Shown here one piece after another: positions 1-64,000 of a stretch of DNA of 64,000 nucleotides. Under the pieces are notes generated by a model. That model was given only the letters and a program-made list of their open reading frames with translations, was not told the origin of the DNA and did no database searches. The stretch is from contig NZ_BNEL01000003.1 in the NCBI RefSeq assembly GCF_018327685.1, forward strand, positions 2,666,001 to 2,730,000. The letters are read 5' to 3'. Numbering within the stretch: position 1 is the first letter of the stretch; each line of letters opens with the position of its first letter. The stretch comes from Streptomyces sp. TS71-3 (lineage in GTDB: Bacteria; Actinomycetota; Actinomycetes; Streptomycetales; Streptomycetaceae). The translations under genes were made by a program, and so were the position numbers.

Positions 1-207
1 GGCTCCGGCCTGGACCCGGACATCTCGCCGCAGTACGCGGACCTGCAGGTGCACCGGATCGCCGCGAAGAACGGCCTGTCCGTCGCGCAGGTGCGGAAGC
101 TGGTCGAGGACAACACGAAGGGGCGGCAGCTCGGCTTCATGGGCGAGCCCCGGGTGAACGTCCTCGCCCTCAACACGGCACTCCGGGAACTCGCGGCGAA
201 GAGCTGA
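1..207 (+). CDS. kdpC: KdpC, C-terminal part (potassium-transporting ATPase subunit C), cut by window edge
   Basis: Only the last 68 residues are present, read in frame 1 to a TGA at 205-207. The family pattern is clear: [12 protein letters not shown], then a Q-x-x-R-I-A run, then [11 protein letters not shown] just before the end. KdpC is the small membrane-anchored subunit that stabilises the KdpFABC high-affinity potassium pump. It is followed after 127 bases by kdpE and kdpD, the usual actinobacterial order, so kdpA and kdpB are expected just upstream of the window. Confidence 0.93.
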
Positions 208-334
208 CGGCACCCCGGCCCATGCGGGAGCCGGCGGCCCGGGCACAGCCCCGGACGCCGGCTCCCGCGGCCATGACGGCGGGCCGGCCGTTTCCGGCGC
301 CAGGATCGACGCATGAGAGGAGAGGCACAGGCCC

Positions 335-1018
335 ATGACACGGGTGCTGGTGGTGGAGGACGACCCACGGCTCGTACGGGCTCTCATCATCAATCTTCAG
401 GCACGCCGGTACGGGGTCGACGCCGCCCCTGACGGCGCCACCGCGCTGCGGCTCGCGGCCGCCAGGCAGCCCGACGCGGTCCTGCTCGACCTGGGGCTGC
501 CCGACATGGACGGCACGCAGGTGATCGTCGCGTTGCGCGGCTGGACGCGGGTGCCGATCCTGGTGCTGTCCGCACGGCAGGGCTCCGACGACAAGGTCGC
601 CGCGCTCGACGCAGGTGCGGACGACTACGTCACCAAGCCGTTCAGCATGGACAAGCTGCTGGCCCGGCTGCGTGCCGCCGTCCGCCGCACCGGGGAGCTT
701 CCCGCCGCCGGCGCGGCACAGCTCGTCGAGACCGCGGACTTCACCATCGACCTGCTCGCCAAGAAGGCCGTACGCGGCGGGCGTGACGTGCGCCTCACCC
801 CCACGGAGTGGCACCTGCTGGAGATCCTCGTCACCCACCCAGGGCGGCTGGTCACCCAGAAACACCTGCTCCAGCAGGTGTGGGGCGTCTCCCAGCACAA
901 CAAGACGAACTACCTCAGGGTCTATATGGCCCAGCTGCGGCGCAAACTGGAGACGAACCCCTCCCGACCCCGGTATCTCATCACCGAGCCCGGTATGGGA
1001 TACCGCTTCGAAGGATGA
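335..1018 (+). CDS. kdpE: KdpE, OmpR-type response regulator of the Kdp potassium system
   Basis: 227 residues. An N-terminal receiver domain (about 1-115) has the acidic pair E8/D9/D10, phospho-acceptor D52 in LLDLGLPDMDG, and K104-type lysine in DDYVTKPF. A C-terminal winged helix (about 130-225) of the OmpR/PhoB class ends with RLRRK-like and GMGYRFE motifs. Phosphorylated KdpE activates kdpFABC when potassium or turgor is low. ATG 335 follows a [15 protein letters not shown] ribosome site at about 14 bases. The stop overlaps the region used for the ribosome site of kdpD, so the two are translated together. Confidence 0.95.
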   Translation: MTRVLVVEDDPRLVRALIINLQARRYGVDAAPDGATALRLAAARQPDAVLLDLGLPDMDGTQVIVALRGWTRVPILVLSARQGSDDKVAALDAGADDYVTKPFSMDKLLARLRAAVRRTGELPAAGAAQLVETADFTIDLLAKKAVRGGRDVRLTPTEWHLLEILVTHPGRLVTQKHLLQQVWGVSQHNKTNYLRVYMAQLRRKLETNPSRPRYLITEPGMGYRFEG

Positions 1019-1020
1019 AC

Positions 1021-3564
1021 ATGGCTCGCGGCAAGCTTCGGATCTACCTCGGCGCAGCACCCGGCGTCGGCAAGACGTACGCCATGCTGTCCGAGGCGCA
1101 CCGCCGCGTCGAGCGGGGCACCGACTGCGTGGTCGGCTTCGTCGAGCACCACGGAAGGGCCCGCACCGAGGTGATGCTGCACGGGCTGGAGGAGGTGCCC
1201 CGCAGGGAGCTGGAGTACCGGGGCACCACCTTCACGGAGATGGACGTCGACGCCATCCTGGCCCGCCGCCCCGAGGTCACCATCGTGGACGAGCTCGCCC
1301 ACACCAACGTGCCCGGCTCGCGCAACGCCAAGCGCTGGCAGGACGTGGAGGAGCTGCTGGCCGCCGGGATCAAGGTCATCTCCACGGTGAACATCCAGCA
1401 CCTGGAGTCACTGGGCGACGTCGTGGAGTCGATCACCGGCGTGCGGCAGCGGGAGACCGTACCGGACGAGGTCGTCCGCAAGGCCGACGAGATAGAGCTC
1501 GTCGACATGGCCCCGGAAGCGCTGCGCCGGCGCATGGCGCACGGCAACATCTACAAGCCGGACAAGGTCGACGCGGCGCTCTCCAACTACTTCCGGCCGG
1601 GAAACCTCACCGCCCTGCGCGAGCTGGCGCTGCTGTGGGTGGCGGACAGGGTCGACACCTACCTTCAGGAGTACCGCAGCGAGCACCACGTCTCCACCAT
1701 CTGGGGCTCCCGCGAGCGGATCGTGGTCGGCCTCACGGGCGGCCCCGAGGGGCGCACGCTCATCCGGCGCGCGGCCCGGCTCGCCGAGAAGGGCGCGGGC
1801 GGCGAGGTGATGGCCGTCTACATCTCGCGCAGCGACGGCCTGACCGCCGCCTCCCCGAAGGAGCTGGCCGTCCAGCGCACCCTGGTGGAGGACCTCGGCG
1901 GCACGTTCCACCACGTCGTCGGCGACGACATACCGGACGGCCTGCTGGAGTTCGCGCGCGGCGCCAACGCCACGCAGATCGTCCTCGGCGTCTCCCGCCG
2001 CAAGGGCTGGCAGTACGTCTTCGGCCCCGGCGTCGGCGCCACGGTCGCCCGGGAGTCCGGCCCCGACCTTGACGTGCACCTGATTACGCACGGCGAGGTG
2101 GGCAAGGGCCGCGGGCTCCCCGTCGCCCGGAGCGCGCGGCTCGGCCGCGCGCGCCTGATCTGGGGCTGGGCGACGGGCCTCGCGGGCCCGGCGCTGCTGA
2201 CCTGGCTGCTCGGCGGCGTCCTGCCGGACGTGGGCCTGGCCAACGAGATGCTGCTGTTCCTGGCCGCGACGGTGGCGGCGGCCCTGCTGGGCGGGCTGCT
2301 GCCCGCGCTGGCCTCGGCGGCCGCGGGTTCCCTGCTGCTGAACTGGTTCTTCACCCCGCCGGTGCGGCACCTGACCATCGCCGACCCGAGGAACATCGTC
2401 GCCATGGCGATCTTCGTCGGGGTCGCCGTCTCCGTGGCGTCCGTGGTCGGCGTCGCCTCCCGGCGCACCCACCAGGCGGCCCGGCTGCGCGCCGAGGCGG
2501 AGATCCTCTCCTTCCTGGCCGGCAGCGTGCTGCGCGGCGAGACCAGCCTGGCCGCGCTCCTGGAGCGGGTGCGCGAGACCTTCGGCATGGAGTCGGTCGC
2601 GCTGCTGGAACGCGCCAAGGACACGGAGCCCTGGACCTGCGCCGGCAGCGTCGGTCCGCACCCCTGCCGGACCCCCGACAGCGCCGACGTCGACGTGCCG
2701 GTCGGCGACCACATGGCACTGGCGCTGTCAGGGCGCGTGCTGCCGGCCGAGGACCGCAGGGTGCTCGCCGCCTTCGCCGCCCAGGCCGCGGTCGTCCTGG
2801 ACCGCCAGCGCCTCAAGCACGAGGCCGACCAGGCCAAGCACCTGGCCGAGGGCAACCGCATCCGCACCGCCCTGCTCGCCGCCGTCAGCCACGACCTGCG
2901 CACGCCGCTCGCCGGCATCAAGGCCTCGGTCACCTCGCTGCGCTCGGACGACGTCGAGTGGTCCGAACAGGACCGGGCCGAGCTCCTGGAGGCCATCGAG
3001 GCGGGCGCCGACCGCCTCGACAACCTCGTCGGCAACCTCCTCGACATGTCCCGCCTCCAGACCGGCACCGTCACCCCGATCATCAGCGAGACCGACCTCG
3101 ACGAGGTGATCCCGATGGCGCTCGGCGGCGTCCCCGAGGGCAGCGTGGAACTCGACATCCCCGAGACCATGCCCATGGTCGCCGTCGACCGGGGACTCCT
3201 GGAGCGGTCCGTGGCCAACGTCGTCGAGAACGCGGTCAAGTACAGCCCCCCGCAGGTGCCCGTGCTGGTCTCGGCGAGCGCCATCGCCGACCGTGTCGAG
3301 GTCCGCGTGGCGGACCGCGGTCCCGGGGTCCCCGACGAGGCCAAGGACCACATCTTCGAACCCTTCCAGCGCTACGGCGACTCCCCGCACGGCGCGGGCG
3401 TCGGCCTCGGCCTCGCGGTCGCCCGCGGCTTCGCCGAGGCCATGGGCGGCACCCTCACCGCGGAGGACACGCCCGGCGGAGGCCTCACCATGGTGCTCAG
3501 CCTGCACAGAGTGGGGGAGCACCCGCCGGCGGAACCGGAAGTGCCGGCGGCGGTCGCCGGGTAG
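1021..3564 (+). CDS. kdpD: KdpD, osmosensitive potassium-sensor histidine kinase
   Basis: 847 residues from ATG 1021, chosen because AAGG at 1011-1014 is well spaced; ATG 1015 overlapping the kdpE stop is an alternative. Domains in order: KdpD N-terminal ATP-binding domain with Walker A GAAPGVGKT (11-19) and DELAHTN; a universal-stress-protein-like segment (about 235-355); four closely spaced hydrophobic helices (about 375-490); a GAF-like region; HisKA with SHDLRTPL and phospho-acceptor H624; and an HATPase domain with N-box VENAVKYS and GxGLGLAV. Length and order match the family. It phosphorylates KdpE in response to potassium limitation. Confidence 0.95.
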   Translation: MARGKLRIYLGAAPGVGKTYAMLSEAHRRVERGTDCVVGFVEHHGRARTEVMLHGLEEVPRRELEYRGTTFTEMDVDAILARRPEVTIVDELAHTNVPGSRNAKRWQDVEELLAAGIKVISTVNIQHLESLGDVVESITGVRQRETVPDEVVRKADEIELVDMAPEALRRRMAHGNIYKPDKVDAALSNYFRPGNLTALRELALLWVADRVDTYLQEYRSEHHVSTIWGSRERIVVGLTGGPEGRTLIRRAARLAEKGAGGEVMAVYISRSDGLTAASPKELAVQRTLVEDLGGTFHHVVGDDIPDGLLEFARGANATQIVLGVSRRKGWQYVFGPGVGATVARESGPDLDVHLITHGEVGKGRGLPVARSARLGRARLIWGWATGLAGPALLTWLLGGVLPDVGLANEMLLFLAATVAAALLGGLLPALASAAAGSLLLNWFFTPPVRHLTIADPRNIVAMAIFVGVAVSVASVVGVASRRTHQAARLRAEAEILSFLAGSVLRGETSLAALLERVRETFGMESVALLERAKDTEPWTCAGSVGPHPCRTPDSADVDVPVGDHMALALSGRVLPAEDRRVLAAFAAQAAVVLDRQRLKHEADQAKHLAEGNRIRTALLAAVSHDLRTPLAGIKASVTSLRSDDVEWSEQDRAELLEAIEAGADRLDNLVGNLLDMSRLQTGTVTPIISETDLDEVIPMALGGVPEGSVELDIPETMPMVAVDRGLLERSVANVVENAVKYSPPQVPVLVSASAIADRVEVRVADRGPGVPDEAKDHIFEPFQRYGDSPHGAGVGLGLAVARGFAEAMGGTLTAEDTPGGGLTMVLSLHRVGEHPPAEPEVPAAVAG

Positions 3565-3583
3565 CCGGGCGCGGCGGTCGCCC

Positions 3584-3646
3584 GGTTGACGCGTGCGGAG
3601 GGCAGCGGTTGGAAGCGCGCGGTGATCGTCTGGTTGACGCTTGCGG
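3584..3646. repeat. 15-base direct repeat downstream of kdpD
   Basis: GGTTGACGCGTGCGG at 3584-3598 returns as GGTTGACGCTTGCGG at 3632-3646 with one mismatch, in the gap between kdpD and the end of the convergent ubiX-like gene. No function is evident. Confidence 0.45.
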
Positions 3647-3692
3647 CCCCGGGCCTGCGCCGGCCTCCGGCACGCGGTGTTTCGACCGGACG

Positions 3693-4370
3693 TCACGCAC
3701 CAGGTGCATCGCCCTCGCACGGCGTGCCGGACCCGGCGCGCGCCGCGCCGAGCTGCCCCTGCCACCGGGTGTAGAGGGTGTGCGGGACACCGAGGACGTC
3801 CAGGACCTTGCCCGCGACGAAGTCGACCAGCTGCTGGACGTCGCGGGCGCCGGCGTAGAAGCCCGGTGAGGCCGGCAGCACCACCGCCCCCTCGCCGGCC
3901 AGGTCGGCCATCTGCTGGAGGGTGACACGGCGCAGGGGCGCCTCCCGCGGCACCAGTACGAGGGTCCTGCGCTCCTTGAGGGTCACGTCGGCCGCACGCT
4001 GGATCAGGTCCTTGCTCATCCCGGTGGCGATGCCCGCGACACAGGCCGTGGTGGCGGGCACGACCACCATGCCCCGGGTGGGGTAGCTGCCGCTGGCGGG
4101 TCCCGCGGAGAAGTCGTTCTCCCTCCACACCGCCATGTCCCCGGGGTCGCGGCCGATGAAGGCCTTGACGTCCGCCTGCCACCGCGCCTCGCGGAAGGCC
4201 AGGCCGGTCTCGTCGAGCATCGTCAGCCGCGCCGCCCTGCTGACCACGAGGTCGACGGGCTCACCGGCGTCGAGCAGGCCCCGCAGGACGGCCGCCGCGT
4301 ACGGCGTGCCGCTCGCCCCGGTGATGCCGACGACCCAGGGCGTCCTGGGTGTGGTTGGCTGGTGATCCAT
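3693..4370 (-). CDS. ubiX: UbiX/Pad1-family flavin prenyltransferase
   Basis: 225 residues. GITGASGTPYA near the N-terminus (15-25) is the flavin-binding glycine motif of UbiX, and a central segment with GMVVVPATTACVAGIATGMSKDL and a later PREAPL segment match the family. UbiX makes prenylated FMN from reduced FMN and dimethylallyl phosphate, the cofactor of UbiD decarboxylases. A UbiD gene lies 7 kb away in the same island, so this is its likely cofactor supplier. The protein has a short low-complexity C-terminal extension beyond the usual length of about 200. ATG 4370 has a GGAAAGGG ribosome site. It is divergent from a GntR gene with only about 40 bases between starts. Confidence 0.9.
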   Translation of the reverse strand: MDHQPTTPRTPWVVGITGASGTPYAAAVLRGLLDAGEPVDLVVSRAARLTMLDETGLAFREARWQADVKAFIGRDPGDMAVWRENDFSAGPASGSYPTRGMVVVPATTACVAGIATGMSKDLIQRAADVTLKERRTLVLVPREAPLRRVTLQQMADLAGEGAVVLPASPGFYAGARDVQQLVDFVAGKVLDVLGVPHTLYTRWQGQLGAARAGSGTPCEGDAPGA

Positions 4371-4411
4371 GGCAGGCCCTTTCCGGGATGGCGACGAGGT
4401 GGTGCACGGGC

Positions 4412-5161
4412 ATGGCGGCAGGCGGACCCGACGATCCGGTGGCGGAGGCCGTCCTTCCCGAGCTGACGGCGGGCGAGCGGGAGATCCTGCGGGTGCTCGG
4501 CCGGTCGCAGGCGCTGGACAGCGTCGGCAACGCGATCCTCGTCTCGGTCGGCGCCGGGATCATCGAGGGCCGGCTCAAGCCGGGCGACGACCTCAACTCC
4601 GTTGAGCTCGCCCGCCGGTTCCACAGCAGCCGCACGCCCGTGCGCGAGGCGCTGGCGACGCTCGAACGCGAGGGCCTGGTCGAGATCGTCGCCCGCAAGC
4701 GGCCCCGGGTGCGGCACCTCGGCATGGCCGAGATCCGCGAGATATACGAACTCCGCGGCGAGCTGTACGGCCTGGTGAGCCGGCGCATCGTCCAGCACTG
4801 CACGGACGCGCAGCTCGACGAGCTGGCCACGGTCCTGGCGGCCCAGCAGGAGGCCGCCGCGGACCGCGACCTGGACCGGTACTTCTGGCTCAACTCGGAG
4901 TTCCGCAACACCGAGGCACGGCTCGCGGCGAACGAGACCGTGCGCGGCGTCCTCGACTCGGTGGGCATCAGGACCCTCCAGCTGCGGCATCTGAGCCTGT
5001 CGCTGCCCGGGCGCATGGAGACGTCCGTCGCCGACCACCGGCGGCTGATGCAGGCGTACCGGGACCGGGAGGCGGAGCTGGCCTCCGCCCTCACCCGGTC
5101 CATCGTGCGCCGGGGCCTCGCGGCCGTGGAGCGCTCGGGCCGGCCCGAGTTCACGGACTGA
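4412..5161 (+). CDS. GntR-family regulator (FadR type), first of two paralogues
   Basis: 249 residues from ATG 4412; ATG 4388 in the same frame is equally possible and neither has a strong ribosome site. An N-terminal winged helix (about 35-100) has the GntR signature LNSVELARRFHSSRTPVREAL. The C-terminal helical ligand domain has RYFWLNSEFRNTEARLA and an end run LQLRHLSLSLPGRMETSV. It is clearly paralogous to the GntR gene at 10879-11655, with near-identical motifs. Divergent from ubiX and convergent with the amidohydrolase gene, whose end it overlaps by 11 bases. Probable ligand-responsive regulator of the aromatic-acid island. Confidence 0.87.
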   Translation: MAAGGPDDPVAEAVLPELTAGEREILRVLGRSQALDSVGNAILVSVGAGIIEGRLKPGDDLNSVELARRFHSSRTPVREALATLEREGLVEIVARKRPRVRHLGMAEIREIYELRGELYGLVSRRIVQHCTDAQLDELATVLAAQQEAAADRDLDRYFWLNSEFRNTEARLAANETVRGVLDSVGIRTLQLRHLSLSLPGRMETSVADHRRLMQAYRDREAELASALTRSIVRRGLAAVERSGRPEFTD

Positions 5162-6161
5162 CGCCGCCCGCGAGCAGGCTCGCCGCCCCGAGCACCGCCT
5201 CCCGTTCCACGCCGTCGGGCTTCACCGCGTCGAGCGCCTCGACGGGCCGGTCCGTACGCATCGGGAACGGGTAGTCGCTGCCCAGCAGCACGCGCTCGGC
5301 GCCGGCGAAGTCCAGCAGGTGGCGCAGCGCGTCGTCGTCGTGCAGCACGGTGTCGAAGAAGAGCTGCCCGAGCAGGTCGCGCGGGCTCCGGCCGCCCTTG
5401 GCGCGGAACTGCACGGGCGCCGCCGTGAAGCCGCGCTCCAACCGCCCGATCTGGTACGGGACGAACCCGCCGCCGTGCACCAGCAGCACCCGCAGCCCCG
5501 GCCGGCGCTCCAGCACACCGCCGAGCAGCAGTGCGGCCGCGGCGAACGTCGTCTCCGACGGGTTGCCGACCAGGATGTGCAGGAACAGCCGCCGGCTGCG
5601 TTCGGGCACGTCGAGTTCGGCCGGGTGCACGATCACCGGGACGCCCAGCTCGTCCGCGGCGTCCCAGAAGGGGTCCAACGACGGGTCGTCGAGGCCGAGG
5701 TCGTTCACCCGGGCACCGATCTGCACGGCCACGTGGCCGAGTTCGGTGACCGCGCGGCGCAGCTCGGCCACCGCGTAGCCGGGGTGCTGCAGGGGCACGG
5801 CAGCGGCGGGGAGGAACCGGTCCTGCGCGGCGAGGGCCGCCGCGGAGTCGTTCTGCACCCGGGCGAGCCAGAGGCCGTCGTCCGGGGGCAGCTCGTATCC
5901 GGCGAGGTCCATCCAGGGGGCGACGAGCTGGACGTCCACACCGGCCGCGTCCATCCAGGCCAGCCGGGCGGCCACGTCGCTCAGCTGGGGCAGCAGCGGC
6001 AGCCCGCTGGGCCGGCCGGCCACTTCGACGCGCGTGACCGGCTTGCCGGCTACCTCACGGGTGACCAGGCGGACCTGGTGGTCGGCCCCCTCGTCCCTGA
6101 TCCGCTCGATGGCGTGGGTGCCCACGTGGTGGGCGTGGACGTCGATCACCTGCGTGCTCAT
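5151..6161 (-). CDS. Amidohydrolase-2 family metal-dependent hydrolase/decarboxylase (ACMSD-like)
   Basis: 336 residues. TIM-barrel metal ligands are visible: H9-A-H11 (DVHAHH), H179 in VIVHPAEL, H229 in LLVHGGGF and D296 in GSDYPFP. This set is typical of the ACMSD/gamma-resorcylate decarboxylase branch, whose members often remove CO2 from hydroxylated aromatic or pyridine acids rather than cleave amides. Last gene of a leftward operon; its ATGA start overlaps the stop of the alpha/beta hydrolase gene. Decarboxylase activity is inferred from family and context, not shown. Confidence 0.85.
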   Translation of the reverse strand: MSTQVIDVHAHHVGTHAIERIRDEGADHQVRLVTREVAGKPVTRVEVAGRPSGLPLLPQLSDVAARLAWMDAAGVDVQLVAPWMDLAGYELPPDDGLWLARVQNDSAAALAAQDRFLPAAAVPLQHPGYAVAELRRAVTELGHVAVQIGARVNDLGLDDPSLDPFWDAADELGVPVIVHPAELDVPERSRRLFLHILVGNPSETTFAAAALLLGGVLERRPGLRVLLVHGGGFVPYQIGRLERGFTAAPVQFRAKGGRSPRDLLGQLFFDTVLHDDDALRHLLDFAGAERVLLGSDYPFPMRTDRPVEALDAVKPDGVEREAVLGAASLLAGGVSP

Positions 6162-7003
6162 GCCCGTTCTCCCACCTTGTCGCCTGCCGCCGGGCGCTCG
6201 AGCAGTGTGAGGAGCGCGTCCACCACCACCTCCGGGTTCTCCAGGGCGGTCAGGTGCCGCGTGCCGGGCACCACGACCGCGGGGCCGTCGCCGATGAGCC
6301 CGGCGAGCGCCCTGGCCATCTCCGGCGGGGTCGCCCCGTCGTCCTCGCCGACGAGGACGGCCGCGGGGTGCGGGATCCGGCCCGCCCCCTCGCGCAGGTC
6401 GGCGGCGCCGAGCATGGCGCACGTGGCCTCGTAGCAGGCGAGGTCGTTCGCCGTGAACACCTCGGTCAGGTGCGCCATCAGCTCCGGCCGCGCGGCGCGG
6501 AATCCGTCGCCGAACCAGCGGGTGAGCTGGAACGGGATCAGCGAGTCGAGTCCCTTCGCACGGGCGGTGGCGGCCCGTGCCGCCCAGTCCTCCGGCGCCG
6601 TGGGCCCGTACCAGGCGGTGGTGTCGACGAAGAGCGCGGCGCGGGTGCGCTCGGGGTGGGCGGCGGCGAAGGCCTGGGCGACACAGCCGCCCATGGAGCA
6701 GCCGGCGACCACGGTGTCCCGCCAGCCGAGGTGGTCCAGCAGGTCGGCGAGGTCGTCGCCGAACTGGGCCGTCGTGTACGGGCCCGCGGGCCGTCCCGAG
6801 CGGCCGTGGCCCCGGCAGTCGTACGCCACCATCTCGGCCCGGCCCGCGAGCAGGTCCGTGACCGCGGACCACAGGGACCGGTCGAGGGCGAGGCTGTGCA
6901 CCAGGGCGATGCGCGGCGCCCCGGTCCCCGCCGGGTGCAGGGTGTACGACAGGGGCACGCCGTCGCGTGTCCTCGCCTGTCCGTGGACGGCTGTGGCGGT
7001 CAT
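6158..7003 (-). CDS. Alpha/beta-hydrolase (PcaD-like)
   Basis: 281 residues. The catalytic set is visible: nucleophile S103 in GCSMGG, acid near D221 in VGEDDGATPP, and H250 in GTRHL. Early motifs LVHSLALDRSLW and YDCRGHGRSG resemble 3-oxoadipate enol-lactonases and N-formylmaleamate deformylases. These act late in aromatic or nicotinate-type breakdown. Start ATGA overlaps the FAD-subunit stop and its own stop overlaps the amidohydrolase start, so it is tightly coupled in the operon. Substrate unknown. Confidence 0.87.
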   Translation of the reverse strand: MTATAVHGQARTRDGVPLSYTLHPAGTGAPRIALVHSLALDRSLWSAVTDLLAGRAEMVAYDCRGHGRSGRPAGPYTTAQFGDDLADLLDHLGWRDTVVAGCSMGGCVAQAFAAAHPERTRAALFVDTTAWYGPTAPEDWAARAATARAKGLDSLIPFQLTRWFGDGFRAARPELMAHLTEVFTANDLACYEATCAMLGAADLREGAGRIPHPAAVLVGEDDGATPPEMARALAGLIGDGPAVVVPGTRHLTALENPEVVVDALLTLLERPAAGDKVGERA

Positions 7004-7920
7004 CGTTGTCCTTCCGGGGTGGACGCCGGGCGGCCGGCGGCGGCCTCGGCGCGGCGGATCGCGGTGGTCAGGGCGCGCCGGGAGAACTCGGCGATCATGC
7101 GGGTCTTGTACGCGGCGGAGCCCTTGACGTCGCCGTACGGCGTGGTGGAGGCAGCGGCGCGGGCGGCGGCCTCCTCGACGAGGGCCCGGTCGGCGCGGCC
7201 CCCCGCCAGCCCGCCGAGGTCGACGGCGACGGGGCCGCCGGCCACCGATCCGACCGCGAGGGAGAGCCGGTCCACGGTGCCGTCCGCGTCGAGGCTGACG
7301 ACGGCGGCGACGTTGACGCAGGCGTACTCCCACACGCCGCGCACGAGGAACTTCTCGTACGCGGAGCCCGTTGTGGCGGCGGGCAGGGGGAGCCGCACGT
7401 GCTCGACCAGCTCGTCGGCGCGCAGCCGGTCCAGCTCCGTGACGGCGAGGGTCCTGCCGCCCCGTGCGCTCCTCACGGCGAGACTCGCGCCGATGGCGGT
7501 GAGCGCCACCGGCGGGTCGTGGCTGTCGTCGCGGGCGGCGATGTTGCCGCCGAGCGTGACCATCTCCCGGATCCGGCCGGTCGCCACGGAGCCGGCCGCC
7601 TCGGTCAGGACGGGCCAGGTGCGCGACAGCAGCCCGTCGGCGGCGCAGGCGGCGAGCCGGACGCCCGCGCCCACGGCGATGTGGTCGGAGTGCTCGGCGA
7701 TGCCGGTGAGCTCGGGCAGCGCCGCCACCGACACCAGCGCCGGGGCCTTCGCGGGCAGCCGGTGGTGGCGGCGCAGGGCGTGGCCGACGCCTCCGCCGAG
7801 CACGGCCGCGTCACCGCCGGCGATCAGCCGCAGGGCCTCGTCGAGGGTGCGGGGCGTCAGCAGGGCCGTGGGGGCCGCGGGCGCCCCGGCGGGCAGCGGT
7901 CCGGAGTCGAGGGTGGTCAC
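7000..7920 (-). CDS. FAD-binding subunit of a molybdenum hydroxylase (CoxM/CutM type)
   Basis: 306 residues from GTG 7920. The chain starts with a TPRTLDEALRL-type motif and VLGGGVGH, and carries MVTLGGNIAARD, the FAD-pyrophosphate T-x-GGN motif. A C-terminal CO_deh_flav_C-like domain has the usual RLSLAVGSVAGGP run. It passes electrons from the iron-sulphur subunit to the final acceptor. The usual AGGTDL near residue 40 is replaced by LGGGVGH. GTGA overlaps the large-subunit stop; a GGAAGGAGGGG ribosome site precedes it. Confidence 0.9.
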   Translation of the reverse strand: MTTLDSGPLPAGAPAAPTALLTPRTLDEALRLIAGGDAAVLGGGVGHALRRHHRLPAKAPALVSVAALPELTGIAEHSDHIAVGAGVRLAACAADGLLSRTWPVLTEAAGSVATGRIREMVTLGGNIAARDDSHDPPVALTAIGASLAVRSARGGRTLAVTELDRLRADELVEHVRLPLPAATTGSAYEKFLVRGVWEYACVNVAAVVSLDADGTVDRLSLAVGSVAGGPVAVDLGGLAGGRADRALVEEAAARAAASTTPYGDVKGSAAYKTRMIAEFSRRALTTAIRRAEAAAGRPASTPEGQR

Positions 7921-10316
7921 GTCAGGTCCCCTCCTTCCGCGTCGAGAGGGCCTGGGGTGCGTTCCTCCGGGGGGTCCTGGCCGGGTTCGGCAGCCGGCCG
8001 CTCGCCGTCCCGCATGCCCCAGTAGATCTTCTCCGCGGTGATCGGCAGCTCGTGGACGCGGACGCCCACCGCGTCGGCCACCGCACTGGCGATGATCGAC
8101 GGCACCGGGTCCAGGGCGATCTCGCCCACTCCCTTCGCGCCGAACGGGCCCGTCGGCTCGTAGGAGTCGGCGAACTCGATGTGCAGCTTCGGCATGACGC
8201 CCGCCGTGGGCAGCTTGTAGTCGGAGAAGTTCGGCCGGGTCGGCGCACCCTGCTGCCAGTCGAAGCGTTCGGTGACGGCCATCCCGAGGCCCTGCGCGAT
8301 GGCGCCCTCCACCTGGCCCTCGGCGAGCGGCGGGTTGAGGACGGTGCCGCAGTCGACGACCGCGGCGAGCTCCAGGACCCGCACGGCGCCGGTCGCCTCG
8401 TCCACCTCGACCTCCGCGGCCTCGGCGACGAAGTTGTAGGCGCCGGACTCGTTGCCGTACCGGCTCTGGTCGGGGAACTCCGAGGGGTTGTCGAACGAGC
8501 CGACACCCACGATCGGCTCGCCGCCCGGCCGGTACAGCTCCGCGCGGACGACCGCGCCGACCGGGGCGCTCACCGGGCCCTCGCCGTTCGATCCGGCCGG
8601 GCCGTGCACGACGCCGTCCTCGACCCAGAGCTGCGCCGCCGGCCGGTCGAGCTGGCGTGAGGCGGCCTCCAGCAGCCCGGTGCAGGCCTGCTCGGCGGCC
8701 TGCTTGACGGCGTTGCCCGCCACGTACGTGACCCGGCTCGCCAGCGCCCCGAGCGCGTGCGTGGTCAGGTCCGTGTCCGGGCGCGTCACGGAGACGTCGG
8801 CGACGGGCAGGCCCAGCTCGGCCGCCGCGATCTGGGCGAGGGTGGTGCGGGCGCCGGTGCCGATCTCGCCCTCGCCGACGATGACGGTGGCGCGGCCGTC
8901 CTCGGCGAGCCGCACGATTGCGGAACTTCCGTCGTAGTCGCCGAAGCTGCGGCGGCCCGAGACGTGGACGCTGACGCCCATCGCGAGGCCCCGGCCCGGT
9001 TTGCGTTCGGCGCGCTTGGCCTTCCAGCCGATGGCCCCGGCCGCCCTGCTGATGCACTGCTTCAGCTCGCAGCTGCTGATCTTGTGGTTGTGCGGCGAGA
9101 CGCTGCCCGTCTCGACGGCGTTGAGCAGGAACAGGTCCGGCACGTCGATGCCGAGCTTCTCGGCCGCCAGGTCCCACGCCTGGCCGACCGCCCAGTCCGC
9201 GGAGGGGTTGCCGAAGCCGCGGAACGCGCCGGTGGGCTCCAGATTGGTGTAGACGAGCCGTGAACGGGCCCGCACGGCCCGGTAGTTGAACAGCGCGTCG
9301 TGGCGCACGGTCGCGGCGCCGAGCACGGCCTGGGCCTTGCCGGTGTAGGCGCCGTTGTCGGCGATGACCTCGATGTCCTTCGCGGTGACCAGGCCGTCCG
9401 CGGTGAAGCCGAGGCGGACCGTGTAGCGCATCGGGATGCGCGGTCGGCTCGCGAGGAACTCCTCCTCGCGGGTGTTGACGAGCTGCACCGGACGGCCGGC
9501 CTTGCGGGCGAGGATGGCGCAGATGACGGACGTGTTGTCGTCGCCCGACTTGCCGCCGAAGCCGCCGCCGATCTCGGTCTGCACCACCCGCACGGCCCGC
9601 AGCGGCAGCCCGAGGGCGGTCGCGTACCGCTGCCGTGCGAGGAACGGCGTCTGCGTGTTGACCCAGAGGCTGACCCGGTCGCGGGTCCACTCGGCCGTGC
9701 AGCCGATGGTCTCGATCGAGCCGTGCCACTGGCGGGCGCTCTGCCAGGTGCCCTCCACCACGACGTCGCTGCGGTCGAACCAGGCGTCGGCACCGCCGCG
9801 GTCGAAGCCGAACTCGTGGGCGACGTTGCCGGGCGCGTCGTCGTGGACCAGCGGTGCGCCCTCGGCGAGCGCCTCGTCGAGGCTGAGGACGGCGGGCAGC
9901 ACCTCGTACTCGACCTCGATCAGCTCCGCGGCCCGCCGGGCCGTCTCCAGGTCCAGGGCGGCCACCGCCGCGACCTCGTCGCCGACGTAGCGGACGCGTC
10001 CGATCGCGAGCGGGTACAGGTCGGGCCGGAAGGCACCCCACTTGACCGCGGCCGTGTCGCCACCGGTGATGACGGCGTGCACACCGGGCAGCCGCTCGGC
10101 GCGTGAGGTGTCCACCGACACGATGCGGGCGGCGGCGTGCGGGGAGCGGACCACGGCGCCGTACAGCATGCGCGGCAGCCGGCTGTCCCCGGCGTACACC
10201 GCGCGCCCGGTGACCTTCTCGACGGCGTCGAGGCGTTCGACGGGACTGCCGATCACCGGGGGTAGCACCGCGCGGCCCAGGTCGAGTCCGGTGGCGGGGA
10301 GTTCGGCGGTCGACAT
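7917..10316 (-). CDS. Molybdopterin-binding large subunit of a xanthine-dehydrogenase-family hydroxylase
   Basis: 799 residues from ATG 10316, with GGAGGAACG upstream. An Ald_Xan_dh_C domain (GRAVYAGDSRLP onward) is followed by the cofactor domain with EIGGGFGGKSG, GAFRGFGNPSADW, GEGEIGTGA and the catalytic-glutamate motif GAKGVGEIAL near the end. The CoxL signatures AYxCSFR and AYRGAGR are absent, so this is not a form I CO dehydrogenase; it belongs with hydroxylases of aromatic or N-heteroaromatic rings and related compounds. With the neighbouring subunits it forms the standard three-gene enzyme. Ring hydroxylation is inferred. Confidence 0.92.
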   Translation of the reverse strand: MSTAELPATGLDLGRAVLPPVIGSPVERLDAVEKVTGRAVYAGDSRLPRMLYGAVVRSPHAAARIVSVDTSRAERLPGVHAVITGGDTAAVKWGAFRPDLYPLAIGRVRYVGDEVAAVAALDLETARRAAELIEVEYEVLPAVLSLDEALAEGAPLVHDDAPGNVAHEFGFDRGGADAWFDRSDVVVEGTWQSARQWHGSIETIGCTAEWTRDRVSLWVNTQTPFLARQRYATALGLPLRAVRVVQTEIGGGFGGKSGDDNTSVICAILARKAGRPVQLVNTREEEFLASRPRIPMRYTVRLGFTADGLVTAKDIEVIADNGAYTGKAQAVLGAATVRHDALFNYRAVRARSRLVYTNLEPTGAFRGFGNPSADWAVGQAWDLAAEKLGIDVPDLFLLNAVETGSVSPHNHKISSCELKQCISRAAGAIGWKAKRAERKPGRGLAMGVSVHVSGRRSFGDYDGSSAIVRLAEDGRATVIVGEGEIGTGARTTLAQIAAAELGLPVADVSVTRPDTDLTTHALGALASRVTYVAGNAVKQAAEQACTGLLEAASRQLDRPAAQLWVEDGVVHGPAGSNGEGPVSAPVGAVVRAELYRPGGEPIVGVGSFDNPSEFPDQSRYGNESGAYNFVAEAAEVEVDEATGAVRVLELAAVVDCGTVLNPPLAEGQVEGAIAQGLGMAVTERFDWQQGAPTRPNFSDYKLPTAGVMPKLHIEFADSYEPTGPFGAKGVGEIALDPVPSIIASAVADAVGVRVHELPITAEKIYWGMRDGERPAAEPGQDPPEERTPGPLDAEGGDLT

Positions 10317-10882
10317 CAGCGTTCCTCCTTGCCCGCGGCCTTCTGGAGGGCCACGGCCTCGCGCGCGGAATCGAGGATCTTCACGTAGCCGGTGCAGCGG
10401 CAGTAGTTGCCGTCTACCGTGCGCTTGATGTCCTCCTCGCCGGGGTCGGGATCGTCGTCGAGCAGCGCGCGCAGCGCCATGACGTGGCCGGGCGTGCAGA
10501 AGCCGCACTGGAGCCCGGCCCGCGCCACGAAGCCGTCCTGGACCGGGTCGAGGCCGCCGGGCCCTTCGAGGTCCTCGATGGTGCGTACGTCGGAGCCTTC
10601 GAGCAGGCCCACCATCTTCAGGCAGGACGGCACCGCGGCACCGTCGACGATGACCGTGCAGGCCCCGCAGTAGCCGATCGCGCAGCCCGACTTGGTGCCG
10701 GTGAGGCCGAGGTCGTGGCGCAGGACGTCCAGCAGCGGGGTGGTGGGGTCCTGGACGTGGATCTCCACGTCGTCGTGGTTGAGCCTGAAACGCAGGGGGA
10801 CGGCCATGGACTTCCTTGCTTCGCTCTGGCTTGCCGTGGTGTCGGGTGGTGCGGTGCTGACGGAGTCGTTCATGGAGGTCAC
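10316..10882 (-). CDS. [2Fe-2S] subunit of the molybdenum hydroxylase (CoxS type)
   Basis: 188 residues from GTG 10882, chosen because its GTGA overlaps the GntR stop as in the neighbouring genes and GGAGAGG lies just upstream; ATG 10873 is the alternative. Plant-type ferredoxin cysteines appear as GCAIGYCGACTV...C and the second cluster as CGFCTPG and YCRCTGY. It has an unusually long N-terminal extension of about 35 residues before the fold starts at RFRLNHDDVEI. The stop overlaps the large-subunit start as TGATG. Confidence 0.92.
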   Translation of the reverse strand: MTSMNDSVSTAPPDTTASQSEARKSMAVPLRFRLNHDDVEIHVQDPTTPLLDVLRHDLGLTGTKSGCAIGYCGACTVIVDGAAVPSCLKMVGLLEGSDVRTIEDLEGPGGLDPVQDGFVARAGLQCGFCTPGHVMALRALLDDDPDPGEEDIKRTVDGNYCRCTGYVKILDSAREAVALQKAAGKEER

Positions 10883-11655
10883 AGTTCCTCTCCCGTCCAT
10901 CCGGAGCGCTCGATCGCCGCGTACCCGGCCCGGACCAGTGACTGGGTGAGGGCGGAGGCGAGTTCGGCGTCCCGGTCCTCGTAGGCCTGGAGCAGGCGCG
11001 CGTGGTCGCGTACGGACACGTCGAGCCGGCCGGGCTGGGCGAGGCTCAGGTGGCGCAGTTGCAGGGCCCGCAGTCCGAGGGAGTCGAGGACGCGGCGCAG
11101 GGTGGCGTCGCGGGCGACGTCCGCCTCGGTGTTGCGGAACTGCACGTTGACCCAGAAGTAGCGGTCCACGTCGTCCTGTGCCGCGGCGTCCTCCAGGGCG
11201 CGCTGATGGCCGCGGAGCGTCTCCAGGTCGGCCTCGGTCGCCATCCGTACGACGGCCCGGCTGACCAGCGAGTAGAGCTCGGCCCGCAGGTTGTACAGCT
11301 CCCTGACCTCCCGCAGCAGCAGCCGGGCCACGCGCGGGCGGCGCCGCGCGGTGATCTCGACGAAGCCCTCTCGCTCCAGCACGAGCAGCGCCTCGCGCAC
11401 GGGGGTCCTGCTGCTGTTGAACGACCGGGCGAGCTCCACGGAGTTGAGGTCGTCGCCCGGGGACAGGCGGCCCTCGATGATCTCGGTGGCCACCGCGAGC
11501 GCTATCTCGTCGGCGATGCTGGGGACGGTCAGGCCCCGGCCGAAGGTCCGGGTGAGTTCCAGCCTGCCGGTGCTCTCGCCGATCAGCGGGCGGCCGGCGG
11601 GTGGCGGTGGGTGGCGCCCGTCCGGTCCGGACGCAGTGGTGCGATCCGTCACCAT
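10879..11655 (-). CDS. GntR-family regulator (FadR type), second paralogue, inside the operon
   Basis: 258 residues. The winged helix contains LNSVELARSFNSSRTPVREALL and the C-terminal domain RYFWVNVQFRNTEADVA and LQLRHLSLAQPGRLDVSV, almost the same motifs as the regulator at 4412. ATGGTGA at its start overlaps the UbiD stop by a few bases; GTG 11652 is an alternative start. It sits between ubiD and the hydroxylase subunit genes, so it is made with the enzymes and likely controls the operon by feedback. The palindrome at 15939 is a candidate site. Confidence 0.9.
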   Translation of the reverse strand: MVTDRTTASGPDGRHPPPPAGRPLIGESTGRLELTRTFGRGLTVPSIADEIALAVATEIIEGRLSPGDDLNSVELARSFNSSRTPVREALLVLEREGFVEITARRRPRVARLLLREVRELYNLRAELYSLVSRAVVRMATEADLETLRGHQRALEDAAAQDDVDRYFWVNVQFRNTEADVARDATLRRVLDSLGLRALQLRHLSLAQPGRLDVSVRDHARLLQAYEDRDAELASALTQSLVRAGYAAIERSGWTGEEL

Positions 11656-13106
11656 GCGCCGCCCAGCACGTCGGGCCAGCGCCGGGTGACCCTGTCGAGC
11701 AGCTCCCTGCTCGCCTCCGCGACCGCCGGGAACTGGCCGAGGCGGGTCCACGGCCGGCAGGCGTCGATCACGGCACGGGTGTTGAACGGCGGCATGTCCC
11801 GCTCCTTCAGCGGGTCCACCCGGCTGCCCCAGGTGCGGCGCATCGTCTCGATGTCGTCGGCCGGGTCGGTGCGCGTGCACATCGCCCACACCACGTCGTT
11901 GAGGCTGCGCGGGTCCACGTCCTCGTCCACGACGACCACGAACTTGTTCATGTACGCGGCGGCCGGCAGCTGGGAGGCGAGGTATCCGGCCTGCCGCGCG
12001 TGTCCCGCGTACTGCTGCCGGATGGCCACGGCGAGCAGCTGGCGCCCGCCGCCCGCCTCGTGGGCCCACACTCCCGCCACTCCCGGCAGGCCGGTCCTGA
12101 CCAGCGCGTCCTGGATCATGGCCGACTTCATCACGCTGCGCATGTACGAGTAGTCGTGCGGCGGCTTTCCGGGCGGGGCGCCGAGCAGGATCGGATCGTT
12201 GCGGTGGTAGACGCGCTCCACGTCGAGGGTGAGGACGGGCTCGATGCCGCCGCTGTAGTAGCCCGTCCACTCGCCGAACGGGCCCTCCTGCTCCCGCCGC
12301 TCGGGACGGAGCCAGCCCTCCACGGCGAGCTCCGAGGTGGCCGGGATCGGCAGCCCGGTGACCTCGCCGCGGATCACGTCCACCGGCCGGCCGAGCACGG
12401 CGCCCGCGTACTCCAGCTCGCTGACGCCGCCCGGCACCTCGGTGCCGGCCACGACGAGCAGCAGCGGATCGTGTCCCAGGGAGGCGGTGACGGGCGCCCG
12501 CCCCTCACGCGCGAACCACTCCCGCACGTGCGCGGCGCCGTGCTTGCCCGCCTCGATGTTGATGCTCGCGGCCCGGCCCTCGTTCTGCACCTGCATGCGG
12601 TAGGCGCCCGCGTTGACGACGCCGGTCTCGGGGTCGGTGGTGAACACCGCGCAGCCGGTGCCGATGTAGCGGCCGCCGTCCGCCTCGTGCCACTGCGGCA
12701 CGGGGAAGTCCAGCAGGTCGACGTCGCCGTCCCGCAGCACGTTCTCGCGGACCGGCCCGGTGGGCACCTCGCGCACGGGATAGTCGGGCGCGTTCGCCAC
12801 CCACTCTCCCGGCTTGGTGCGCAGCGCCTCCACGAGGGCCCGGTCGTCGAGGTCCGTGCCGAGCCGCAGGGTCATGCCGAGGCGGCGGGAGGCCGCCATG
12901 GAGGCCGTGAGGACGCGCTGGCCGGGGCGGTAGTCCACGATGTCGTCGAAGAGCAGGGCCGGTGGCGAGGGGCGCTTGTAGTTCACCTCGGACGCGGCAC
13001 CGATCTCCTTGTCCCAGTGGGCGCCCGAGAGGGTTCTGACCTCGCCGAGCTTGTCCGCGAGGGCCAGCCAGCCGCGCAGGTCGTTGATGTCCTCCAGTGA
13101 CGTCAC
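11649..13106 (-). CDS. UbiD-family prenyl-FMN-dependent decarboxylase
   Basis: 485 residues from GTG 13106, which follows GGGAGGCGAG; the longer reading back to 13202 is low-complexity and lacks support. Family landmarks: IGTGCAVFTTDPETG, NAGAYRMQVQ (prFMN-binding run), GPFGEWTGYYSGG and GAPPGKPPHDYSYMRSVM. UbiD enzymes reversibly decarboxylate unsaturated or aromatic acids using prFMN from UbiX, which is encoded in the same island. First gene of the tightly overlapped seven-gene stretch and 115 bases downstream of the ABC importer genes, so probably co-transcribed with them. Natural substrate unknown. Confidence 0.92.
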   Translation of the reverse strand: MTSLEDINDLRGWLALADKLGEVRTLSGAHWDKEIGAASEVNYKRPSPPALLFDDIVDYRPGQRVLTASMAASRRLGMTLRLGTDLDDRALVEALRTKPGEWVANAPDYPVREVPTGPVRENVLRDGDVDLLDFPVPQWHEADGGRYIGTGCAVFTTDPETGVVNAGAYRMQVQNEGRAASINIEAGKHGAAHVREWFAREGRAPVTASLGHDPLLLVVAGTEVPGGVSELEYAGAVLGRPVDVIRGEVTGLPIPATSELAVEGWLRPERREQEGPFGEWTGYYSGGIEPVLTLDVERVYHRNDPILLGAPPGKPPHDYSYMRSVMKSAMIQDALVRTGLPGVAGVWAHEAGGGRQLLAVAIRQQYAGHARQAGYLASQLPAAAYMNKFVVVVDEDVDPRSLNDVVWAMCTRTDPADDIETMRRTWGSRVDPLKERDMPPFNTRAVIDACRPWTRLGQFPAVAEASRELLDRVTRRWPDVLGGAW

Positions 13107-13188
13107 GTCACTCGCCTCCCTTGTTCTTGGTCGTGACCGCGCCCCGGCGGGCGGCCGGGACGCGGTGGTGGCCGGCGGACGGCCGGAG

Positions 13189-13232
13189 CGCGGTGGGCTC
13201 ATGGATAGAGCGCGGTGGGCTCATGGGTAGAG
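13189..13232. repeat. 22-base tandem duplication across the stop codon of the binding-protein gene
   Basis: Two adjacent 22-base copies, 13189-13210 and 13211-13232, differ at one base. The right copy contains the last codons and TGA of the importer lipoprotein gene; the left copy is a post-stop duplicate in the gap before ubiD. The event is recent on this evidence and did not alter the protein. Confidence 0.75.
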
Positions 13233-14231
13233 GGACCGGATGAGGCCGGACCGCTGCTCGGCGTCCACGTAGGAGTTGTCGATGAACGAGGAGGTGTCCT
13301 TCGGCATCTCGCCGACCCCCTTGGCCACGGTCGCGGCGAACGCGTCGTGGACGAGGCGGGGGTCCACCCGTGGTGTCCTGGCCCAGAGCGGGTTGAAGAA
13401 GTCGTAGGAGTACTCGGCGAGGGCCCGGCTGCTCACCCCGCTGTGCTTCATGATGCTCTTCACGGCGGCGGCCCTGTCGTTGTGCAGCATGGCCAGGCAC
13501 TCGGTCTCCGACTTCACGAACGCGGTCACGGCCTTCCTGTTGGCCGCCATGTAGTCGGTCTTGACCGTGTAGGCGTTGGCCGCGGCGGGGAGCCCGGTGA
13601 AGTCCATGACCTTCTTGAAGCCCTTCTCGCGGGTCTTGGTGCCGGTGGGCGGCTGCGTGACGATGGCGTCGACCGCGCCGTTCTCCAGCGCCGAGACCTC
13701 GGCCGGGGTGCTCTTGAGGAAGACCTTCTGGACGTCGTCCTGCCGCCAGCCGTTGTGCTTGACGAGGGCGTCGATCGCCGCGTCCCCGAGGGAGCCCGGC
13801 GAGCTCAGCCCGATCTTGCGGCCCTTGATGCCGTCGCCGGGCCTGACCGACTTCCGGCCCCACATCTCCAGGTAGTAGCGGTTGATGGGCAGGGCGATGT
13901 ACCGCAGGTCGACGCCCTTGAGGTTCATGGCCCCGGCCGCCGTGGACGTCGTGGCGCCCACGCCGACCTGGACGCCGTTGCTCACCAGGGCGGCGACGAG
14001 CTGCGAGGAGCTGTTGAGCAGGGTGATCTTGACGTCGAGGCCGTTCTTCTTGAAGACACCCTTGTCCTGGCAGATGTAGAGGTCCGAGTAGGCGGCCCCG
14101 ATCGCCGTGTACCCCACCGTCATCTTCATGCTCGACGAGCGGACGGAGGCGGTCGGTGTCACGGCGCAGCCCGCGACGCTCAGGCAGAGCAGGGCTCCCA
14201 GGGACGCGGTCAGCGGTGTGGCGATGCGCAT
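13221..14231 (-). CDS. ABC importer substrate-binding lipoprotein (NMT1/SsuA-like)
   Basis: 336 residues. The N-terminus is a lipoprotein signal with lipobox SVAGC and modified cysteine C22. The mature part has VGYTAIGAAYSDLYICQDKGVF, the opening of NMT1/THI5-like binding proteins for nitrate, taurine, sulfonates and aromatic acids, then VQVGVGATTSTAAGA and later VTQPPTG. It should hold the substrate outside the membrane and hand it to the permease encoded upstream. The gene ends in a small tandem duplication. In this setting the ligand is probably the acid degraded by the island. Confidence 0.88.
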   Translation of the reverse strand: MRIATPLTASLGALLCLSVAGCAVTPTASVRSSSMKMTVGYTAIGAAYSDLYICQDKGVFKKNGLDVKITLLNSSSQLVAALVSNGVQVGVGATTSTAAGAMNLKGVDLRYIALPINRYYLEMWGRKSVRPGDGIKGRKIGLSSPGSLGDAAIDALVKHNGWRQDDVQKVFLKSTPAEVSALENGAVDAIVTQPPTGTKTREKGFKKVMDFTGLPAAANAYTVKTDYMAANRKAVTAFVKSETECLAMLHNDRAAAVKSIMKHSGVSSRALAEYSYDFFNPLWARTPRVDPRLVHDAFAATVAKGVGEMPKDTSSFIDNSYVDAEQRSGLIRSLYP

Positions 14232-14248
14232 GGGACGGCTCGCTCCCC

Positions 14249-15082
14249 TCAGTCCGTGCCGGACCAGAACGTGAAGCGGCGCTCCAGGTAGCCGACACCG
14301 CGGGTGAGCACGATGGCGACCACGGCGATCACCGCGATCGAGGCCATGGCGTCGTCCATCTCGAAGTTCGACGTCTGGAGCTGGACCTGGTAGCCGAGTC
14401 CGGCGGAGCCCATGAACAGCTCGGCGACGATCGCACCGATCAGGGCGCGGCCCACGGCCTGCCGTATGCCGGCGAGTATGTAGGGGAGGGTCGCCGGGAA
14501 GGCGACGGAACGCAGGGTCGTCAGCCGCGAGGCGCAGAACACCCTCGCCACCTGCGTATGGCTGTCCTCCAGGTTGCGGGCGCCCGCGATCACATTGATG
14601 AGCAGCGGAAACAGCGCGCTCCACACCACGATGACGATGCGGGCGTTCATCTCGATGCCGAACCAGAAGATGAGCATCGGCAGGAAGACCACGTAGGGCA
14701 CCGAGTACAGGATGCTGATCAGCGGGTCCGTCAGGCCGAAGAGCACTCTGTTGCGCCCAATGAGCAGGCCGGCGGGGATGCCCACGACGACCGAGATGAG
14801 CATGCCCCAGGCCACGATGGACAGGGTCGAGCCCAGCGGGCCCCAGACGCTTCCGGAGCCGATGGACCTGATCAGTGCGGTGAACGCGCCCGAGGGCGAG
14901 CTGCTGAAGTTCGGGTCGACGATGCCGGTGGCCGCGCAGATCTGCCAGGCGGCGAGGACCACCACCAGGCCGACGACGCCGAGGATCAGGTTCAGATGGC
15001 GGTCTCCCAGGGCGTGCCAGCGGCTCACCGCCGGCGGGTCCTGGGCGCGGAGGCTATCCGACGACAGTTGTGTCGCTGTCAT
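14249..15082 (-). CDS. ABC importer permease (SsuC/TauC-type)
   Basis: 277 residues from ATG 15082; GTG 15088 in frame is possible, and AAGG upstream suits the ATG. About six hydrophobic helices, the first near residue 35. The EAA-like loop reads SRLTTLRSVAFPATLPYILAG in part, the contact for the ATPase. The gene overlaps the end of the ATPase gene by 29 bases and is followed 17 bases later by the lipoprotein gene, so the three form one unit. Confidence 0.9.
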   Translation of the reverse strand: MTATQLSSDSLRAQDPPAVSRWHALGDRHLNLILGVVGLVVVLAAWQICAATGIVDPNFSSSPSGAFTALIRSIGSGSVWGPLGSTLSIVAWGMLISVVVGIPAGLLIGRNRVLFGLTDPLISILYSVPYVVFLPMLIFWFGIEMNARIVIVVWSALFPLLINVIAGARNLEDSHTQVARVFCASRLTTLRSVAFPATLPYILAGIRQAVGRALIGAIVAELFMGSAGLGYQVQLQTSNFEMDDAMASIAVIAVVAIVLTRGVGYLERRFTFWSGTD

Positions 15083-15893
15083 GGTCACTCGCCCTTCGGC
15101 CTGGTTGGGTCTGGTTCATCACCAGACCGAGGATGTAGTCGTGGATGGCCTGGAACTCGGGTGTCCGCTTGACCTTGGAGCGGCGGGGCCGCGGCAGGTC
15201 GACGTCGACGACCTCGACGAGGTGGGCCGGGCCGCTGGAGAAGACGACGACCCGGTCGGCGAGGAAGACCGCCTCGGGGACGTCGTGGGTCACGAACACG
15301 GCGGTCTTGCCGGCGCCGGCTCCGTCCGCCTGCCAGATGCGGGTGAGCTCGTCCTGCATCAGCTCGCGCGTCTGGGCGTCCAGTGCGGAGAACGGCTCGT
15401 CCAGGAGCAGGAGATCGGGGTCGGTGGCCAGCGCGCGGGCCAGGTTGACCCGCTGGCTCATGCCGCCGGACAGCTCGCGCGGGTACTTGTCCTCCTTGCC
15501 GGCGAGCCCGACCAGTTCGACGAGCTCCGCGACACGGGATCTGCCGCGGTCGTCGAGGCGCTTCTGGGCCTTGAGGCCGAACTCGACGTTGGCCTGGACG
15601 TTGCGCCAGGGGAACAGCGAGGCCTGCTGGAACACGAGCGAGCGGTCCGGCGCGGGTCCCTGGATCTGGTCGCCGTTCAGCTCCAGACGGCCCGAGGCCA
15701 CCGGGGTGAGCCCTGCGAGCGCCGTGAGGAACGTGGTCTTGCCGCAGCCGCTCGGCCCGACGATGGCCACGAACTCGTTCTCGGCGACGTCGAAGCTCAG
15801 CCCGTCGCAGGCGAGCGAGAAGGAGTGGGGCCGACGCGACCAGTGCCCGAGCCGGAGGTTTTCTACGACCAGTTTCTGTCGCGGAAGATGCAC
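15054..15893 (-). CDS. ABC importer ATPase (SsuB/TauB-type)
   Basis: 279 residues from GTG 15893, with GAGGAGG well placed upstream. Walker A is GPSGCGKTT (46-54), the signature LSGGMSQR, Walker B LLLLDEPFSALD and the switch histidine in VFVTHD. The Q-loop region FQQASLFPW is typical of the nitrate/sulfonate/taurine import family. First gene of the leftward catabolic operon; the predicted promoter and palindromic operator lie 46-90 bases upstream. Confidence 0.93.
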   Translation of the reverse strand: MHLPRQKLVVENLRLGHWSRRPHSFSLACDGLSFDVAENEFVAIVGPSGCGKTTFLTALAGLTPVASGRLELNGDQIQGPAPDRSLVFQQASLFPWRNVQANVEFGLKAQKRLDDRGRSRVAELVELVGLAGKEDKYPRELSGGMSQRVNLARALATDPDLLLLDEPFSALDAQTRELMQDELTRIWQADGAGAGKTAVFVTHDVPEAVFLADRVVVFSSGPAHLVEVVDVDLPRPRRSKVKRTPEFQAIHDYILGLVMNQTQPGRRASDHDSDTTVVG

Positions 15894-15938
15894 GGATACC
15901 TCCTCGGAGAGGGGAGCCGATCACCCCCATCGGGAGGA

Positions 15939-15950
15939 AGTGTCGACACT
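15939..15950. promoter_or_regulatory. Palindromic operator AGTGTCGACACT at the predicted transcription start
   Basis: A perfect 12-base palindrome lying directly after the -10 box of the leftward promoter, so a bound protein would block initiation. The identical 12-mer occurs again at 16234-16245. Either GntR regulator of the island is the likely binder; this is inference. Confidence 0.65.
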
Positions 15951-15953
15951 CGG

Positions 15954-15982
15954 ATTCAAGCAGCAGCATGTGCTTGTGTCCA
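15954..15982 (-). promoter_or_regulatory. Predicted promoter of the importer/catabolic operon
   Basis: On the minus strand TGGACA (15982-15977) is followed after 17 bases by TTGAAT (15959-15954). It lies about 60 bases before the GTG of the ATPase gene, and the 12-base palindrome covers the expected +1. Confidence 0.5.
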
Positions 15983-16232
15983 GGGGGTTACACGCGATCG
16001 TCCGCAATGTTTTTGCGAGGCTCCGCTTCTGCGGCTTGTTTCCCGGATCTCGTCCGAGGGGTCGGCTGCCCGGCCTCCCGTGATGGGGGCATAACACCTG
16101 ATCGGGGTGGATTAGTGGCGCCGATGGTGTGGTTCGGCGTGGACGGTAGCCGCTCGGTGCGATCTGTTCAGTCGTGTTCCGGATGGGATGAAGCGGCTGG
16201 CCAGGGGAGTGTCAGCTCTCGCTCTCGTCGCA

Positions 16233-16246
16233 AAGTGTCGACACTT
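16233..16246. promoter_or_regulatory. Second copy of the palindromic operator, AAGTGTCGACACTT
   Basis: A perfect 14-base palindrome whose central 12 bases match the site at 15939. It lies between the OsmC terminator and the operon promoter, suggesting an auxiliary operator or a second unrecognised promoter. Confidence 0.6.
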
Positions 16247-16366
16247 ACTTGATTTGAAGGGAAGATGGCAGGTGGCTGGTTCATGCCGGTCCGCGAGCGT
16301 GTCGACCCCGCCGCTGCCGGAGCCGGATGGGTGGCGACCCTCGCCGGTCCGGGGGCTGGAAAACGC

Positions 16367-16409
16367 AACGGGCCAGGGCGGCCCCTGTGGGGTCCGGCCC
16401 TGGCCCGTT
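16367..16409 (-). terminator. Hairpin terminator of the OsmC gene
   Basis: AACGGGCCAGGG (16367-16378) pairs perfectly with CCCTGGCCCGTT (16398-16409), a 12-base-pair stem with a 19-base loop, 15 bases beyond the leftward stop. No T-run, as is common in Streptomyces. Confidence 0.75.
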
Positions 16410-16423
16410 CTGGCCGCGGCGCG

Positions 16424-16852
16424 TCAGGCGATCGAGAGGCGCACCTCTATGTTGCCGCGCGTGGCGTTGGAGTAGGGGCACACCTCGTGCGCCTTCTCCA
16501 CCAGCTCCTTGGCCGTGGCCTCCGGCACGTTCGGCAGGGAGACGGAGAGTTCCACGGTGAGGCCGTAGCCTCCGGAGGGGAGCTTGCCGAGGCCGACCTT
16601 GGCGGTCACCCTGGAGCCGGATATATCCGTCTTGTCGGCACGTGCGACGGCTCCCAGGGCGCTCTGGAAGCAGGCGCTGTAGCCGGCCGCGAAGAGCTGT
16701 TCGGGGTTGGTGCCCGCACCGCTGCCGCCCATCTCCCTGGGCGGGTTGACGATGACGTCGAGCTTGCCGTCGTCGCTGGCGACCCGGCCGTCGCGGCCGT
16801 TCTCCGCCGTGGCGACGGCGGTGTACAGGACGTCTACGGGCTGAATGGTCAT
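16424..16852 (-). CDS. OsmC/Ohr-family organic hydroperoxide reductase
   Basis: 142 residues. Two redox cysteines sit in the family positions: one in GYSACFQSAL, preceded by the catalytic glutamate of NPEQLFAAG, and one in VCPYSNATRGN. The length and the opening VLYTAVATAENGRDG fit Ohr. It reduces organic peroxides with thiol partners in the cytoplasm. ATG 16852 lies after GGAGGACTC on the minus strand. No OhrR regulator is adjacent, so control is not evident here. Confidence 0.92.
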   Translation of the reverse strand: MTIQPVDVLYTAVATAENGRDGRVASDDGKLDVIVNPPREMGGSGAGTNPEQLFAAGYSACFQSALGAVARADKTDISGSRVTAKVGLGKLPSGGYGLTVELSVSLPNVPEATAKELVEKAHEVCPYSNATRGNIEVRLSIA

Positions 16853-17046
16853 GAACGAGTCCTCCTGGTCCGTTGCACTACTCCGCGACCGCAACCGGGC
16901 ACGCCGGAAGCCGGGCCCCGCGGGCCCCGCCTCTGCGACCGTGCCCGGCCTTCCCGGAAGGATGCCTCGTCCGGACGTCTCCCGTTGCAGCCGCTCCTTC
17001 AACGTGCCAGCGGAGTGCTGGATTCCCGGCACGGACCCGCGGCCCT

Positions 17047-17391
17047 TCACCCCGGTGTCGCCGGCCCGGCCGGGCGGCACAGAGAGCGCGGGTCCCGCGC
17101 GGTCAGGAGGTTCTTCGGGTCCGTCGCGCGGGTCCGGGGCGCGGGCCCCGAGGGGGTGCACGGATCCGATGCCCGCGCCGAGGTGGGGGTCGCCGGCGCA
17201 GGGCGTCCGGAGCGGCCGGTGGCGGAGGAGGCCGTGGGGGAGGCGGCGTGCGAGCCGCCCGAGGCGCTGATCACGGGGCGGGGCCCCGCGTTCGCCGTCG
17301 GGGCGCCCGCACCGCTGCCGCATACCGACACCATGAGCAGTGTCAGGGCCGACACACCGAAGAACAGGGTGTGCTGGGTTGTCTTGGTCAT
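17047..17391 (-). CDS. Small putative exported protein, no recognised family
   Basis: 114 residues from ATG 17391. A hydrophobic stretch FFGVSALTLLMVSVCGSGAG near the N-terminus looks like a signal or anchor, with a lipobox-like VSVC that does not fit the rule well. The rest is Ser/Pro/Ala/Thr-rich and probably disordered. Ribosome site is weak (GGGA). It is divergent from the secreted amidase gene. It could be a chance frame in GC-rich DNA. Confidence 0.4.
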   Translation of the reverse strand: MTKTTQHTLFFGVSALTLLMVSVCGSGAGAPTANAGPRPVISASGGSHAASPTASSATGRSGRPAPATPTSARASDPCTPSGPAPRTRATDPKNLLTARDPRSLCRPAGPATPG

Positions 17392-17632
17392 CACGTTCCC
17401 AGGAGTCCAGGGCCGCCCGTTCCTGAGCGTCCCTCGTCTACTGGGACGGCCCCGTGCCCGGTCAGCGTTCACACCGGATTGCGCACGGTTCGGAACGGAT
17501 GTGTCCGCTTGCCGTGATGATCCGGGCCGGAGCACGTCCGCGGGATGGGAAGAGGCACCCGTGGTGGGGAAAGGAGCACCCGAGCGGGGCCGTCCGGATG
17601 CGGACCGTGACGGGCCGGGGCACGGTGGGGAC

Positions 17633-18376
17633 ATGTTGCCACGCAAGAGCCGGCACGGCGTCCTGGTGCTGTCCCTGTGCTTGCTGGCTGCCTGCGACGC
17701 CCCCCGCCCGCGACCGCGGCCCTTCCACATACCCGCGCCGGTGCCCCATGCGCTGCCCGCCCCGGCCTACGTGTCACGGCAGGCGTGGCACGCGGACGAC
17801 ACGCACGCCCGCACGCCACCCGTCTACACCGGGCCGGTCGAGATCGTCTTCGTCCACCACACCAACCAGCCCAACGGCTACGACTGCGTGCGCGACGTGC
17901 CCGCCATCCTGCGGTCCATAGAGGTCCACCACATCGACGACGAGGGCTGGGACGACATCGGCTACAACTTCGCCGTCGACCACTGCGGCACCATCTACGA
18001 GGGGCGTGCGGGAGGTGCCACCCAGCCGGTGCGCGGCGCGCACACCAGGGGGTTCAACGCCCACAGCGTCGGCATCGCCGCCATCGGCACGTTCGGCGCC
18101 GGGCAGCCGGTCCCCAGGCCGATGATCGAGGCCATCGCCGCGATCGCCGCCTGGAAGCTGCCCGAGAACGTGAGCCCCTTGGGCACCGTCCGGCTGGTCG
18201 CCAGCAGCAACGGCGGGCGGTACGCCAAGGGGGCCACGGTGGACCTGAACGTCATATCGGGGCACCGCGACGGGGACAGCACCGACTGCCCCGGACAGGC
18301 GCTCTACGACGCCCTGCCCGAGATTCGCGCCTACGCCGCCCAGCTCCGCCAGGACATCGACCGCCCCCCGCGGTGA
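17633..18376 (+). CDS. Secreted N-acetylmuramoyl-L-alanine amidase / PGRP-domain lipoprotein
   Basis: 247 residues from ATG 17633. A lipoprotein signal ends in LLAAC with C21. The Amidase_2/PGRP fold (about 45-240) shows VFVHHTNQ with zinc histidine H75 or H76, SVGIAAIGTF, and the second and third ligands in ISGHRD and DCPG. Such enzymes cleave the amide between muramic acid and the stem peptide. The longer open frame reaching far upstream antisense to the OsmC gene is not coding. A hairpin follows. Confidence 0.88.
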   Translation: MLPRKSRHGVLVLSLCLLAACDAPRPRPRPFHIPAPVPHALPAPAYVSRQAWHADDTHARTPPVYTGPVEIVFVHHTNQPNGYDCVRDVPAILRSIEVHHIDDEGWDDIGYNFAVDHCGTIYEGRAGGATQPVRGAHTRGFNAHSVGIAAIGTFGAGQPVPRPMIEAIAAIAAWKLPENVSPLGTVRLVASSNGGRYAKGATVDLNVISGHRDGDSTDCPGQALYDALPEIRAYAAQLRQDIDRPPR

Positions 18377-18445
18377 CCGGGCCCGGCCTCGCGCCCGGGA
18401 CGCGGCGTCCCGGAGCCCGGCACGCCGCCGCACCGCACGGCTCCT

Positions 18446-18471
18446 GCGCGCCCGGAGTGCTCCGGGCGCGC
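18446..18471. terminator. Bidirectional hairpin between amidase and anti-sigma genes
   Basis: GCGCGCCCGGAG (18446-18457) and CTCCGGGCGCGC (18460-18471) are perfect inverted repeats between the convergent genes. Confidence 0.65.
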
Positions 18472-18547
18472 CACGCGTGCCGTGCGCCTTCCGCTCGTAC
18501 CGGGCCCCGTGTTGCGCGACCCGGCCCCGCGTCCCGACGCCGCGGTG

Positions 18548-19276
18548 TCAGAGATCGACCGAGACGAACCGCTTCCCGGCGGTGTTCTCGACGACGACGG
18601 ACTTCACCTTGTCGGGGGAGACCGAGGCCGAGCCGTCCAGGTCGACGCCCTTGCCCTTGCCGCCGGGCCCCTCGGAGACCACCCAGTTGCCCGCCGTCTG
18701 GCGCTCGCCGTCGCTGGAGACGACCACCAGCTTGCAGTGCTCGCCCACCGGGACGCCGGTGACCGCGGCGTTCACCCGCACCCAGCCGGCGGCCGGGGTG
18801 ACGCGGACCGTCATGCCGGCGCTGGTGGCGGCATCCGTCGCCGAGCCCACCTTGATGCCGGTCGGCGCCGGGGACGGCAGCGGGGACGAGGTCGCGGGCG
18901 GCGGCCCACCGGCCTGCGGGTCGGAGGACGAGCCTGAGCCGGCGACGAGGTATCCGCCGAAGAAGACCACCACGGCCGACGCGGCGGCCGCCAGGCCCGT
19001 GGCAATTGAGCGTCGTCGCTGTGATGCCGATGACTCGGCACGCGCCTGCCGCAGCGTGCGCTGAAGCAGCATGTCCCCGTCCTCGACCGGACCCTCGAGG
19101 AACGCCTCGGGCGGTAGGGAACCGAGCACCGTCTCCGTCTCCTGCAACTCTTCCAGCTCCGTTCGGCATGCGTCGCACACGGCCGTGTGCTCCTCGACCT
19201 CCCGCCGTTCTTCGGGATCGAGGATGCCGAGGACGTATGCGCCGAGCAGTTCACCGTGCTGGTTCTGCGTGCTCAT
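18548..19276 (-). CDS. Membrane anti-sigma factor with zinc-finger domain (RskA-like)
   Basis: 242 residues. The N-terminal anti-sigma domain has the H-x3-C-x2-C motif in EEHTAVCDAC. One membrane helix (about 92-112, ATGLAAAASAVVVFFGGYLV) is followed by a Pro/Ser linker and an extracytoplasmic RskA-type domain. Its ATGA start overlaps the sigma factor stop, so the pair is made in fixed ratio. It is expected to hold the sigma factor inactive at the membrane until signal-driven proteolysis. Confidence 0.9.
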   Translation of the reverse strand: MSTQNQHGELLGAYVLGILDPEERREVEEHTAVCDACRTELEELQETETVLGSLPPEAFLEGPVEDGDMLLQRTLRQARAESSASQRRRSIATGLAAAASAVVVFFGGYLVAGSGSSSDPQAGGPPPATSSPLPSPAPTGIKVGSATDAATSAGMTVRVTPAAGWVRVNAAVTGVPVGEHCKLVVVSSDGERQTAGNWVVSEGPGGKGKGVDLDGSASVSPDKVKSVVVENTAGKRFVSVDL

Positions 19277-19833
19277 GCCGCCACCTCCTTGAGCCGGGCA
19301 GCGCCGCCGGACTTGCTCGTGTAGACCTTGCGCAGCGCCTTGAGCGCGTAGTGCGCCCGGGATTTGACCGTACCCTCCGGTATGCCGAGCCGCCCCGCGG
19401 TCTCCGGGACCGTGCGGCCCAGGTAGTAGATCTCCACGAGCACGTCGCGGTGCTCGGGCGAGAGCTTGTCGAGGGCGTCCATGAGGACCATGGACTCCAC
19501 CACCGAGTCCGCGTGGTCGCGCTGCACCGGTGGCGTGGACTCGGACTCCGCGACCTCGGTGGGGCGCGCCGCCTTGGCCCGGTACCGGTCCGTGACGATG
19601 TTGCGGGCCACGGTCATCAGCCAGCCGCGCACCGATCCGCGCGGATTGGAGATGACCTCCGGGTGCCGCCATGCTCTGATCAGCGTTTCCTGTACTACGT
19701 CCTCGGCCGCAGGACGGTCACCGGTCAACCGTGTCGTGTACGCGAGCAGGGCCTTGCCGTGCTCCGCGTACAACGCACGGATGAGCGTCTCGTGACTCGC
19801 GCTCTGCTGGGCGCGGGACCGACGTATCGCCAT
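19273..19833 (-). CDS. ECF-type RNA polymerase sigma factor
   Basis: 186 residues from ATG 19833; a longer frame to 19881 lacks a ribosome site. Region 2 (about 15-85) contains GDRPAAEDVVQETLIRAW and SVRGWLMTVARNIVTDRYR; region 4 (about 120-175) contains LSPEHRDVLVEIYYLGRTVPETA and GTVKSRAHYALKALR. It directs transcription of its own regulon, normally including its own gene. Co-encoded with its anti-sigma factor. Confidence 0.93.
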   Translation of the reverse strand: MAIRRSRAQQSASHETLIRALYAEHGKALLAYTTRLTGDRPAAEDVVQETLIRAWRHPEVISNPRGSVRGWLMTVARNIVTDRYRAKAARPTEVAESESTPPVQRDHADSVVESMVLMDALDKLSPEHRDVLVEIYYLGRTVPETAGRLGIPEGTVKSRAHYALKALRKVYTSKSGGAARLKEVAA

Positions 19834-19900
19834 CCACCCACTCCGTACTCCCGTTGCTCTGACCACAACACGGGGCAGCACAGGGGATCGTTCATGTGAC

Positions 19901-20902
19901 TCACGTCACTTTGCAATGGCGGCCGTCGTTCAGGCACGCCACGACCTCGGCCATCTGCTTGCCGGTCATGACGTTGACGAACGCGGCGTGGTCGGTGATC
20001 GGAGCGTGCTTCTGCTCCGGGAACGCGTCGAGGGCGATCGGCGCGCCCTCGGGCACGCGGTAGGCGATCACCAGCCGCAGCTGGGGCACCGGGAACGTGC
20101 CCGGGGGGCAGGCGCCGTCGGCGCGGGGGAAGGCGATGTGGCCGCGGTGGTCCTCGCTGTCGGTGTCGAGGCCGTTCCAGCAGCTGGGGAAGTCGAGGGT
20201 GCGCACGACCCGGCCGTCCGGGCACCTGGGGTACTGCGTGGTGACCCGGTCCGGGAACCCCGCGCACCCCCACTGCGCGTGGGCGAGGGCCGTCCCCGCG
20301 GTGGCGGCGGCCGGGTCCCCGGTGATGAACCGCAGGAACCGGGGCATGGCCACCACGTCACTGGCCCGGTTGCCGAGGTACTCCACCGTGACCGACGACG
20401 GGAGCAGGATCTCCCCGATGTTGCCGTGGTGCCCGCCGCCCCCTGCCATGGGGGAGGTGGGGCGGTCCTGGCGGCGCAGCACGGGCCAGTAGTACGTGGA
20501 CCTGTCACCGTCGTGGCAGGTGGTCCGCGCGGCGGCCAGCTGCGCGTCGGTCGAGAACGCGGTGGTCGAGAGGTTTCCCACGTAGTCGTGGGTGTGGTGG
20601 GCGCCGTTGTGTAGGCCCGGGGACTGCACCAGGTTGTCGGAGTTGCGGTGCAGGTCCTCGTTGCGGCCGCAGTCCTCGGTGAACGTTCCGGTGGAGGCGT
20701 CGGGCCCGGCGGCCGGCGGCGCCGAGCGCGGCACGTCGCGGATGTCGACGAAGTCCTTCGGGAACGGCCCCACGTCGGCGGCGCTGCCCACGTCGTGCCG
20801 GCCGCCGGCCGTCCAGACGAGGGAGAGTGCCACCACTACGGACACCACGGCGACGACGGACAACGAGATCGCTGCGTTCCCGAACCGGAACCGTCTTTTC
20901 AC
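19901..20902 (-). CDS. DUF1996 secreted protein
   Basis: 333 residues from GTG 20902. A membrane/signal helix AISLSVVAVVSVVVALSLVW lies near the N-terminus. The DUF1996 landmarks are present: NPSSWNGL-like PSCWNGLD, HRGHIAFPRADGACPPGTFPVPQL and HTHDYVGN. The family is common in actinobacteria and fungi, and its biochemical role is unknown. The start is uncertain: no clear ribosome site precedes this GTG, and GTG 21031 or other in-frame starts cannot be excluded. Confidence 0.82.
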   Translation of the reverse strand: MKRRFRFGNAAISLSVVAVVSVVVALSLVWTAGGRHDVGSAADVGPFPKDFVDIRDVPRSAPPAAGPDASTGTFTEDCGRNEDLHRNSDNLVQSPGLHNGAHHTHDYVGNLSTTAFSTDAQLAAARTTCHDGDRSTYYWPVLRRQDRPTSPMAGGGGHHGNIGEILLPSSVTVEYLGNRASDVVAMPRFLRFITGDPAAATAGTALAHAQWGCAGFPDRVTTQYPRCPDGRVVRTLDFPSCWNGLDTDSEDHRGHIAFPRADGACPPGTFPVPQLRLVIAYRVPEGAPIALDAFPEQKHAPITDHAAFVNVMTGKQMAEVVACLNDGRHCKVT

Positions 20903-21033
20903 GTACCACAGGGTGCCATATGTCCCCAAGCGCCCCACAGGCACCCGGCCGCTCTCCGGGACATGCGCGGGTGCCCGCGAAGGGCCCCGCCGGAGCCGTT
21001 GGTTACGTGCCTTTTCCTCTGATTTCGACACCG

Positions 21034-21918
21034 TTAGGTGCGGGGTGCCAACGGGGCCGGGGCAACGGGGCGGTTCGCTCCGTCCGCCTCGGGGGCGCCG
21101 GCGCGGGCGCGGGCCACCAGCCGCCCGCGCTCCGAGTCCGGGAAGCGGCCGAGCATGGCGCGCAGCTCGTCCGCTTCCACGTTGGCGCCGAACGGCTCGG
21201 TGGCCGGTTCGAAGCGCACTCCCTCGGCGAGCGGGCCGGCGACGACGGGGTCGAAGCCGAACGAGTCGACGAGGCGCCCCGCAGCGGCGAGGTCGGCGGG
21301 GTCGTCACCGGCGATGGCGATGGCCTTGCGGCCGGGCGTCCCGGCAGGGCGTGCCCCGTCCTCCAGGTCGTGGTACCCCATGTGGTTGAACGCCTTGACC
21401 ACGCGCGCCCCGGGCAGGAACGCCCGGACGGTCTCGCTGGACGAGGTGCGCGGGTCGGTGAGGTCGTCGCGCCTGCCGTCGACCTCCCACCAGTAGTTCA
21501 TGGCGTCGAGGACGAGCCGGCCGCGCAGCGCGCCGGCGGGGATGCTCCGGTACTTGCCGAGCGGGAGGGCGAGGACCACGATGTCCGCCCCGGCGGCTGC
21601 CTCGGCCGCGGTGACCGGGACGGCGCCGGGGGCGAGGACCTCGACGGTGAGCGCGATGCCCGCGGGGTCCCCGGAGCCGGCGATGAGCACCCGGTGCCCG
21701 CCCGCGAGGGCGAGCCGGGCGAGCACGGTGCCCACCTTGCCGGCGCCGAGGATGCCTACGGTGTGCAGGGCCGCGTCGTGTGCGGTGTCCTCCTGCGTGG
21801 TGTCCTCGGTCGTGGTGTCCTCTTGGGTGGTGTCCTCCTGCACGGTGTCCCCGTGCACGGTGTTCTCGTGCATGGTGTCCTCGTTCACGGTGTTCTTGGG
21901 CGTGGTCTCCGCGGTCAC
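21034..21918 (-). CDS. NADPH-dependent F420 reductase-like Rossmann protein with repetitive N-terminus
   Basis: 294 residues from GTG 21918. The Rossmann motif [20 protein letters not shown] begins at about residue 47, and [10 protein letters not shown] and [10 protein letters not shown] match the F420-dependent NADP reductase family. The first 45 residues are a Thr/Glu/Asp repeat (EDTTQ-like pentapeptides) encoded by a 15-base minisatellite, not part of the normal fold, so the biological start could be closer to the Rossmann motif. It lies 4 bases after the monooxygenase gene. The pairing suggests supply of reduced flavin or F420 to that enzyme. Confidence 0.82.
21784..21918. repeat. 15-base minisatellite, nine copies, inside the reductase gene
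   Basis: Nine consecutive 15-base units, most starting GGTGTCCTC on the plus strand, run from 21784 to 21918, with a degenerate tenth beyond. As 15 is a multiple of three, copy number can vary without breaking the frame, giving a pentapeptide repeat in the protein. Confidence 0.9.
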
Positions 21919-21922
21919 GGCG

Positions 21923-22954
21923 TCACCCCGCGAGGATGTCGCGGACCATGGGCAGCACCTTGGTGCCGATGAGCTCGACGGCCCGCAGGCGGGCACTGGC
22001 GGGCAGCGAACCCGAGGTGTAGATGAGGTCGAAGCGGCCGACTCCGAGCGCGTCGACGGTGCGGGCGATCTTCCGGGCCACCGTCTCGGGCGAGCCGATG
22101 TACATGGAGCCGTGCTCGATCTCGGCGTCGAACTCCTGGCGGCGGATCGGCGGCCAGCCCCGCAGCGCGCCGATGCGGTCGCGCAGCACGCGGTAGCGCG
22201 GCCAGAACAGCTCCCGGGCCTCCTCGTCCGTGTCGGCCACGAAGCCCGGCGAGTGCACCCCCACGGGGTGGGCCTCGGTGCCGAACTGCTCGGCGGCGCG
22301 GCGGTAGAGGTCGATGTAGGGGGCGAAGCGCTCGGGGGAGCCGCCGATGATGGCGAGCATCAGCGGGAAGCCGTAGCGGGCGGTGCGCACGACCGACTGC
22401 GGCGAGCCGCCCACGCCGACCCACGTGGTCAGGTGCCCGGAGTCGGTCTTGGGGAAGACGTCGGCGTCCTGAAGCGCCGCCCGTACCGTTCCGCTCCAGG
22501 TGACGGGCTTCTCCTTCAGCAGCTCGGCGAAGAGGGCGATCTTCTCCTCGAACAGCACCTCGTAATCGGCCAGGTCGTAGCCGAAGAGGGGGAACGACTC
22601 GGTGAACGAGCCGCGCCCGAGGATGACCTCGGCCCGGCCGTTCGACAGCGCGTCCACGGTCGCGAAGCGCTGGAACACGCGGACCGGATCGTCCGAGCTC
22701 AGCACGGTCACACCGGACGACAGGCGGATGCGGGAGGTGCGCGTGGCGATGCCGGCGAGCACCGTCTCCGGGGACGAGATCGCGTACTCGGGCCGATGGT
22801 GCTCGCCCAGGGCGATGGCGTCAATACCGGTCTCGTCCGCGAGCACGGCCTCGTCGAGGACCTGGCGGATCGCCGCCCCGTAGCCGAGAGGCGCGCCGGA
22901 GTCGTCCTCCGGCACGTCGCCGAACGTATCCAGTCCGAAGACCAGGTCAGACAT
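21923..22954 (-). CDS. Luciferase-like flavin/F420-dependent monooxygenase
   Basis: 343 residues. TIM-barrel LLM family with [18 protein letters not shown], the [26 protein letters not shown] run and [12 protein letters not shown], all typical of bacterial luciferase-like oxidoreductases. Uses reduced FMN or F420 to oxidise a small substrate that cannot be named from sequence. Divergent from a MarR regulator across a short gap with overlapping promoters, and followed by the reductase-like gene. Confidence 0.9.
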
Positions 22955-23037
22955 GGAAGGCCTCCTCCTCGACCGGTTCCCGCGCAGGCGGGCCGCCCCG
23001 CGGGCCCTTCGGGAGGTGCCGGGTCGAACCGATTTGG

Positions 23038-23091
23038 TTGACGTGTCAATCAGATGAGACCATTATGCAGTAGGAAGTTGAATCGTCAACT
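23038..23091. promoter_or_regulatory. Nested divergent promoters sharing one -10 box, with two MarR-type operators
   Basis: Rightward: TTGACG (23038-23043), 17 bases, CATTAT (23061-23066). Leftward: TTGACG (23089-23084), 17 bases, ATAATG (23066-23061). The same hexamer serves both strands. Inverted repeats TTGA-CGTG-TCAA (23038-23049) and AGTTGA-ATCG-TCAACT (23076-23091) cover the two -35 boxes, sharing TTGA-N4-TCAA. The MarR protein encoded to the right is the likely binder. Confidence 0.68.
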
Positions 23092-23101
23092 GTGAGGGGC
23101 G

Positions 23102-23584
23102 ATGGCGGACGACGGAGAGCGCCGGAGGGTGATGCCCACGGCGGAGGAACTGCGGGTCTGGCGGCTGTTCATCGAGACGGCGGAGGCGCTCCGCGCCGAG
23201 CTGACCTCGCGCATGCAGAGCGAGTCCGCGATGTCACCGGGGGACTACGCCGTGCTCCTCGCCCTGCACGACACGGACGGCCACCGGCTGCGCTCCTCCC
23301 GGCTGGCCGAGGTCATCGGCTGGGAGCGCAGCCGCCTCTCCCACCATCTGGGGCGGATGGAGCGCCGCGGACTGATCCTGCGCGAGGAGTGCGCCGCCGA
23401 CAGCCGCGGTGCCGAGGTCGTCATGACCGACGAGGGCGCCGCGGCGTTCCGCCGCGCGTCCCTGCCCCACCTGCGTGACGTCCGCCGGCTGTTCGTGGAC
23501 GCCCTCACCCCGGAGCAACTGGCGGAGGCGGAGGGAATCGCCAGGGCCCTGCGGAGTCGCGTCGATGCGGCACGGGGCTCCTGA
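23102..23584 (+). CDS. MarR-family transcriptional regulator
   Basis: 160 residues. Winged-helix core at about 50-120 with SSRLAEVIGWERSRLSHHLGRMERRGLI and the wing RGAEVVMTDEGAAAF. Start ATG 23102 has GAGGGG close upstream. It probably represses itself and the divergent monooxygenase gene through the TTGA-N4-TCAA sites and responds to a small, perhaps aromatic or oxidised, ligand. Confidence 0.92.
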   Translation: MADDGERRRVMPTAEELRVWRLFIETAEALRAELTSRMQSESAMSPGDYAVLLALHDTDGHRLRSSRLAEVIGWERSRLSHHLGRMERRGLILREECAADSRGAEVVMTDEGAAAFRRASLPHLRDVRRLFVDALTPEQLAEAEGIARALRSRVDAARGS

Positions 23585-23735
23585 TCAGGCGCGGGGAATC
23601 ACGCGCGGGGTCGACCGGCGGCCGGGTGCCGTGTACTGCTTGACGTGGCGAGCGGCGCGGGCGCGAGAGGTGCGGGGCGGCAGGCGCCGGGCGGGGCGGT
23701 GTGGCGCGGCTTCGGCCGGGGCGGGGAGGGCGGGC

Positions 23736-25029
23736 GTGTCGGCAGGGGAGCAGTTCGGGAGCGGGACGCAGCCGGCGGGCGTGCACGGCGGCTCTCCTCC
23801 CTCTCTGTGGGGCGACCCGAACTACCGGATCTTCCTGGCCGTCCAGACGCTGTCCGCCCTCGGGGACTCCTTCTCGCTCGTGGCGGTACCGCTGCTGGTG
23901 CTGCACAGCACGGGCTCGGTCGTCCAGATGGGCTTCGTCACGGGCCTCACCGGTGTCGCCTCCATCGTCACCGGGCTCTTCGCCGGAGTGGTCGCGGACC
24001 GCCTCGACCGCAAGCGGCTCCTCATGGCCGCCGACGGTGTGCGCTGCCTGCTCTACGCGCTCATTCCGGTGGTCTGGATGTTCTCGGCGCCGACCTGGCT
24101 GATCTACGCCGCGGTGCCGGTCGCCGGTGTCTTCTCCATGCTCTTCGAGGTCACCTATGTCACCGTGGTTCCGGCGCTCGTCCAGCCGGGCCAGATCACC
24201 AGGGCCAACGGCCACCTCTACGCCAGCTACGCCGTCGCCAGTGTCGCCGGACCCGCGCTCGCGGGCCTCGTCGCCTCCGCCGCGGGGCCGGCCACCGCCA
24301 TCGGCATCGACGCCGCCACCTTCGCCGTCTCCGCGCTCGGCGTCGGCTTCGTCAGGTTCGGCGGCTCGTCACGGCCGCCGGCAGCCGAGGCCGGACGCGG
24401 CGCGGTACGCCGGGAGTTCCTGGCCGGCGCCCGGTTCCTGTGGGCGCACCCCGTGCTCCGTCCGCTGAACCGTGCTGCTGTCGGTGCTGACCTTCGTCAC
24501 CTACGGGCTGACGGACCTCGTGATCTACCTTCTCAAGCACGACCTCGGCCGGCCGGACACGTCGGTCGGCTACGTGCTCACGGCCGGCACCGTCGGCACG
24601 TTCGTCGCCTCGGCCGTGGTCGCCCGGGTCCGCAGGCGCCTCGGCTTCGGGGCGGTCTGGGTCAGCGCGTTCTCGATCGCCGGGATCGCCGTCGCCGCGA
24701 TGGGGCTGTCCCGGAGCGTGCCGGTGATCGCCGTGCTGCTGACGGTCCATCTGGCGTGCACGGGCATCGCGGGCATCTGCTCGATGTCACTCCGCCAGGA
24801 GGTGACCCCCGGCCATCTGCTGGGCCGCGTCACGTCCTCGTTCTGGACCATCCACAAGGCCCTCGGACCGTTCGGCGCGGCCGCCGCCACCGCGGCCGCG
24901 GCCGGGTTCGGGGCGTTCGCCGTCTGCGTCGCCATCGGCGTCACAGCACTGGCCACCGCCCTCTCCGGGACGTTGACCGGCATCGTCCGGAGCGGCGCCG
25001 CGCAACGCCCGGCAGGGGAGACGCCGTGA
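23736..25029 (+). pseudogene. MFS exporter split by a one-base frameshift
   Basis: Read from GTG 23736, frame one encodes about 245 residues of an MFS protein of the EntS-like type: GDPNYRIFLAVQTLSALGDS, GLFAGVVADRLDRKRLL (the loop 2-3 motif) and several helices. At 24471 the frame breaks; from 24472 the next frame continues helix by helix to TGA 25029. Removing one C at 24471 gives a normal 430-residue transporter reading PLNVLLSVLTF across the joint. The break may be a true mutation or a sequencing error. Lies after the MarR gene in the same direction. Confidence 0.82.
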
Positions 25030-25164
25030 ACCCCGGTGCCCCGTCCGCCCCGCGGCTCACGGGTGTTCCCTCACTTCCCGCGGTGACGTCCACGTCCCGC
25101 CGTGACGCCCGCCGCGCGCACCACCCGGGCGCCGCGCGGGGGTTCCGCGCGGCTCCCGGGGCGG

Positions 25165-27690
25165 TCAGCGCAGGTCGAGCAGGTGCACCTGGTGCGTGCG
25201 GTCGCGCTGGACGCGCCGTGCGCCGCGGTCGCTGGTGAAGACCAGGGTCCCGCGGTCCAGCGCGGGCCAGGTGTTGTTGCCCCGGGTCGTCACCTGCTTC
25301 GCCGGGGACCAGCCCGACGCGGCCTCGAACGTCGCGGTGTACACCTTCCACCGCCAGTCGGCCGAGCGGGAGTCGTACCAGACCGCCCGCAGCGGACCGC
25401 CGGGGTCGCGGCTCAGCCTGGCCCGCTGGCTCATCGCCTCGGGGGCCAGGGCGACCTGCTCGAACGGCGTCCAGGTCGCACCGCCGTCGGTGGAGCGGCT
25501 CGCGCGCAGCTGGAGGTTGGCCCCCGAGCTCTGCAGCGCGCCGCTCTCCCAGACGGCGACGTAGCCGCCCGCGGCGTCGACGGCCACGTCAGGGTGCCGG
25601 TCGGCCCGGTCGGTGACCTGGCTGACCTGTACCGGGGCGCTCCAGTCGCGGCTCGGCGCGGTGCGCACCGCCGCCATGACCTGCCAGTTGTCCGGGTCCG
25701 TGCCGCCGCTCGCCGGCTGGCCCGCGGGCGGGGTGTGGCCCGTCCACAGCGGGTCCGGGTCGAAGCGGTCGTCCTGCCAGGTGATCACGGCGTGCCCGCG
25801 GTCGCCGATCGCGATCGACGGGAAGAGGGAGGCGGGGTAGCGCGGTGACCGGGCGTCGTCCGGGGTGCCGGCGCTGATCGTCTTGCCCGCCGCGGAGATG
25901 TTCACCGCGTCCGTGTCGAGGCCGACGATCTGCGCGTACACGTCGAACGCGCCGGAGCTGTTGTCCGACCACGCCACGAGCGGGTGCTTGTCGTCGACGA
26001 GCGCCAGCGCCGGGTGGACCGACCGGCCCTCGCCGCCGCCGAGTTGCCGGGCGTCCCGGAATGACTCGCCGCCGTCGGTGCTCTGCCGCAGCCGGATCAC
26101 CGGGCGGTGCGGCTGCTCGTGGCCCAGCTCGTCCTGCCAGACCACCCAGACGTTCCGGCCGGAGGCCGCGACGCGGGGGAAGCGGGCGGTGCCGGAGTCG
26201 CCGGACAGGGTGAGGGTGCGGGTGAGCCGGCCCTTGCCGTCGACCCGCCGGTAGACGGCCTTCGTCGCGCCGTCCTCGTGGAGCTCCGCGACGACATGCG
26301 TGACGCCGTCGGCCACGGCGACGTCCGGGAAGCCCGTGAACAGCCCCTCGTCGCCGGCCACGAGCCGCGCCGCGTCGGGACGGGTGTCGGCGGCCGGCAG
26401 GGCGATCCCGGGCTCGGGGGCGGCGGGCCCGCCGGCGGAGAGGAAGACCGGTGCGGTGGTGCCGCGCAGCTGGGTGGGCAGGGTCGGGTCCGCGTCCTGG
26501 CCGGAGGCGGCGCCGGGGGAGCGTACCTCGGCCCGGTACCAGGTGTGGTCCGCGCCGCTCGGCGCGAGCGGCAGCTCGTACGTCTCGGTCTGCTTCGCCG
26601 GGCTGAAGGTGGCGACGGGCCCCGCCGACCTGCCGGGCGCCTTGTACACCTCGACGGTCGTGCCGGTGCCGCCCACCACCGTGACGCGCAGCGCGGCCTT
26701 CTTCGACGGTCCGTGCGCGGGCAGCACGACCTCGTCGCCGCCGACCGCCTCGAACACCCCGTCGCCGTCCACGTCCGCCTCGATGGTGACGAACGGTCCC
26801 TGGATGTTCTGCGCGACCGAGGTGCGGCCGGCCCGGAACCCGTCGAGGATGCTGCGCACGGAGCGTTCCGCGGCGAAGACGTGCGTGGTGGGCTCGCCCG
26901 GACCCGCGATGTCCCAGAGCTCGCGGAAGTGGCAGTCGCTGGCCGCGGCCACCCCGAAACGGAAGCCTGCGTTCCAGCGGTTCTCGGCGTACTCGAGCTG
27001 TGCGTCCGGGTTGCCCGCCACGTTCAGCACCTCGACCAGGTCCATGCCCTGGACGCTGGCGTTGTCGTTGACGCCGTCGGCCTGCGTGTACTCGCCGTCG
27101 TCCGGGTGGGCCTGCGACCAGACCGCGTCCTGGGCGTGCACGTCCCAGACGGACTGCTGGACGTGCCGGTAGGCGGCGGAGCCCTGCGGGTTGCCGCCGT
27201 CGACGATGACGTCGACGTTGCCGAGGACGACGGCGTGGGGCGAGCCACCCGCCTCCTCGCCCGGGACGAGCAGCAGCTTCGAGGACTTCCACTGGGGGTC
27301 CCAGTGCTGGTCGTACGTGCGGTGGTCGGTGAGCGGCATGAAGGCCAGACCCGTCCGCTCGCCCTGGGCGATCTGGTCGCCGACGGGGAGGTTGCCCGGC
27401 AGCGTCTGCTTCGACGTCTGCCGGGGCCCGCTGCCGTCCGAGGAGTGGTCGTCGTGGACGTGCGTGTCGCCCGCCAGCCACTGGCCCCGGGGCGCCTGGT
27501 GCCCGGCTCCGTGACCACCCGGGTGCGCCGGCTGCGCGCCGGGGCCGCCGTCGCTCGCCGCCTGCGCCTGCCCCGCGCCGACTCCGGCCACCGCGACCGC
27601 CGCGCCGGCAGCCGCCACGAACCCCCGGCGCGTCAGCTCGCTCGGACCCGCCGATCTGTCCGGATCCGGCGACGTCTTGGATGTGCCCAT
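25165..27690 (-). CDS. Tat-exported PHP-type (CehA/McbA-like) metallohydrolase with sialidase-like repeats
   Basis: 841 residues. Tat signal TRRGFVAAAGAAVAVAG near residue 27. A PHP-like domain starts at GDTHVHDDHSSDG with H-x-H, followed by PLTDHRTYDQHW, PGEEAGGSPHAVVLG, SQAHPDDGEY and AAASDCHFRELW, a set of His/Asp/Glu metal ligands as in the CehA/McbA carbaryl-hydrolase group. The C-terminal half has BNR-like blocks (RQSTDGGESF, RASRSTDGGATW) predicting a beta-propeller. Likely secreted esterase or phosphoesterase; substrate unknown. ATG 27690 has GAGAGGCGG upstream. Confidence 0.82.
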   Translation of the reverse strand: MGTSKTSPDPDRSAGPSELTRRGFVAAAGAAVAVAGVGAGQAQAASDGGPGAQPAHPGGHGAGHQAPRGQWLAGDTHVHDDHSSDGSGPRQTSKQTLPGNLPVGDQIAQGERTGLAFMPLTDHRTYDQHWDPQWKSSKLLLVPGEEAGGSPHAVVLGNVDVIVDGGNPQGSAAYRHVQQSVWDVHAQDAVWSQAHPDDGEYTQADGVNDNASVQGMDLVEVLNVAGNPDAQLEYAENRWNAGFRFGVAAASDCHFRELWDIAGPGEPTTHVFAAERSVRSILDGFRAGRTSVAQNIQGPFVTIEADVDGDGVFEAVGGDEVVLPAHGPSKKAALRVTVVGGTGTTVEVYKAPGRSAGPVATFSPAKQTETYELPLAPSGADHTWYRAEVRSPGAASGQDADPTLPTQLRGTTAPVFLSAGGPAAPEPGIALPAADTRPDAARLVAGDEGLFTGFPDVAVADGVTHVVAELHEDGATKAVYRRVDGKGRLTRTLTLSGDSGTARFPRVAASGRNVWVVWQDELGHEQPHRPVIRLRQSTDGGESFRDARQLGGGEGRSVHPALALVDDKHPLVAWSDNSSGAFDVYAQIVGLDTDAVNISAAGKTISAGTPDDARSPRYPASLFPSIAIGDRGHAVITWQDDRFDPDPLWTGHTPPAGQPASGGTDPDNWQVMAAVRTAPSRDWSAPVQVSQVTDRADRHPDVAVDAAGGYVAVWESGALQSSGANLQLRASRSTDGGATWTPFEQVALAPEAMSQRARLSRDPGGPLRAVWYDSRSADWRWKVYTATFEAASGWSPAKQVTTRGNNTWPALDRGTLVFTSDRGARRVQRDRTHQVHLLDLR

Positions 27691-27804
27691 CAGGGTCCGC
27701 CTCTCGTGCACCGCACCGCACCAAAGCGGTGCGAACCGGCGGAGAGGCTAGAAACCGCCCCTGCCCCGTGGCGTGAACCCACCGGGAATGGACCGTGCAG
27801 GCTG

Positions 27805-27985
27805 TCCGAACTCCACGGTGGTGCGAGGCGGCGCATACGTGCTCTATGGGGGGCCGGGGTGTACGGACGCCAGCGGGGCGCGGGCCGGGTGCACGGACTT
27901 CACGGTGGTGCGGGCCGGGGCACACGCACGCCACGGTCGTGGGGGCCGGGGTGCACCCACTCCACGGTGGTGCGGCCCGGACGCG
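27805..27985. repeat. Degenerate ~31-base tandem repeats in the gap 27691-28028
   Basis: The 338-base gap upstream of the PHP hydrolase gene contains about five imperfect units built from GGCCGGGGTGCAC and TCCACGGTGGTGCG, spaced about 31 bases. No gene is supported in it. Some frames read through, which gives apparent but repetitive open frames. Confidence 0.65.
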
Positions 27986-28028
27986 CGTCCTGAGGGCCGG
28001 GCGCGCCTGGGTTCCCGCGCGGGCCGCC

Positions 28029-28649
28029 TCAGGCGTCCCCGCTGCTCTCCGCCCTGACCATGCGGCGGACCACGTGGGCGGGCCACACGCTGCCGGCGAG
28101 CGAGCGCATGGTCTTGCGGACGCCGCGTGAACTGCCCGGCATGACGCGGGGGGTGATGCGGAGGGCGGAGACCAGAGCCGCCAGCACCTGGTGCCGGGGG
28201 CCCGGGAAGCCGTGCTCCGCCGCGGCCCGCAGCTCCTCCACGAGGGGGGTGATCACGTCCGGGCCCTGGAGCGGGTAGCGGTGCCTCGGGAAGAGGCCGA
28301 GGGCGCGGCGCTTCTCGATGCCGACGAGACCGCGCTCCCTCAGGCTGAGCGCGCACGCCTCTCCTATGGCGTCGGCGTTCCGGTGTATCCAGCGCACCGT
28401 CCGCGGCCGCTTCCCGCTGCGGAACCGGCCGAAGGCCATGTCGAGCAGGGGATCCCCGAGCGGCCCCGACCCCGCGGGGGCGATCCGGCCGCGGTGGACC
28501 ACGATGCGGCCGGCCGCCTCCAACTCGGCCAGGGCAGCGCCCGTCACCGCGTAGTTGACGAAGCGCTCCCGGGCCCGCGGCTTGCCCGAGGCCGGGTCCA
28601 GGAGGAGGAGCAGCATCTGCTCGGGCACGGTGAGGGTGGCCAGGGACAC
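28029..28649 (-). CDS. GPP34-family (GOLPH3/Vps74-like) phosphoprotein
   Basis: 206 residues from GTG 28649, with GGAGAG upstream. The opening LTVPEQMLLLLLDPASGKPR and the next helix VTGAALAELEAAGRI are diagnostic of the GPP34 fold, which in eukaryotes binds phosphatidylinositol-4-phosphate on the Golgi. Actinobacteria carry many such genes, and their role is unknown. Upstream in-frame extension is low-complexity and rejected. Confidence 0.87.
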   Translation of the reverse strand: MSLATLTVPEQMLLLLLDPASGKPRARERFVNYAVTGAALAELEAAGRIVVHRGRIAPAGSGPLGDPLLDMAFGRFRSGKRPRTVRWIHRNADAIGEACALSLRERGLVGIEKRRALGLFPRHRYPLQGPDVITPLVEELRAAAEHGFPGPRHQVLAALVSALRITPRVMPGSSRGVRKTMRSLAGSVWPAHVVRRMVRAESSGDA

Positions 28650-29084
28650 GTCAGCTCTCTCCTGCTTGCTCGGTCGCTTCGCCGGACCGGCGGGAGCGCG
28701 GCACGGGCGGCCGCCGTCCGACGCGTGGACCCTACCGTTCCGGGTAGCGGGCCGGGGGCCGTCCACCGGGGTCGTCCATAGGGTGTCTCCACCGCCCCTA
28801 CGGTGTCTCCACCCCGCCCCGCCTCCGCGCGTCGAAGGGGCAGGCGGCACGGGGTTGCCGCCCTCAGGCGGGCAGGTGTCCGTGCCTGCCGCGGTGGGCC
28901 CGGTGCACGCGGGCTCCGGAAGGAGCCAGGCTCCGGAAGGAGCGCGGCTCACCCCGGGAAAGCGCACCTGCCTGGCACCGCATGGTTACGATCATCATCT
29001 GTAACTGAACTTTCCCGCCGGATCCGCGGGCACCCGGGCACGGGGACATCCGCCGATCCGTAGGGCACACGAGGAGGTACGCGC
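28650..29084. other. 435-base gap between GPP34 and cupin genes
   Basis: No gene supported. Two short tandem duplications are visible: GGTGTCTCCACC at 28782 and again at 28802, and GGCTCCGGAAGGAGC at 28912 and 28929. The right end holds a TetR-type site at 28985-29005. Confidence 0.6.
28985..29005. promoter_or_regulatory. TetR-type operator upstream of the cupin gene (GTTAC-N11-GTAAC)
   Basis: A perfect inverted repeat GTTAC (28985-28989) and GTAAC (29001-29005), 80 bases before the cupin start. Same arms and spacing as the sites beside the TetR gene. Confidence 0.6.
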
Positions 29085-29621
29085 GTGGCCGACACGAAGA
29101 GCATCGAGGTCTCGGTGGTGCAGCCGGGAGAGGGCGATACCGTGGACCTGCCGGGGTTCGGAGCCGTGTTCAAGCTGTCCGGCCGGAACAACCGGGGCGA
29201 GGTGTCGATCGTCGAGCATCCCTTCCAGGTCGGTCTGATCACCGCGGCACACCGGCATACCCGCGAGGACGAGCACTCGCTCGTGCTGGAGGGCGAGATC
29301 GGCTTCCGTTCCGACGACAGCGAAGTGGTGCTCGGGCCCGGCGGCTACATCACCAAGCCGCGGGGCCAGATGCACGCCATGTGGAACGCCGGCAGCGCTC
29401 CGGGCCGCATCGTCGAGATCATCACCCCGGGCGGATTCGAGACCTACTTCCGGGAGTTGGGTGAGCTGCTCGTCGCGCACGAGGGCAGCGAGGGCACCCG
29501 GAGTCTGCACGAGTCGGCCGAGTTCACGGAACTCGCCGACAAGTACGGGATCACCTACGGATCGCCGGAGTGGATGGACGACGTGGTGCAGAGGTACGGG
29601 CTCCAGCCGCCCTCGCACTGA
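29085..29621 (+). CDS. Cupin-domain protein
   Basis: 178 residues from GTG 29085, preceded by GAGGAGGT. The cupin barrel (about 35-115) has motif 1 HRHTREDEHSLVLEGEIGF with metal ligands and motif 2 PRGQMHAMWNAG. Such single-cupin proteins include quercetinase-like dioxygenases and isomerases. Substrate unknown. A TetR-type site lies upstream and the TetR gene is convergent downstream. Confidence 0.85.
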   Translation: MADTKSIEVSVVQPGEGDTVDLPGFGAVFKLSGRNNRGEVSIVEHPFQVGLITAAHRHTREDEHSLVLEGEIGFRSDDSEVVLGPGGYITKPRGQMHAMWNAGSAPGRIVEIITPGGFETYFRELGELLVAHEGSEGTRSLHESAEFTELADKYGITYGSPEWMDDVVQRYGLQPPSH

Positions 29622-29667
29622 CGGCGCCGCCATGTGACCACTCTCGCGGCACCCGGCCACTCTCCTG

Positions 29668-29689
29668 GCGGCGGCTGTTCAGCCGCCGC
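29668..29689. terminator. Hairpin at the convergent ends of cupin and TetR genes
   Basis: GCGGCGGCTG (29668-29677) pairs with CAGCCGCCGC (29680-29689). It overlaps the TetR stop codon. Confidence 0.45.
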
Positions 29690-30359
29690 GCCCGGCCGGG
29701 CCGCTGCCTCGCCGTCCGCTGCCACCCGTCTGCCGCGCGAGCGCCGGCCACAGCACGGAGACGACGGCCTCGGGTATCTCCTCCTTGCTCTCGCCGCGGT
29801 AGAAGGCGGCGAAGTAGCTGCCGAAGCACATCGTGGCGACGGTGTGCCCGTCGATCCCGTCCCGTACGCCGCCGTGCTCGTGGAGCTGCGACAGCACGTT
29901 CTCGACGAGGGCCACACGTGGTTCGACCGCGTGCCTGCGGAGGATGTCGAGGAGCTCCGGGGTGCGGTCGGCCTCGCCGGCGAAGTTGCCCATCAGCACC
30001 ATGGCGTTCGGGTTGAAGTAGGCGGGGTCCAGCCGGCGGACGGCCTCGACCAGGGCTTCCCGTGGCTCCATGCGGCTCAGGTCGAGGCTGTACATGTCGC
30101 GCTGCTTGCGGAAGCCGTAGTCCAGCGCGTCGACGACCAGGTCGAGCTTGGTGCTCCAGCGCCGGTAGAGCGTCGGGCGGCTGACCTTCGCGTCGGCCGC
30201 GATGTCCCCGATGGTCATGCGGGAGTAGCCGTCCCGGACCAGCCGCTCGCGGGTGGCGAGGATGATCGCCTCGTCGAGCGCGGCGTCACGTGGCCGTCCG
30301 CCGGGGCGCGGGGCGGGGGATTCCGCGGCCTCGTCCGTCGCTTCGGGTGCTCGGGCCAT
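29679..30359 (-). CDS. TetR-family transcriptional regulator
   Basis: 226 residues. The N-terminal helix-turn-helix (about 28-75) reads YSRMTIGDIAADAKVSRPTLYRRWSTK in pieces, typical of TetR. The C-terminal half is a ligand domain. Divergent from the alpha/beta hydrolase gene; two TTAC-N11-GT(A/T)AC sites lie in the gap, one 45 bases before its own start. It likely represses itself, the hydrolase gene and, through matching sites, the cupin and thioredoxin-fold genes. Confidence 0.92.
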   Translation of the reverse strand: MARAPEATDEAAESPAPRPGGRPRDAALDEAIILATRERLVRDGYSRMTIGDIAADAKVSRPTLYRRWSTKLDLVVDALDYGFRKQRDMYSLDLSRMEPREALVEAVRRLDPAYFNPNAMVLMGNFAGEADRTPELLDILRRHAVEPRVALVENVLSQLHEHGGVRDGIDGHTVATMCFGSYFAAFYRGESKEEIPEAVVSVLWPALARQTGGSGRRGSGPAGRGG

Positions 30360-30403
30360 GGGTTCACCTCGTGGACGACATCGGCACCATCATATCCGAT
30401 CCC

Positions 30404-30424
30404 GTTACAGGGAGTGGCTGTTAC
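30404..30424. promoter_or_regulatory. TetR-type operator, copy 2 (GTTAC-N11-GTTAC)
   Basis: GTTAC at 30404-30408 and GTTAC at 30420-30424. One mismatch from a perfect inverted repeat; longer imperfect arms GTTACAG and CTGTTAC. Beside the TetR start. Confidence 0.58.
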
Positions 30425-30450
30425 GTATATGGTCCATGGGTCGGAATTAC

Positions 30451-30471
30451 ATTACATATGCTGACTGTAAC
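30451..30471. promoter_or_regulatory. TetR-type operator, copy 3 (ATTAC-N11-GTAAC)
   Basis: ATTAC at 30451-30455 and GTAAC at 30467-30471, with the same CTGTAACTG right half as the site upstream of the cupin gene. Confidence 0.58.
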
Positions 30472-30540
30472 TGGTTAGGGACCCGGTGTCGGACCATGCC
30501 ACGCACCTTGCACACATCCCCAAGGAAAGGGGAGTCGACG

Positions 30541-30591
30541 ATGACCACGTTCTACGATGCCGGCGTGGCACAGCGGGCGGGCACGGCATGA
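30541..30591 (+). CDS. 16-residue leader ORF with strong ribosome site, coupled to the hydrolase gene
   Basis: ATG 30541 follows AAGGAAAGGGGAG at good spacing, the best ribosome site in this gap. The product is MTTFYDAGVAQRAGTA. Its TGA overlaps the ATG of a second small frame (30588-30614), whose TGA in turn overlaps the hydrolase ATG at 30611. It may be a leader peptide, or a start left over from a deleted gene. Confidence 0.45.
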   Translation: MTTFYDAGVAQRAGTA

Positions 30592-30614
30592 CCGGCAGGG
30601 CGGATCGGGCATGA
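30588..30614 (+). CDS. 8-residue linking ORF between leader and hydrolase
   Basis: ATG 30588 to TGA 30614 (MTGRADRA). Both ends overlap neighbours as ATGA, so a ribosome could pass from leader to hydrolase by re-initiation. Too short to judge by composition. Confidence 0.25.
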   Translation: MTGRADRA

Positions 30615-31525
30615 CCGGCATGACGGGCCCGGGGCACGCCACCGGCGCCGAGGCCGGAGGGCAGGACGCCACCGTCGAGAGCGGAACGCTGGACGTCACC
30701 GTCGAGCGGGACATCACCTACGCGACCGTGGACGGGACCGAGCTCCGTCTCGACGTCTACCGTCCGGCCGAGCCGGGCTCGCCGGTCGTCCTGTACGCGC
30801 ACGGTGGCGGTTGGACCAGAGGCGGCAGGGGCACCGACGGCGCCACACGGCTGGCGCCGCTCGCCGCGCACGGCGTCACCGTCGTCTCGGCCGACTACCG
30901 CCTGGCGCCGGGGGCCGCCTTCCCGCAGCAGGTGTACGACCTCAAGGGAGCGGTGCGCTGGCTGCGCGCGAACGGGGCGCGGCTCGGGCTCGCCACCGGG
31001 CGGCTCGGCGTCTGGGGCGCCTCCGCGGGGGCCTACCTGGGCTCGCTGCTGGCGCTGTCCGCGGGGGAGGACGCGCTGGAGGGCGCGGTCGGGGGCAACC
31101 TCGGGCAGTCCAGCGCCGTGCAGGCCGTGGTGCACTGGTTCGGCCAGACGGACCTGGTGGCGTCGGCTTCGCGCAGCGAGGTGGAGGCGCGGCTGCTGCC
31201 CTTCCACTTCGAGGCTGACCTGCTGGGGACCGCCGATCCGGCGGAGCTGGCCGAGCGTGCCCGGGGCTTCGGCCTGCCGGCGCGGGTCTCGCCGGGGGCT
31301 CCGCCGTTCCTGATCGCCCACGGCGACCGGGACCGGCTGGTACCCCCGTCCCAGGGGCTCGCCCTGCACGACGCACTCGTCCGCACGGGCGCGCGCAGCC
31401 GCTTCGAGCTGCTGGGCGGTGCCGGGCACGAGGACGCGGAGTTCGACAGCCCCGCCACCCTCGCCTATACGGCCGCGTGGCTGCGGGCGGTACTGAGGGC
31501 CGGCGCCTCACCGGGGCGGGACTAA
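30611..31525 (+). CDS. Alpha/beta-hydrolase (hormone-sensitive lipase/esterase type)
   Basis: 304 residues from ATG 30611; ATG 30620 is possible. The oxyanion-hole motif YAHGGGW, the YRLAPGAAFP run and the nucleophile in WGASAGAYLGS mark the HSL/BD-FAE esterase group. The acid and histidine are in HGDRDRLVPPSQG and GAGHEDAEF. Own ribosome site is poor; translation probably depends on the coupled leader ORFs. Likely cytoplasmic esterase, substrate unknown, under TetR control. Confidence 0.88.
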   Translation: MTGMTGPGHATGAEAGGQDATVESGTLDVTVERDITYATVDGTELRLDVYRPAEPGSPVVLYAHGGGWTRGGRGTDGATRLAPLAAHGVTVVSADYRLAPGAAFPQQVYDLKGAVRWLRANGARLGLATGRLGVWGASAGAYLGSLLALSAGEDALEGAVGGNLGQSSAVQAVVHWFGQTDLVASASRSEVEARLLPFHFEADLLGTADPAELAERARGFGLPARVSPGAPPFLIAHGDRDRLVPPSQGLALHDALVRTGARSRFELLGGAGHEDAEFDSPATLAYTAAWLRAVLRAGASPGRD

Positions 31526-31541
31526 AAGCGGAGGGCATTTA

Positions 31542-31562
31542 CGTTACGTGTGATGAACGTAT
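31542..31562. promoter_or_regulatory. Possible TetR-type operator, copy 4 (GTTAC-N11-GTATC)
   Basis: GTTAC at 31542-31546 and GTATC at 31558-31562, same spacing, one mismatch to GTAAC. Located 80 bases before the thioredoxin-fold gene. Confidence 0.4.
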
Positions 31563-31567
31563 CGAAT

Positions 31568-31612
31568 CGCCCCATCGGGCGCCCCATGGGCCCCATCGGT
31601 CCCATCGGCCCT
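31568..31612. repeat. Short repeats of CCCATCGG in the leader of the thioredoxin-fold gene
   Basis: About four units related to CCCCATCGG in tandem (31568-31612), just upstream of the ribosome site. Possible hairpin-forming leader. Confidence 0.5.
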
Positions 31613-31640
31613 ATAGCCGATTCGGAGAGGAGAGAGCGGA

Positions 31641-32282
31641 ATGCCCCTCGTGTCCGCGGCCGCCACCGGCTCGCCCTCACGCATCGTGACCGCCCAGCAC
31701 TGGTTCGACTTCCTCTGCCCCTTCTGCTACCTCGCCCAGGACCGCAACCGGATCCTCGCCGAGCGCGGCGTCCACGTGGTCGGGCGCGGTCTTCAGATCC
31801 ACCCCGAGATCGGGCCCGGCGGCTCGCCCGCGGGACCGCGCTCTGGGCCGACCTACGAGTACCTCGCCCACGAGGCGGAGGCCGCCGGGCTCCCGCTGCG
31901 GTGGACGGACCGCATGCCCTACTCGCGCCCGGCACTGTCCGCCTTCGAGTGGCTGCGCACCACCGACCCAGAGGCCGCCGAGCGGTTCGCGACGGCGGTG
32001 TTCGCGGCCTACTTCGCCGACGGCCAGGACATCGAGCCCGTCGACCGCCTCGCCGCGCTGGCCCGCGGGGCGGGCGCAGACGCGGACGGCCTGCGCGCCG
32101 CCCTGGCCTCGGGTGCGGCGGAGGCCGCGCTGGCCGGGTCGGAGGACCTTGCCGGCGAGTACGGCGTCGCCGGCACGCCCGCCTGGGTCGCCGGCGGGCA
32201 GCGGGCCTTCGGGCTGCGCCCGCGGGAGTGGTTCGAGGACTGGGCCGGCACGCTCACCCGCCGGGTGGTCGTCGAGACGTGA
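31641..32282 (+). CDS. DsbA-family thioredoxin-fold protein (FrnE / 2-hydroxychromene-2-carboxylate isomerase type)
   Basis: 213 residues with GAGAGGAGAG ribosome site. The CPFC active site (C26, C29) sits in WFDFLCPFCYLAQDR, and the chain ends with the cis-proline motif VAGTPAWVAGG typical of this fold. No signal peptide, so it acts in the cytoplasm, as FrnE-like oxidoreductases and glutathione- or mycothiol-linked isomerases do. Next to an esterase and an SDR gene in the same direction. Confidence 0.88.
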   Translation: MPLVSAAATGSPSRIVTAQHWFDFLCPFCYLAQDRNRILAERGVHVVGRGLQIHPEIGPGGSPAGPRSGPTYEYLAHEAEAAGLPLRWTDRMPYSRPALSAFEWLRTTDPEAAERFATAVFAAYFADGQDIEPVDRLAALARGAGADADGLRAALASGAAEAALAGSEDLAGEYGVAGTPAWVAGGQRAFGLRPREWFEDWAGTLTRRVVVET

Positions 32283-32443
32283 CGCGGCCCGGGTCTCGCC
32301 CCGGTCCCCGACCTGGCCCTGCCGGCGGGCGGTCACCGCCCCGAAGCGGGAGAATGCGACCAGAGCCGACGCTGGGAGGTACGGATGACGCGCACCGGAC
32401 CGGACGACGTCCATGCCGTGCCCGCCCGCCGCGGAACCCCGTC

Positions 32444-33202
32444 ATGACCTCCGCGTCGGGCACGGGTGACGTCCGAGGGACCGGCCTCGCCGGCCAGACC
32501 GTCGTCGTGATCGGCGCCAGCGCGGGCATCGGGTTCGAGACCGCCCGCAGGGTGCGGTCCGAGGGCGGCCAGGTGTTCCTGGTCGGCCGCAACCCCGAAC
32601 GGCTGCGGCAGGCGGCGCTCGAACTCGACCCCGCCGGCACGGCGGCGTTCGACGCGACCGACGGCGACCGTATGAAGCGGTTCTTCGCGGAGCTGCCCGG
32701 CCCGGTCGACCATGTGATGGTGACGGCCGGCAGCCCCGCCTACATGCCCCTGGCGGACATGGACCTCGCCTCCGCCCTCCGGGCCTTCGACGAGCGCCTC
32801 GCCGTGACGCTCGGGGTCGCGCTGCACGGCCGGGCCAAGGTCCGGGCGGGAGGCACGCTGCTGTTCCTCGGCAGCACCGGCGGCCGGCGCCCCGGCCTGG
32901 GCATGTCCATCATGTCGAGCCTCACCGCGACCCTGCCCGCCCTCACCGCCAACCTGGCGCTCGAACTCGCCCCGATCCGGGTGAACCTCATCGCCCCCGG
33001 GTTCGTCGACACGCCGCTCTCGGCCTCGCTCCTGGGGGACCGGCTGGAGGCCCGCCGGGATGAGCTGCGCGACACGCTGCCGATCGGACGGGTCGTCACC
33101 CCCGCCGATGTCGCCGCCCTGGCCCTGCACCTGATGTCCAACGACGCGATCACCGGCGCGACCTACGACATCGACGGTGGCCAGCAGCTCGTCTCCCGCT
33201 GA
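32444..33202 (+). CDS. Short-chain dehydrogenase/reductase-like protein lacking the catalytic Tyr and Lys
   Basis: 252 residues from ATG 32444. The nucleotide motif GASAGIG (24-30) and later NLIAPGFVDTPLS and YDIDGGQQL are classic SDR. After LFLGSTGG, where Y-x3-K is expected, the sequence reads GMSIMSSLTATLPALT with neither residue. Other SDR-like proteins of actinobacteria share this pattern, so it may be a subfamily with altered chemistry or a non-catalytic binder. No strong ribosome site. Confidence 0.85.
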   Translation: MTSASGTGDVRGTGLAGQTVVVIGASAGIGFETARRVRSEGGQVFLVGRNPERLRQAALELDPAGTAAFDATDGDRMKRFFAELPGPVDHVMVTAGSPAYMPLADMDLASALRAFDERLAVTLGVALHGRAKVRAGGTLLFLGSTGGRRPGLGMSIMSSLTATLPALTANLALELAPIRVNLIAPGFVDTPLSASLLGDRLEARRDELRDTLPIGRVVTPADVAALALHLMSNDAITGATYDIDGGQQLVSR

Positions 33203-33292
33203 GCCGGGCGGGGCCGGCGGCGGTTGCGGGGTGCGCACCGGGGCCGGGTCGTCCGTTCCGCTCGGCCCGGGAGCCGTTCCGCCGGCACGCGA

Positions 33293-33320
33293 AGGACCCG
33301 CGGCGGCTGCCGCGGGTCCT
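33293..33320. terminator. Perfect 12-bp hairpin after the SDR gene
   Basis: AGGACCCGCGGC (33293-33304), loop GGCT, GCCGCGGGTCCT (33309-33320), between convergent genes. Confidence 0.75.
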
Positions 33321-33354
33321 CGTGCGTGGGAACGCTGCCCTGTTCGGGGTCCTC

Positions 33355-33382
33355 GCCGGGGATTCCCGCCGGAATCCCCGGC
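33355..33382. terminator. Perfect 12-bp hairpin after the protease gene
   Basis: GCCGGGGATTCC (33355-33366), loop CGCC, GGAATCCCCGGC (33371-33382), 44 bases past the leftward protease stop. Confidence 0.75.
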
Positions 33383-33425
33383 GGAGCCCGTGCCGGGGTC
33401 CCGCCGGCGTCCGGGTCGCCCGGGA

Positions 33426-35114
<1,689 letters not shown>

Positions 35115-35221
35115 TCACGCGCGTTCCGGCGAGCCGCCCCTCCGCGCGGGCGCTGCGGCACCTCGCCGGGTCCGGACCCCGAAGCACGCTCCGAGCCCGC
35201 CGGTGATCCGGCCGGGACCCG

Positions 35222-35614
35222 CTACGCGGCCTCCGGCCCCGGCTCCGCGGCGTCGACGCGCAGGGTGGCGGCGGCCGGGCCGTCCTCCAGGATGGCGCTC
35301 ACGTAGCTGGAGTTCGCGTACTTGGTGCGGTAGGCCTCGTCGATGGCCTGGCGGTCGGGCGTGGCCGGGGTGAACTGCACGGGCCGCCACTGCCCGTTCG
35401 TGCGCACCTCCCCCTCCCCGCTGGTGCGGGCCCTGCGGTACCAGGCGCTGTCCGGGCCCCGGTAGCCGCGCACGAAGACCTTGCCCTCGTTCTCCACGAC
35501 CCAGATCGGGCGGGCCTCGTCGAGGTCGCCCTCGGGCCGCCGGACCCGGACCATGATCTCGTCGCTGCCGCGGAAGTCCGCCAGGTCCTCGGCGTCCCAG
35601 TTCCCGTCTCGCAT
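35222..35614 (-). CDS. DUF2255 family protein
   Basis: 130 residues from ATG 35614, with GGGAGAGAGC upstream. The WDAEDLADFRGSDEI opening, PIWVVENEGKVFVRGYRG and the DEAYRTKYANSSYV run define the family, which has a split-barrel-like nitroreductase/pyridoxamine-oxidase-related fold. Function unknown. Confidence 0.85.
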   Translation of the reverse strand: MRDGNWDAEDLADFRGSDEIMVRVRRPEGDLDEARPIWVVENEGKVFVRGYRGPDSAWYRRARTSGEGEVRTNGQWRPVQFTPATPDRQAIDEAYRTKYANSSYVSAILEDGPAAATLRVDAAEPGPEAA

Positions 35615-35871
35615 GTGCTCTCTCCCAGGTCGGACGGCGCCGGCCCGGCCGACGCGGGGGCGCGGCCCGATTCAAGCGCCGGGGGCGGGCCGTGGCAACG
35701 AGGCGGGCCTGCCGCTCCGCGTTTCTCACCGGAAGGGACCACGGCCGCACGGACCGTCCGGAGCCGGGGAGCGGCCTCGTGACGAGAGCGGTGGCGCGAC
35801 CTCGTGACGGGCGCGGGAGCGGCCGTGAATACCGTTGGAAGAAGTTCCCCGGCGTGGGTCAGGATGCGGCC

Positions 35872-36273
35872 ATGAACGAATCGAGGCTCACGCACATCGC
35901 CGCCCCCGACGGCGTTGCCCCGGGCACGGGGTACACCCAGGTGGTGATCGGGACCGGCCGCCTGGTCGCCATCTCAGGACAGGTGGCCCTGGACGAGGCC
36001 GGGGAGGTGGTGGGGGCCGGGGATCCCGCGGCGCAGGCGCGGCGGGTCTTCGAGAACCTGCGGCGCTGCCTGGCGGCGGCCGGGGCGACGTTCGACGACG
36101 TCGTCAAGCTCACCTTCTTCGTCACCGACGTCGGCCACCTGCCCGCCGTGCGCGTGGCACGGGACGAGCACATCGACACCCGGCGCCCGCCCGCGAGCAC
36201 CGCGGTCCAGGTCGCCGCCCTGTTCCGGCCCGAGCTGGTGCTGGAGGTGGAGGCGCTGGCCGTCCTCCCGTAG
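35872..36273 (+). CDS. RidA-family (YjgF/Rid) protein
   Basis: 133 residues. Family features: VAISGQVALDEAGEVV, QARRVFENLRRCLAAAGATFDDVVKLTFFVTD, and the C-terminal VAALFRPELVLEVEALAVLP with the arginine or its neighbours used in imine binding. RidA proteins hydrolyse reactive enamines or imines made by PLP enzymes. Ends at a strong bidirectional hairpin. Confidence 0.9.
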   Translation: MNESRLTHIAAPDGVAPGTGYTQVVIGTGRLVAISGQVALDEAGEVVGAGDPAAQARRVFENLRRCLAAAGATFDDVVKLTFFVTDVGHLPAVRVARDEHIDTRRPPASTAVQVAALFRPELVLEVEALAVLP

Positions 36274-36317
36274 CGGGCGCCGCGGGGAAGAGGACGACCG
36301 CCCCCGCCGCACGAGAC

Positions 36318-36353
36318 GCCGGTGCCCCGCGTCACGGGACGCGGGGCACCGGC
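36318..36353. terminator. 16-bp perfect bidirectional hairpin
   Basis: GCCGGTGCCCCGCGTC (36318-36333), loop ACGG, and its exact complement (36338-36353), between the convergent RidA and GH92 genes. Confidence 0.85.
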
Positions 36354-36383
36354 TGCTCTCAGGGCCTCACCGGCCGCGGCGGC

Positions 36384-39300
36384 TCACTTGCCGTACGCCA
36401 GCGCGAACAGGTGGACCGTGCCCGAGCCCGTCTCCGGGAGGGTGAGCGAGGCCACCGTCTTCGACGGGTCCAGGGGCACCTTCGTGGCGAAGACGTAGGC
36501 CTTCACCGAGTCCCTGCCTCCGGACGCGGTGTTCCGGTAGGTCGTCGTGACGGCCGTGGTGTCGCTGCCGACGGGCTGGGCGGAACCGCCGTTCAGGGTC
36601 CAGTCCGAGAAGGTGACGTCCGCCTTCGCGGTGGTCCCGTCGGTGTAGGTGACGGTGAGCGTGCCCGTGGAGCCGCTGCCGTCCGTCGGGGCGTTGGCCG
36701 CGGCGCCCAGCAGGCCGAGGGACGAGCCGGAGGCGCCGGCGGGCTGGGTGATCGTCTGCCCCGCCACCTCCAGGTTGTCGCTCTGCCCGTCGGCGATCTC
36801 GGGCCAGGTGTACGTGATGCCGTCCGCCGTGACCTCCGAGCCGCTGATCACACCGCCCGACGCCAGCGCGTTCTGCGAGTACGCCCAGCCACCGTCGTCG
36901 AAGCCGCCGGAGAAGGTGGCGCCGTCCGGGTACTCCGCCTTGTTCGTCTCGTAGGGCCACAGGGCGCCCGGCTGGGCGACGGCCACGCGCAGCGTCGCCG
37001 AGCTCAGGTCCGCACCGCTCGCGTGGTCGGTGACGGCGAAGTCCACCGGGTAACTGCCCTCGGTGTCCCCGGCCGTGACGGTGACCTTGGCCTGGGCGGT
37101 GCCCGACGGCGGGACGGTCACGGAGCCGGAACCGGTGCCGAGGCCCACGCCGGACGGCGCGGTGGCCTTCCAGTCGGCCGTGACGGCCTTGCCGCCCAGG
37201 TTCGTGAGCGTCAGCGTGCCCTCGCCGGAGCCGCCCGGCGCGACGATCAGGCCGTCGCTGGCGGGACCCGTCGCGGCCAGCAGCCGGTCGCCCCCGGTGG
37301 TGTCCGACGGCGGAACGCTCCCCGCCGACGTGGCCCAGGAGGTGTTCGGCTGCGTGCCCAGGGTGAAGTCCAGCTTCCCGGCCTTCTCGAACTGCCCGAA
37401 CGTCAGCCAGGACTTCTGCCACTGCGCCCCGCCGACGGCGAGCGACTGCACGTACGGCGCGTCAGGGGCCGCCTGCGGCGCGTTGACGGTGACCTGCTTG
37501 CCGTTCCCGAGGGTGATCTTGGCGACCGGGAAGGCGGGGCTGCCCAGCACCAGCGTGTCGGTGCCCGGCGTCTCCGGGTAGGCGCCCAGCATCGACCAGA
37601 CGTACCAGGAGCTCATCGCGCCCAGGTCGTCGTTGCCGAACGAGCCGACCGGGGCGTTGAAGTAGAGCTTCTGCTGCGCCTGCCGGACCGCGTCCTGGGT
37701 CTTCCAGGGCTCCGCCAGGTAGTTGTACTCCCAGGGGATCTCGACGCTGGGCTCGTTGCTCAGGTCGGCGCTGGTGCCGGACGGGTGCGCCACGTCGCGC
37801 AGCAGGCCGTCCAGGTAGGAGGAGTACGCCTCCTTCCCGCCGCGGGCCGTGATCAGCTGCTGGACGTTGAACGGCACCATGGGCGTGTACTGGGCCGAGG
37901 TGCCCTCCACGAACCCGTTGGACGTGCCCGGCGTGAAGCCGCCGGCGAACCGCCCGTCCTTGGTGCGGGCCTGGAGGTAGCCCGACTGCGGGTTGAAGAC
38001 GTTCATCCAGTCCTGGGCGCGCGTGGCGAACTTCCGGTACACCGCGTCGTTGCCCAGCGACTTCGCGAAGGACGCGAGGGCGTAGTCGGCGCTGTCGTAC
38101 TCCAGCTGCGTGGAGACCGGGCCGTAGAAGTTGCAGCAGCCGTAGTCGCTCTCGTCGACCGGCAGGTAGCCCTTGGCGTCGCGCACCGACTCGCCGGGCC
38201 GGTCCCGGTTCGACGCGGTGGCCTCGTGCTGGAGGGCGTCCAGCGCGTGGCGCGTGTCGAAGTCGCGGGCGCCGAACGCGTAGGCGTCGGCGATGATGCC
38301 GGCCGCCGGGTCGCCGACCATGACGTAGCTCTCGCCGTTGTTCGAGGCCCACTTGGGCAGCAGCCCGGTCTGGTCGTAGCCGTTCAGCATCGACGTGACG
38401 ACGTCACTGGTGACCTTGGGCTCGACCATGGCCATCAGCTGGGTCTGGGACCGGTAGGTGTCCCAGCCCGAGTAGTTGGCGTACTGGGCCTGCTGGCCCC
38501 CCGCGACCCGGTGGACCTGGTTGTCCATGCCCATGTACCGGCCGTCGGCGTCGGAGAACACGTTCGGGTGCAGCAGCGCGTGGTAGAGCGCCGTGTAGAA
38601 CTGCACCTGCTGGTCCTGGCTGCCGCCGCCGACGGCCACCCGGCCGAGCACCTTGTTCCAGGCGTCGTGGTTCGCCCGGTGCATCGCGTCGAAGTCCCAG
38701 CCCCTCACCTCGGACGAGAGGTTCGAGGCGGCGCCCGCGTCGCTGGTGTACGAGATGCCGACGGCGGCGCTCACGGTGGGGTTCTTGGCGGTGTCGAAGG
38801 TGAGGTACATGCCGTTGGCGCCGGTGACCGGCGGTGAGCTCTTCGGCGCCTCCTTCGCGGCGGTGCCGCCGGCGGAGGTGCCGCCGGCCACGGCGCCGTG
38901 GATGATCGGGGACGGCGTGTTCGGCACCGTGAAGTGCGGCTCGTGCAGCGGCGCGGCGGCCCGCTTCGCGGGCTCCTGCCGGACCGGGCCGGCCTTCAGC
39001 GAGGTGGCGTTCGGATGGATGCTGCTGCCGACCCAGGTGCCGCTGTCCTTGAACGGCTGGTCGAACTTGATGTCGAAGTGCAGGGTGTACCGGTTGTCGG
39101 CGCCGCAGAAGTGCCCGCTGTCGACCGAGCCGATGACCTCGCGGTCGCCGACGACCTGGGCACGGGTGCCGTCCACCGGGGTGGCGCTGCCGCTCAGCTT
39201 GAGCAGCAGGTTCGACTGGGCACCGGCCGGGAACGTGAACCTGCCGAGCCCGGCGCGCGTGGTGTCGGTCAGTTCGGTCCTGACCCCGGACGCGTCGGTG

Positions 39301-39761
39301 ACGCCGTAGTAGCCGATCCCCGCCTTCTCGTCGTCGTGGCTGAACGCCGAGGACATGCCGGAGAGGTCACCGGACAGCTCCCCGGTGCGGGGCAGGATCG
39401 GCAGATCGCCCGCGACGCCGCACCCCGGGCCCGAGACGTGCGTCAGGCTGAACCCGGAGATCTTGCTGTCCTTGTACTCGTAGCCGCCGCCGGAGGGCCG
39501 GTCCGGAGTGGTGTCGGGGCCCCACTGGAGCATGCCGAACGGCATGTCGGGGCCGGGGAAGGTGTCGACCGCCCCGGAGGTGCCGATCATGGGGTTGACC
39601 AGTGCTGCGGGGTCCTGGACCGGCGTGGCGGCGGCTGCCGCCGACGCGCTGCCGGCCGCCTGCAGCGGCAGCGCCGCCAGGCCCAGGACGGAGATGAGGA
39701 CCAAGCGCCTGCGGAACCGGCTTCTCAGGGGTGGCGCACTCGAACGTCGACGTCTGACCAT
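36384..39761 (-). CDS. GH92-family secreted alpha-mannosidase with C-terminal carbohydrate-binding domains
   Basis: 1125 residues. Signal peptide to about residue 44. GH92 catalytic region (about 50-770) with VNPMIGTSGAVDTFPGPDMPFG, GGYEYKDSKISGFSLTHVSGPGC, YSGWDTYRSQTQL, and NDDLGAMSSWYVWSMLGAYPETPG near its end. These hydrolyse mannosides with inversion, calcium-dependent. The C-terminal part has an NEW3-like alpha-galactosidase-associated domain (LTNLGGKAVTADW) and an NPCBM-like module. Probably cleaves mannose from glycans or lipomannan outside the cell. A LacI-type operator lies 90 bases upstream of ATG 39761. Confidence 0.93.
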   Translation of the reverse strand: MVRRRRSSAPPLRSRFRRRLVLISVLGLAALPLQAAGSASAAAAATPVQDPAALVNPMIGTSGAVDTFPGPDMPFGMLQWGPDTTPDRPSGGGYEYKDSKISGFSLTHVSGPGCGVAGDLPILPRTGELSGDLSGMSSAFSHDDEKAGIGYYGVTDASGVRTELTDTTRAGLGRFTFPAGAQSNLLLKLSGSATPVDGTRAQVVGDREVIGSVDSGHFCGADNRYTLHFDIKFDQPFKDSGTWVGSSIHPNATSLKAGPVRQEPAKRAAAPLHEPHFTVPNTPSPIIHGAVAGGTSAGGTAAKEAPKSSPPVTGANGMYLTFDTAKNPTVSAAVGISYTSDAGAASNLSSEVRGWDFDAMHRANHDAWNKVLGRVAVGGGSQDQQVQFYTALYHALLHPNVFSDADGRYMGMDNQVHRVAGGQQAQYANYSGWDTYRSQTQLMAMVEPKVTSDVVTSMLNGYDQTGLLPKWASNNGESYVMVGDPAAGIIADAYAFGARDFDTRHALDALQHEATASNRDRPGESVRDAKGYLPVDESDYGCCNFYGPVSTQLEYDSADYALASFAKSLGNDAVYRKFATRAQDWMNVFNPQSGYLQARTKDGRFAGGFTPGTSNGFVEGTSAQYTPMVPFNVQQLITARGGKEAYSSYLDGLLRDVAHPSGTSADLSNEPSVEIPWEYNYLAEPWKTQDAVRQAQQKLYFNAPVGSFGNDDLGAMSSWYVWSMLGAYPETPGTDTLVLGSPAFPVAKITLGNGKQVTVNAPQAAPDAPYVQSLAVGGAQWQKSWLTFGQFEKAGKLDFTLGTQPNTSWATSAGSVPPSDTTGGDRLLAATGPASDGLIVAPGGSGEGTLTLTNLGGKAVTADWKATAPSGVGLGTGSGSVTVPPSGTAQAKVTVTAGDTEGSYPVDFAVTDHASGADLSSATLRVAVAQPGALWPYETNKAEYPDGATFSGGFDDGGWAYSQNALASGGVISGSEVTADGITYTWPEIADGQSDNLEVAGQTITQPAGASGSSLGLLGAAANAPTDGSGSTGTLTVTYTDGTTAKADVTFSDWTLNGGSAQPVGSDTTAVTTTYRNTASGGRDSVKAYVFATKVPLDPSKTVASLTLPETGSGTVHLFALAYGK

Positions 39762-39851
39762 CCGTTGCCTCCGTGCTTCCTGCCTCGCTCAGGGCGTGCG
39801 GGGGTGAGGTCCCCGGCCGGCAACGCCGCGCCGCGGTCCGCGAGTCCGCTT

Positions 39852-39867
39852 TTGACAACGTTGCCAA
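39852..39867. promoter_or_regulatory. LacI-type operator upstream of GH92
   Basis: TTGACAACGTTGCCAA, an inverted repeat centred on AACGTT with one mismatch, the usual core of LacI-family sugar operators. Suggests sugar-specific repression of the mannosidase. Confidence 0.62.
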
Positions 39868-39967
39868 CCTGCACGACGGATGAGTACAGCTCCGTTCGGC
39901 CGGGCCTGTCAATGACCTTGACGCAAGTCCCGGTGTCCGGGGGTGCGGGGTCCGGACTCTCCTGCGG

Positions 39968-40198
39968 GGAGAGCCGAGGTGGGGGGCCCGGATCAGCGCG
40001 GTCACCCTCCGTCAGGGAGAGCCGAGGTGGGGCCGGATCCGTGCCGTCGCTCCCCGGCGGGGTGAGCCGAGGCGGGGGCCGGATCCGTGCCGTCGTTCCC
40101 CCGCGGGGAGAGCCGAGGTGAGGGCCGGATCAGCGCGGCCACCGTCCGACAGGGAGAGCCTGGGCGGGGGCCGGATCCGTGCCGTCGCCCCCCGGAAG
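39968..40198. repeat. Five ~46-base tandem repeats between GH92 and the XRE regulator
   Basis: Units start at 39968, 40016, 40061, 40107 and 40153, each opening GGAGAGCC or GGTGAGCC followed by a G-rich run and CCGGAT. Two variants exist: GGATCAGCGCGG (units 1 and 4) and GGATCCGTGCCGTCG (units 2, 3 and 5). They fill much of the 512-base gap. Not separated by unique spacers, so not CRISPR. Confidence 0.85.
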
Positions 40199-40273
40199 GG
40201 AGCGCCGGGGAAGCCCCCTGCCTATGCACACCGGTACCAGGCACGCGGCGCTCTCCTCGCGGACACTGGAGGC

Positions 40274-41200
40274 ATGGCACACTCCGGCACCCCCTCCGGC
40301 GGCAACGAGCTGGGGGAGTTCCTCCGCTCCCGCCGTGCGGCGCTCGACCCGCAGCGTGCGGGCTTCCCGGACGACGGGCGGCTGCGCCGGGTCCCGGGCC
40401 TGCGCCGTGAGGAACTGGCCCAGATCGCCCATGTGAGCGTGGACTACGTGGTCCGGCTGGAGCAGGGCCGCACCCGCCGAATCTCCCGCCCGGTGCTCGA
40501 CGCGCTCGCCGACGCCCTCCAGCTCGCCGCGGACGAGCGCGAGTACCTGTTCACCGTGGCCGACGTCGCCCCGGCCGCCCCCGCGCGGCGTGCCGCCCGG
40601 CCGACGACCGCCCCGCGGCTGCGGCAGCTCCTCGACACGATGCACGACGTGCCCGTCCTGGTGCTGCACCGCGGCATGGACGTGCTGGCCTGGAACCGCG
40701 GAGCCGCCGCCCTGCTCACCGACTTCGGCGCGCTGCCCGAGGCCGAGCGCAACCTGATCCGGCTGACCTTCCTCGACGACGCCTTCCGCGCGCTGTACGC
40801 GGACTGGCCGCGGGCGGCGCGCGAGTGCGTCGCGGTCCTGCGGATGGAGGCGGGCCGCACCCCCGACGACCCCGCGCTGGGCGCGCTCGTCGACGAGCTG
40901 AACCTGCGCGACACCGACTTCCGCACCTGGTGGGCCAGCCACCAGGTGCGGGGACCTCGGCAGCTCACCAAGACCTACCGGCATCCGGTGGTGGGCACCC
41001 TCGTCCTGGACGTGCAGAGCTTCTCCGTGGACACCCATCCCGACCAGTTGCTCGTCGCCTACACCGCCGAGCCGGACTCACCGTCCCAGGAGGCCCTCCG
41101 CTTCCTCCTCCAGTGGTCCGCGGCCCGGGCGCCCGGCGACGAGCACGACGGTGCCACGGGCCGCGGCGGTCCGCGCCGGGGATCGTCCGGGGGGTCGTGA
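40274..41200 (+). CDS. XRE-family HTH regulator with MmyB-like ligand domain
   Basis: 308 residues. The helix-turn-helix (about 38-85) includes LRREELAQIAHVSVDYVVRLEQGR, followed by LADALQLAADEREYLF. The C-terminal MmyB-like domain (about 105-285) has VLVLHRGMDVLAWN and VVGTLVLDVQSFSV. Such regulators are very common in Streptomyces and often control an adjacent oxidoreductase, but none is next to it here. GGAGGC precedes the ATG. Ends at a hairpin. Confidence 0.9.
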   Translation: MAHSGTPSGGNELGEFLRSRRAALDPQRAGFPDDGRLRRVPGLRREELAQIAHVSVDYVVRLEQGRTRRISRPVLDALADALQLAADEREYLFTVADVAPAAPARRAARPTTAPRLRQLLDTMHDVPVLVLHRGMDVLAWNRGAAALLTDFGALPEAERNLIRLTFLDDAFRALYADWPRAARECVAVLRMEAGRTPDDPALGALVDELNLRDTDFRTWWASHQVRGPRQLTKTYRHPVVGTLVLDVQSFSVDTHPDQLLVAYTAEPDSPSQEALRFLLQWSAARAPGDEHDGATGRGGPRRGSSGGS

Positions 41201-41244
41201 CGGGACCTGCCGCCGAGCGGGTCCGCTGCCAGGGCGACGCGGGC

Positions 41245-41276
41245 GCCCGCCCCGGGGCCGACGCTCCGGGGCGGGC
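41245..41276. terminator. Hairpin between convergent XRE and serine hydrolase genes
   Basis: GCCCGCCCCGG (41245-41255) pairs with CCGGGGCGGGC (41266-41276), loop of 10. Confidence 0.72.
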
Positions 41277-41284
41277 ACGCGTTC

Positions 41285-43063
41285 TCAGTGGTGGCCGGCG
41301 GCCGGGAGCTGCTGCCAGCCGTTCGACGTCAGGGGCGCGTCCGGCCTGTCGCCGTCGAGCAGGACCCCGGAGCCGTCGGTGACGCGGAGGCCGGTGAGGT
41401 TCACGCCGCGGCCCTCGTACGACGGGTCCGTGGTGTACCGCCAGCGCAGCCGCAGGCCGTCGGACGCCCCCGGCAGCTTGGCGTGCACCCGCCACCAGGC
41501 ACGGACCGACTGTCCGGACAGTGCGGAGACCTCGCCCGACGGGGCACCGGTGCCGGACACCGTCAGCGGCACCGCCTGCCAGGTGGCGCCGCCGTCGGTG
41601 CTGGACTCCAGCTGGACCAGGTCCGTGGACTCGGTGTTGACGAACGCGCTGAAGCCGACGTCGACGGGTCCGGTGGCCTTCAGCGGGCCCGTGGTCAGCG
41701 TGCTGGTGGTGCCGCCGGCCTGGGCGGAGAACCACGACCTGCCGCCACCCGGGGCCGCGACCGGCATCGCCTCCGCGAGTGCCTGGGCCACGGCCCGCCG
41801 GGCCGGGTTGGTGGAGGGGGTGTTGCGGCTCGGGTGCACCCGGTTGGTCAGCAGGATCGCGAACGACCGGGACTCCGGGTCGATCACCAGGGAGGTGCCG
41901 GTGAACCCGGTGTGGCCCAGCGTCCCAGGCCCCGACAGGCCGCCCATGTACCAGATCTGGTCCAGCTCGAAGCCCAGCCCGTGGGAGTCGTCCGGGAACT
42001 TCTGGTTGAAGTTCTCCTCCATCAGCGTCACGCCGTGCTCGCTGAGGATGCGGTGGCCTTTGTACACACCGCCGTTGAGGATCGCCTGGGCGAGGACGGC
42101 CAGGTCGTCGACGGTCGAGAAGACGCCGGCGTGGCCCGCGACACCATCCAGCGACCAGGCGTTCTCGTCGTGCACGACACCCCGCACCATGCCGCGCGGC
42201 GGGCTCGCCTCGTACTCGGTGGCGGCGACCCTGCCCAGCTTCGACGCCGGCGGGTTGTAGCCGGTGTCCGCCATGTGCAGCGGCCCGGTGATGTCGTCCC
42301 GCACGAGGGCGTCCAGCGGCCTGCCGGTGACCTTCTCCAGGACCAGCTGCATGGTGAGCATGTTCAGGTCGGAGTACAGGTAGGTGGTGCCCGGCGGGTT
42401 GATGGGCTTGGTGTCGAGGATGGCCTTCTTGCGGGCGGCGACGTCCGGGTAGCCCTGCCAGAGCGACGGGACCGGGTCGGCGTCGAACCCGGAGGTGTGC
42501 GTGAGCAGTTGCAGGATGGTGATGTCGCCCTTGCCGTTCACGGCGAACTCGGGCAGGTAGTGCGCGACCGGCGTGTCCAGGTCGATGTGGCCGGCCTCCA
42601 GCTGCTGAACGGCAAGGAGCGAGGTGAACAGCTTGGAGAGCGACGCCAGGTCGTAGATGGTGTCGGTGCGGGCCGGGACCCGCTGGTCCTCGGGCAGCTC
42701 GGTGGTGGCGTCGGCGTACTTGAGGGCGTAGCCCGCCGCGCTGCGCTCCACCACCTTGCCGTCGTGGACCATCAGGCTGGTGGCTCCGGGGAAGAGGTAG
42801 TTCGCCCCGCTCGCCGGGTCCTCCCAGGTGGCGACCTGGTGCTCGAACGCCGTGATGGGGGCGGGGTCGAGCCCCGCCTGGCCGGGCGTGGCCGGGTGCA
42901 GCACCGTGCTCGCGGGAGCGAAGCCGCGGTAGGGCTGGTCGAACCGGCCGTGGCCCGTGCCCGCCGCCGCGCCGTGGCCCGCGGCGGGCGCCGCGACCGC
43001 GCCGGCCGGGAGTGCGAGTGCGGCCAGCAGGACGGTGGCCACGGTGTACGCAGGAATCCGCAT
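41285..43063 (-). CDS. Secreted serine hydrolase, beta-lactamase class C / esterase type
   Basis: 592 residues. Signal peptide to about residue 26. The catalytic S-x-x-K is S141-L-S-K144, followed by LLTHTSGF, the Y-x-N-like YSDLN and a late HTGFTG (the KTG-equivalent). A C-terminal beta-rich extension (about 430-590, ESSTDGGATWQAVPL) is unusual. Could act as D-aminopeptidase, carboxypeptidase or esterase rather than as a beta-lactamase. Lies downstream of the NagZ-like GH3 gene in the same direction, a pairing seen in peptidoglycan recycling or scavenging. Confidence 0.88.
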   Translation of the reverse strand: MRIPAYTVATVLLAALALPAGAVAAPAAGHGAAAGTGHGRFDQPYRGFAPASTVLHPATPGQAGLDPAPITAFEHQVATWEDPASGANYLFPGATSLMVHDGKVVERSAAGYALKYADATTELPEDQRVPARTDTIYDLASLSKLFTSLLAVQQLEAGHIDLDTPVAHYLPEFAVNGKGDITILQLLTHTSGFDADPVPSLWQGYPDVAARKKAILDTKPINPPGTTYLYSDLNMLTMQLVLEKVTGRPLDALVRDDITGPLHMADTGYNPPASKLGRVAATEYEASPPRGMVRGVVHDENAWSLDGVAGHAGVFSTVDDLAVLAQAILNGGVYKGHRILSEHGVTLMEENFNQKFPDDSHGLGFELDQIWYMGGLSGPGTLGHTGFTGTSLVIDPESRSFAILLTNRVHPSRNTPSTNPARRAVAQALAEAMPVAAPGGGRSWFSAQAGGTTSTLTTGPLKATGPVDVGFSAFVNTESTDLVQLESSTDGGATWQAVPLTVSGTGAPSGEVSALSGQSVRAWWRVHAKLPGASDGLRLRWRYTTDPSYEGRGVNLTGLRVTDGSGVLLDGDRPDAPLTSNGWQQLPAAGHH

Positions 43064-43078
43064 AGAAGCCTTCGTTCG

Positions 43079-43183
43079 GAGACGGGAGAGGGGAGACAGG
43101 AGACGGAAGACGGGAGACGGGAGACGGGAGACGGAAGACGGGAGACGACAGGCGGGGGCAGGGAGACGACAGACGGGAGAAGG
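43079..43183. repeat. Fifteen heptamer repeats (GAGACGG) between the NagZ-like and serine hydrolase genes
   Basis: From 43079 to 43183 the sequence reads as 15 seven-base units in perfect register, mostly GAGACGG or one to three changes from it. It fills most of the gap upstream of the serine hydrolase start. Confidence 0.88.
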
Positions 43184-43216
43184 TGGCGGAGCACGACGCC
43201 GTGCTCCGCCGGCAGA

Positions 43217-44350
43217 TCAGGCCAACTGGTTCCGGAGCGCCGTGACGCGCTGCACGGCCGCGTCGAAGGCGGCGCGGTCGAGGGTGCCGTCCTGGACGGC
43301 GGCGGCGAGCGCGGTGACGGTGTCCTCGCCCTGGCTGACGTCGCGCGCCGAGCACAGCAGCAGGTCCATCCCGGCTCCCGCGGCCTTGACCCCCCGCTGC
43401 GCGGAGGTTCCGAACGCGCTCAGCGCCCCGGCCTCCAGCGCGTCGGTGACCGTCACGCCCGTGAAGCCGAGACGGCCGCGCAGCTCCTGGACCACGGTGG
43501 GGGACAGGCCCGCGGGCAGGTGGGAGTCGAGCGCCGGGTAGATCGCCCAGGAGAGCATCACCAGCTTGACGCCCGCGGCGATCGCGGAGGTGTACGGCCG
43601 CTCGTCGGTGCTGTGCAGCTGCGAGAGGGAGACGTTCAGGGTGACCGCGCGCAGGTCGGTGTTCTGGCTCGACGAGGCCGAGCCGAGGCCGGGGAAGTGC
43701 TTGGCGGTGGCCGCCACGCCGGTGGCCTGCTGCGCCGTGACGAAGTCCTTGCCGAGGGTGCCGACGACCGCGGGGTCGGTGCTGTAGGAGCGCTTGAACT
43801 GGTCGGCGAAGTCGCCGGCCTTGCGGTAGACGTCCAGCACCGGGGCGAGGTTGACGTTCATGCCGACGCCCGCGAGGTTCTGGCCGGCGCCGGTGCCCGC
43901 GTCCCGCGCCGCGGCCTCCGGGTTGGCGGAGGCGCCGACCTCCTTCTCGGAGAGCACCGGCGCGCCGGGCAGGCGGCGCACCTGGCCGCCCTCCTGATCG
44001 GTCGTCAGCACCAGCGGCGCCGTGACGGGGCTCGCTTGGTGGGCCTGCCTGAGCTGGTCGACCACGGTGGCGATCTGGCTGAGGCTGGAGATGTTCTCCC
44101 CGAAGAAGATCACTCCGCCGGCGCGGCCCTCGCTGATCGCGTCGAGCAGGCTCTGCGGCGGGGTGAGGCCGGGATAGGAGAAGATCACGCGCTGTCCGGC
44201 CTGCTGGAGCGGGGTCAGGGCACGCCGCCGGGAATGCTCGGCGGGTGCGGCCGCCTCGGCCGATCCGCCGATGCCGATACCGATGCCGGCCGCCGCCGTA
44301 CCGGCGATCAGTGCGCCACGTCTGCTGATGGGGTTCCTCGCTGTGCTCAT
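43217..44350 (-). CDS. Tat-exported GH3 beta-N-acetylhexosaminidase (NagZ-like)
   Basis: 377 residues from ATG 44350, with GAGGAGAGAG upstream. The Tat signal SRRGALIAGTAAAGIG lies near residue 9. GH3 features: TDQEGGQVRRLPG, KHFPGLGSASSSQNTD with the NagZ His-Asp loop, and nucleophile D303 in VTVTDALEAGAL. The single-domain length is as for NagZ. Cytoplasmic in Gram-negatives, here predicted to act outside, on peptidoglycan or chitin fragments. First gene of a pair with the serine hydrolase. Confidence 0.92.
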   Translation of the reverse strand: MSTARNPISRRGALIAGTAAAGIGIGIGGSAEAAAPAEHSRRRALTPLQQAGQRVIFSYPGLTPPQSLLDAISEGRAGGVIFFGENISSLSQIATVVDQLRQAHQASPVTAPLVLTTDQEGGQVRRLPGAPVLSEKEVGASANPEAAARDAGTGAGQNLAGVGMNVNLAPVLDVYRKAGDFADQFKRSYSTDPAVVGTLGKDFVTAQQATGVAATAKHFPGLGSASSSQNTDLRAVTLNVSLSQLHSTDERPYTSAIAAGVKLVMLSWAIYPALDSHLPAGLSPTVVQELRGRLGFTGVTVTDALEAGALSAFGTSAQRGVKAAGAGMDLLLCSARDVSQGEDTVTALAAAVQDGTLDRAAFDAAVQRVTALRNQLA

Positions 44351-44831
44351 CTCTCTCCTCACGAACGTCTCGTCCATGCTTCGCCGGAGCCAACGCAGGA
44401 GCGCCCCTCTCGTGCGGGCGCGGCGTCCACGGTGAAGGAAACTTCCCCGTATGCACAAGGGTGAAGAAAATTATTTGCAGAGTCGTCACCATGCATGTCG
44501 GACCCCCGAGCGGCCGGGCGCGCCGCGCACGCGCGACCGGCGCGCGACGGCCTGCGTCCACCGGGCGGAAGAGTCGCCGGATGGATCCCACCGGCGGATG
44601 CCAGGCGAGTAATCGATTTCAGAAGCGGGCTGACGGTTCGTCTGGAACCTCGCCTCTCACTTCCCGCCCGGAAAAGCCGCCAACGACGGGCAATTCGACG
44701 AGGAGTCTCCTCCCTGCCGCTTTGCTGTCTTGACGTGAACATGGACCGACTATACGGTCCGCGTGAAATCGATTCCTCGCATGCCGTGCCCCGTCCGACC
44801 CCGCCGCGCCCACCCGCCCACGGAGACAGCC
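44351..44831. other. 481-base divergent control region between NagZ-like and DUF4185 genes
   Basis: No gene. It contains an AT-rich patch (44461-44480) near the NagZ-like start and the predicted promoter with overlapping inverted repeat for the DUF4185 gene. Confidence 0.55.
44730..44760 (+). promoter_or_regulatory. Predicted promoter with overlapping operator upstream of DUF4185
   Basis: TTGACG (44730-44735), 17 bases, TACGGT (44753-44758) fits the housekeeping TTGACn/TAnnnT pattern. The inverted repeat GGACCG-N6-CGGTCC (44743-44760) covers the -10 box. Confidence 0.5.
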
Positions 44832-46562
44832 ATGCACACGCTCGCCGGACCCCCGCCCGCCCGGAGATTCCTGCGCCGGTTCCTGCCCCCCTGGCTGATC
44901 GCCCTCGCCGTGCTGCTGGCCGGGCTGCCGGCCGCCACCGCGGCGCCCTCGGGCCCGTCCTCCGGTGCCGCGGGAGTACGGCGGGCGGCGGCCGCTCCCA
45001 CCCCGCCGGAGAGCTCCTTCTTCTCCACCGTCGACATCGACTCGGGAGCCACCGTCGGCGCCCCCGCCGCCGGCGACAACCGCAGCCACGGTGACCTCTG
45101 GCCGAACTGCTGGTCCGACGACGACAACGTCTACGGCGCCTACGGCGACGGCGTGGGCTTCGGCGGCGACGACAACGGCAGCGACATCGGCGTCGCCCGG
45201 ATCTCCGGCACCCCCGGGAACCTGACGGGCACCCAGCTCGCCAAGGGCGACGGCGTGGGCCAGGTGTGGACGGCCGGCCACAGCCGCAAGCCCACCGGCA
45301 TGGCCTGCGTCGGCGGCACCCTCTACCTCGCCGTCCAGGACCTCGCGTCCGACTTCAACGACGCCCCGGCGGCCACCGTCGCGAAGTCCTCCGACCACGG
45401 CAGGACCTGGACCTGGGACCACTCGGCGCCGATGTTCTCCGGCGGCGTCTTCAGCACCGTGATGTTCCTCGACTACGGCAAGGCCTACGGCAACGCCCCC
45501 GACGGCTACGTGTACGCCTACGGGCTCGACGGCAACTGGCGGGACTCGTTCAACGACCGGGTCAAGGACCCCCAGGACCTCTACCTGGCCAGGGTGCCCG
45601 AGGACTCCGTGCAGGACCGGTCGGCGTGGCAGTTCGCCAGCGGCTTCGCCGCGGACGGCACCCCCACCTGGTCCTCCGACATCGCGAGGAAGGCCCCCGT
45701 CCTGCACGACGAGCGCCGGGTCTACCCGAACGTGTACACGGACGGCCGGATCGAGAACCTCAGCGTGCTCAGCCAGGGCGGCATCGTCTACGACAAGCCG
45801 CTGAACCGCTACGTCTACACCTCCTGGACCGAGTACACCTTCGAGTTCTACGAGTCCCCGACGCCCTGGGGTCCCTGGAAGCGGTTCGACTCCAAGGATT
45901 TCGGCGGCTACCCCTGGACCCACGCCAAGCACGGCGGTTACGCCGTGACCGTCCCGTCGAAGTACATCAGCGGCGACGGCAGGTCCATGTGGGTGCAGTC
46001 GAACGTCTGTCCCTGCGGTGGTGGCATCTCCGACCAGTGGGCGTACACGTTCTCGCTGCGCAGGATGCACCTGGAGCCGTTCACGCCGACCACGCCCGCC
46101 AACGCCCCCGACGACACGCACAACCTCGCCCGTGACCCGGGCACCGTGGGCGTCCAGCGCGCCACCCACTTCGGGAACACCGCGTTCTACAACGACGGCA
46201 ACCTCGCCGAGAACGAGGACGACTGGAACGACGAGAACAAGACCGAGAGCTGGTGGGGCTACACCTGGCCGCGGGCGGTCACCATGAACAAGGTCGTCTA
46301 CACCACCGGCACGATGTTCGGCGACGGCGGCTGGTTCTCCGGCGGCCCCCGGGTGCAGGTGCGCCGGAACCACACCTGGGTCGACGCCGGCGGGCTGCGG
46401 GTGTCGCCCGCCTACCCCCACGACGCCACCGCGGGGACCAACCGTACCTACACGCTGACGTTCGACCCGGTCGACGGCGACGGCGTACGCGTCATCGGAA
46501 CGCCGGGCGGCACCAGGACCTTCACCTCCATCGCCGAACTCGCCGTGTACTACGGGACCTAG
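44832..46562 (+). CDS. Secreted DUF4185 protein (GH183 endo-D-arabinanase-like) with C-terminal discoidin-like domain
   Basis: 576 residues from ATG 44832, with GGAG upstream. Signal peptide to about residue 40. The DUF4185 propeller (about 70-435) has HGDLWPNCWSDDDNVYGAYGDG, repeated SSDHGRTWTW-like blades, YVYAYGLDG and WGPWKRFDS. The C-terminal part (NLARDPGTVGVQRATHFGNT to FTSIAELAVYYGT) looks like an F5/8 type C binding module. DUF4185 enzymes include endo-D-arabinanases classed as GH183. The next gene is DUF2961 (GH172-type), the partner exo-enzyme family. Activity here is inferred. Confidence 0.78.
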   Translation: MHTLAGPPPARRFLRRFLPPWLIALAVLLAGLPAATAAPSGPSSGAAGVRRAAAAPTPPESSFFSTVDIDSGATVGAPAAGDNRSHGDLWPNCWSDDDNVYGAYGDGVGFGGDDNGSDIGVARISGTPGNLTGTQLAKGDGVGQVWTAGHSRKPTGMACVGGTLYLAVQDLASDFNDAPAATVAKSSDHGRTWTWDHSAPMFSGGVFSTVMFLDYGKAYGNAPDGYVYAYGLDGNWRDSFNDRVKDPQDLYLARVPEDSVQDRSAWQFASGFAADGTPTWSSDIARKAPVLHDERRVYPNVYTDGRIENLSVLSQGGIVYDKPLNRYVYTSWTEYTFEFYESPTPWGPWKRFDSKDFGGYPWTHAKHGGYAVTVPSKYISGDGRSMWVQSNVCPCGGGISDQWAYTFSLRRMHLEPFTPTTPANAPDDTHNLARDPGTVGVQRATHFGNTAFYNDGNLAENEDDWNDENKTESWWGYTWPRAVTMNKVVYTTGTMFGDGGWFSGGPRVQVRRNHTWVDAGGLRVSPAYPHDATAGTNRTYTLTFDPVDGDGVRVIGTPGGTRTFTSIAELAVYYGT

Positions 46563-46682
46563 GAACTCTCTCGACCCGGGTTCATGGGGCCCCTACACAC
46601 ACGGCACCAGCGCACAGGGCACACCGAGACATGGCACCACAGCGACATCCCCTCCGCAGCACCGAGAAAGCGGGCAGCAGCC

Positions 46683-49600
46683 ATGAGAAGCCTGACCACA
46701 CGCCCGCGGGCATGGCCGCCCCTCGTGGCCCTCCTCGCGGGACTGCTCTTCGGGGGCCTCGCGCTCGCCGTACCCGCCCAGGCGACCCCGCCCGGGGCCC
46801 GGGCCGCCGCCCCGGCCGACCACGGGCAACCCGCGGCCGCGCCGGCCGGGCAGCCGAGGGCCGCCGCCGCGGACAAGGGCCCCGTCGGCTGGGACACCTA
46901 CCGGCGGCTCGACCGGCTGCCGTACCTCAGCGCCGGCACCCAGACCCGGCAGTTCTCCAGCTTCGACAGGACCGGCGGCAACGGCGACGGTTTCGACGGC
47001 ACCTACTCCTGCCTGAAGACGACGGCGTCCGGCTGCGTCCTCGCCGAGGACCACGGCGCCGGGGAGATCTCCTCGATCTGGTTCACCCGCGACAACGGCG
47101 ACGTCACCGCCACCGGCACCCTCACCATCGAGCTGGACGGCGCCACCGTCCTCAACGCGCCGCTCCAGGACGTGGTGGACGGCAAGCAGGGCGCACCGTT
47201 CGTGTATCCGCTCGTGGCCGACGCCGACCAGTCCTCCGGAGGCGTCTACATCAAGGTCCCGATGCCGTACCGCGACTCGATGCGGGTCACCGTGCGGAAC
47301 AACCCGCTCTTCTACCACGTCGGCTACCGGCACTTCACCGACGCGGACGGCGTGCGGCGCTTCGACCCGTCCGACCCCGCCACCGACGTGATCGACATGC
47401 TGAAGGCGGCCGGCGCCAAGGACCCCAAGCCCGCCGCGGCCGGTGCCACCACCGTGCGCAGGACGCTCGGCCTCGCCGCCCATCAGCAGGGAGAGGCGGC
47501 CCGGCTCGACGGGCCCGGCAGCATCAGCGCCCTCAGGGTGCGGATCCCGGACGGCGAGGACACCGACGCGGTGCTGTCCGGCCTCCGGCTGCGGCTCGGC
47601 TTCGACGGCAGGCAGACCGCGGACGCCCCGATCGGCGAGTTCTTCGGCTCCGGACTCGGCGAGAGCCCGGTGCGCTCGCTGCTGTTCGCCATGGACACCG
47701 CCGCGGACGGCTGGTACACGACCTGGTGGCCGATGCCGTACCGGAGCGACGCGCGGGTCAGCCTGGTCAACTCGACGGGGCAGGCGCTCAGCGGCCTCGA
47801 CGTCGAGGTGACGTCCGCGCCCGACAGCCAGTGGGCCGCCGCCCTGGCTGCGACCGGCGGCGCCGGCTACTTCTCCGCCGAGTCCCACCGCGGTGACACT
47901 GTCGCCGACCACGACTGGCTGTTCTCGGACCGCACGGGGCGGGGCAAGTTCGTCGGCGTCTCCGACACCATGCAGGGCCGCATCCCCACCGGGAACACCC
48001 GCGGCTACCTGGAGGGCGACGAGCGGGTGTACACCGACGGCCGGCTCAGCCCCCAGACGCACGGCACCGGCACCGAGGACTTCTACGAGTCCGGCTGGTA
48101 CTTCAACCGCGGCACCTACACCAACCCGATGAACGGCAACCCGAAGCACGAGAAGGCGGCCGACGGCTGCCAGTACGAGTGCGACGGCGCCTACCGGCTG
48201 ATGCTCGCCGACGCCGTCCCCTACGCCTCCGCGCTGCGCTTCGGCATCGAGCACGGCGCGCAGGACGACGCCCCCGCCCTCTACGGCTCCACCGCGTTCC
48301 TGTACGCCAAGGACGCCGCGGACGGCGCCGGGCTGCACCGCACCACCGTCATCGACACCGGCGACCCGGCGAGCCGCGCGGCGGCCGGCTACCAGGAGAG
48401 CGGGAACGCGACGCAGACCACGCTGGACTCCGTGTACGAGGGCGACGCGGACGACACGCCGGTGAGCGGCGCGGTGCGGGCCACCTCGGCACCGGTCTCC
48501 TTCCGGCTCGACCTGGACGCGCAGAACCAGGGGGTGCTGCTGCGCCGCACCTGTGACCAGGCGGCCGCCTACCAGTCGGCGACGGTCCTCGTCGACGGCA
48601 CCGGCGTGGGCACCTGGACGCAGCCGCTCGGCAACGCCGCGCAGCGCTGGCTCACGGACACCTTCCCGCTCCCGGCGAGCGCCACCGCGGGCAGGACCCG
48701 GGTCACCGTGGAACTGCGCCCCGCGGCCGGCGCACCGGCCTGGACCGCGAGCGGGTACGCGGCCGACAGCCTCGTCGCCGCCCACCCGGACTCCGGCCCG
48801 CCCACCGCCGGCACCGCCGCCCTGACCAGTGGCACCGACCACGCCCTGCACCTGTCGTGGCGGGAGCCCGCCGACGACACCGGGGTGCGGGAGTACCGGG
48901 TGTACGGGTCCGCCTCCCCGGACGTGCCCGTGGGCGACGCCACCCTGCTCGGCACCGCCCACGCGCCGGGCTTCACCGACGGCCCGCTGAAGCGCGGCAC
49001 GGAGCGGCACTACCGGGTGGTCGCGGTCGACATGGCGGGCCGCACGGCCCAGCTCGGCGGGGTGCTCTCCGGGCGCAGCGGGACGCCGACCCGCAGCGAC
49101 CTGAACGGCGACGGCCGGGACGACGCCGTGACGTTCACCCGGGGCGAGGCGGCCGACGTCTTCGCGGCGCTCTCCGACGGGTCCGCCTTCGTCGGCGACG
49201 GCGTGAAGTGGCACGACCACTTCGCGCAGGGCGGCGAGATCCCGCTCACCGGCGACTTCGACGGCGACGGCCGTGAGGACGCCGTGACGTTCACCCGGGG
49301 CGAGGCGGCCGACGCGTACGTGGCGCTGTCCGACGGCACGCCTTCCGCGGCGACGGGGTCAAGTGGGCCGACGACTTCGCGGCCGGCACGGCAGTGCCCG
49401 CGGTGGGCGACTTCGACGGCGACGGCAAGGACGACGTCGCCGCCTTCACCCGCGGCGACGCCGCCGACGTCTACGTGGCCCTGTCCACCGGCGGCTCCTT
49501 CGGGGCGCCCCGCCAGTGGCACGGCCACTTCGCGGTGGGCACCGAGATCCCCGAGGTGGGGGACTTCGACGGGGACGGCCGCGACGACATCGCCACCTTC

Positions 49601-50047
49601 ACCCGCGGCTCCTCCGCCGACGTGTACGTGTCCCTGTCCAGCGGCAGCGCGTTCCGGCAGGACGGCTGGCTCTGGCACGGCCACTTCGCGGTCGGCGACG
49701 AGATCCCAGCGGTCGGCGACGTCGACGGCGACGGCCGCGACGACATCGTCACCTTCACCCGCGGCGATACGGCGGACGTCCTCGTCTCCCTCTCCGATGG
49801 CACCCGGTTCGTCCAGAACGGCTGGAAGTGGCACGACTCCTTCGCCGGCGGGGACCAGGTGCCCGGCATGGGCGACTTCGACGGCGACGGGCGCGCCGAC
49901 ATCGTCGCCTTCACCCGCGGCTCCACAGCGGACGCCCTGGTGTCGCTCTCCGGCGGCACGGCCTTCGGGCCCGCCGGGACCTGGCACGGCCACTTCGCCA
50001 CCGGCGACGAGTGGCCGCGGCCCAGCGAGGTGCAGACCCTGCCCTGA
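46683..50047 (+). pseudogene. DUF2961 (GH172-like) glycosidase with six calcium-binding repeats, frameshifted
   Basis: Frame one from ATG 46683 encodes a signal peptide, the DUF2961 domain (about 65-430; [28 protein letters not shown]), a second module and a fibronectin-like domain. Repeats of about 51 residues, each opening D-x-DGDGRDD and [11 protein letters not shown], then follow. At 49338-49342 one base is missing: the third repeat onward is in another frame, ending at TGA 50047. Adding one base restores a 1121-residue protein with six repeats. GH172 includes D-arabinofuranosidases. The break lies in repetitive DNA, so an assembly error is possible. Confidence 0.82.
49104..50030 (+). repeat. 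Six ~153-base coding repeats (VCBS/FG-GAP-like) at the 3' end of the DUF2961 gene
   Basis: Each unit encodes DxDGDGRxDxxxFTRG, a Val/Ser-rich strand and a W-H-x-x-F run. The acidic DxDGDG loop is a typical calcium site of FG-GAP repeats. Confidence 0.8.
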
Positions 50048-50082
50048 CCCTTCCCGCCGGGGGCCCGCCCCGGCGCCGGGCC

Positions 50083-50127
50083 GTGCGCCGGCCGCCCGTC
50101 CTTCCCCCTCTCGGACGGCCGGCGCAC
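50083..50127. terminator. Hairpin after the DUF2961 gene
   Basis: GTGCGCCGG (50083-50091) pairs with CCGGCGCAC (50119-50127), and CCGTCC (50096-50101) with GGACGG (50113-50118), with a four-base bulge on the left. Confidence 0.7.
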
Positions 50128-50290
50128 CGCCGTGTGCGCGGCGGGCGTGTCCGCCCGGCCGGGAGCCCTGGTGTCTGATAGGAAGTCAGACGCGGTGGCG
50201 ACGCCGGACGGCCGCCCTCGTGCCCGGCCGGCGGCCCGTGGACCCGTGGCAGCGCCGCCGCGACGGGCTGGCGAGGCGACGGGAGATCCC

Positions 50291-51091
50291 ATGCCGGAGT
50301 ACGTACCCGACTACCCGCAGATGATCGTGCCGACGGGGCATGTGGAACCCGTGCCGCGCCGGCTGCGCGGGTTCGTCGACGGCCAGCCGGTCTTCGACAC
50401 CACGCGGGCCTGGTACGTGTGGCTCTGGCCGGGCTATCCGCAGTACGCGGTGCCTCCCGAGGATGTCGCCGACGGGGCGCTCGCCGACGAGGGCCAGACC
50501 ATCTCCCTGCCGCCCGGTCCCGCCCGGCGGCACACCCTGATGTTCGGCGAGGCCACCCGGCACGGCGGGGCCTGGGTGTGGGAGCAGGGCGCGCCCGCGC
50601 CCGTGGTGGGACACGCCAGCTTCCGCTGGGACGCGCTGGACGCCTGGTTCGAGGAGGACGAGAGGGTCTTCGTCCACCCCAGGAGCCCCTACACCCGCGT
50701 GGACGCCCTGCACTCCGGCCGCAACGTCCGCGTCGAGCTGGACGGCGCGGTGCTGGCCGACGCGCCGTACAGCGTGATGGTCTTCGAGACGGGGCTGCCC
50801 ACCCGGTACTACCTGCCCCGCGTCCATGTCGACTGGTCCCGCATGACCCCCACCGACACCGTCACGAGCTGCCCGTACAAGGGCACCACCAGCGGCTACT
50901 GGTCGGTCACCACGGACCGCGCCACCTACACCGACCTCGCCTGGGTCTACGACTACCCGACCCGGGCCGTCGCCCCGGTCGCGACCATGGTGGCGTTCTA
51001 CAACGAGCACGTAGACCTCTACGTAGACGACCGCCTCCAGCCCCGCCCGGTACCCATCGCCGCACCACCGAGCTCGAAGCCGGCTTCCTGA
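50291..51091 (+). CDS. DUF427 domain protein
   Basis: 266 residues from ATG 50291. Two DUF427 units are recognisable: [21 protein letters not shown] in the first half and [36 protein letters not shown] in the second, followed by [15 protein letters not shown], the family hallmark. Fold is known to be a small beta barrel; role unknown. The start codon follows GGGAGATCCC. No operon partner; after it come dispersed repeats. Confidence 0.9.
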
Positions 51092-51453
51092 CCCCCGGAG
51101 ACGTTTCCCCGTGCCCGCTGTTCGGTCCCCCGCCAGGGGCGCGGGGAACGGCGCGAGCAAGTCGCGCCGGCGGCTGGCCGGTAATGAGACGGCATGGGGT
51201 TGCTTGGCGCCCCGTCAGGGGCGCGGGGAACTGCGCAAGAAGGTCCCACCGGCGGCTGGCCGGGAACGAGACGCGAGGGGCCTGTTTGGTGCCCCGTCAG
51301 GGGCGCGGGGAACTGCGCGAACAACCACCCACTCGCCGGTGGCCGACACACCACAGAATGCACCCCGTCGGACGGAGGCGACCCACGGGGTCGCGCGAAA
51401 CGGGCCAGCAAGGGGGCGCCCACCACAACCCGGCAACCCCGGCCGCCAGGCCG
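51092..51453. repeat. Three ~83-base repeats with core CAGGGGCGCGGGGAACTGCGC
   Basis: The gap between DUF427 and the phosphatase gene holds copies starting at 51134, 51217 and 51299. Each has AGGGGCGCGGGGAAC, then a variable part and CCGGCGGCTGGCCGG. A fourth related core is at 52869. This dispersed type is familiar from Streptomyces intergenic regions. No gene seen. Confidence 0.8.
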
Positions 51454-52665
51454 CTACTCCGGCCCGAACCACTCGCAGAGCAGCACCGTGGAATCGTCCT
51501 GGAGATGCCCGTAGTGGTAGTCGAGGAAGCCGTGCACGAAGCGCCGCACGGTCTCCGGAACGCTCAGTTCCTCGGCATGGTGGCGAGTGAGGGAGTAGAT
51601 CAGCCGCTGCATGCCGAACTCCCGGGCGCCCGGCCGGCGTGCCTCGGTGATGCCGTCGGTGTACAGGGCCAGCCGGTCGTTCGGTTCGAGCCGCATATGG
51701 GCGACCGTCGCCTGCAGGCCCTCCAGCCCGGTGCCCAGCGGGTAGGCGGGCGGGCACGGCATGATGATCCCCCGCGGGCCGCGCAGCATCAGCAGCGGGT
51801 GGTGCCCGAAGCTGGCCCAGGCCAGCGTGCCGGAGCGGGTGTCCAGCGTGGCGAGGATCGCGGTGACGAAGCGGGAGCCGCCGAACTGGCGCACCAGCTC
51901 GTGCTCGATGGCGTACCCCGTCTCGGCGATCCCCGCCCCCCGGTGCCGCGCGCTGCGCGCGGCCGCGAGGGCGAGGGCGGCTACCTGTCCGGCGGCGGTG
52001 TCGTGGCCCATCGCGTCGAAGATGGACAGATGGATCAGCGGGCCGTCGAGCGAGTAGTCGTAGGCGTCGCCGCTGATCTGGTAAGCGGGCTCCAGCGTCG
52101 CGGTGAGGGTGACCCGCGAGTCCCGGTAGGTGCGCGGCGGCATCAGGTGCCACAGCGCCTCCGCGGCCACGTTCATCGTCCTGGTGCGGTTCAGCCGCGC
52201 GTAGGTGTCGCTGTGGCCGCGCTTGATGACGATGGCCATGGCGACCAGCGTGGCCAGCAGCCGTGCGTCCGCGCTCACCCAGTCGCCCGGTTCGGTGCTC
52301 ACCACGAGCATCAGCCCGAGGCGTTCCATGCCGTTGAAGAGCGGCACCCAGTGGGGAAAGCCCGGCGACGACGGTGTGTGGTCGGGCACCACCTCCCCGT
52401 ACTGGTAGGCGCGCCCGGCGGTGGTACCCCGGATCGGGATGACCACATCGGCCGACGCCGGTGTGTTCTGGCCGGGGAGCAGGTGCACGGCACGGCGTTC
52501 CACGTCGCCGAGGTAGATCCGCACCTCGGAGAAGCCCGCGCTCTTCGCGTGGGCGCTCACCACGTCGGGGAGGTCGTCCATCGCGGTGTCACCGATGACG
52601 TCCAGCAGTCCCGCCAGCATCGTCTCGGTACCGCCGTCCGGATTCCTCACCACAACACATACCAT
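51454..52665 (-). CDS. SpoIIE-type PP2C serine phosphatase with GAF-like domain
   Basis: 403 residues from ATG 52665; ATG 52620 (MLAGLLDVIGDTAM) is an alternative, and neither has a good ribosome site. A GAF-like N-terminal sensor (about 15-165) precedes the PPM/SpoIIE domain (about 185-400) with ISGDAYDYS, FDAMGHDTAAGQVAALAL and LALYTDGITEAR, which carry the metal-binding aspartates. Such phosphatases release anti-sigma antagonists in partner-switching systems. No RsbW or STAS partner is adjacent. Confidence 0.9.
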   Translation of the reverse strand: MVCVVVRNPDGGTETMLAGLLDVIGDTAMDDLPDVVSAHAKSAGFSEVRIYLGDVERRAVHLLPGQNTPASADVVIPIRGTTAGRAYQYGEVVPDHTPSSPGFPHWVPLFNGMERLGLMLVVSTEPGDWVSADARLLATLVAMAIVIKRGHSDTYARLNRTRTMNVAAEALWHLMPPRTYRDSRVTLTATLEPAYQISGDAYDYSLDGPLIHLSIFDAMGHDTAAGQVAALALAAARSARHRGAGIAETGYAIEHELVRQFGGSRFVTAILATLDTRSGTLAWASFGHHPLLMLRGPRGIIMPCPPAYPLGTGLEGLQATVAHMRLEPNDRLALYTDGITEARRPGAREFGMQRLIYSLTRHHAEELSVPETVRRFVHGFLDYHYGHLQDDSTVLLCEWFGPE

Positions 52666-53042
52666 AAGGTGGTAAATAGGTCAGTATCCAGTGTGCACCG
52701 GCGGTTCTCGATGCGGGGCCGGGCGGAGCGCCGGCCCGCCCCTCCGCCCGGCGGAACGGTTTCCGGTCAGGTAGGTGAGGCGGCCACCTACGAAGGGCGT
52801 TCGTCGAGTCGCCTGGGCCCCATGGCCGTAGGTGACCTTTCCGTTGACGGTGGGCAGGCGCCCCAGAAAGGGGCGCGGGGAACTGCGTGCTCAGGCGGAT
52901 CGGGACCTGAGGCCCGCCACCGTCCTCAAGGGGCAGACGGAGCCGTCTCAGCGGCCAGCGGCCGGAGGACCTTCGCAACAAGCGCCACGAGCCCCGTGGG
53001 CGAAGAGGGGGTGCGGCCCCCCGCAGGGGACCGCACCGAGGA
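52666..53042. other. 377-base gap between phosphatase and GH2 genes
   Basis: No gene. It holds a hairpin GTAGGTG (52771) with CACCTAC (52785), a fourth copy of the GGGGCGCGGGGAACTGCG core at 52869, and the GH2 terminator at its right end. Confidence 0.6.
53010..53037 (-). terminator. Hairpin terminator of the GH2 gene
   Basis: GGTGCGGCCCC (53010-53020) pairs with GGGG-A-CCGCACC (53026-53037), one bulged base, directly after the leftward stop. Confidence 0.72.
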
Positions 53043-55685
53043 TCAGGACGACGTACAGCTGAGCGTGCCCGCCTCCGCGCCCTCGATCAGGGCGCGATGC
53101 GCCGCCGCGAGCCGCTTCGCGTCGGGCTTGAGGACGCTCCTGTCATACGTCAGCAACCCGTTGAGCTCGCCCTCCACATCCGAGATCTGGGTGTAGACGG
53201 CACCGTTGCTGCCGTGGCAGGCCGCGAGTTGCTCCACCTCCTCCAGCCGGTCGAGGTAGGTGTCGGTGTAGACCGCCGGGTCCACGGACACGTAGCTCTG
53301 CTGCACCGGGAAGGAGTGCCCCGGCACCGCGAGGCCGAGGCCCCCGTACTCCCCGCTGACCAGGGCGCGGCCGCCGTCCGGCGCGGGTAGCTGCGGACTG
53401 GGGTAGCCGTGCGCGTCGGCGATGTCGCCGTTGCCGCCGTCCACCGCGCCGCAGCAGTTGAGCCCGCTCATGTTGTCGACGAGCCGGGTCGGGTCGAGCC
53501 GCTTCGCGTAGTCGGCGATCCGGGCCTGGTCGTACTGGCCCCAGCCTTCGTTGAAGGTGACCCAGATGGCCACCGACGGGTGGCTGTCGTGCTGGTGGAT
53601 CATCGCGGCGAGCTCGTGCTCGTACTCGGTGCGCGCCGCGGGGGACGGGTTGATGGTGTTCATCGCGGGCATGTCCTGCCAGACCAGCAGGCCCAGCCTG
53701 TCCGCCCAGTAGTACCAGCGGTCCGGCTCCACCTTGATGTGCTTGCGCACCGCGTTGTAACCGAGCTGCTTGTGCGTCCTCAGATCGAACGCGAGGGCCT
53801 CGTCGGTGGGCGCGGTGTACAGGCCGTCCGGCCAGAAGCCCTGGTCGAGCGTGGCCATCATGAAAAGCGGCTTGCCGTTCAGCAGGGTGCGCGGTGTGCC
53901 GTCCACCGCTTTGACCTCGATGGACCGCATCCCGAAGTAACTGCCCACCCGGTCCGCCCCCGCGCCGTGGCCGATCGTGACCTGGAGCCGGTACAGGTGC
54001 GGGTCGTCCGGGGTCCACAGGTGCGCCTTCGGCACCGGCACGGAGAGCGCGCCGCCGGTCGTGCCGGCCGCCCTGCCCACCTCCCGGGAGCCGTCGTAGG
54101 CGACCGCGGCGTACGGCACGCCGTCCCGGACGCCGCGCACCGAGACGCCGACCCTGCCGTGTGCCAGGTCGGGCGTGGTCTTCACGTCCTGCGCGTGGTC
54201 CGGTGCGACCGGCTCCATCCACACCGTCTGCCAGATGCCGGAGGTGGGGGTGTACCAGATGCCGCTGGGGTCCAGGCGCTGCTTGCCGATCGGCGGATCC
54301 TCGCCGTTCGCCGCGTCCGTCGGGTCGTAGACGCCGACCAGCAGCTCCTGCGGGCCCTTGCCCGTGAGAGCGTCGGTGACGTCGGCGCTGAACCGGTCGT
54401 AGCCGCCCTTGTGGGCCGCCACCCGGAGGCCGTTGACATAGACGGTGGCCTGCCAGTCGACGGCGTCGAAGTTGAGCTGGAGCCGCTTGCCGCCGCCCAC
54501 GTGCCAGCCGGTCGGCACCGTGAAGGTGCGCCGGTACCACATCCGGTCCTCGTGCCGCTCGACCCCGGAGAGCCCCGACTCCACCGGGTACGGCACGAGG
54601 ATCCTCTCGCCCAGGCGCTTGCCGAACGGCGGCTGGTCGCCCGCCTCGGCCGCGGCGAACTGCCAGGTGCCGTTGAGGTTCTGCCAGGCGTCACGGGTGA
54701 GCTGGGGGCGCGGGTACTCGGGGTGGGCGTTCGCCGGGGTGACGTCGCCGGCCCACCGGGTGCGCAGCTCGTACGTCGAGTCGTTGACGCCGCTCGTCCA
54801 GAAGCCGTCGATCGGCTTGCCGCCGGCGCCTGCGAGGCCGCCCGCGCCGTCGTAGCGGATGTCGGCCTGGCCGCCGTGGCCGCCCACGACCGGCTCGCTC
54901 AGCGGCACGATCAGCCGGCTGGGGTCGGCCGGGTCCCGGTGGGTGGTGCCCCGGGGCCACCGCGAGCCGCCGATCACGATGTCCAGGTGGTCGTCGAGCC
55001 CGGCCGGGGGCTCGGCGACCACCTGGGCGAAGTCCATGACGAGGTTCCTGCCGTCCGGCTGCACGGCCACGTCCGTCGGGCCGTCGTAGCCGAAGCCGTC
55101 GGGGAGGGTGAACGCGGACTGCGGGACCGGCTGCTTCTCGCCGCCCGGCGGCGTCCACCGCACATGCAGGTTGGAGCCGCCGGTGTGCTCGAAGTACTCC
55201 AGCCTGATGTCGTACGCCTGGCCCGCCTGGAGCGCGATCGGAGCGGATGTCTGCTCGGTGTCCCAGTCGTCCACCCAGTGGTCGATGACGAGGGAGCCGC
55301 CGATCCACAGCCTGAAGCCGTTGTCGGCGGAGACGGCGAAGACGTGGTCGCCGGTCTTCTCGGGGGTGATCCTGCCGGTCCAGCGGACACTGTCGTCGTC
55401 GCTCTGCCCGGTGCGTGCCAGAAGGCGCGGCTCCAGGTCGTCGAAGGCGAGGGACGGGTCGAACGCGGTCGCCTTCAGGGTCCCGAAGTCGAAGGCACCG
55501 GGGGCGCTCTGGGTGTAGTACTCGCCCTTGAGACCATGGACCGCGCCGGGTTCGGCCGCGGCCGCAGGGCCGGTGGCGGGGCCGCCGAGCGCGGTGGCCG
55601 CCAGGGCGAGTGCCGCGAACACCGTGGTCGCCCAGGTGCGCACGCGGCGGCGGCGCGGACGGAGAGGTGGGGAAGGTGAGTGCAC
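53043..55685 (-). CDS. Secreted GH2-family glycosidase with N-terminal PA14 domain
   Basis: 880 residues from GTG 55685, with GGAGGTACC upstream. Signal peptide to about residue 45. PA14 domain (about 50-180) with GLKGEYYTQS, VRWTGRITPEKTGDH and IDHWVDDWDTEQTS. GH2 sugar-binding, immunoglobulin-like and TIM-barrel domains follow. The acid/base is E713 in TFNEGWGQYD and the nucleophile E779 in SGEYGG. Possible activities: beta-galactosidase, beta-mannosidase or beta-glucuronidase. Divergent from the LacI gene with a shared operator. Confidence 0.92.
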   Translation of the reverse strand: MHSPSPPLRPRRRRVRTWATTVFAALALAATALGGPATGPAAAAEPGAVHGLKGEYYTQSAPGAFDFGTLKATAFDPSLAFDDLEPRLLARTGQSDDDSVRWTGRITPEKTGDHVFAVSADNGFRLWIGGSLVIDHWVDDWDTEQTSAPIALQAGQAYDIRLEYFEHTGGSNLHVRWTPPGGEKQPVPQSAFTLPDGFGYDGPTDVAVQPDGRNLVMDFAQVVAEPPAGLDDHLDIVIGGSRWPRGTTHRDPADPSRLIVPLSEPVVGGHGGQADIRYDGAGGLAGAGGKPIDGFWTSGVNDSTYELRTRWAGDVTPANAHPEYPRPQLTRDAWQNLNGTWQFAAAEAGDQPPFGKRLGERILVPYPVESGLSGVERHEDRMWYRRTFTVPTGWHVGGGKRLQLNFDAVDWQATVYVNGLRVAAHKGGYDRFSADVTDALTGKGPQELLVGVYDPTDAANGEDPPIGKQRLDPSGIWYTPTSGIWQTVWMEPVAPDHAQDVKTTPDLAHGRVGVSVRGVRDGVPYAAVAYDGSREVGRAAGTTGGALSVPVPKAHLWTPDDPHLYRLQVTIGHGAGADRVGSYFGMRSIEVKAVDGTPRTLLNGKPLFMMATLDQGFWPDGLYTAPTDEALAFDLRTHKQLGYNAVRKHIKVEPDRWYYWADRLGLLVWQDMPAMNTINPSPAARTEYEHELAAMIHQHDSHPSVAIWVTFNEGWGQYDQARIADYAKRLDPTRLVDNMSGLNCCGAVDGGNGDIADAHGYPSPQLPAPDGGRALVSGEYGGLGLAVPGHSFPVQQSYVSVDPAVYTDTYLDRLEEVEQLAACHGSNGAVYTQISDVEGELNGLLTYDRSVLKPDAKRLAAAHRALIEGAEAGTLSCTSS

Positions 55686-55740
55686 GGTACCTCCGGAACA
55701 TCAGAAGCGGGTGCTGACTCTGCCTCTTGCCTGACCCTGA

Positions 55741-55758
55741 TGTATATCGTTGTAAACA
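55741..55758. promoter_or_regulatory. LacI operator between GH2 and lacI-type genes
   Basis: TGTATATCGTTGTAAACA, an imperfect palindrome (TGTnTA/TAnACA ends). Closely related to the site at 56922. Confidence 0.6.
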
Positions 55759-55829
55759 AGGGCCGTTGGCATGACAGCACGCCTCCCGCGCTCTGTCCAG
55801 ATGCCTGACACAGCGCCGGAGGACAGCAG

Positions 55830-56849
55830 ATGAGTGTCAGTCTCAGGGATGTGGCGGAGCGTGCGGGCGTCTCCGTGAAGACCGTCTCCAACGTCGTCAA
55901 CGACTTCCCGCACGTCACGCCCGCCATGCGCGCGCGTGTGCAGCGCGCCATCGACGAGCTGGGCTACCGCCCGAACCTGACGGCCCGTCATTTGCGCAAG
56001 GGGCGTACCGGCCTGATCGCGCTGGCCATCCCGGAGCTGGGCAACGCCTACTTCGCCGAGCTGGCCGCGGCCGTGATCGACGCCGCCGCCCGGCACGAGT
56101 ACACCGTCCTGCTCGACCACACCCAGGGCCGCCGCGAGCAGGAGATCCAGGTCTGCCAGGGCTTCTCCGCGCGGGTCATGGACGGCCTGATCCTCAGCCC
56201 CCTGGAGCTGGAGCCGGAGGACCTCGCGGCCCGCACCGACCAGGCTCCGCTGGTGCTGCTCGGCGAGCGCCGCTACGACCTGCCCTACGACCACATCGCC
56301 ATCGACAACATCGCCGCCGCGCGGGCCGCCGTGCGCCATCTGCTGGCCCTCGGCAGGCGCCGCATCGCCTTCCTCGGTGCCCGCCAGAACCGCACCCACC
56401 AACCCGCCCACCTGCGGCTGGTCGGCTGGCAGGCGGAGCTGGCGGCCTGGGGGGTGCCCGTGGACGAGGCGCTGGTGGCCACCACCCAGGGCTGGGACCA
56501 CGAGGACGGCTCGGTCGCCATGGCGCACCTGCTGGACTCGGGCGAGCGGCCGGACGCGGTCTTCGCCTACAACGACCTGATCGCCATCGGCGCGATGCGG
56601 GTGCTGTTCGAGCGGGGGCTCAGGGTGCCCGAGGACATCGCGGTGGTGGGCTTCGACGACATCACCGAGTCCCGCTACGGCGCCGTCAGCCTCACCACCG
56701 TCGCCCCCGACAAGCAGGCCATCGCCCGGCTGGCCGTCGAGTCCGTGGTCGGCAGGCTCGCCGGCGGCCAGGACGGCTCGTCCCGGGAGCTCCAGCCCGG
56801 ATTCACGCTGGTCGAACGGGAGAGCACGCTGGGGCGCCGAGCCCGTTGA
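55830..56849 (+). CDS. LacI-family transcriptional repressor
   Basis: 339 residues. The N-terminal helix-turn-helix (3-50) reads SLRDVAERAGVSVKTVSNVVND with a hinge helix up to RHLRKGRTG, then a periplasmic-binding-like sugar domain ending VVGFDDITESRYGAVSLTTV. Divergent from the GH2 gene and upstream of the amine oxidase gene, with related operators on both sides. Likely senses a sugar released by the secreted glycosidases. Confidence 0.95.
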   Translation: MSVSLRDVAERAGVSVKTVSNVVNDFPHVTPAMRARVQRAIDELGYRPNLTARHLRKGRTGLIALAIPELGNAYFAELAAAVIDAAARHEYTVLLDHTQGRREQEIQVCQGFSARVMDGLILSPLELEPEDLAARTDQAPLVLLGERRYDLPYDHIAIDNIAAARAAVRHLLALGRRRIAFLGARQNRTHQPAHLRLVGWQAELAAWGVPVDEALVATTQGWDHEDGSVAMAHLLDSGERPDAVFAYNDLIAIGAMRVLFERGLRVPEDIAVVGFDDITESRYGAVSLTTVAPDKQAIARLAVESVVGRLAGGQDGSSRELQPGFTLVERESTLGRRAR

Positions 56850-56921
56850 GCTGCGTGGACGGCCCTGATCCGTGGGGGAGTTGCCGGGCGCGATCCGGGG
56901 CCGTGTCGGGTATTCAGGCGT

Positions 56922-56940
56922 TTGTTTCAACGATGTATAA
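56922..56940. promoter_or_regulatory. Second LacI-type operator, upstream of the amine oxidase gene
   Basis: TTGTTTCAACGATGTATAA. Its complement shares ATCGTTG and AAACAA, with one-base spacing difference, with the site at 55741. About 200 bases before the oxidase start. Confidence 0.5.
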
Positions 56941-57139
56941 CCGTCCGGACGTAACGCACCCGGTACCCGGCGCCCGGCGCCCCCCCCGGGGCGCGGCGCG
57001 CGCCCCTGAACGGGTGACGACGGTCCCGGAGTTGTAACACCGGGCACCGGCGCTAACCCTCGTGACACACCTCGAAAGATCGCGTGTAACACCGCGCTGC
57101 GACAGTCCCCTGCGCTGGACAACGAAAGGGGATCGAGCA

Positions 57140-58735
57140 ATGACGCAGCTCAAGCGCCGTGACTTCCTGCGCGCCGTCGGGACCACCGCCGGAGCGGGCA
57201 CCCTCTTCGCCACCATGGGCGCCCTCGGCCTGGCGCCGACCGCCGAGGCGGCCGCCAGGGACGCGCGGTACCGGGCCCCGCGGGCCGGCGACTTCACCCT
57301 CACCGGCAGAGCACCCGCCCGGGTCGTGGTGCTCGGCGGCGGCATCGCCGGCCTCACCACCGCCTACGAACTCGGCAAGGCCGGATACGACTGCACGGTC
57401 CTGGAGGCCCAGGACCGCACCGGCGGCCGCAACTTCACCGTCCGCGGCGGCGACACCACCGTGGACCTGTACGGCAACCACCAGACGGCCCGGTTCTCCG
57501 AGGGCCAGTACATGAACGCGGGACCGGCCAGGATCGCGCAGTGGATGCTCACCCTCGACTACTGCCGCGAACTCGGCGTGCCCGTCGAGGTCTTCACCAA
57601 CGTCAACGCCGACGCCTACCTCTACAACGAGTCCGCCGGCATGACGCGGCCCATGCGGTACCGGACCGCCAAGGCCGACATGTTCGGCTACGTCACCGAA
57701 CTGCTCGCCAAGGCCACCGACTCCGGCGCCCTCGACAGGACGCTGACGTCGGACGACCGCGACCGCCTCGTGGAGTTCCTGAAGGACTACGGCGACCTCG
57801 GCGACGCCCTCGACTACACCGGCAGCACGCGGCGCGGCTACTCCGTCTGGCCCGGCGCGGCCGGCACCCCTGGTGTGGAGCTGACCGACCTGCCCACCGC
57901 CTCGCAGGTCTTCACCACCGGGGTCGGCCGCTACTTCTCCTTCGAGTTCGAGTTCGACCAGGCCATGCTGATGTTCCAGCCCGTCGGCGGCATGGACCGC
58001 ATACCCCACGCGCTCACCCAGGCCGTCGGCAGCCACCGGATACGGACCGGTTGCGCCGTCACGAGGGTCACCGACCGGGCCGGCGGGGTCACCGTCGCCT
58101 ACAGCCAGGGCGGCCGCACCCGCACCCTCGACGCCGACTACTGCGTCGCCGCGATGCCGCCCAACATCCTCGCCAAGGTGCCGCACAACCTCGGGGACGG
58201 CGTGCAGTCCGCCCTGGCGGCCATCACACCGTCCTCCGCGGCCAAGATCGGTCTCGAGTACGCCTCGCGCTGGTGGGAGACGGACCACGGCATCTACGGC
58301 GGCATCACCGAGACGGACCTCGACGTCACCCACATCTGGCACCCGTCGTACGGCTTCCACGGCAGGCGGGGCGTCATCGTCGGCTACTACAACACCGGTG
58401 CCAAGGCGGACGCCTACGCCGCGCTCGGCCCGGCCGCCCGGGAGAAGCGGGCCGTCGCGGCGGGCGTGAAGATCTACGGCGACAAGTACCGCACGGAGCT
58501 GGCCTCCTCGTTCTCGCACCACTGGCGGCAGTTCCCGCACCAGGAGGCCGCCTGGCACACCACCCCCGACGGCCCTGACGCACCCCGCTACCAGCCCCTC
58601 AACGAGCCCACCGGCCACGTCTACTTCGCCGGGGACTGGCTCAGCCACCTGGACGCCTGGCAGCACGGCGCCTTCGCGTCCGCCCGCAAGGCGGTCACCG
58701 CGCTGCACGAACGGGTGCTGAGCAGCCAGGGGTAG
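57140..58735 (+). CDS. Tat-exported flavin amine oxidase
   Basis: 531 residues from ATG 57140, with AAAGGGG upstream. Tat signal KRRDFLRAVGTTAGAG. FAD-binding VVVLGGGIAGLTTAYELG (63-80), the ribose acid in VLEAQDRTGGR, and a C-terminal FAGDWLSHLDAWQHGA run place it in the flavin monoamine / L-amino acid oxidase family. It would oxidise an amine or amino acid outside the cell and release peroxide and ammonia. Upstream LacI-like operator suggests joint control with GH2. Ends at a hairpin. Confidence 0.92.
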   Translation: MTQLKRRDFLRAVGTTAGAGTLFATMGALGLAPTAEAAARDARYRAPRAGDFTLTGRAPARVVVLGGGIAGLTTAYELGKAGYDCTVLEAQDRTGGRNFTVRGGDTTVDLYGNHQTARFSEGQYMNAGPARIAQWMLTLDYCRELGVPVEVFTNVNADAYLYNESAGMTRPMRYRTAKADMFGYVTELLAKATDSGALDRTLTSDDRDRLVEFLKDYGDLGDALDYTGSTRRGYSVWPGAAGTPGVELTDLPTASQVFTTGVGRYFSFEFEFDQAMLMFQPVGGMDRIPHALTQAVGSHRIRTGCAVTRVTDRAGGVTVAYSQGGRTRTLDADYCVAAMPPNILAKVPHNLGDGVQSALAAITPSSAAKIGLEYASRWWETDHGIYGGITETDLDVTHIWHPSYGFHGRRGVIVGYYNTGAKADAYAALGPAAREKRAVAAGVKIYGDKYRTELASSFSHHWRQFPHQEAAWHTTPDGPDAPRYQPLNEPTGHVYFAGDWLSHLDAWQHGAFASARKAVTALHERVLSSQG

Positions 58736-58750
58736 TGGCCCGGCCCCCGA

Positions 58751-58786
58751 CCTGGTCGGGCGCCGCCCACCGGCCACCCGACCAGG
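58751..58786. terminator. Hairpin between amine oxidase and VOC genes
   Basis: CCTGGTCGGG (58751-58760) pairs with CCCGACCAGG (58777-58786), between convergent genes. Confidence 0.7.
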
Positions 58787-58794
58787 CCCCTCGG

Positions 58795-59169
58795 CTAGAG
58801 ATAGGGGCGGGTGATCAACTCGATCGCGTGGCCTGCGGGGTCCTTGAAGTACACCCCGCGACCGCCGTGCTCGTCGTTGATCTCGCCGGAGCGCCGCATC
58901 TGCGGATCGGCCCAGTGCTCGATGCCGCGATCACGGAGCCGGCGGTACGCCCGGTCGAAGAGCTCGTCGTCGATCAGGAACGCGTAGTGCTGCATCTGGA
59001 TGTCCACCGGCGGCTCGGCGAACTGGAGCAACACGCCGTCGCTGAGCTGGATGTTGGTGAACGGGCCCCAGGACGGTGCTTCCGGGACTTCCAGCAGTTC
59101 CCGGAAGAACCGGGCCGACTCGTTGCGATCTCTGGCGGCGATGATGGTGTGGTTGAACCTGGCTGCCAT
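58795..59169 (-). CDS. VOC-superfamily (glyoxalase-like) protein
   Basis: 124 residues from ATG 59169. NHTIIAARDRNESARFFRELL opens the first half; the second ends GRGVYFKDPAGHAIELITRPYL with the typical glutamate ligand. Probable metal-dependent lyase or dioxygenase-like protein. An upstream extension in frame is GC-rich filler and was rejected. Confidence 0.88.
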   Translation of the reverse strand: MAARFNHTIIAARDRNESARFFRELLEVPEAPSWGPFTNIQLSDGVLLQFAEPPVDIQMQHYAFLIDDELFDRAYRRLRDRGIEHWADPQMRRSGEINDEHGGRGVYFKDPAGHAIELITRPYL

Positions 59170-59498
59170 GCGGCTGACCTCGCTGTCGCTCGACACGGGA
59201 AAGGGGACTCGCGGTGCGCGAGCGCCGGGAGGTCCGCGTGCCGAACGGGGGTGCTCTCTCGGCACCCGCGGAGCGATCAGCCGTCCACCGGCTGGCCCAT
59301 CTCTTCGTGGCGTAGCGCCGGTCCGGTGTTCACGGCGGGAGAGTCTACGTGGCCTCGCCTGCCGCGACAACGCCGTGGGCGCCGGCCGAGGACGGGCCCG
59401 TCAGGCAGCGCAGCCCCGTTCCGGCCGGCGGTCCGGGACGGGCCACCGGATGCCGGGCCGGGCGCTCGCGTGCGCCGCCGGAGCGCCCCGCCCCGGCG
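59170..59498. other. 329-base gap between the nitrile hydratase and VOC genes
   Basis: No gene or clear signal seen. In particular there is no frame resembling a nitrile hydratase activator. Confidence 0.5.
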
Positions 59499-60107
59499 CT
59501 ACAGGTCCCGCTCCGTCCCGATCAGGGAGTTGACCGTGACGCGTTCGGCGAGCTCGGCCACCGAGAGGCCCTCGGTGCCGGGCGGCCGTTCGGGCAGCAC
59601 CATGTACCGGCAGTCCGCGGTGGAGTCCCACACCCGCAGCGACACACCGTCCGCGAGCCGGACGCCGAACTCGGCGAGCACGGCCCGGGGCTCGCGCACC
59701 GCACGGGCCCGGTAGGCGTCGCTCTTGTACCAGCGCGGCGGGGGCCCGAGCAGCGCGAGCGGGTAGCAGGAGCAGAGCGTGCACACGGTCAGGTTGTGCA
59801 GGTCCGCGGTGTTCTCGACGACGAGAAGGTGCAGGAACGGCAGGGCGGCGTTGCCGGTGCCCTCGCCGTCGTAGCCCTCCTCGCGGAGCAGGCCCGGGGC
59901 GTCGGTGAGCAGCCGCCTCCGGTAGGCGTCGTCGCTCCAGGCACGGGCCACCATGGCGGCGCCCCGGCGGGGGCCCAGGCGGTTGGTGTAGAGGTCCACG
60001 GCGTCGTCCACCGCGGCGGCCGTCACCTTGCCCGCGTCGGCGAGGGCGTTCTCCAGGGCGGCCACGCGGGTGGTCAGCTCCTGCCGTTTCTCCGCCGAGG
60101 TCGTCAT
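59499..60107 (-). CDS. nthA: Nitrile hydratase alpha subunit
   Basis: 202 residues from ATG 60107. The metal-binding claw VCTLCSC is at 108-114 (C109, C112, S113, C114); the Thr in CTLC is the usual mark of cobalt enzymes, whereas iron enzymes have Ser. PLALLGPPPRWYKSDAYRARAVREPR follows as in the family. With the beta subunit it hydrates nitriles to amides in the cytoplasm. ATGA overlaps the beta stop. No activator gene follows. Confidence 0.95.
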   Translation of the reverse strand: MTTSAEKRQELTTRVAALENALADAGKVTAAAVDDAVDLYTNRLGPRRGAAMVARAWSDDAYRRRLLTDAPGLLREEGYDGEGTGNAALPFLHLLVVENTADLHNLTVCTLCSCYPLALLGPPPRWYKSDAYRARAVREPRAVLAEFGVRLADGVSLRVWDSTADCRYMVLPERPPGTEGLSVAELAERVTVNSLIGTERDL

Positions 60108-60796
60108 CGGCCGGCCTCCTCCAGGTAGGGGTCGTAGGCGTCGAGGGCGAGCACGTCCCGGGGGTCGGCGTCCGGGAAGGCGTCGGTGGCGGGGATCTCC
60201 ACCGCGTACAGGGCGTAGTGCTCGGCTGCCTCGGCCCCGCCGCGGTCGACGATCAGGTCGGGCAGCGGGAAGTTCCCGCGGACGGCGACCACGACTCCGG
60301 TCAGCCCCCGCGCCCAGACGGGCATACGGTGGTGGGCTCCGGGGCCGTCGTGCAGCCGCACCCGTGTCCCGACGGCGAACCGCTCCCGCACCGGTGGCGC
60401 GTACACACCGGTGCCGCCCGGCGGGGCGAAGTCCACGGTGGGGGAGGGGTGGGTGTGCGCGTGCGCAGCCGCCCGGTCGAGGCCGGCGGCCAGGCCGGCC
60501 GGGCTGATGTGGCCCTTCTCCAGGCAGAGCTGGGTGACGGCGTGCACCCAGCGTTCGAAGTACGCCATCCTGTGGTAGTCCTCGGCCGGCATCCGCTCGA
60601 CGGTGCGGCGGAACTCGTCGGTGGTGAACAGGCCCTCGATGGAGACGGTGCGCCAGAGTCCGAAGATCCGCGCCTCCCAGCCCTCGTGGAAGCGCTCGGG
60701 GTCGTCGATGCCGGGGATCGGGTCGTCGATGTCGGTACGCCCGCCCAGCTGGTGGGCTGGCAGCGGGCCTGACGGGCCGGGTGGGGGACTCTGCAT
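60104..60796 (-). CDS. nthB: Nitrile hydratase beta subunit
   Basis: 230 residues from ATG 60796, with GAAGGGAAGAG upstream. Landmarks: F-H-E-G-W-E-A-R-I-F-G-L near residue 40, EYFERWVHAV-like YFERWVHAVTQL, and the C-terminal barrel with F-x-x-GTRVRL and HHRMPVWARGLTGVV. Encoded before alpha, the order usual for cobalt-type enzymes. Promoter lies in the divergent gap shared with the GH3 gene. Confidence 0.93.
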   Translation of the reverse strand: MQSPPPGPSGPLPAHQLGGRTDIDDPIPGIDDPERFHEGWEARIFGLWRTVSIEGLFTTDEFRRTVERMPAEDYHRMAYFERWVHAVTQLCLEKGHISPAGLAAGLDRAAAHAHTHPSPTVDFAPPGGTGVYAPPVRERFAVGTRVRLHDGPGAHHRMPVWARGLTGVVVAVRGNFPLPDLIVDRGGAEAAEHYALYAVEIPATDAFPDADPRDVLALDAYDPYLEEAGR

Positions 60797-61190
60797 GGCT
60801 GTGCTCTTCCCTTCGGTGAGGGCTGCGGTCCGCGGAGGCGGGCGCCGGAACGGTCCCGCGCCCGCCTCCGAAGGGCCATGATCGACGCATCGGGGCGGGG
60901 CCGCCAGAGGCCCCGCGCGGGGGCCGCCTGCCGGATCCCCGCGCATGCCCCGCCCATGGCGGCGTCCGCGAGGCCCCGGCCGCGTACGCCCAAGCCGGCT
61001 CCCGCGCCCCTCCGCCGCATTGACAGGGCCTCAGGCCATGCAACAAGCTCCTGGAGAGCGCTCTCCGAGAGCGCTCTCCGGACCGCTTCCCCTCAGCCGT
61101 TCGGAGCCCCCCACACCGTGCCGTCACCGCCCCCGGACCGCGCCGGTCCAGGACGCGCAGGCCGGCGGCACCGCACCCATGGAGTCGTCC
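60797..61190. other. 394-base divergent gap between nitrile hydratase and GH3 genes
   Basis: No gene. Contains two CebR-like operators near the GH3 side and the leftward nitrile hydratase leader. Confidence 0.6.
61053..61078. promoter_or_regulatory. Two tandem CebR-like operators upstream of GH3
   Basis: GGAGAGCGCTCTCC (61053-61066) is followed at once by GAGAGCGCTCTC (61067-61078). Both are perfect palindromes close to the Streptomyces cellobiose-repressor box TGGGAGCGCTCCCA. Confidence 0.75.
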
Positions 61191-63923
61191 ATGAGCCTGC
61201 TGTCACGGCTGGTGCGCACCGTCAGGCGGTGCAGACCGGCCCTCGTCCTCTGCGTCACGGCGCTGCTCACAGCCGGCGCCGTCACCGCGCCCGGCGGGGC
61301 ACCACTCGCGGCGGCCCGCGCGGTGTCCGCGACGGCCGCGGACAGCGGCCGCCACGCCGACCTTCCCGGCACGGTCATCTCCGCGTACCAGCAGGTGAAG
61401 GCCTCCTCCACGGAGGGCGCCAACGCGCCGGCCGCGGCCCTGGACGGCCGCACCGACACCCGCTGGTCCAGCCTGCCCGGAGACGACCAGTGGCTCCAGG
61501 TGGACCTCGGCGGAGCCGCGAACATCAGCGGGCTCGTGCTGGTCTGGGAGAACGCCTACGCCACCGGCTACCACGTCGACGTCTCGGACAACGGCTCCGA
61601 CTGGACCCCCGTCTACACGACCGCCTCGGGAGAGGGCGGCACGGAGGAGCTCGCCGTCACCGGCAAGGGCCGCTACGTCCGCTTCACCGGCACGGCGCGT
61701 GCCACCGGATACGGTTACTCGCTCTGGGAGTTCCAGGTGTACGGCACCGTCGACCGGTCCACCGGCACCCCGCCGATGCTCTCCGGCCCGACCCGGCCCC
61801 CGGGCACCACCGGCCAGTTCGCGCTCACCTCGCCGGCCGACAAGGCGATGGTCACCGACACCCGGCGGCCCGCGTTCTCCTGGTCGTCCGTCGCGGGCAC
61901 CGACCACTACGAGGTGTGGCTCAACATCAGCCGCACCGACTACGACTTCACCGCATCGGGCAACCTGCTCGACCTGTACACCAAGGTCGCCGAGCCCACC
62001 GGCACCGGCTACACCCCCACCTGGGACATCACGGACCGCTGGACGTACCGATGGTTCGTGGTGGCGGTGGGCGGTTCCGGGCAGCGCACCACCTCGGACA
62101 TCCGGGCGTTCAGCGTCTACCTGCCGGACATCGAGCAGGTCGACGACGGCGTCACCCTCGTCGACGGCGCACGGGACCTGGACAGGAACGGGGGCATCGA
62201 GCCCTACGAGAACTGGAGGCTGCCCGTCGCCACCCGCGTCGACGACCTCCTCGGCAGGATGACGCCCGAGGAGAAGGCCTACCAGATGTTCTACAACGTC
62301 CAGTCGTACCCGATGTCCGGCTGGCACTTCGGCCCCGCGCAACCCGCCGACCTGCACGATGTGCTGCTCTCCACGGCCGCCACCCGGCTGGGCATCCCGC
62401 CGGTCTCGGCGGGCGACACCACCGCGGGTTACCAGACCACGTATCCGCTGCAGAGCACGCTGGCCGCAGGGAAGGACTACCCGCTCGACTACCAACTCGG
62501 TGATATGCAGCGCAAGGAGGAGCTGGAAGTCGGTGCGCGCGGCACCCTCTCGCCGCTCGCGGAGGTCGGCACGAAGGTCCTCTACCCGAGGATCCAGGAG
62601 GGCGGTGGCGAGAACGCGGACGTGGCCGCGGCCCAACTGCGGGCCCTGGTCGCGGGGCTCCAGGGCGGGCCCGAGCTCAACCCGCACTCCGTGCTGGCCA
62701 CCGTCAAGCACTGGCCCGGCGAGGGCGCGGGCGGCGAGGCCGGCATCGTCTACGACGGCGTCACCATCAAGTACCACATGATCCCGTTCAGGGCGGCGAT
62801 GGAGGCCGGGGCCGTGAACATCATGCCCGGCTACGCGGGCAGTTCCTACCTGGACCCGGGCGGCCCCGGCGCCGGCGACAGCGCCAAGATCCTGGCCTAC
62901 CTGCGCGGCAACCTCGGCTACACCGGCCTGATCACCACCGACTGGCTGCCCTCCACCTCCTGGATCAACGCGGCCAACGCGGGTTCGGACGTCATGGGCG
63001 GCGCGGACCCCGGCGCAGCCGACTTCAGCATGGCCGACTTCCTCGGGCGGGTGCCGGCGGCCAGGATCGACGACGCGGTGCGCAGGATCCTCACCCTCAA
63101 GTTCGAGCTGGGCATCTTCGAACACCCCTACGGCGACCCGGTCAACGGCCCCTACCGGTTCCACCAGCCGAGCTACGTGGCGCTGGCGGACAAGGCGGCG
63201 CGCGAGTCCGACACGCTGCTGAAGAACGACGGCGCGCTGCCCGTGCGGCTGGGCTCCGGCGACAGCATCGTGGTGACGGGTGACAGGGCCACCGACGGGG
63301 CCGCATGCTGCATCTGGTCCAGCTACTTCCATCCGAACTACGGCTCGCTCGACATGCTGGACGCCATCAAGGCCAGGGCCGCCGAGGACGGTGTCAACGT
63401 CTACCAGGACACCGGGCCCTCGCCGAAGCTGGCCGTCGTCGCCGTCGGCGAGCCCTCCTACACCCACGCCACCGCCTGGCCGGACACCCAGCCCTACCTG
63501 CCCGCCGACCAGGTCGCCCTGATCAAGAAGTTCAAGGACCAGGGGATCCCCGTGGTGGTCGTGCTGACACTGCCCAGACCCATGGTGATCAGCGACTGGG
63601 ACGGCATCGCCGACGCCGTCGTGGTGACCTACCGCGGCGGTGAGGAGGTGGGCCCCGCCACGGCGAGCCTCCTCTTCGGCGACTACACACCCCGCGGCCA
63701 CCTGCCCTGGCAGCTGCCCGCCGGCGTCGACCAGGTCCTGAAGCCGGGCGGCGGCGACAACCAAACCGACGCCAACGAGAACTGGGACCTGCCGTACGAC
63801 CTCGGAGCCACCGACGCCGAGCGCGCCGAGATCCGCGCCAGGATCGACGCGGGCCGGCCGGTGCCGACGACATACGGCAAGCCGCTCTATCCGTACGGGG
63901 CCGGGCTCACGAGCTGGGGTTAG
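61191..63923 (+). CDS. Secreted GH3 beta-glucosidase/exo-glucanase with F5/8 type C domain
   Basis: 910 residues from ATG 61191, whose GGAG ribosome site is within the codons of an alternative ATG at 61179. Signal peptide to about residue 50. An F5/8 (CBM32-like) domain (about 60-185; RTDTRWSSLPGDDQWLQVDLGG) and a fibronectin-like domain (about 200-310) precede the GH3 barrel. The nucleophile is D584 in LITTDWLP, with VKHWPGEGAGGE before it, and the second GH3 domain ends with RPMVISDW, GEEVGPATASLLFG and YPYGAGL. CebR-like boxes suggest induction by cellobiose or similar sugars. Confidence 0.93.
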   Translation: MSLLSRLVRTVRRCRPALVLCVTALLTAGAVTAPGGAPLAAARAVSATAADSGRHADLPGTVISAYQQVKASSTEGANAPAAALDGRTDTRWSSLPGDDQWLQVDLGGAANISGLVLVWENAYATGYHVDVSDNGSDWTPVYTTASGEGGTEELAVTGKGRYVRFTGTARATGYGYSLWEFQVYGTVDRSTGTPPMLSGPTRPPGTTGQFALTSPADKAMVTDTRRPAFSWSSVAGTDHYEVWLNISRTDYDFTASGNLLDLYTKVAEPTGTGYTPTWDITDRWTYRWFVVAVGGSGQRTTSDIRAFSVYLPDIEQVDDGVTLVDGARDLDRNGGIEPYENWRLPVATRVDDLLGRMTPEEKAYQMFYNVQSYPMSGWHFGPAQPADLHDVLLSTAATRLGIPPVSAGDTTAGYQTTYPLQSTLAAGKDYPLDYQLGDMQRKEELEVGARGTLSPLAEVGTKVLYPRIQEGGGENADVAAAQLRALVAGLQGGPELNPHSVLATVKHWPGEGAGGEAGIVYDGVTIKYHMIPFRAAMEAGAVNIMPGYAGSSYLDPGGPGAGDSAKILAYLRGNLGYTGLITTDWLPSTSWINAANAGSDVMGGADPGAADFSMADFLGRVPAARIDDAVRRILTLKFELGIFEHPYGDPVNGPYRFHQPSYVALADKAARESDTLLKNDGALPVRLGSGDSIVVTGDRATDGAACCIWSSYFHPNYGSLDMLDAIKARAAEDGVNVYQDTGPSPKLAVVAVGEPSYTHATAWPDTQPYLPADQVALIKKFKDQGIPVVVVLTLPRPMVISDWDGIADAVVVTYRGGEEVGPATASLLFGDYTPRGHLPWQLPAGVDQVLKPGGGDNQTDANENWDLPYDLGATDAERAEIRARIDAGRPVPTTYGKPLYPYGAGLTSWG

Positions 63924-64000
63924 CCGTCAGCCAGGTCCGGGCGCGGGCGTGGGCGCGGGGCGTGGCCGACGGTGCCACAGTCCCGTGCCCGCGCCATGGG

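Follow-up and report, generated by a model that had tools for sequence, protein, structure and literature searches.

A candidate secreted arm of a D-arabinan-degrading regulon in Streptomyces sp. TS71-3

D-arabinan is a sugar characteristic of the walls of mycobacteria and corynebacteria, and genes encoding its degraders were first reported only in 2023 (PMC10115798, PMC10509167). The GH183 endo-D-arabinanases (EndoMA1, DgGH4185a/b, and M. tuberculosis AraH2) are secreted proteins of propeller fold with an Asp pair at a spacing of 18, and they are found together with GH172 and GH116 enzymes; W4185, the protein of Streptomyces sp. TS71-3 on which this analysis centers, resembles them in each of these respects. 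In PMC10509167, a locus of Microbacterium arabinogalactanolyticum comprises the same steps as predicted here (endo-acting cleavage, ABC import, exo-alpha and exo-beta enzymes, and a kinase), but the TS71-3 set is scattered across places that lie far apart in the genome. Operator-like sites are common to three of these places, and its exo-beta enzyme and one exo-alpha enzyme carry N-termini that look export-like by eye. GH183 and GH172 proteins of Candidatus Mycosynbacter amalyticus and of actinophage lysis cassettes have, in PMC10115798, been proposed to act against mycolata walls as we suggest here, whereas our host is a Streptomyces. W4185 has no match at an E value of 0.01 in 50,697 phage records, and a phage origin was set aside. 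A plasmid origin was set aside as well, with 5 matching plasmid records of which only 1 matches over 80% of the length. One GH183 gene appears in a CAZyme table of PMC12199506. Among the matches listed in a search that covers subscription journals thinly, no title or abstract opening mentions a Streptomyces D-arabinan regulon.

The window is the whole analyzed stretch of 64,000 nucleotides of TS71-3 DNA. It encodes W4185, a secreted, divergent DUF4185/GH183-like protein of 576 aa (44832..46562, + strand), and 120 bp downstream on the same strand a secreted GH172 (DUF2961) protein that continues into further domains and first FG-GAP repeats (46683..49340, + strand), while the remaining FG-GAP tail of this gene lies in a different frame (49340..50047, + strand). 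Because of the close spacing, W4185 and the GH172 are probably expressed on one transcript. The earlier note had described the two as adjacent, secreted and close to a GH92 mannosidase, and this layout stands: both have signal-peptide-like N-termini by eye, and the gene of the secreted GH92 (36384..39761, − strand; PF07971, 491.6 bits) lies 5.07 kb from the start of W4185. The idea that the GH92 enzyme trims lipoarabinomannan within the same system, however, finds no support, because it has no operator-like site nearby, occurs near W4185 in only 7 of 80 loci of relatives (all Kribbella), and is one of six GH92 genes in the genome; we therefore reject it as a system member.

A divergent gene pair at 41285–44458, absent from the earlier note, encodes a NagZ-like GH3 protein with a Tat-like N-terminus by eye (43217..44458, − strand) and, downstream, a secreted serine hydrolase of class-C beta-lactamase fold (41285..43063, − strand). 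The GH3 gene and W4185 diverge from a common intergenic region, and the GH3 protein does not share the His/Asp loop letters found in the structure that it matches best. A conserved muropeptide module of these two proteins was rejected, as their relatives occur near W4185 in 0/80 and 3/80 loci, respectively; membership of the GH3 gene in the regulon and the role of the serine hydrolase are uncertain.

Compared to known GH183 enzymes, W4185 is divergent (15–20% identity to EndoMA1 on structure alignment), has a conserved C-terminal domain, and is barely detected by Pfam: a genome profile search gave a weak match to the DUF4185 model PF13810 (43.6 bits at a cut-off of 39.5), and no DUF4185 match was reported in two hmmscan runs. 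Its predicted model is of propeller type with a strand-rich C-terminal domain, and EndoMA1 ranks first in both fold comparisons, followed in the lists by GH43 enzymes; in one of them it leads the next protein by about 9 Z units. Asp88 and Asp106 are invariant in all 45 aligned sequences (as are the motifs GDLW and NWR) and have the same spacing of 18 as the EndoMA1 pair, so that we propose their correspondence to Asp33 and Asp51 of EndoMA1. The match of Asp88 to Asp33 was made by eye on this equal spacing; of the two pairs, only that of Asp106 and Asp51 also appears in a profile-profile alignment (99.4%, forced global). No invariant Glu stands at the by-eye aligned place of EndoMA1 Glu243, an active-site residue that is essential in EndoMA1 while its equivalent is dispensable in DgGH4185b. 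Against solved structures, phmmer with W4185 retrieved no GH183 structure, and the 45-sequence profile matched 9 chains, all of sialidase/Asp-box type (best E 2.4e-5) and none of GH183. Fold comparison of the predicted model and pairwise profile alignment support a relationship of W4185 to DUF4185/GH183.

The D-arabinan genes are clustered in the W4185 loci of many relatives, where GH172, GH183, and GH116 genes and pentose catabolism form the neighborhood and W4185 often lies beside transporters and kinases; by profile or phmmer matches, 16 of the 80 loci have no module at all. One gene family (c7), found by single-sequence search, was counted in 19 of the 80 loci with 5 weak cases (71–86 bits); it has no Pfam, NCBIfam, or solved-structure sequence match, and its identity is named by predicted fold only. 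In a rival reading, W4185 would be a propeller glycosidase for another furanosyl polymer such as L-arabinan, galactofuranan, or fructan, with GH172 adjacency marking a broader furanoside locus. Such a role would fit the GH43 enzymes that follow EndoMA1 in the fold lists, the GH43 gene beside W4185 in one relative (L017), and the inclusion of alpha-D-fructofuranosidases in GH172, with copies nearest alphaFFase1 (distances of 1.66–1.88) in 8 of 37 GH172-bearing loci. We consider it quite unlikely given the lead of EndoMA1 in the fold comparison, the GH172 nearest ExoMA1 in 25 of the 37 loci, and the arabinose-5-phosphate-isomerase-type genes, which indicate D-arabinose. Moreover, W4185 and ExoMA1-clade GH172 co-occur in genomes, while none of the four alphaFFase1-clade genomes (G007, G144, G157, and G196) has a full-length W4185 or strong GH183, where “strong” means at least 130 bits, a threshold set after the data were seen. 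For these counts, GH172 proteins were split, likewise with the data in view, by score and length before a tree check that leaves G028 unplaced (1.92 from ExoMA1), hence 0/4 rather than 0/5, and the fragments of G009 stand outside the tree.

A role of these enzymes in remodeling the producer's own wall or envelope instead of feeding seems highly improbable, since D-arabinan is not known from Streptomyces walls, full-length W4185 is rare in the genus (7 of 199 genomes), and many of its loci carry transporters and kinases. Arguing the other way are the three Nocardia W4185 loci, which have no feeding modules (L067, L070, and L071), and the GH183 genes that mycobacteria themselves carry (PMC10115798).

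The DUF2961 domain of the window GH172 is clear (203.3 bits at a cut-off of 27), and like ExoMA1 and alphaFFase1 it keeps both catalytic Glu residues (located in the motifs YLEGDE and GTGTEDF by alignment with 4kq7, 8ah3, and 7v1v), whose roles are described in PMC10115798. It differs from these enzymes by its placement in a divergent clade made up mainly of long proteins (including L013, L014, L015, and L029) near neither ExoMA1 nor alphaFFase1. Its distances to the four solved GH172 structures used all exceed 3 substitutions per site, in a tree without DgGH172a/b, NocGH172, and MycGH172. A grouping with fructan-specific members, which the earlier note had named as evidence against its reading, was thus not seen. 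FG-GAP tails were confirmed in the GH172 proteins of the window, L015, and L029. Separately, we noticed an FG-GAP-tailed protein, its N-terminal half without assignment, beside M23 and amidase genes; some strains, such as S. coelicoflavus (L022), carry an operon of M23, amidase, and GH183 genes. The suspected break in the GH172 frame can be seen in the present sequence, as the codon-position GC changes phase between 49200 and 49350 and alignment to the intact relative L013 (1118 aa) places the switch near 49340, within the FG-GAP repeats and beyond the catalytic domain.

The D-arabinan set of TS71-3 is not one cluster but divided between contigs C1 and C3, and genes for endo-, exo-alpha-, and exo-beta-acting enzymes, an ABC transporter, and a sugar kinase are all present by sequence. 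A second, canonical GH183 absent from the earlier note is encoded at C3:2607660, and a second GH172 scores 478.8 bits with ExoMA1 and 141.6 bits with alphaFFase1, so that by sequence it groups with the D-arabinofuranosidase ExoMA1. The C1 cassette comprises an ABC transporter, a LacI-family repressor gene at L094:4510–5520, an FGGY kinase (best score with xylulokinase, below the cut-off), and an ExoMA1-type GH172 without signal, whereas an ExoMA2-type GH116 with an export-like N-terminus (by eye) has a locus of its own. An operator motif built from cassettes that lie beyond the window matches the window just twice when up to 3 mismatches are allowed (0.05 expected). Both are LacI-type operator-like sites with 2 mismatches, located 224 bp (44608..44621) and 68 bp (44764..44777) 5′ of the W4185 start. 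Such sites are common to three places (W4185, the C1 cassette, and GH116). The motif and the three sites in the cassette are not independent of each other, and 5 of the 11 sites of the genome lie elsewhere; none was found at up to 3 mismatches in the 20-kb stretch around the canonical GH183 gene.

An isomerase-type cassette gene is shortened in TS71-3 to residues 307–543 of the isomerase-fold protein, and no further copy was found; the gene is intact in, for example, the relative Streptomyces sp. CCM_MD2014 (L043). Together with the out-of-frame tail of the GH172, the shortening could mean that the locus is a relic, once part of a feeding system and now unusable in TS71-3. We regard this as unlikely in view of the strong codon-position signal on either side of the frame change, the whole GH172 catalytic domain, the operator-like sites upstream of W4185, and the open frames of the C1 kinase, binding protein, one permease, LacI repressor, and GH172, the best matches of which are 79–89% identical.

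Our preferred reading, to which we assign a probability of roughly 80%, is that the window holds the secreted arm of a LacI-controlled Streptomyces D-arabinan-degrading regulon, with uptake and digestion encoded in C1 and by GH116. Of the arabinan/mannan attack locus proposed earlier, the D-arabinan part is thus well supported in silico, by the EndoMA1-like model fold with its conserved Asp pair, the neighborhood, the co-occurrence with ExoMA1-clade GH172 across genomes, and the operator-like sites, while the mannan part finds no support. From these observations, we infer the substrate, the endo mode, the pairing of repressor and operator, the inducer, and a mycolata (Corynebacterium/Mycobacterium-type) wall as the source. 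W4185 would cut alpha-D-arabinofuranosyl chains of arabinogalactan and lipoarabinomannan outside the cell by a retaining, GH183-like two-Asp mechanism, and the neighboring GH172 would trim alpha-D-Araf ends. The oligosaccharides would then be imported by the C1-encoded ABC transporter, and the ExoMA1-type GH172 without signal and the FGGY kinase of C1, along with the ExoMA2-type GH116, would complete digestion. The LacI-family repressor of the C1 cassette may recognize TGAAATCGATTTCA-like sites in each of the three places and be released by D-arabinose or an oligosaccharide. TS71-3 may thus feed on mycobacterial walls, a reasonable inference with the reservation that its isomerase-type cassette gene is shortened.

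More tentatively, and at somewhat less than even odds, W4185 may represent a distinct endo-D-arabinanase group that extends from Actinomycetota, Bacillota, and Chloroflexota to a myxobacterium and even a haloarchaeon, while certain streptomycetes and related bacteria may use one D-arabinose-responsive regulon to jointly fire a peptidoglycan peptidase, an amidase, and arabinanases as a dedicated anti-mycolata attack system. The operator offers a cheap handle on further wall-active enzymes such as the FG-GAP-tailed protein beside the M23 and amidase genes. If our reading is true, a Streptomyces regulon joins a new group of arabinanase-like enzymes to uptake functions and, among certain relatives, also to peptidoglycan hydrolases, which would provide new enzymes to analyze or open mycobacterial-type walls and make the competition of streptomycetes and mycolata in soil directly testable.

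The earlier note had read a GH183-type, a GH172-type and a GH92 gene as a candidate arabinan/mannan attack locus. At the level of sequence, the D-arabinan part of that reading holds and proves broader than was supposed; its mannan/GH92 part is unsupported. The secreted, divergent GH183-like protein W4185 (44832-46562, forward strand), which is proposed to cut D-arabinan, is followed after 120 bp by a DUF2961 (GH172) gene on the same strand (46683 onward), and genes for a GH3 protein (43217-44458), a serine hydrolase (41285-43063) and GH92 (36384-39761) lie on the reverse strand. The DUF2961 gene switches frame at about 49340, within FG-GAP repeats. Its catalytic domain is intact (Pfam match to residues 333-574, with the ORF counted from 46584), and an unbroken 1118-aa relative directly downstream of a W4185 in Streptomyces sp. 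ODS25 (L013) is 76% and 74% identical on either side of the switch. The GH3 protein is NagZ-like, and its KHFPG loop, which we take to be of catalytic meaning in such enzymes, reads GLGSASSSQNTD, without the letters of the best structure match. A PA14/GH2 gene (53043-55685) and a divergent LacI-like gene (55830-56849) possibly form a separate sugar locus.

Further members of the proposed D-arabinan set, whose functions are all predicted, are dispersed over the 9.79-Mb Streptomyces genome (three contigs), in which the window spans C3:2666001-2730000. A cassette at C1:3.93-3.95 Mb (L094) encodes a LacI protein, two permeases, a binding protein, a GH172 enzyme and an FGGY kinase, and for the five of its proteins that were compared, the closest counterparts in cassettes adjoining W4185 in other loci are 79-89% identical. 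Its GH172 protein, in which no signal was seen by eye, is of the ExoMA1 (D-arabinofuranosidase) type, with 478.8 bits to 8ic8 versus 141.6 to the fructofuranosidase alphaFFase1. The isomerase-fold gene after the kinase (L094:11984-12727; C1:3942013-3942723) retains only C-terminal residues 307-543, and no second isomerase-type copy was found in the genome; relatives including L043, L124 and L125 have the gene complete. A canonical GH183 with both Asp residues lies at C3:2607660, 102 kb from W4185, and the genome's single DUF608/GH116 match resembles ExoMA2, an exo-beta-D-arabinofuranosidase (246.1 bits; next best 35.5). Of six GH92 genes in the genome, three (C3:2601043, C3:2657452 and C3:2703356) fall within about 104 kb of one another.

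Three of these places (W4185, the C1 cassette and the GH116 gene) share sites resembling a putative LacI-type operator, the palindrome TGAAATSSATTTCA, which is common to the upstream regions of the cassettes and was learnt from them, L094 included and the window excluded. With up to 2 mismatches, TGAAATCGATTTCA occurs at 11 places in the genome (reversed control, 0): three at the C1 cassette, one directly ahead of the GH116 gene (1 mismatch), two in the W4185 promoter and five elsewhere. With 3 or fewer mismatches allowed, the window yields just these two promoter sites, against 0.05 expected. One TGCAATCGATTGCA site (L131:5682; C1:4860681) adjoins another LacI-type gene, judged by its N-terminal letters, and is perhaps the operator of a different repressor. 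Scanning the loci between positions -450 and +40 bp relative to gene starts (up to 2 mismatches), we found a site at W4185 in 19/79 loci, namely the window plus 18 relatives, with L024 and L081 set aside for insufficient upstream DNA; among genes outside the listed families the figure was 18/788 (p 1e-11). Sites also precede FGGY (10/14), SIS (9/14), GH172 (15/33), PfkB (3/12), binding protein (8/35), LacI (8/46), c7 isomerase-fold (1/16) and FG-GAP/GH183 cluster genes (1/37), and none of 72 permease genes. W4185 copies distant from their cassettes, in G129 and G136, carry one as well.

Among 199 Streptomyces genomes, 7 encode full-length W4185 (an eighth only 79 residues), 21 DUF2961 and 26 a strong GH183 (at least 130 bits). 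With p-values that ignore kinship between genomes and refer to groups set after the scores were seen, DUF2961 accompanies W4185 in 7/7 genomes (Fisher, 5.3e-8) and strong GH183 does so in 5/7 (4.6e-4); when DUF2961 is split into its separate clades in the tree, strong GH183 or W4185 is present in 13/13 genomes of the ExoMA1 clade (4.5e-13), 8/9 of the window-type clade (4.8e-7) and 0/4 of the alphaFFase1 clade (G007, G144, G157 and G196). Because G129 and G198 (the latter only 81% complete), both of the ExoMA1 clade, carry W4185 without strong GH183, W4185 may take the place of GH183. Farther afield, a haloarchaeal plasmid (Haloprofundus halobius NZ_CP083667.1; L096) combines a W4185 relative with an ABC transporter, GH172 and oxidative-pentose-type genes, and Avimonas and Haloplasmataceae assemblies (L063, L068 and L076) hold two neighboring W4185 copies.

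The proposed scheme follows the one published for Microbacterium (PMC10509167) and the GH183/GH172 work of PMC10115798. Within the reach of our searches, the novel elements are the W4185 group, a clade of long GH172 proteins of secreted type, the proposed operator and a proposed regulon scattered over the genome. In some relatives, W4185 belongs to larger sets: in L022, an operator-like site precedes W4185, after which come an M23 peptidase, an unassigned protein, an Amidase_2 protein and GH183, all of them, W4185 included, FG-GAP-tailed. L028 and L050 agree within their scanned parts (W4185 tails excluded), both having M23 and Amidase_2; GH183 was recognized by Pfam in the former and by a profile in the latter, which also has a counterpart of the unassigned protein. 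In Nonomuraea (L015), where the locus scan found no operator-like site, an unassigned protein, Amidase_2 and a window-type GH172 come after W4185, and all four have FG-GAP tails. The FG-GAP-tailed proteins at L022:14329-15816 and L050:14276-15763 (beside amidase and M23) and L015:12663-14135 (beside amidase), whose N-terminal halves have no Pfam match, are candidate new wall hydrolases. Sets of this kind span the peptidoglycan and arabinan layers of the mycolata wall.
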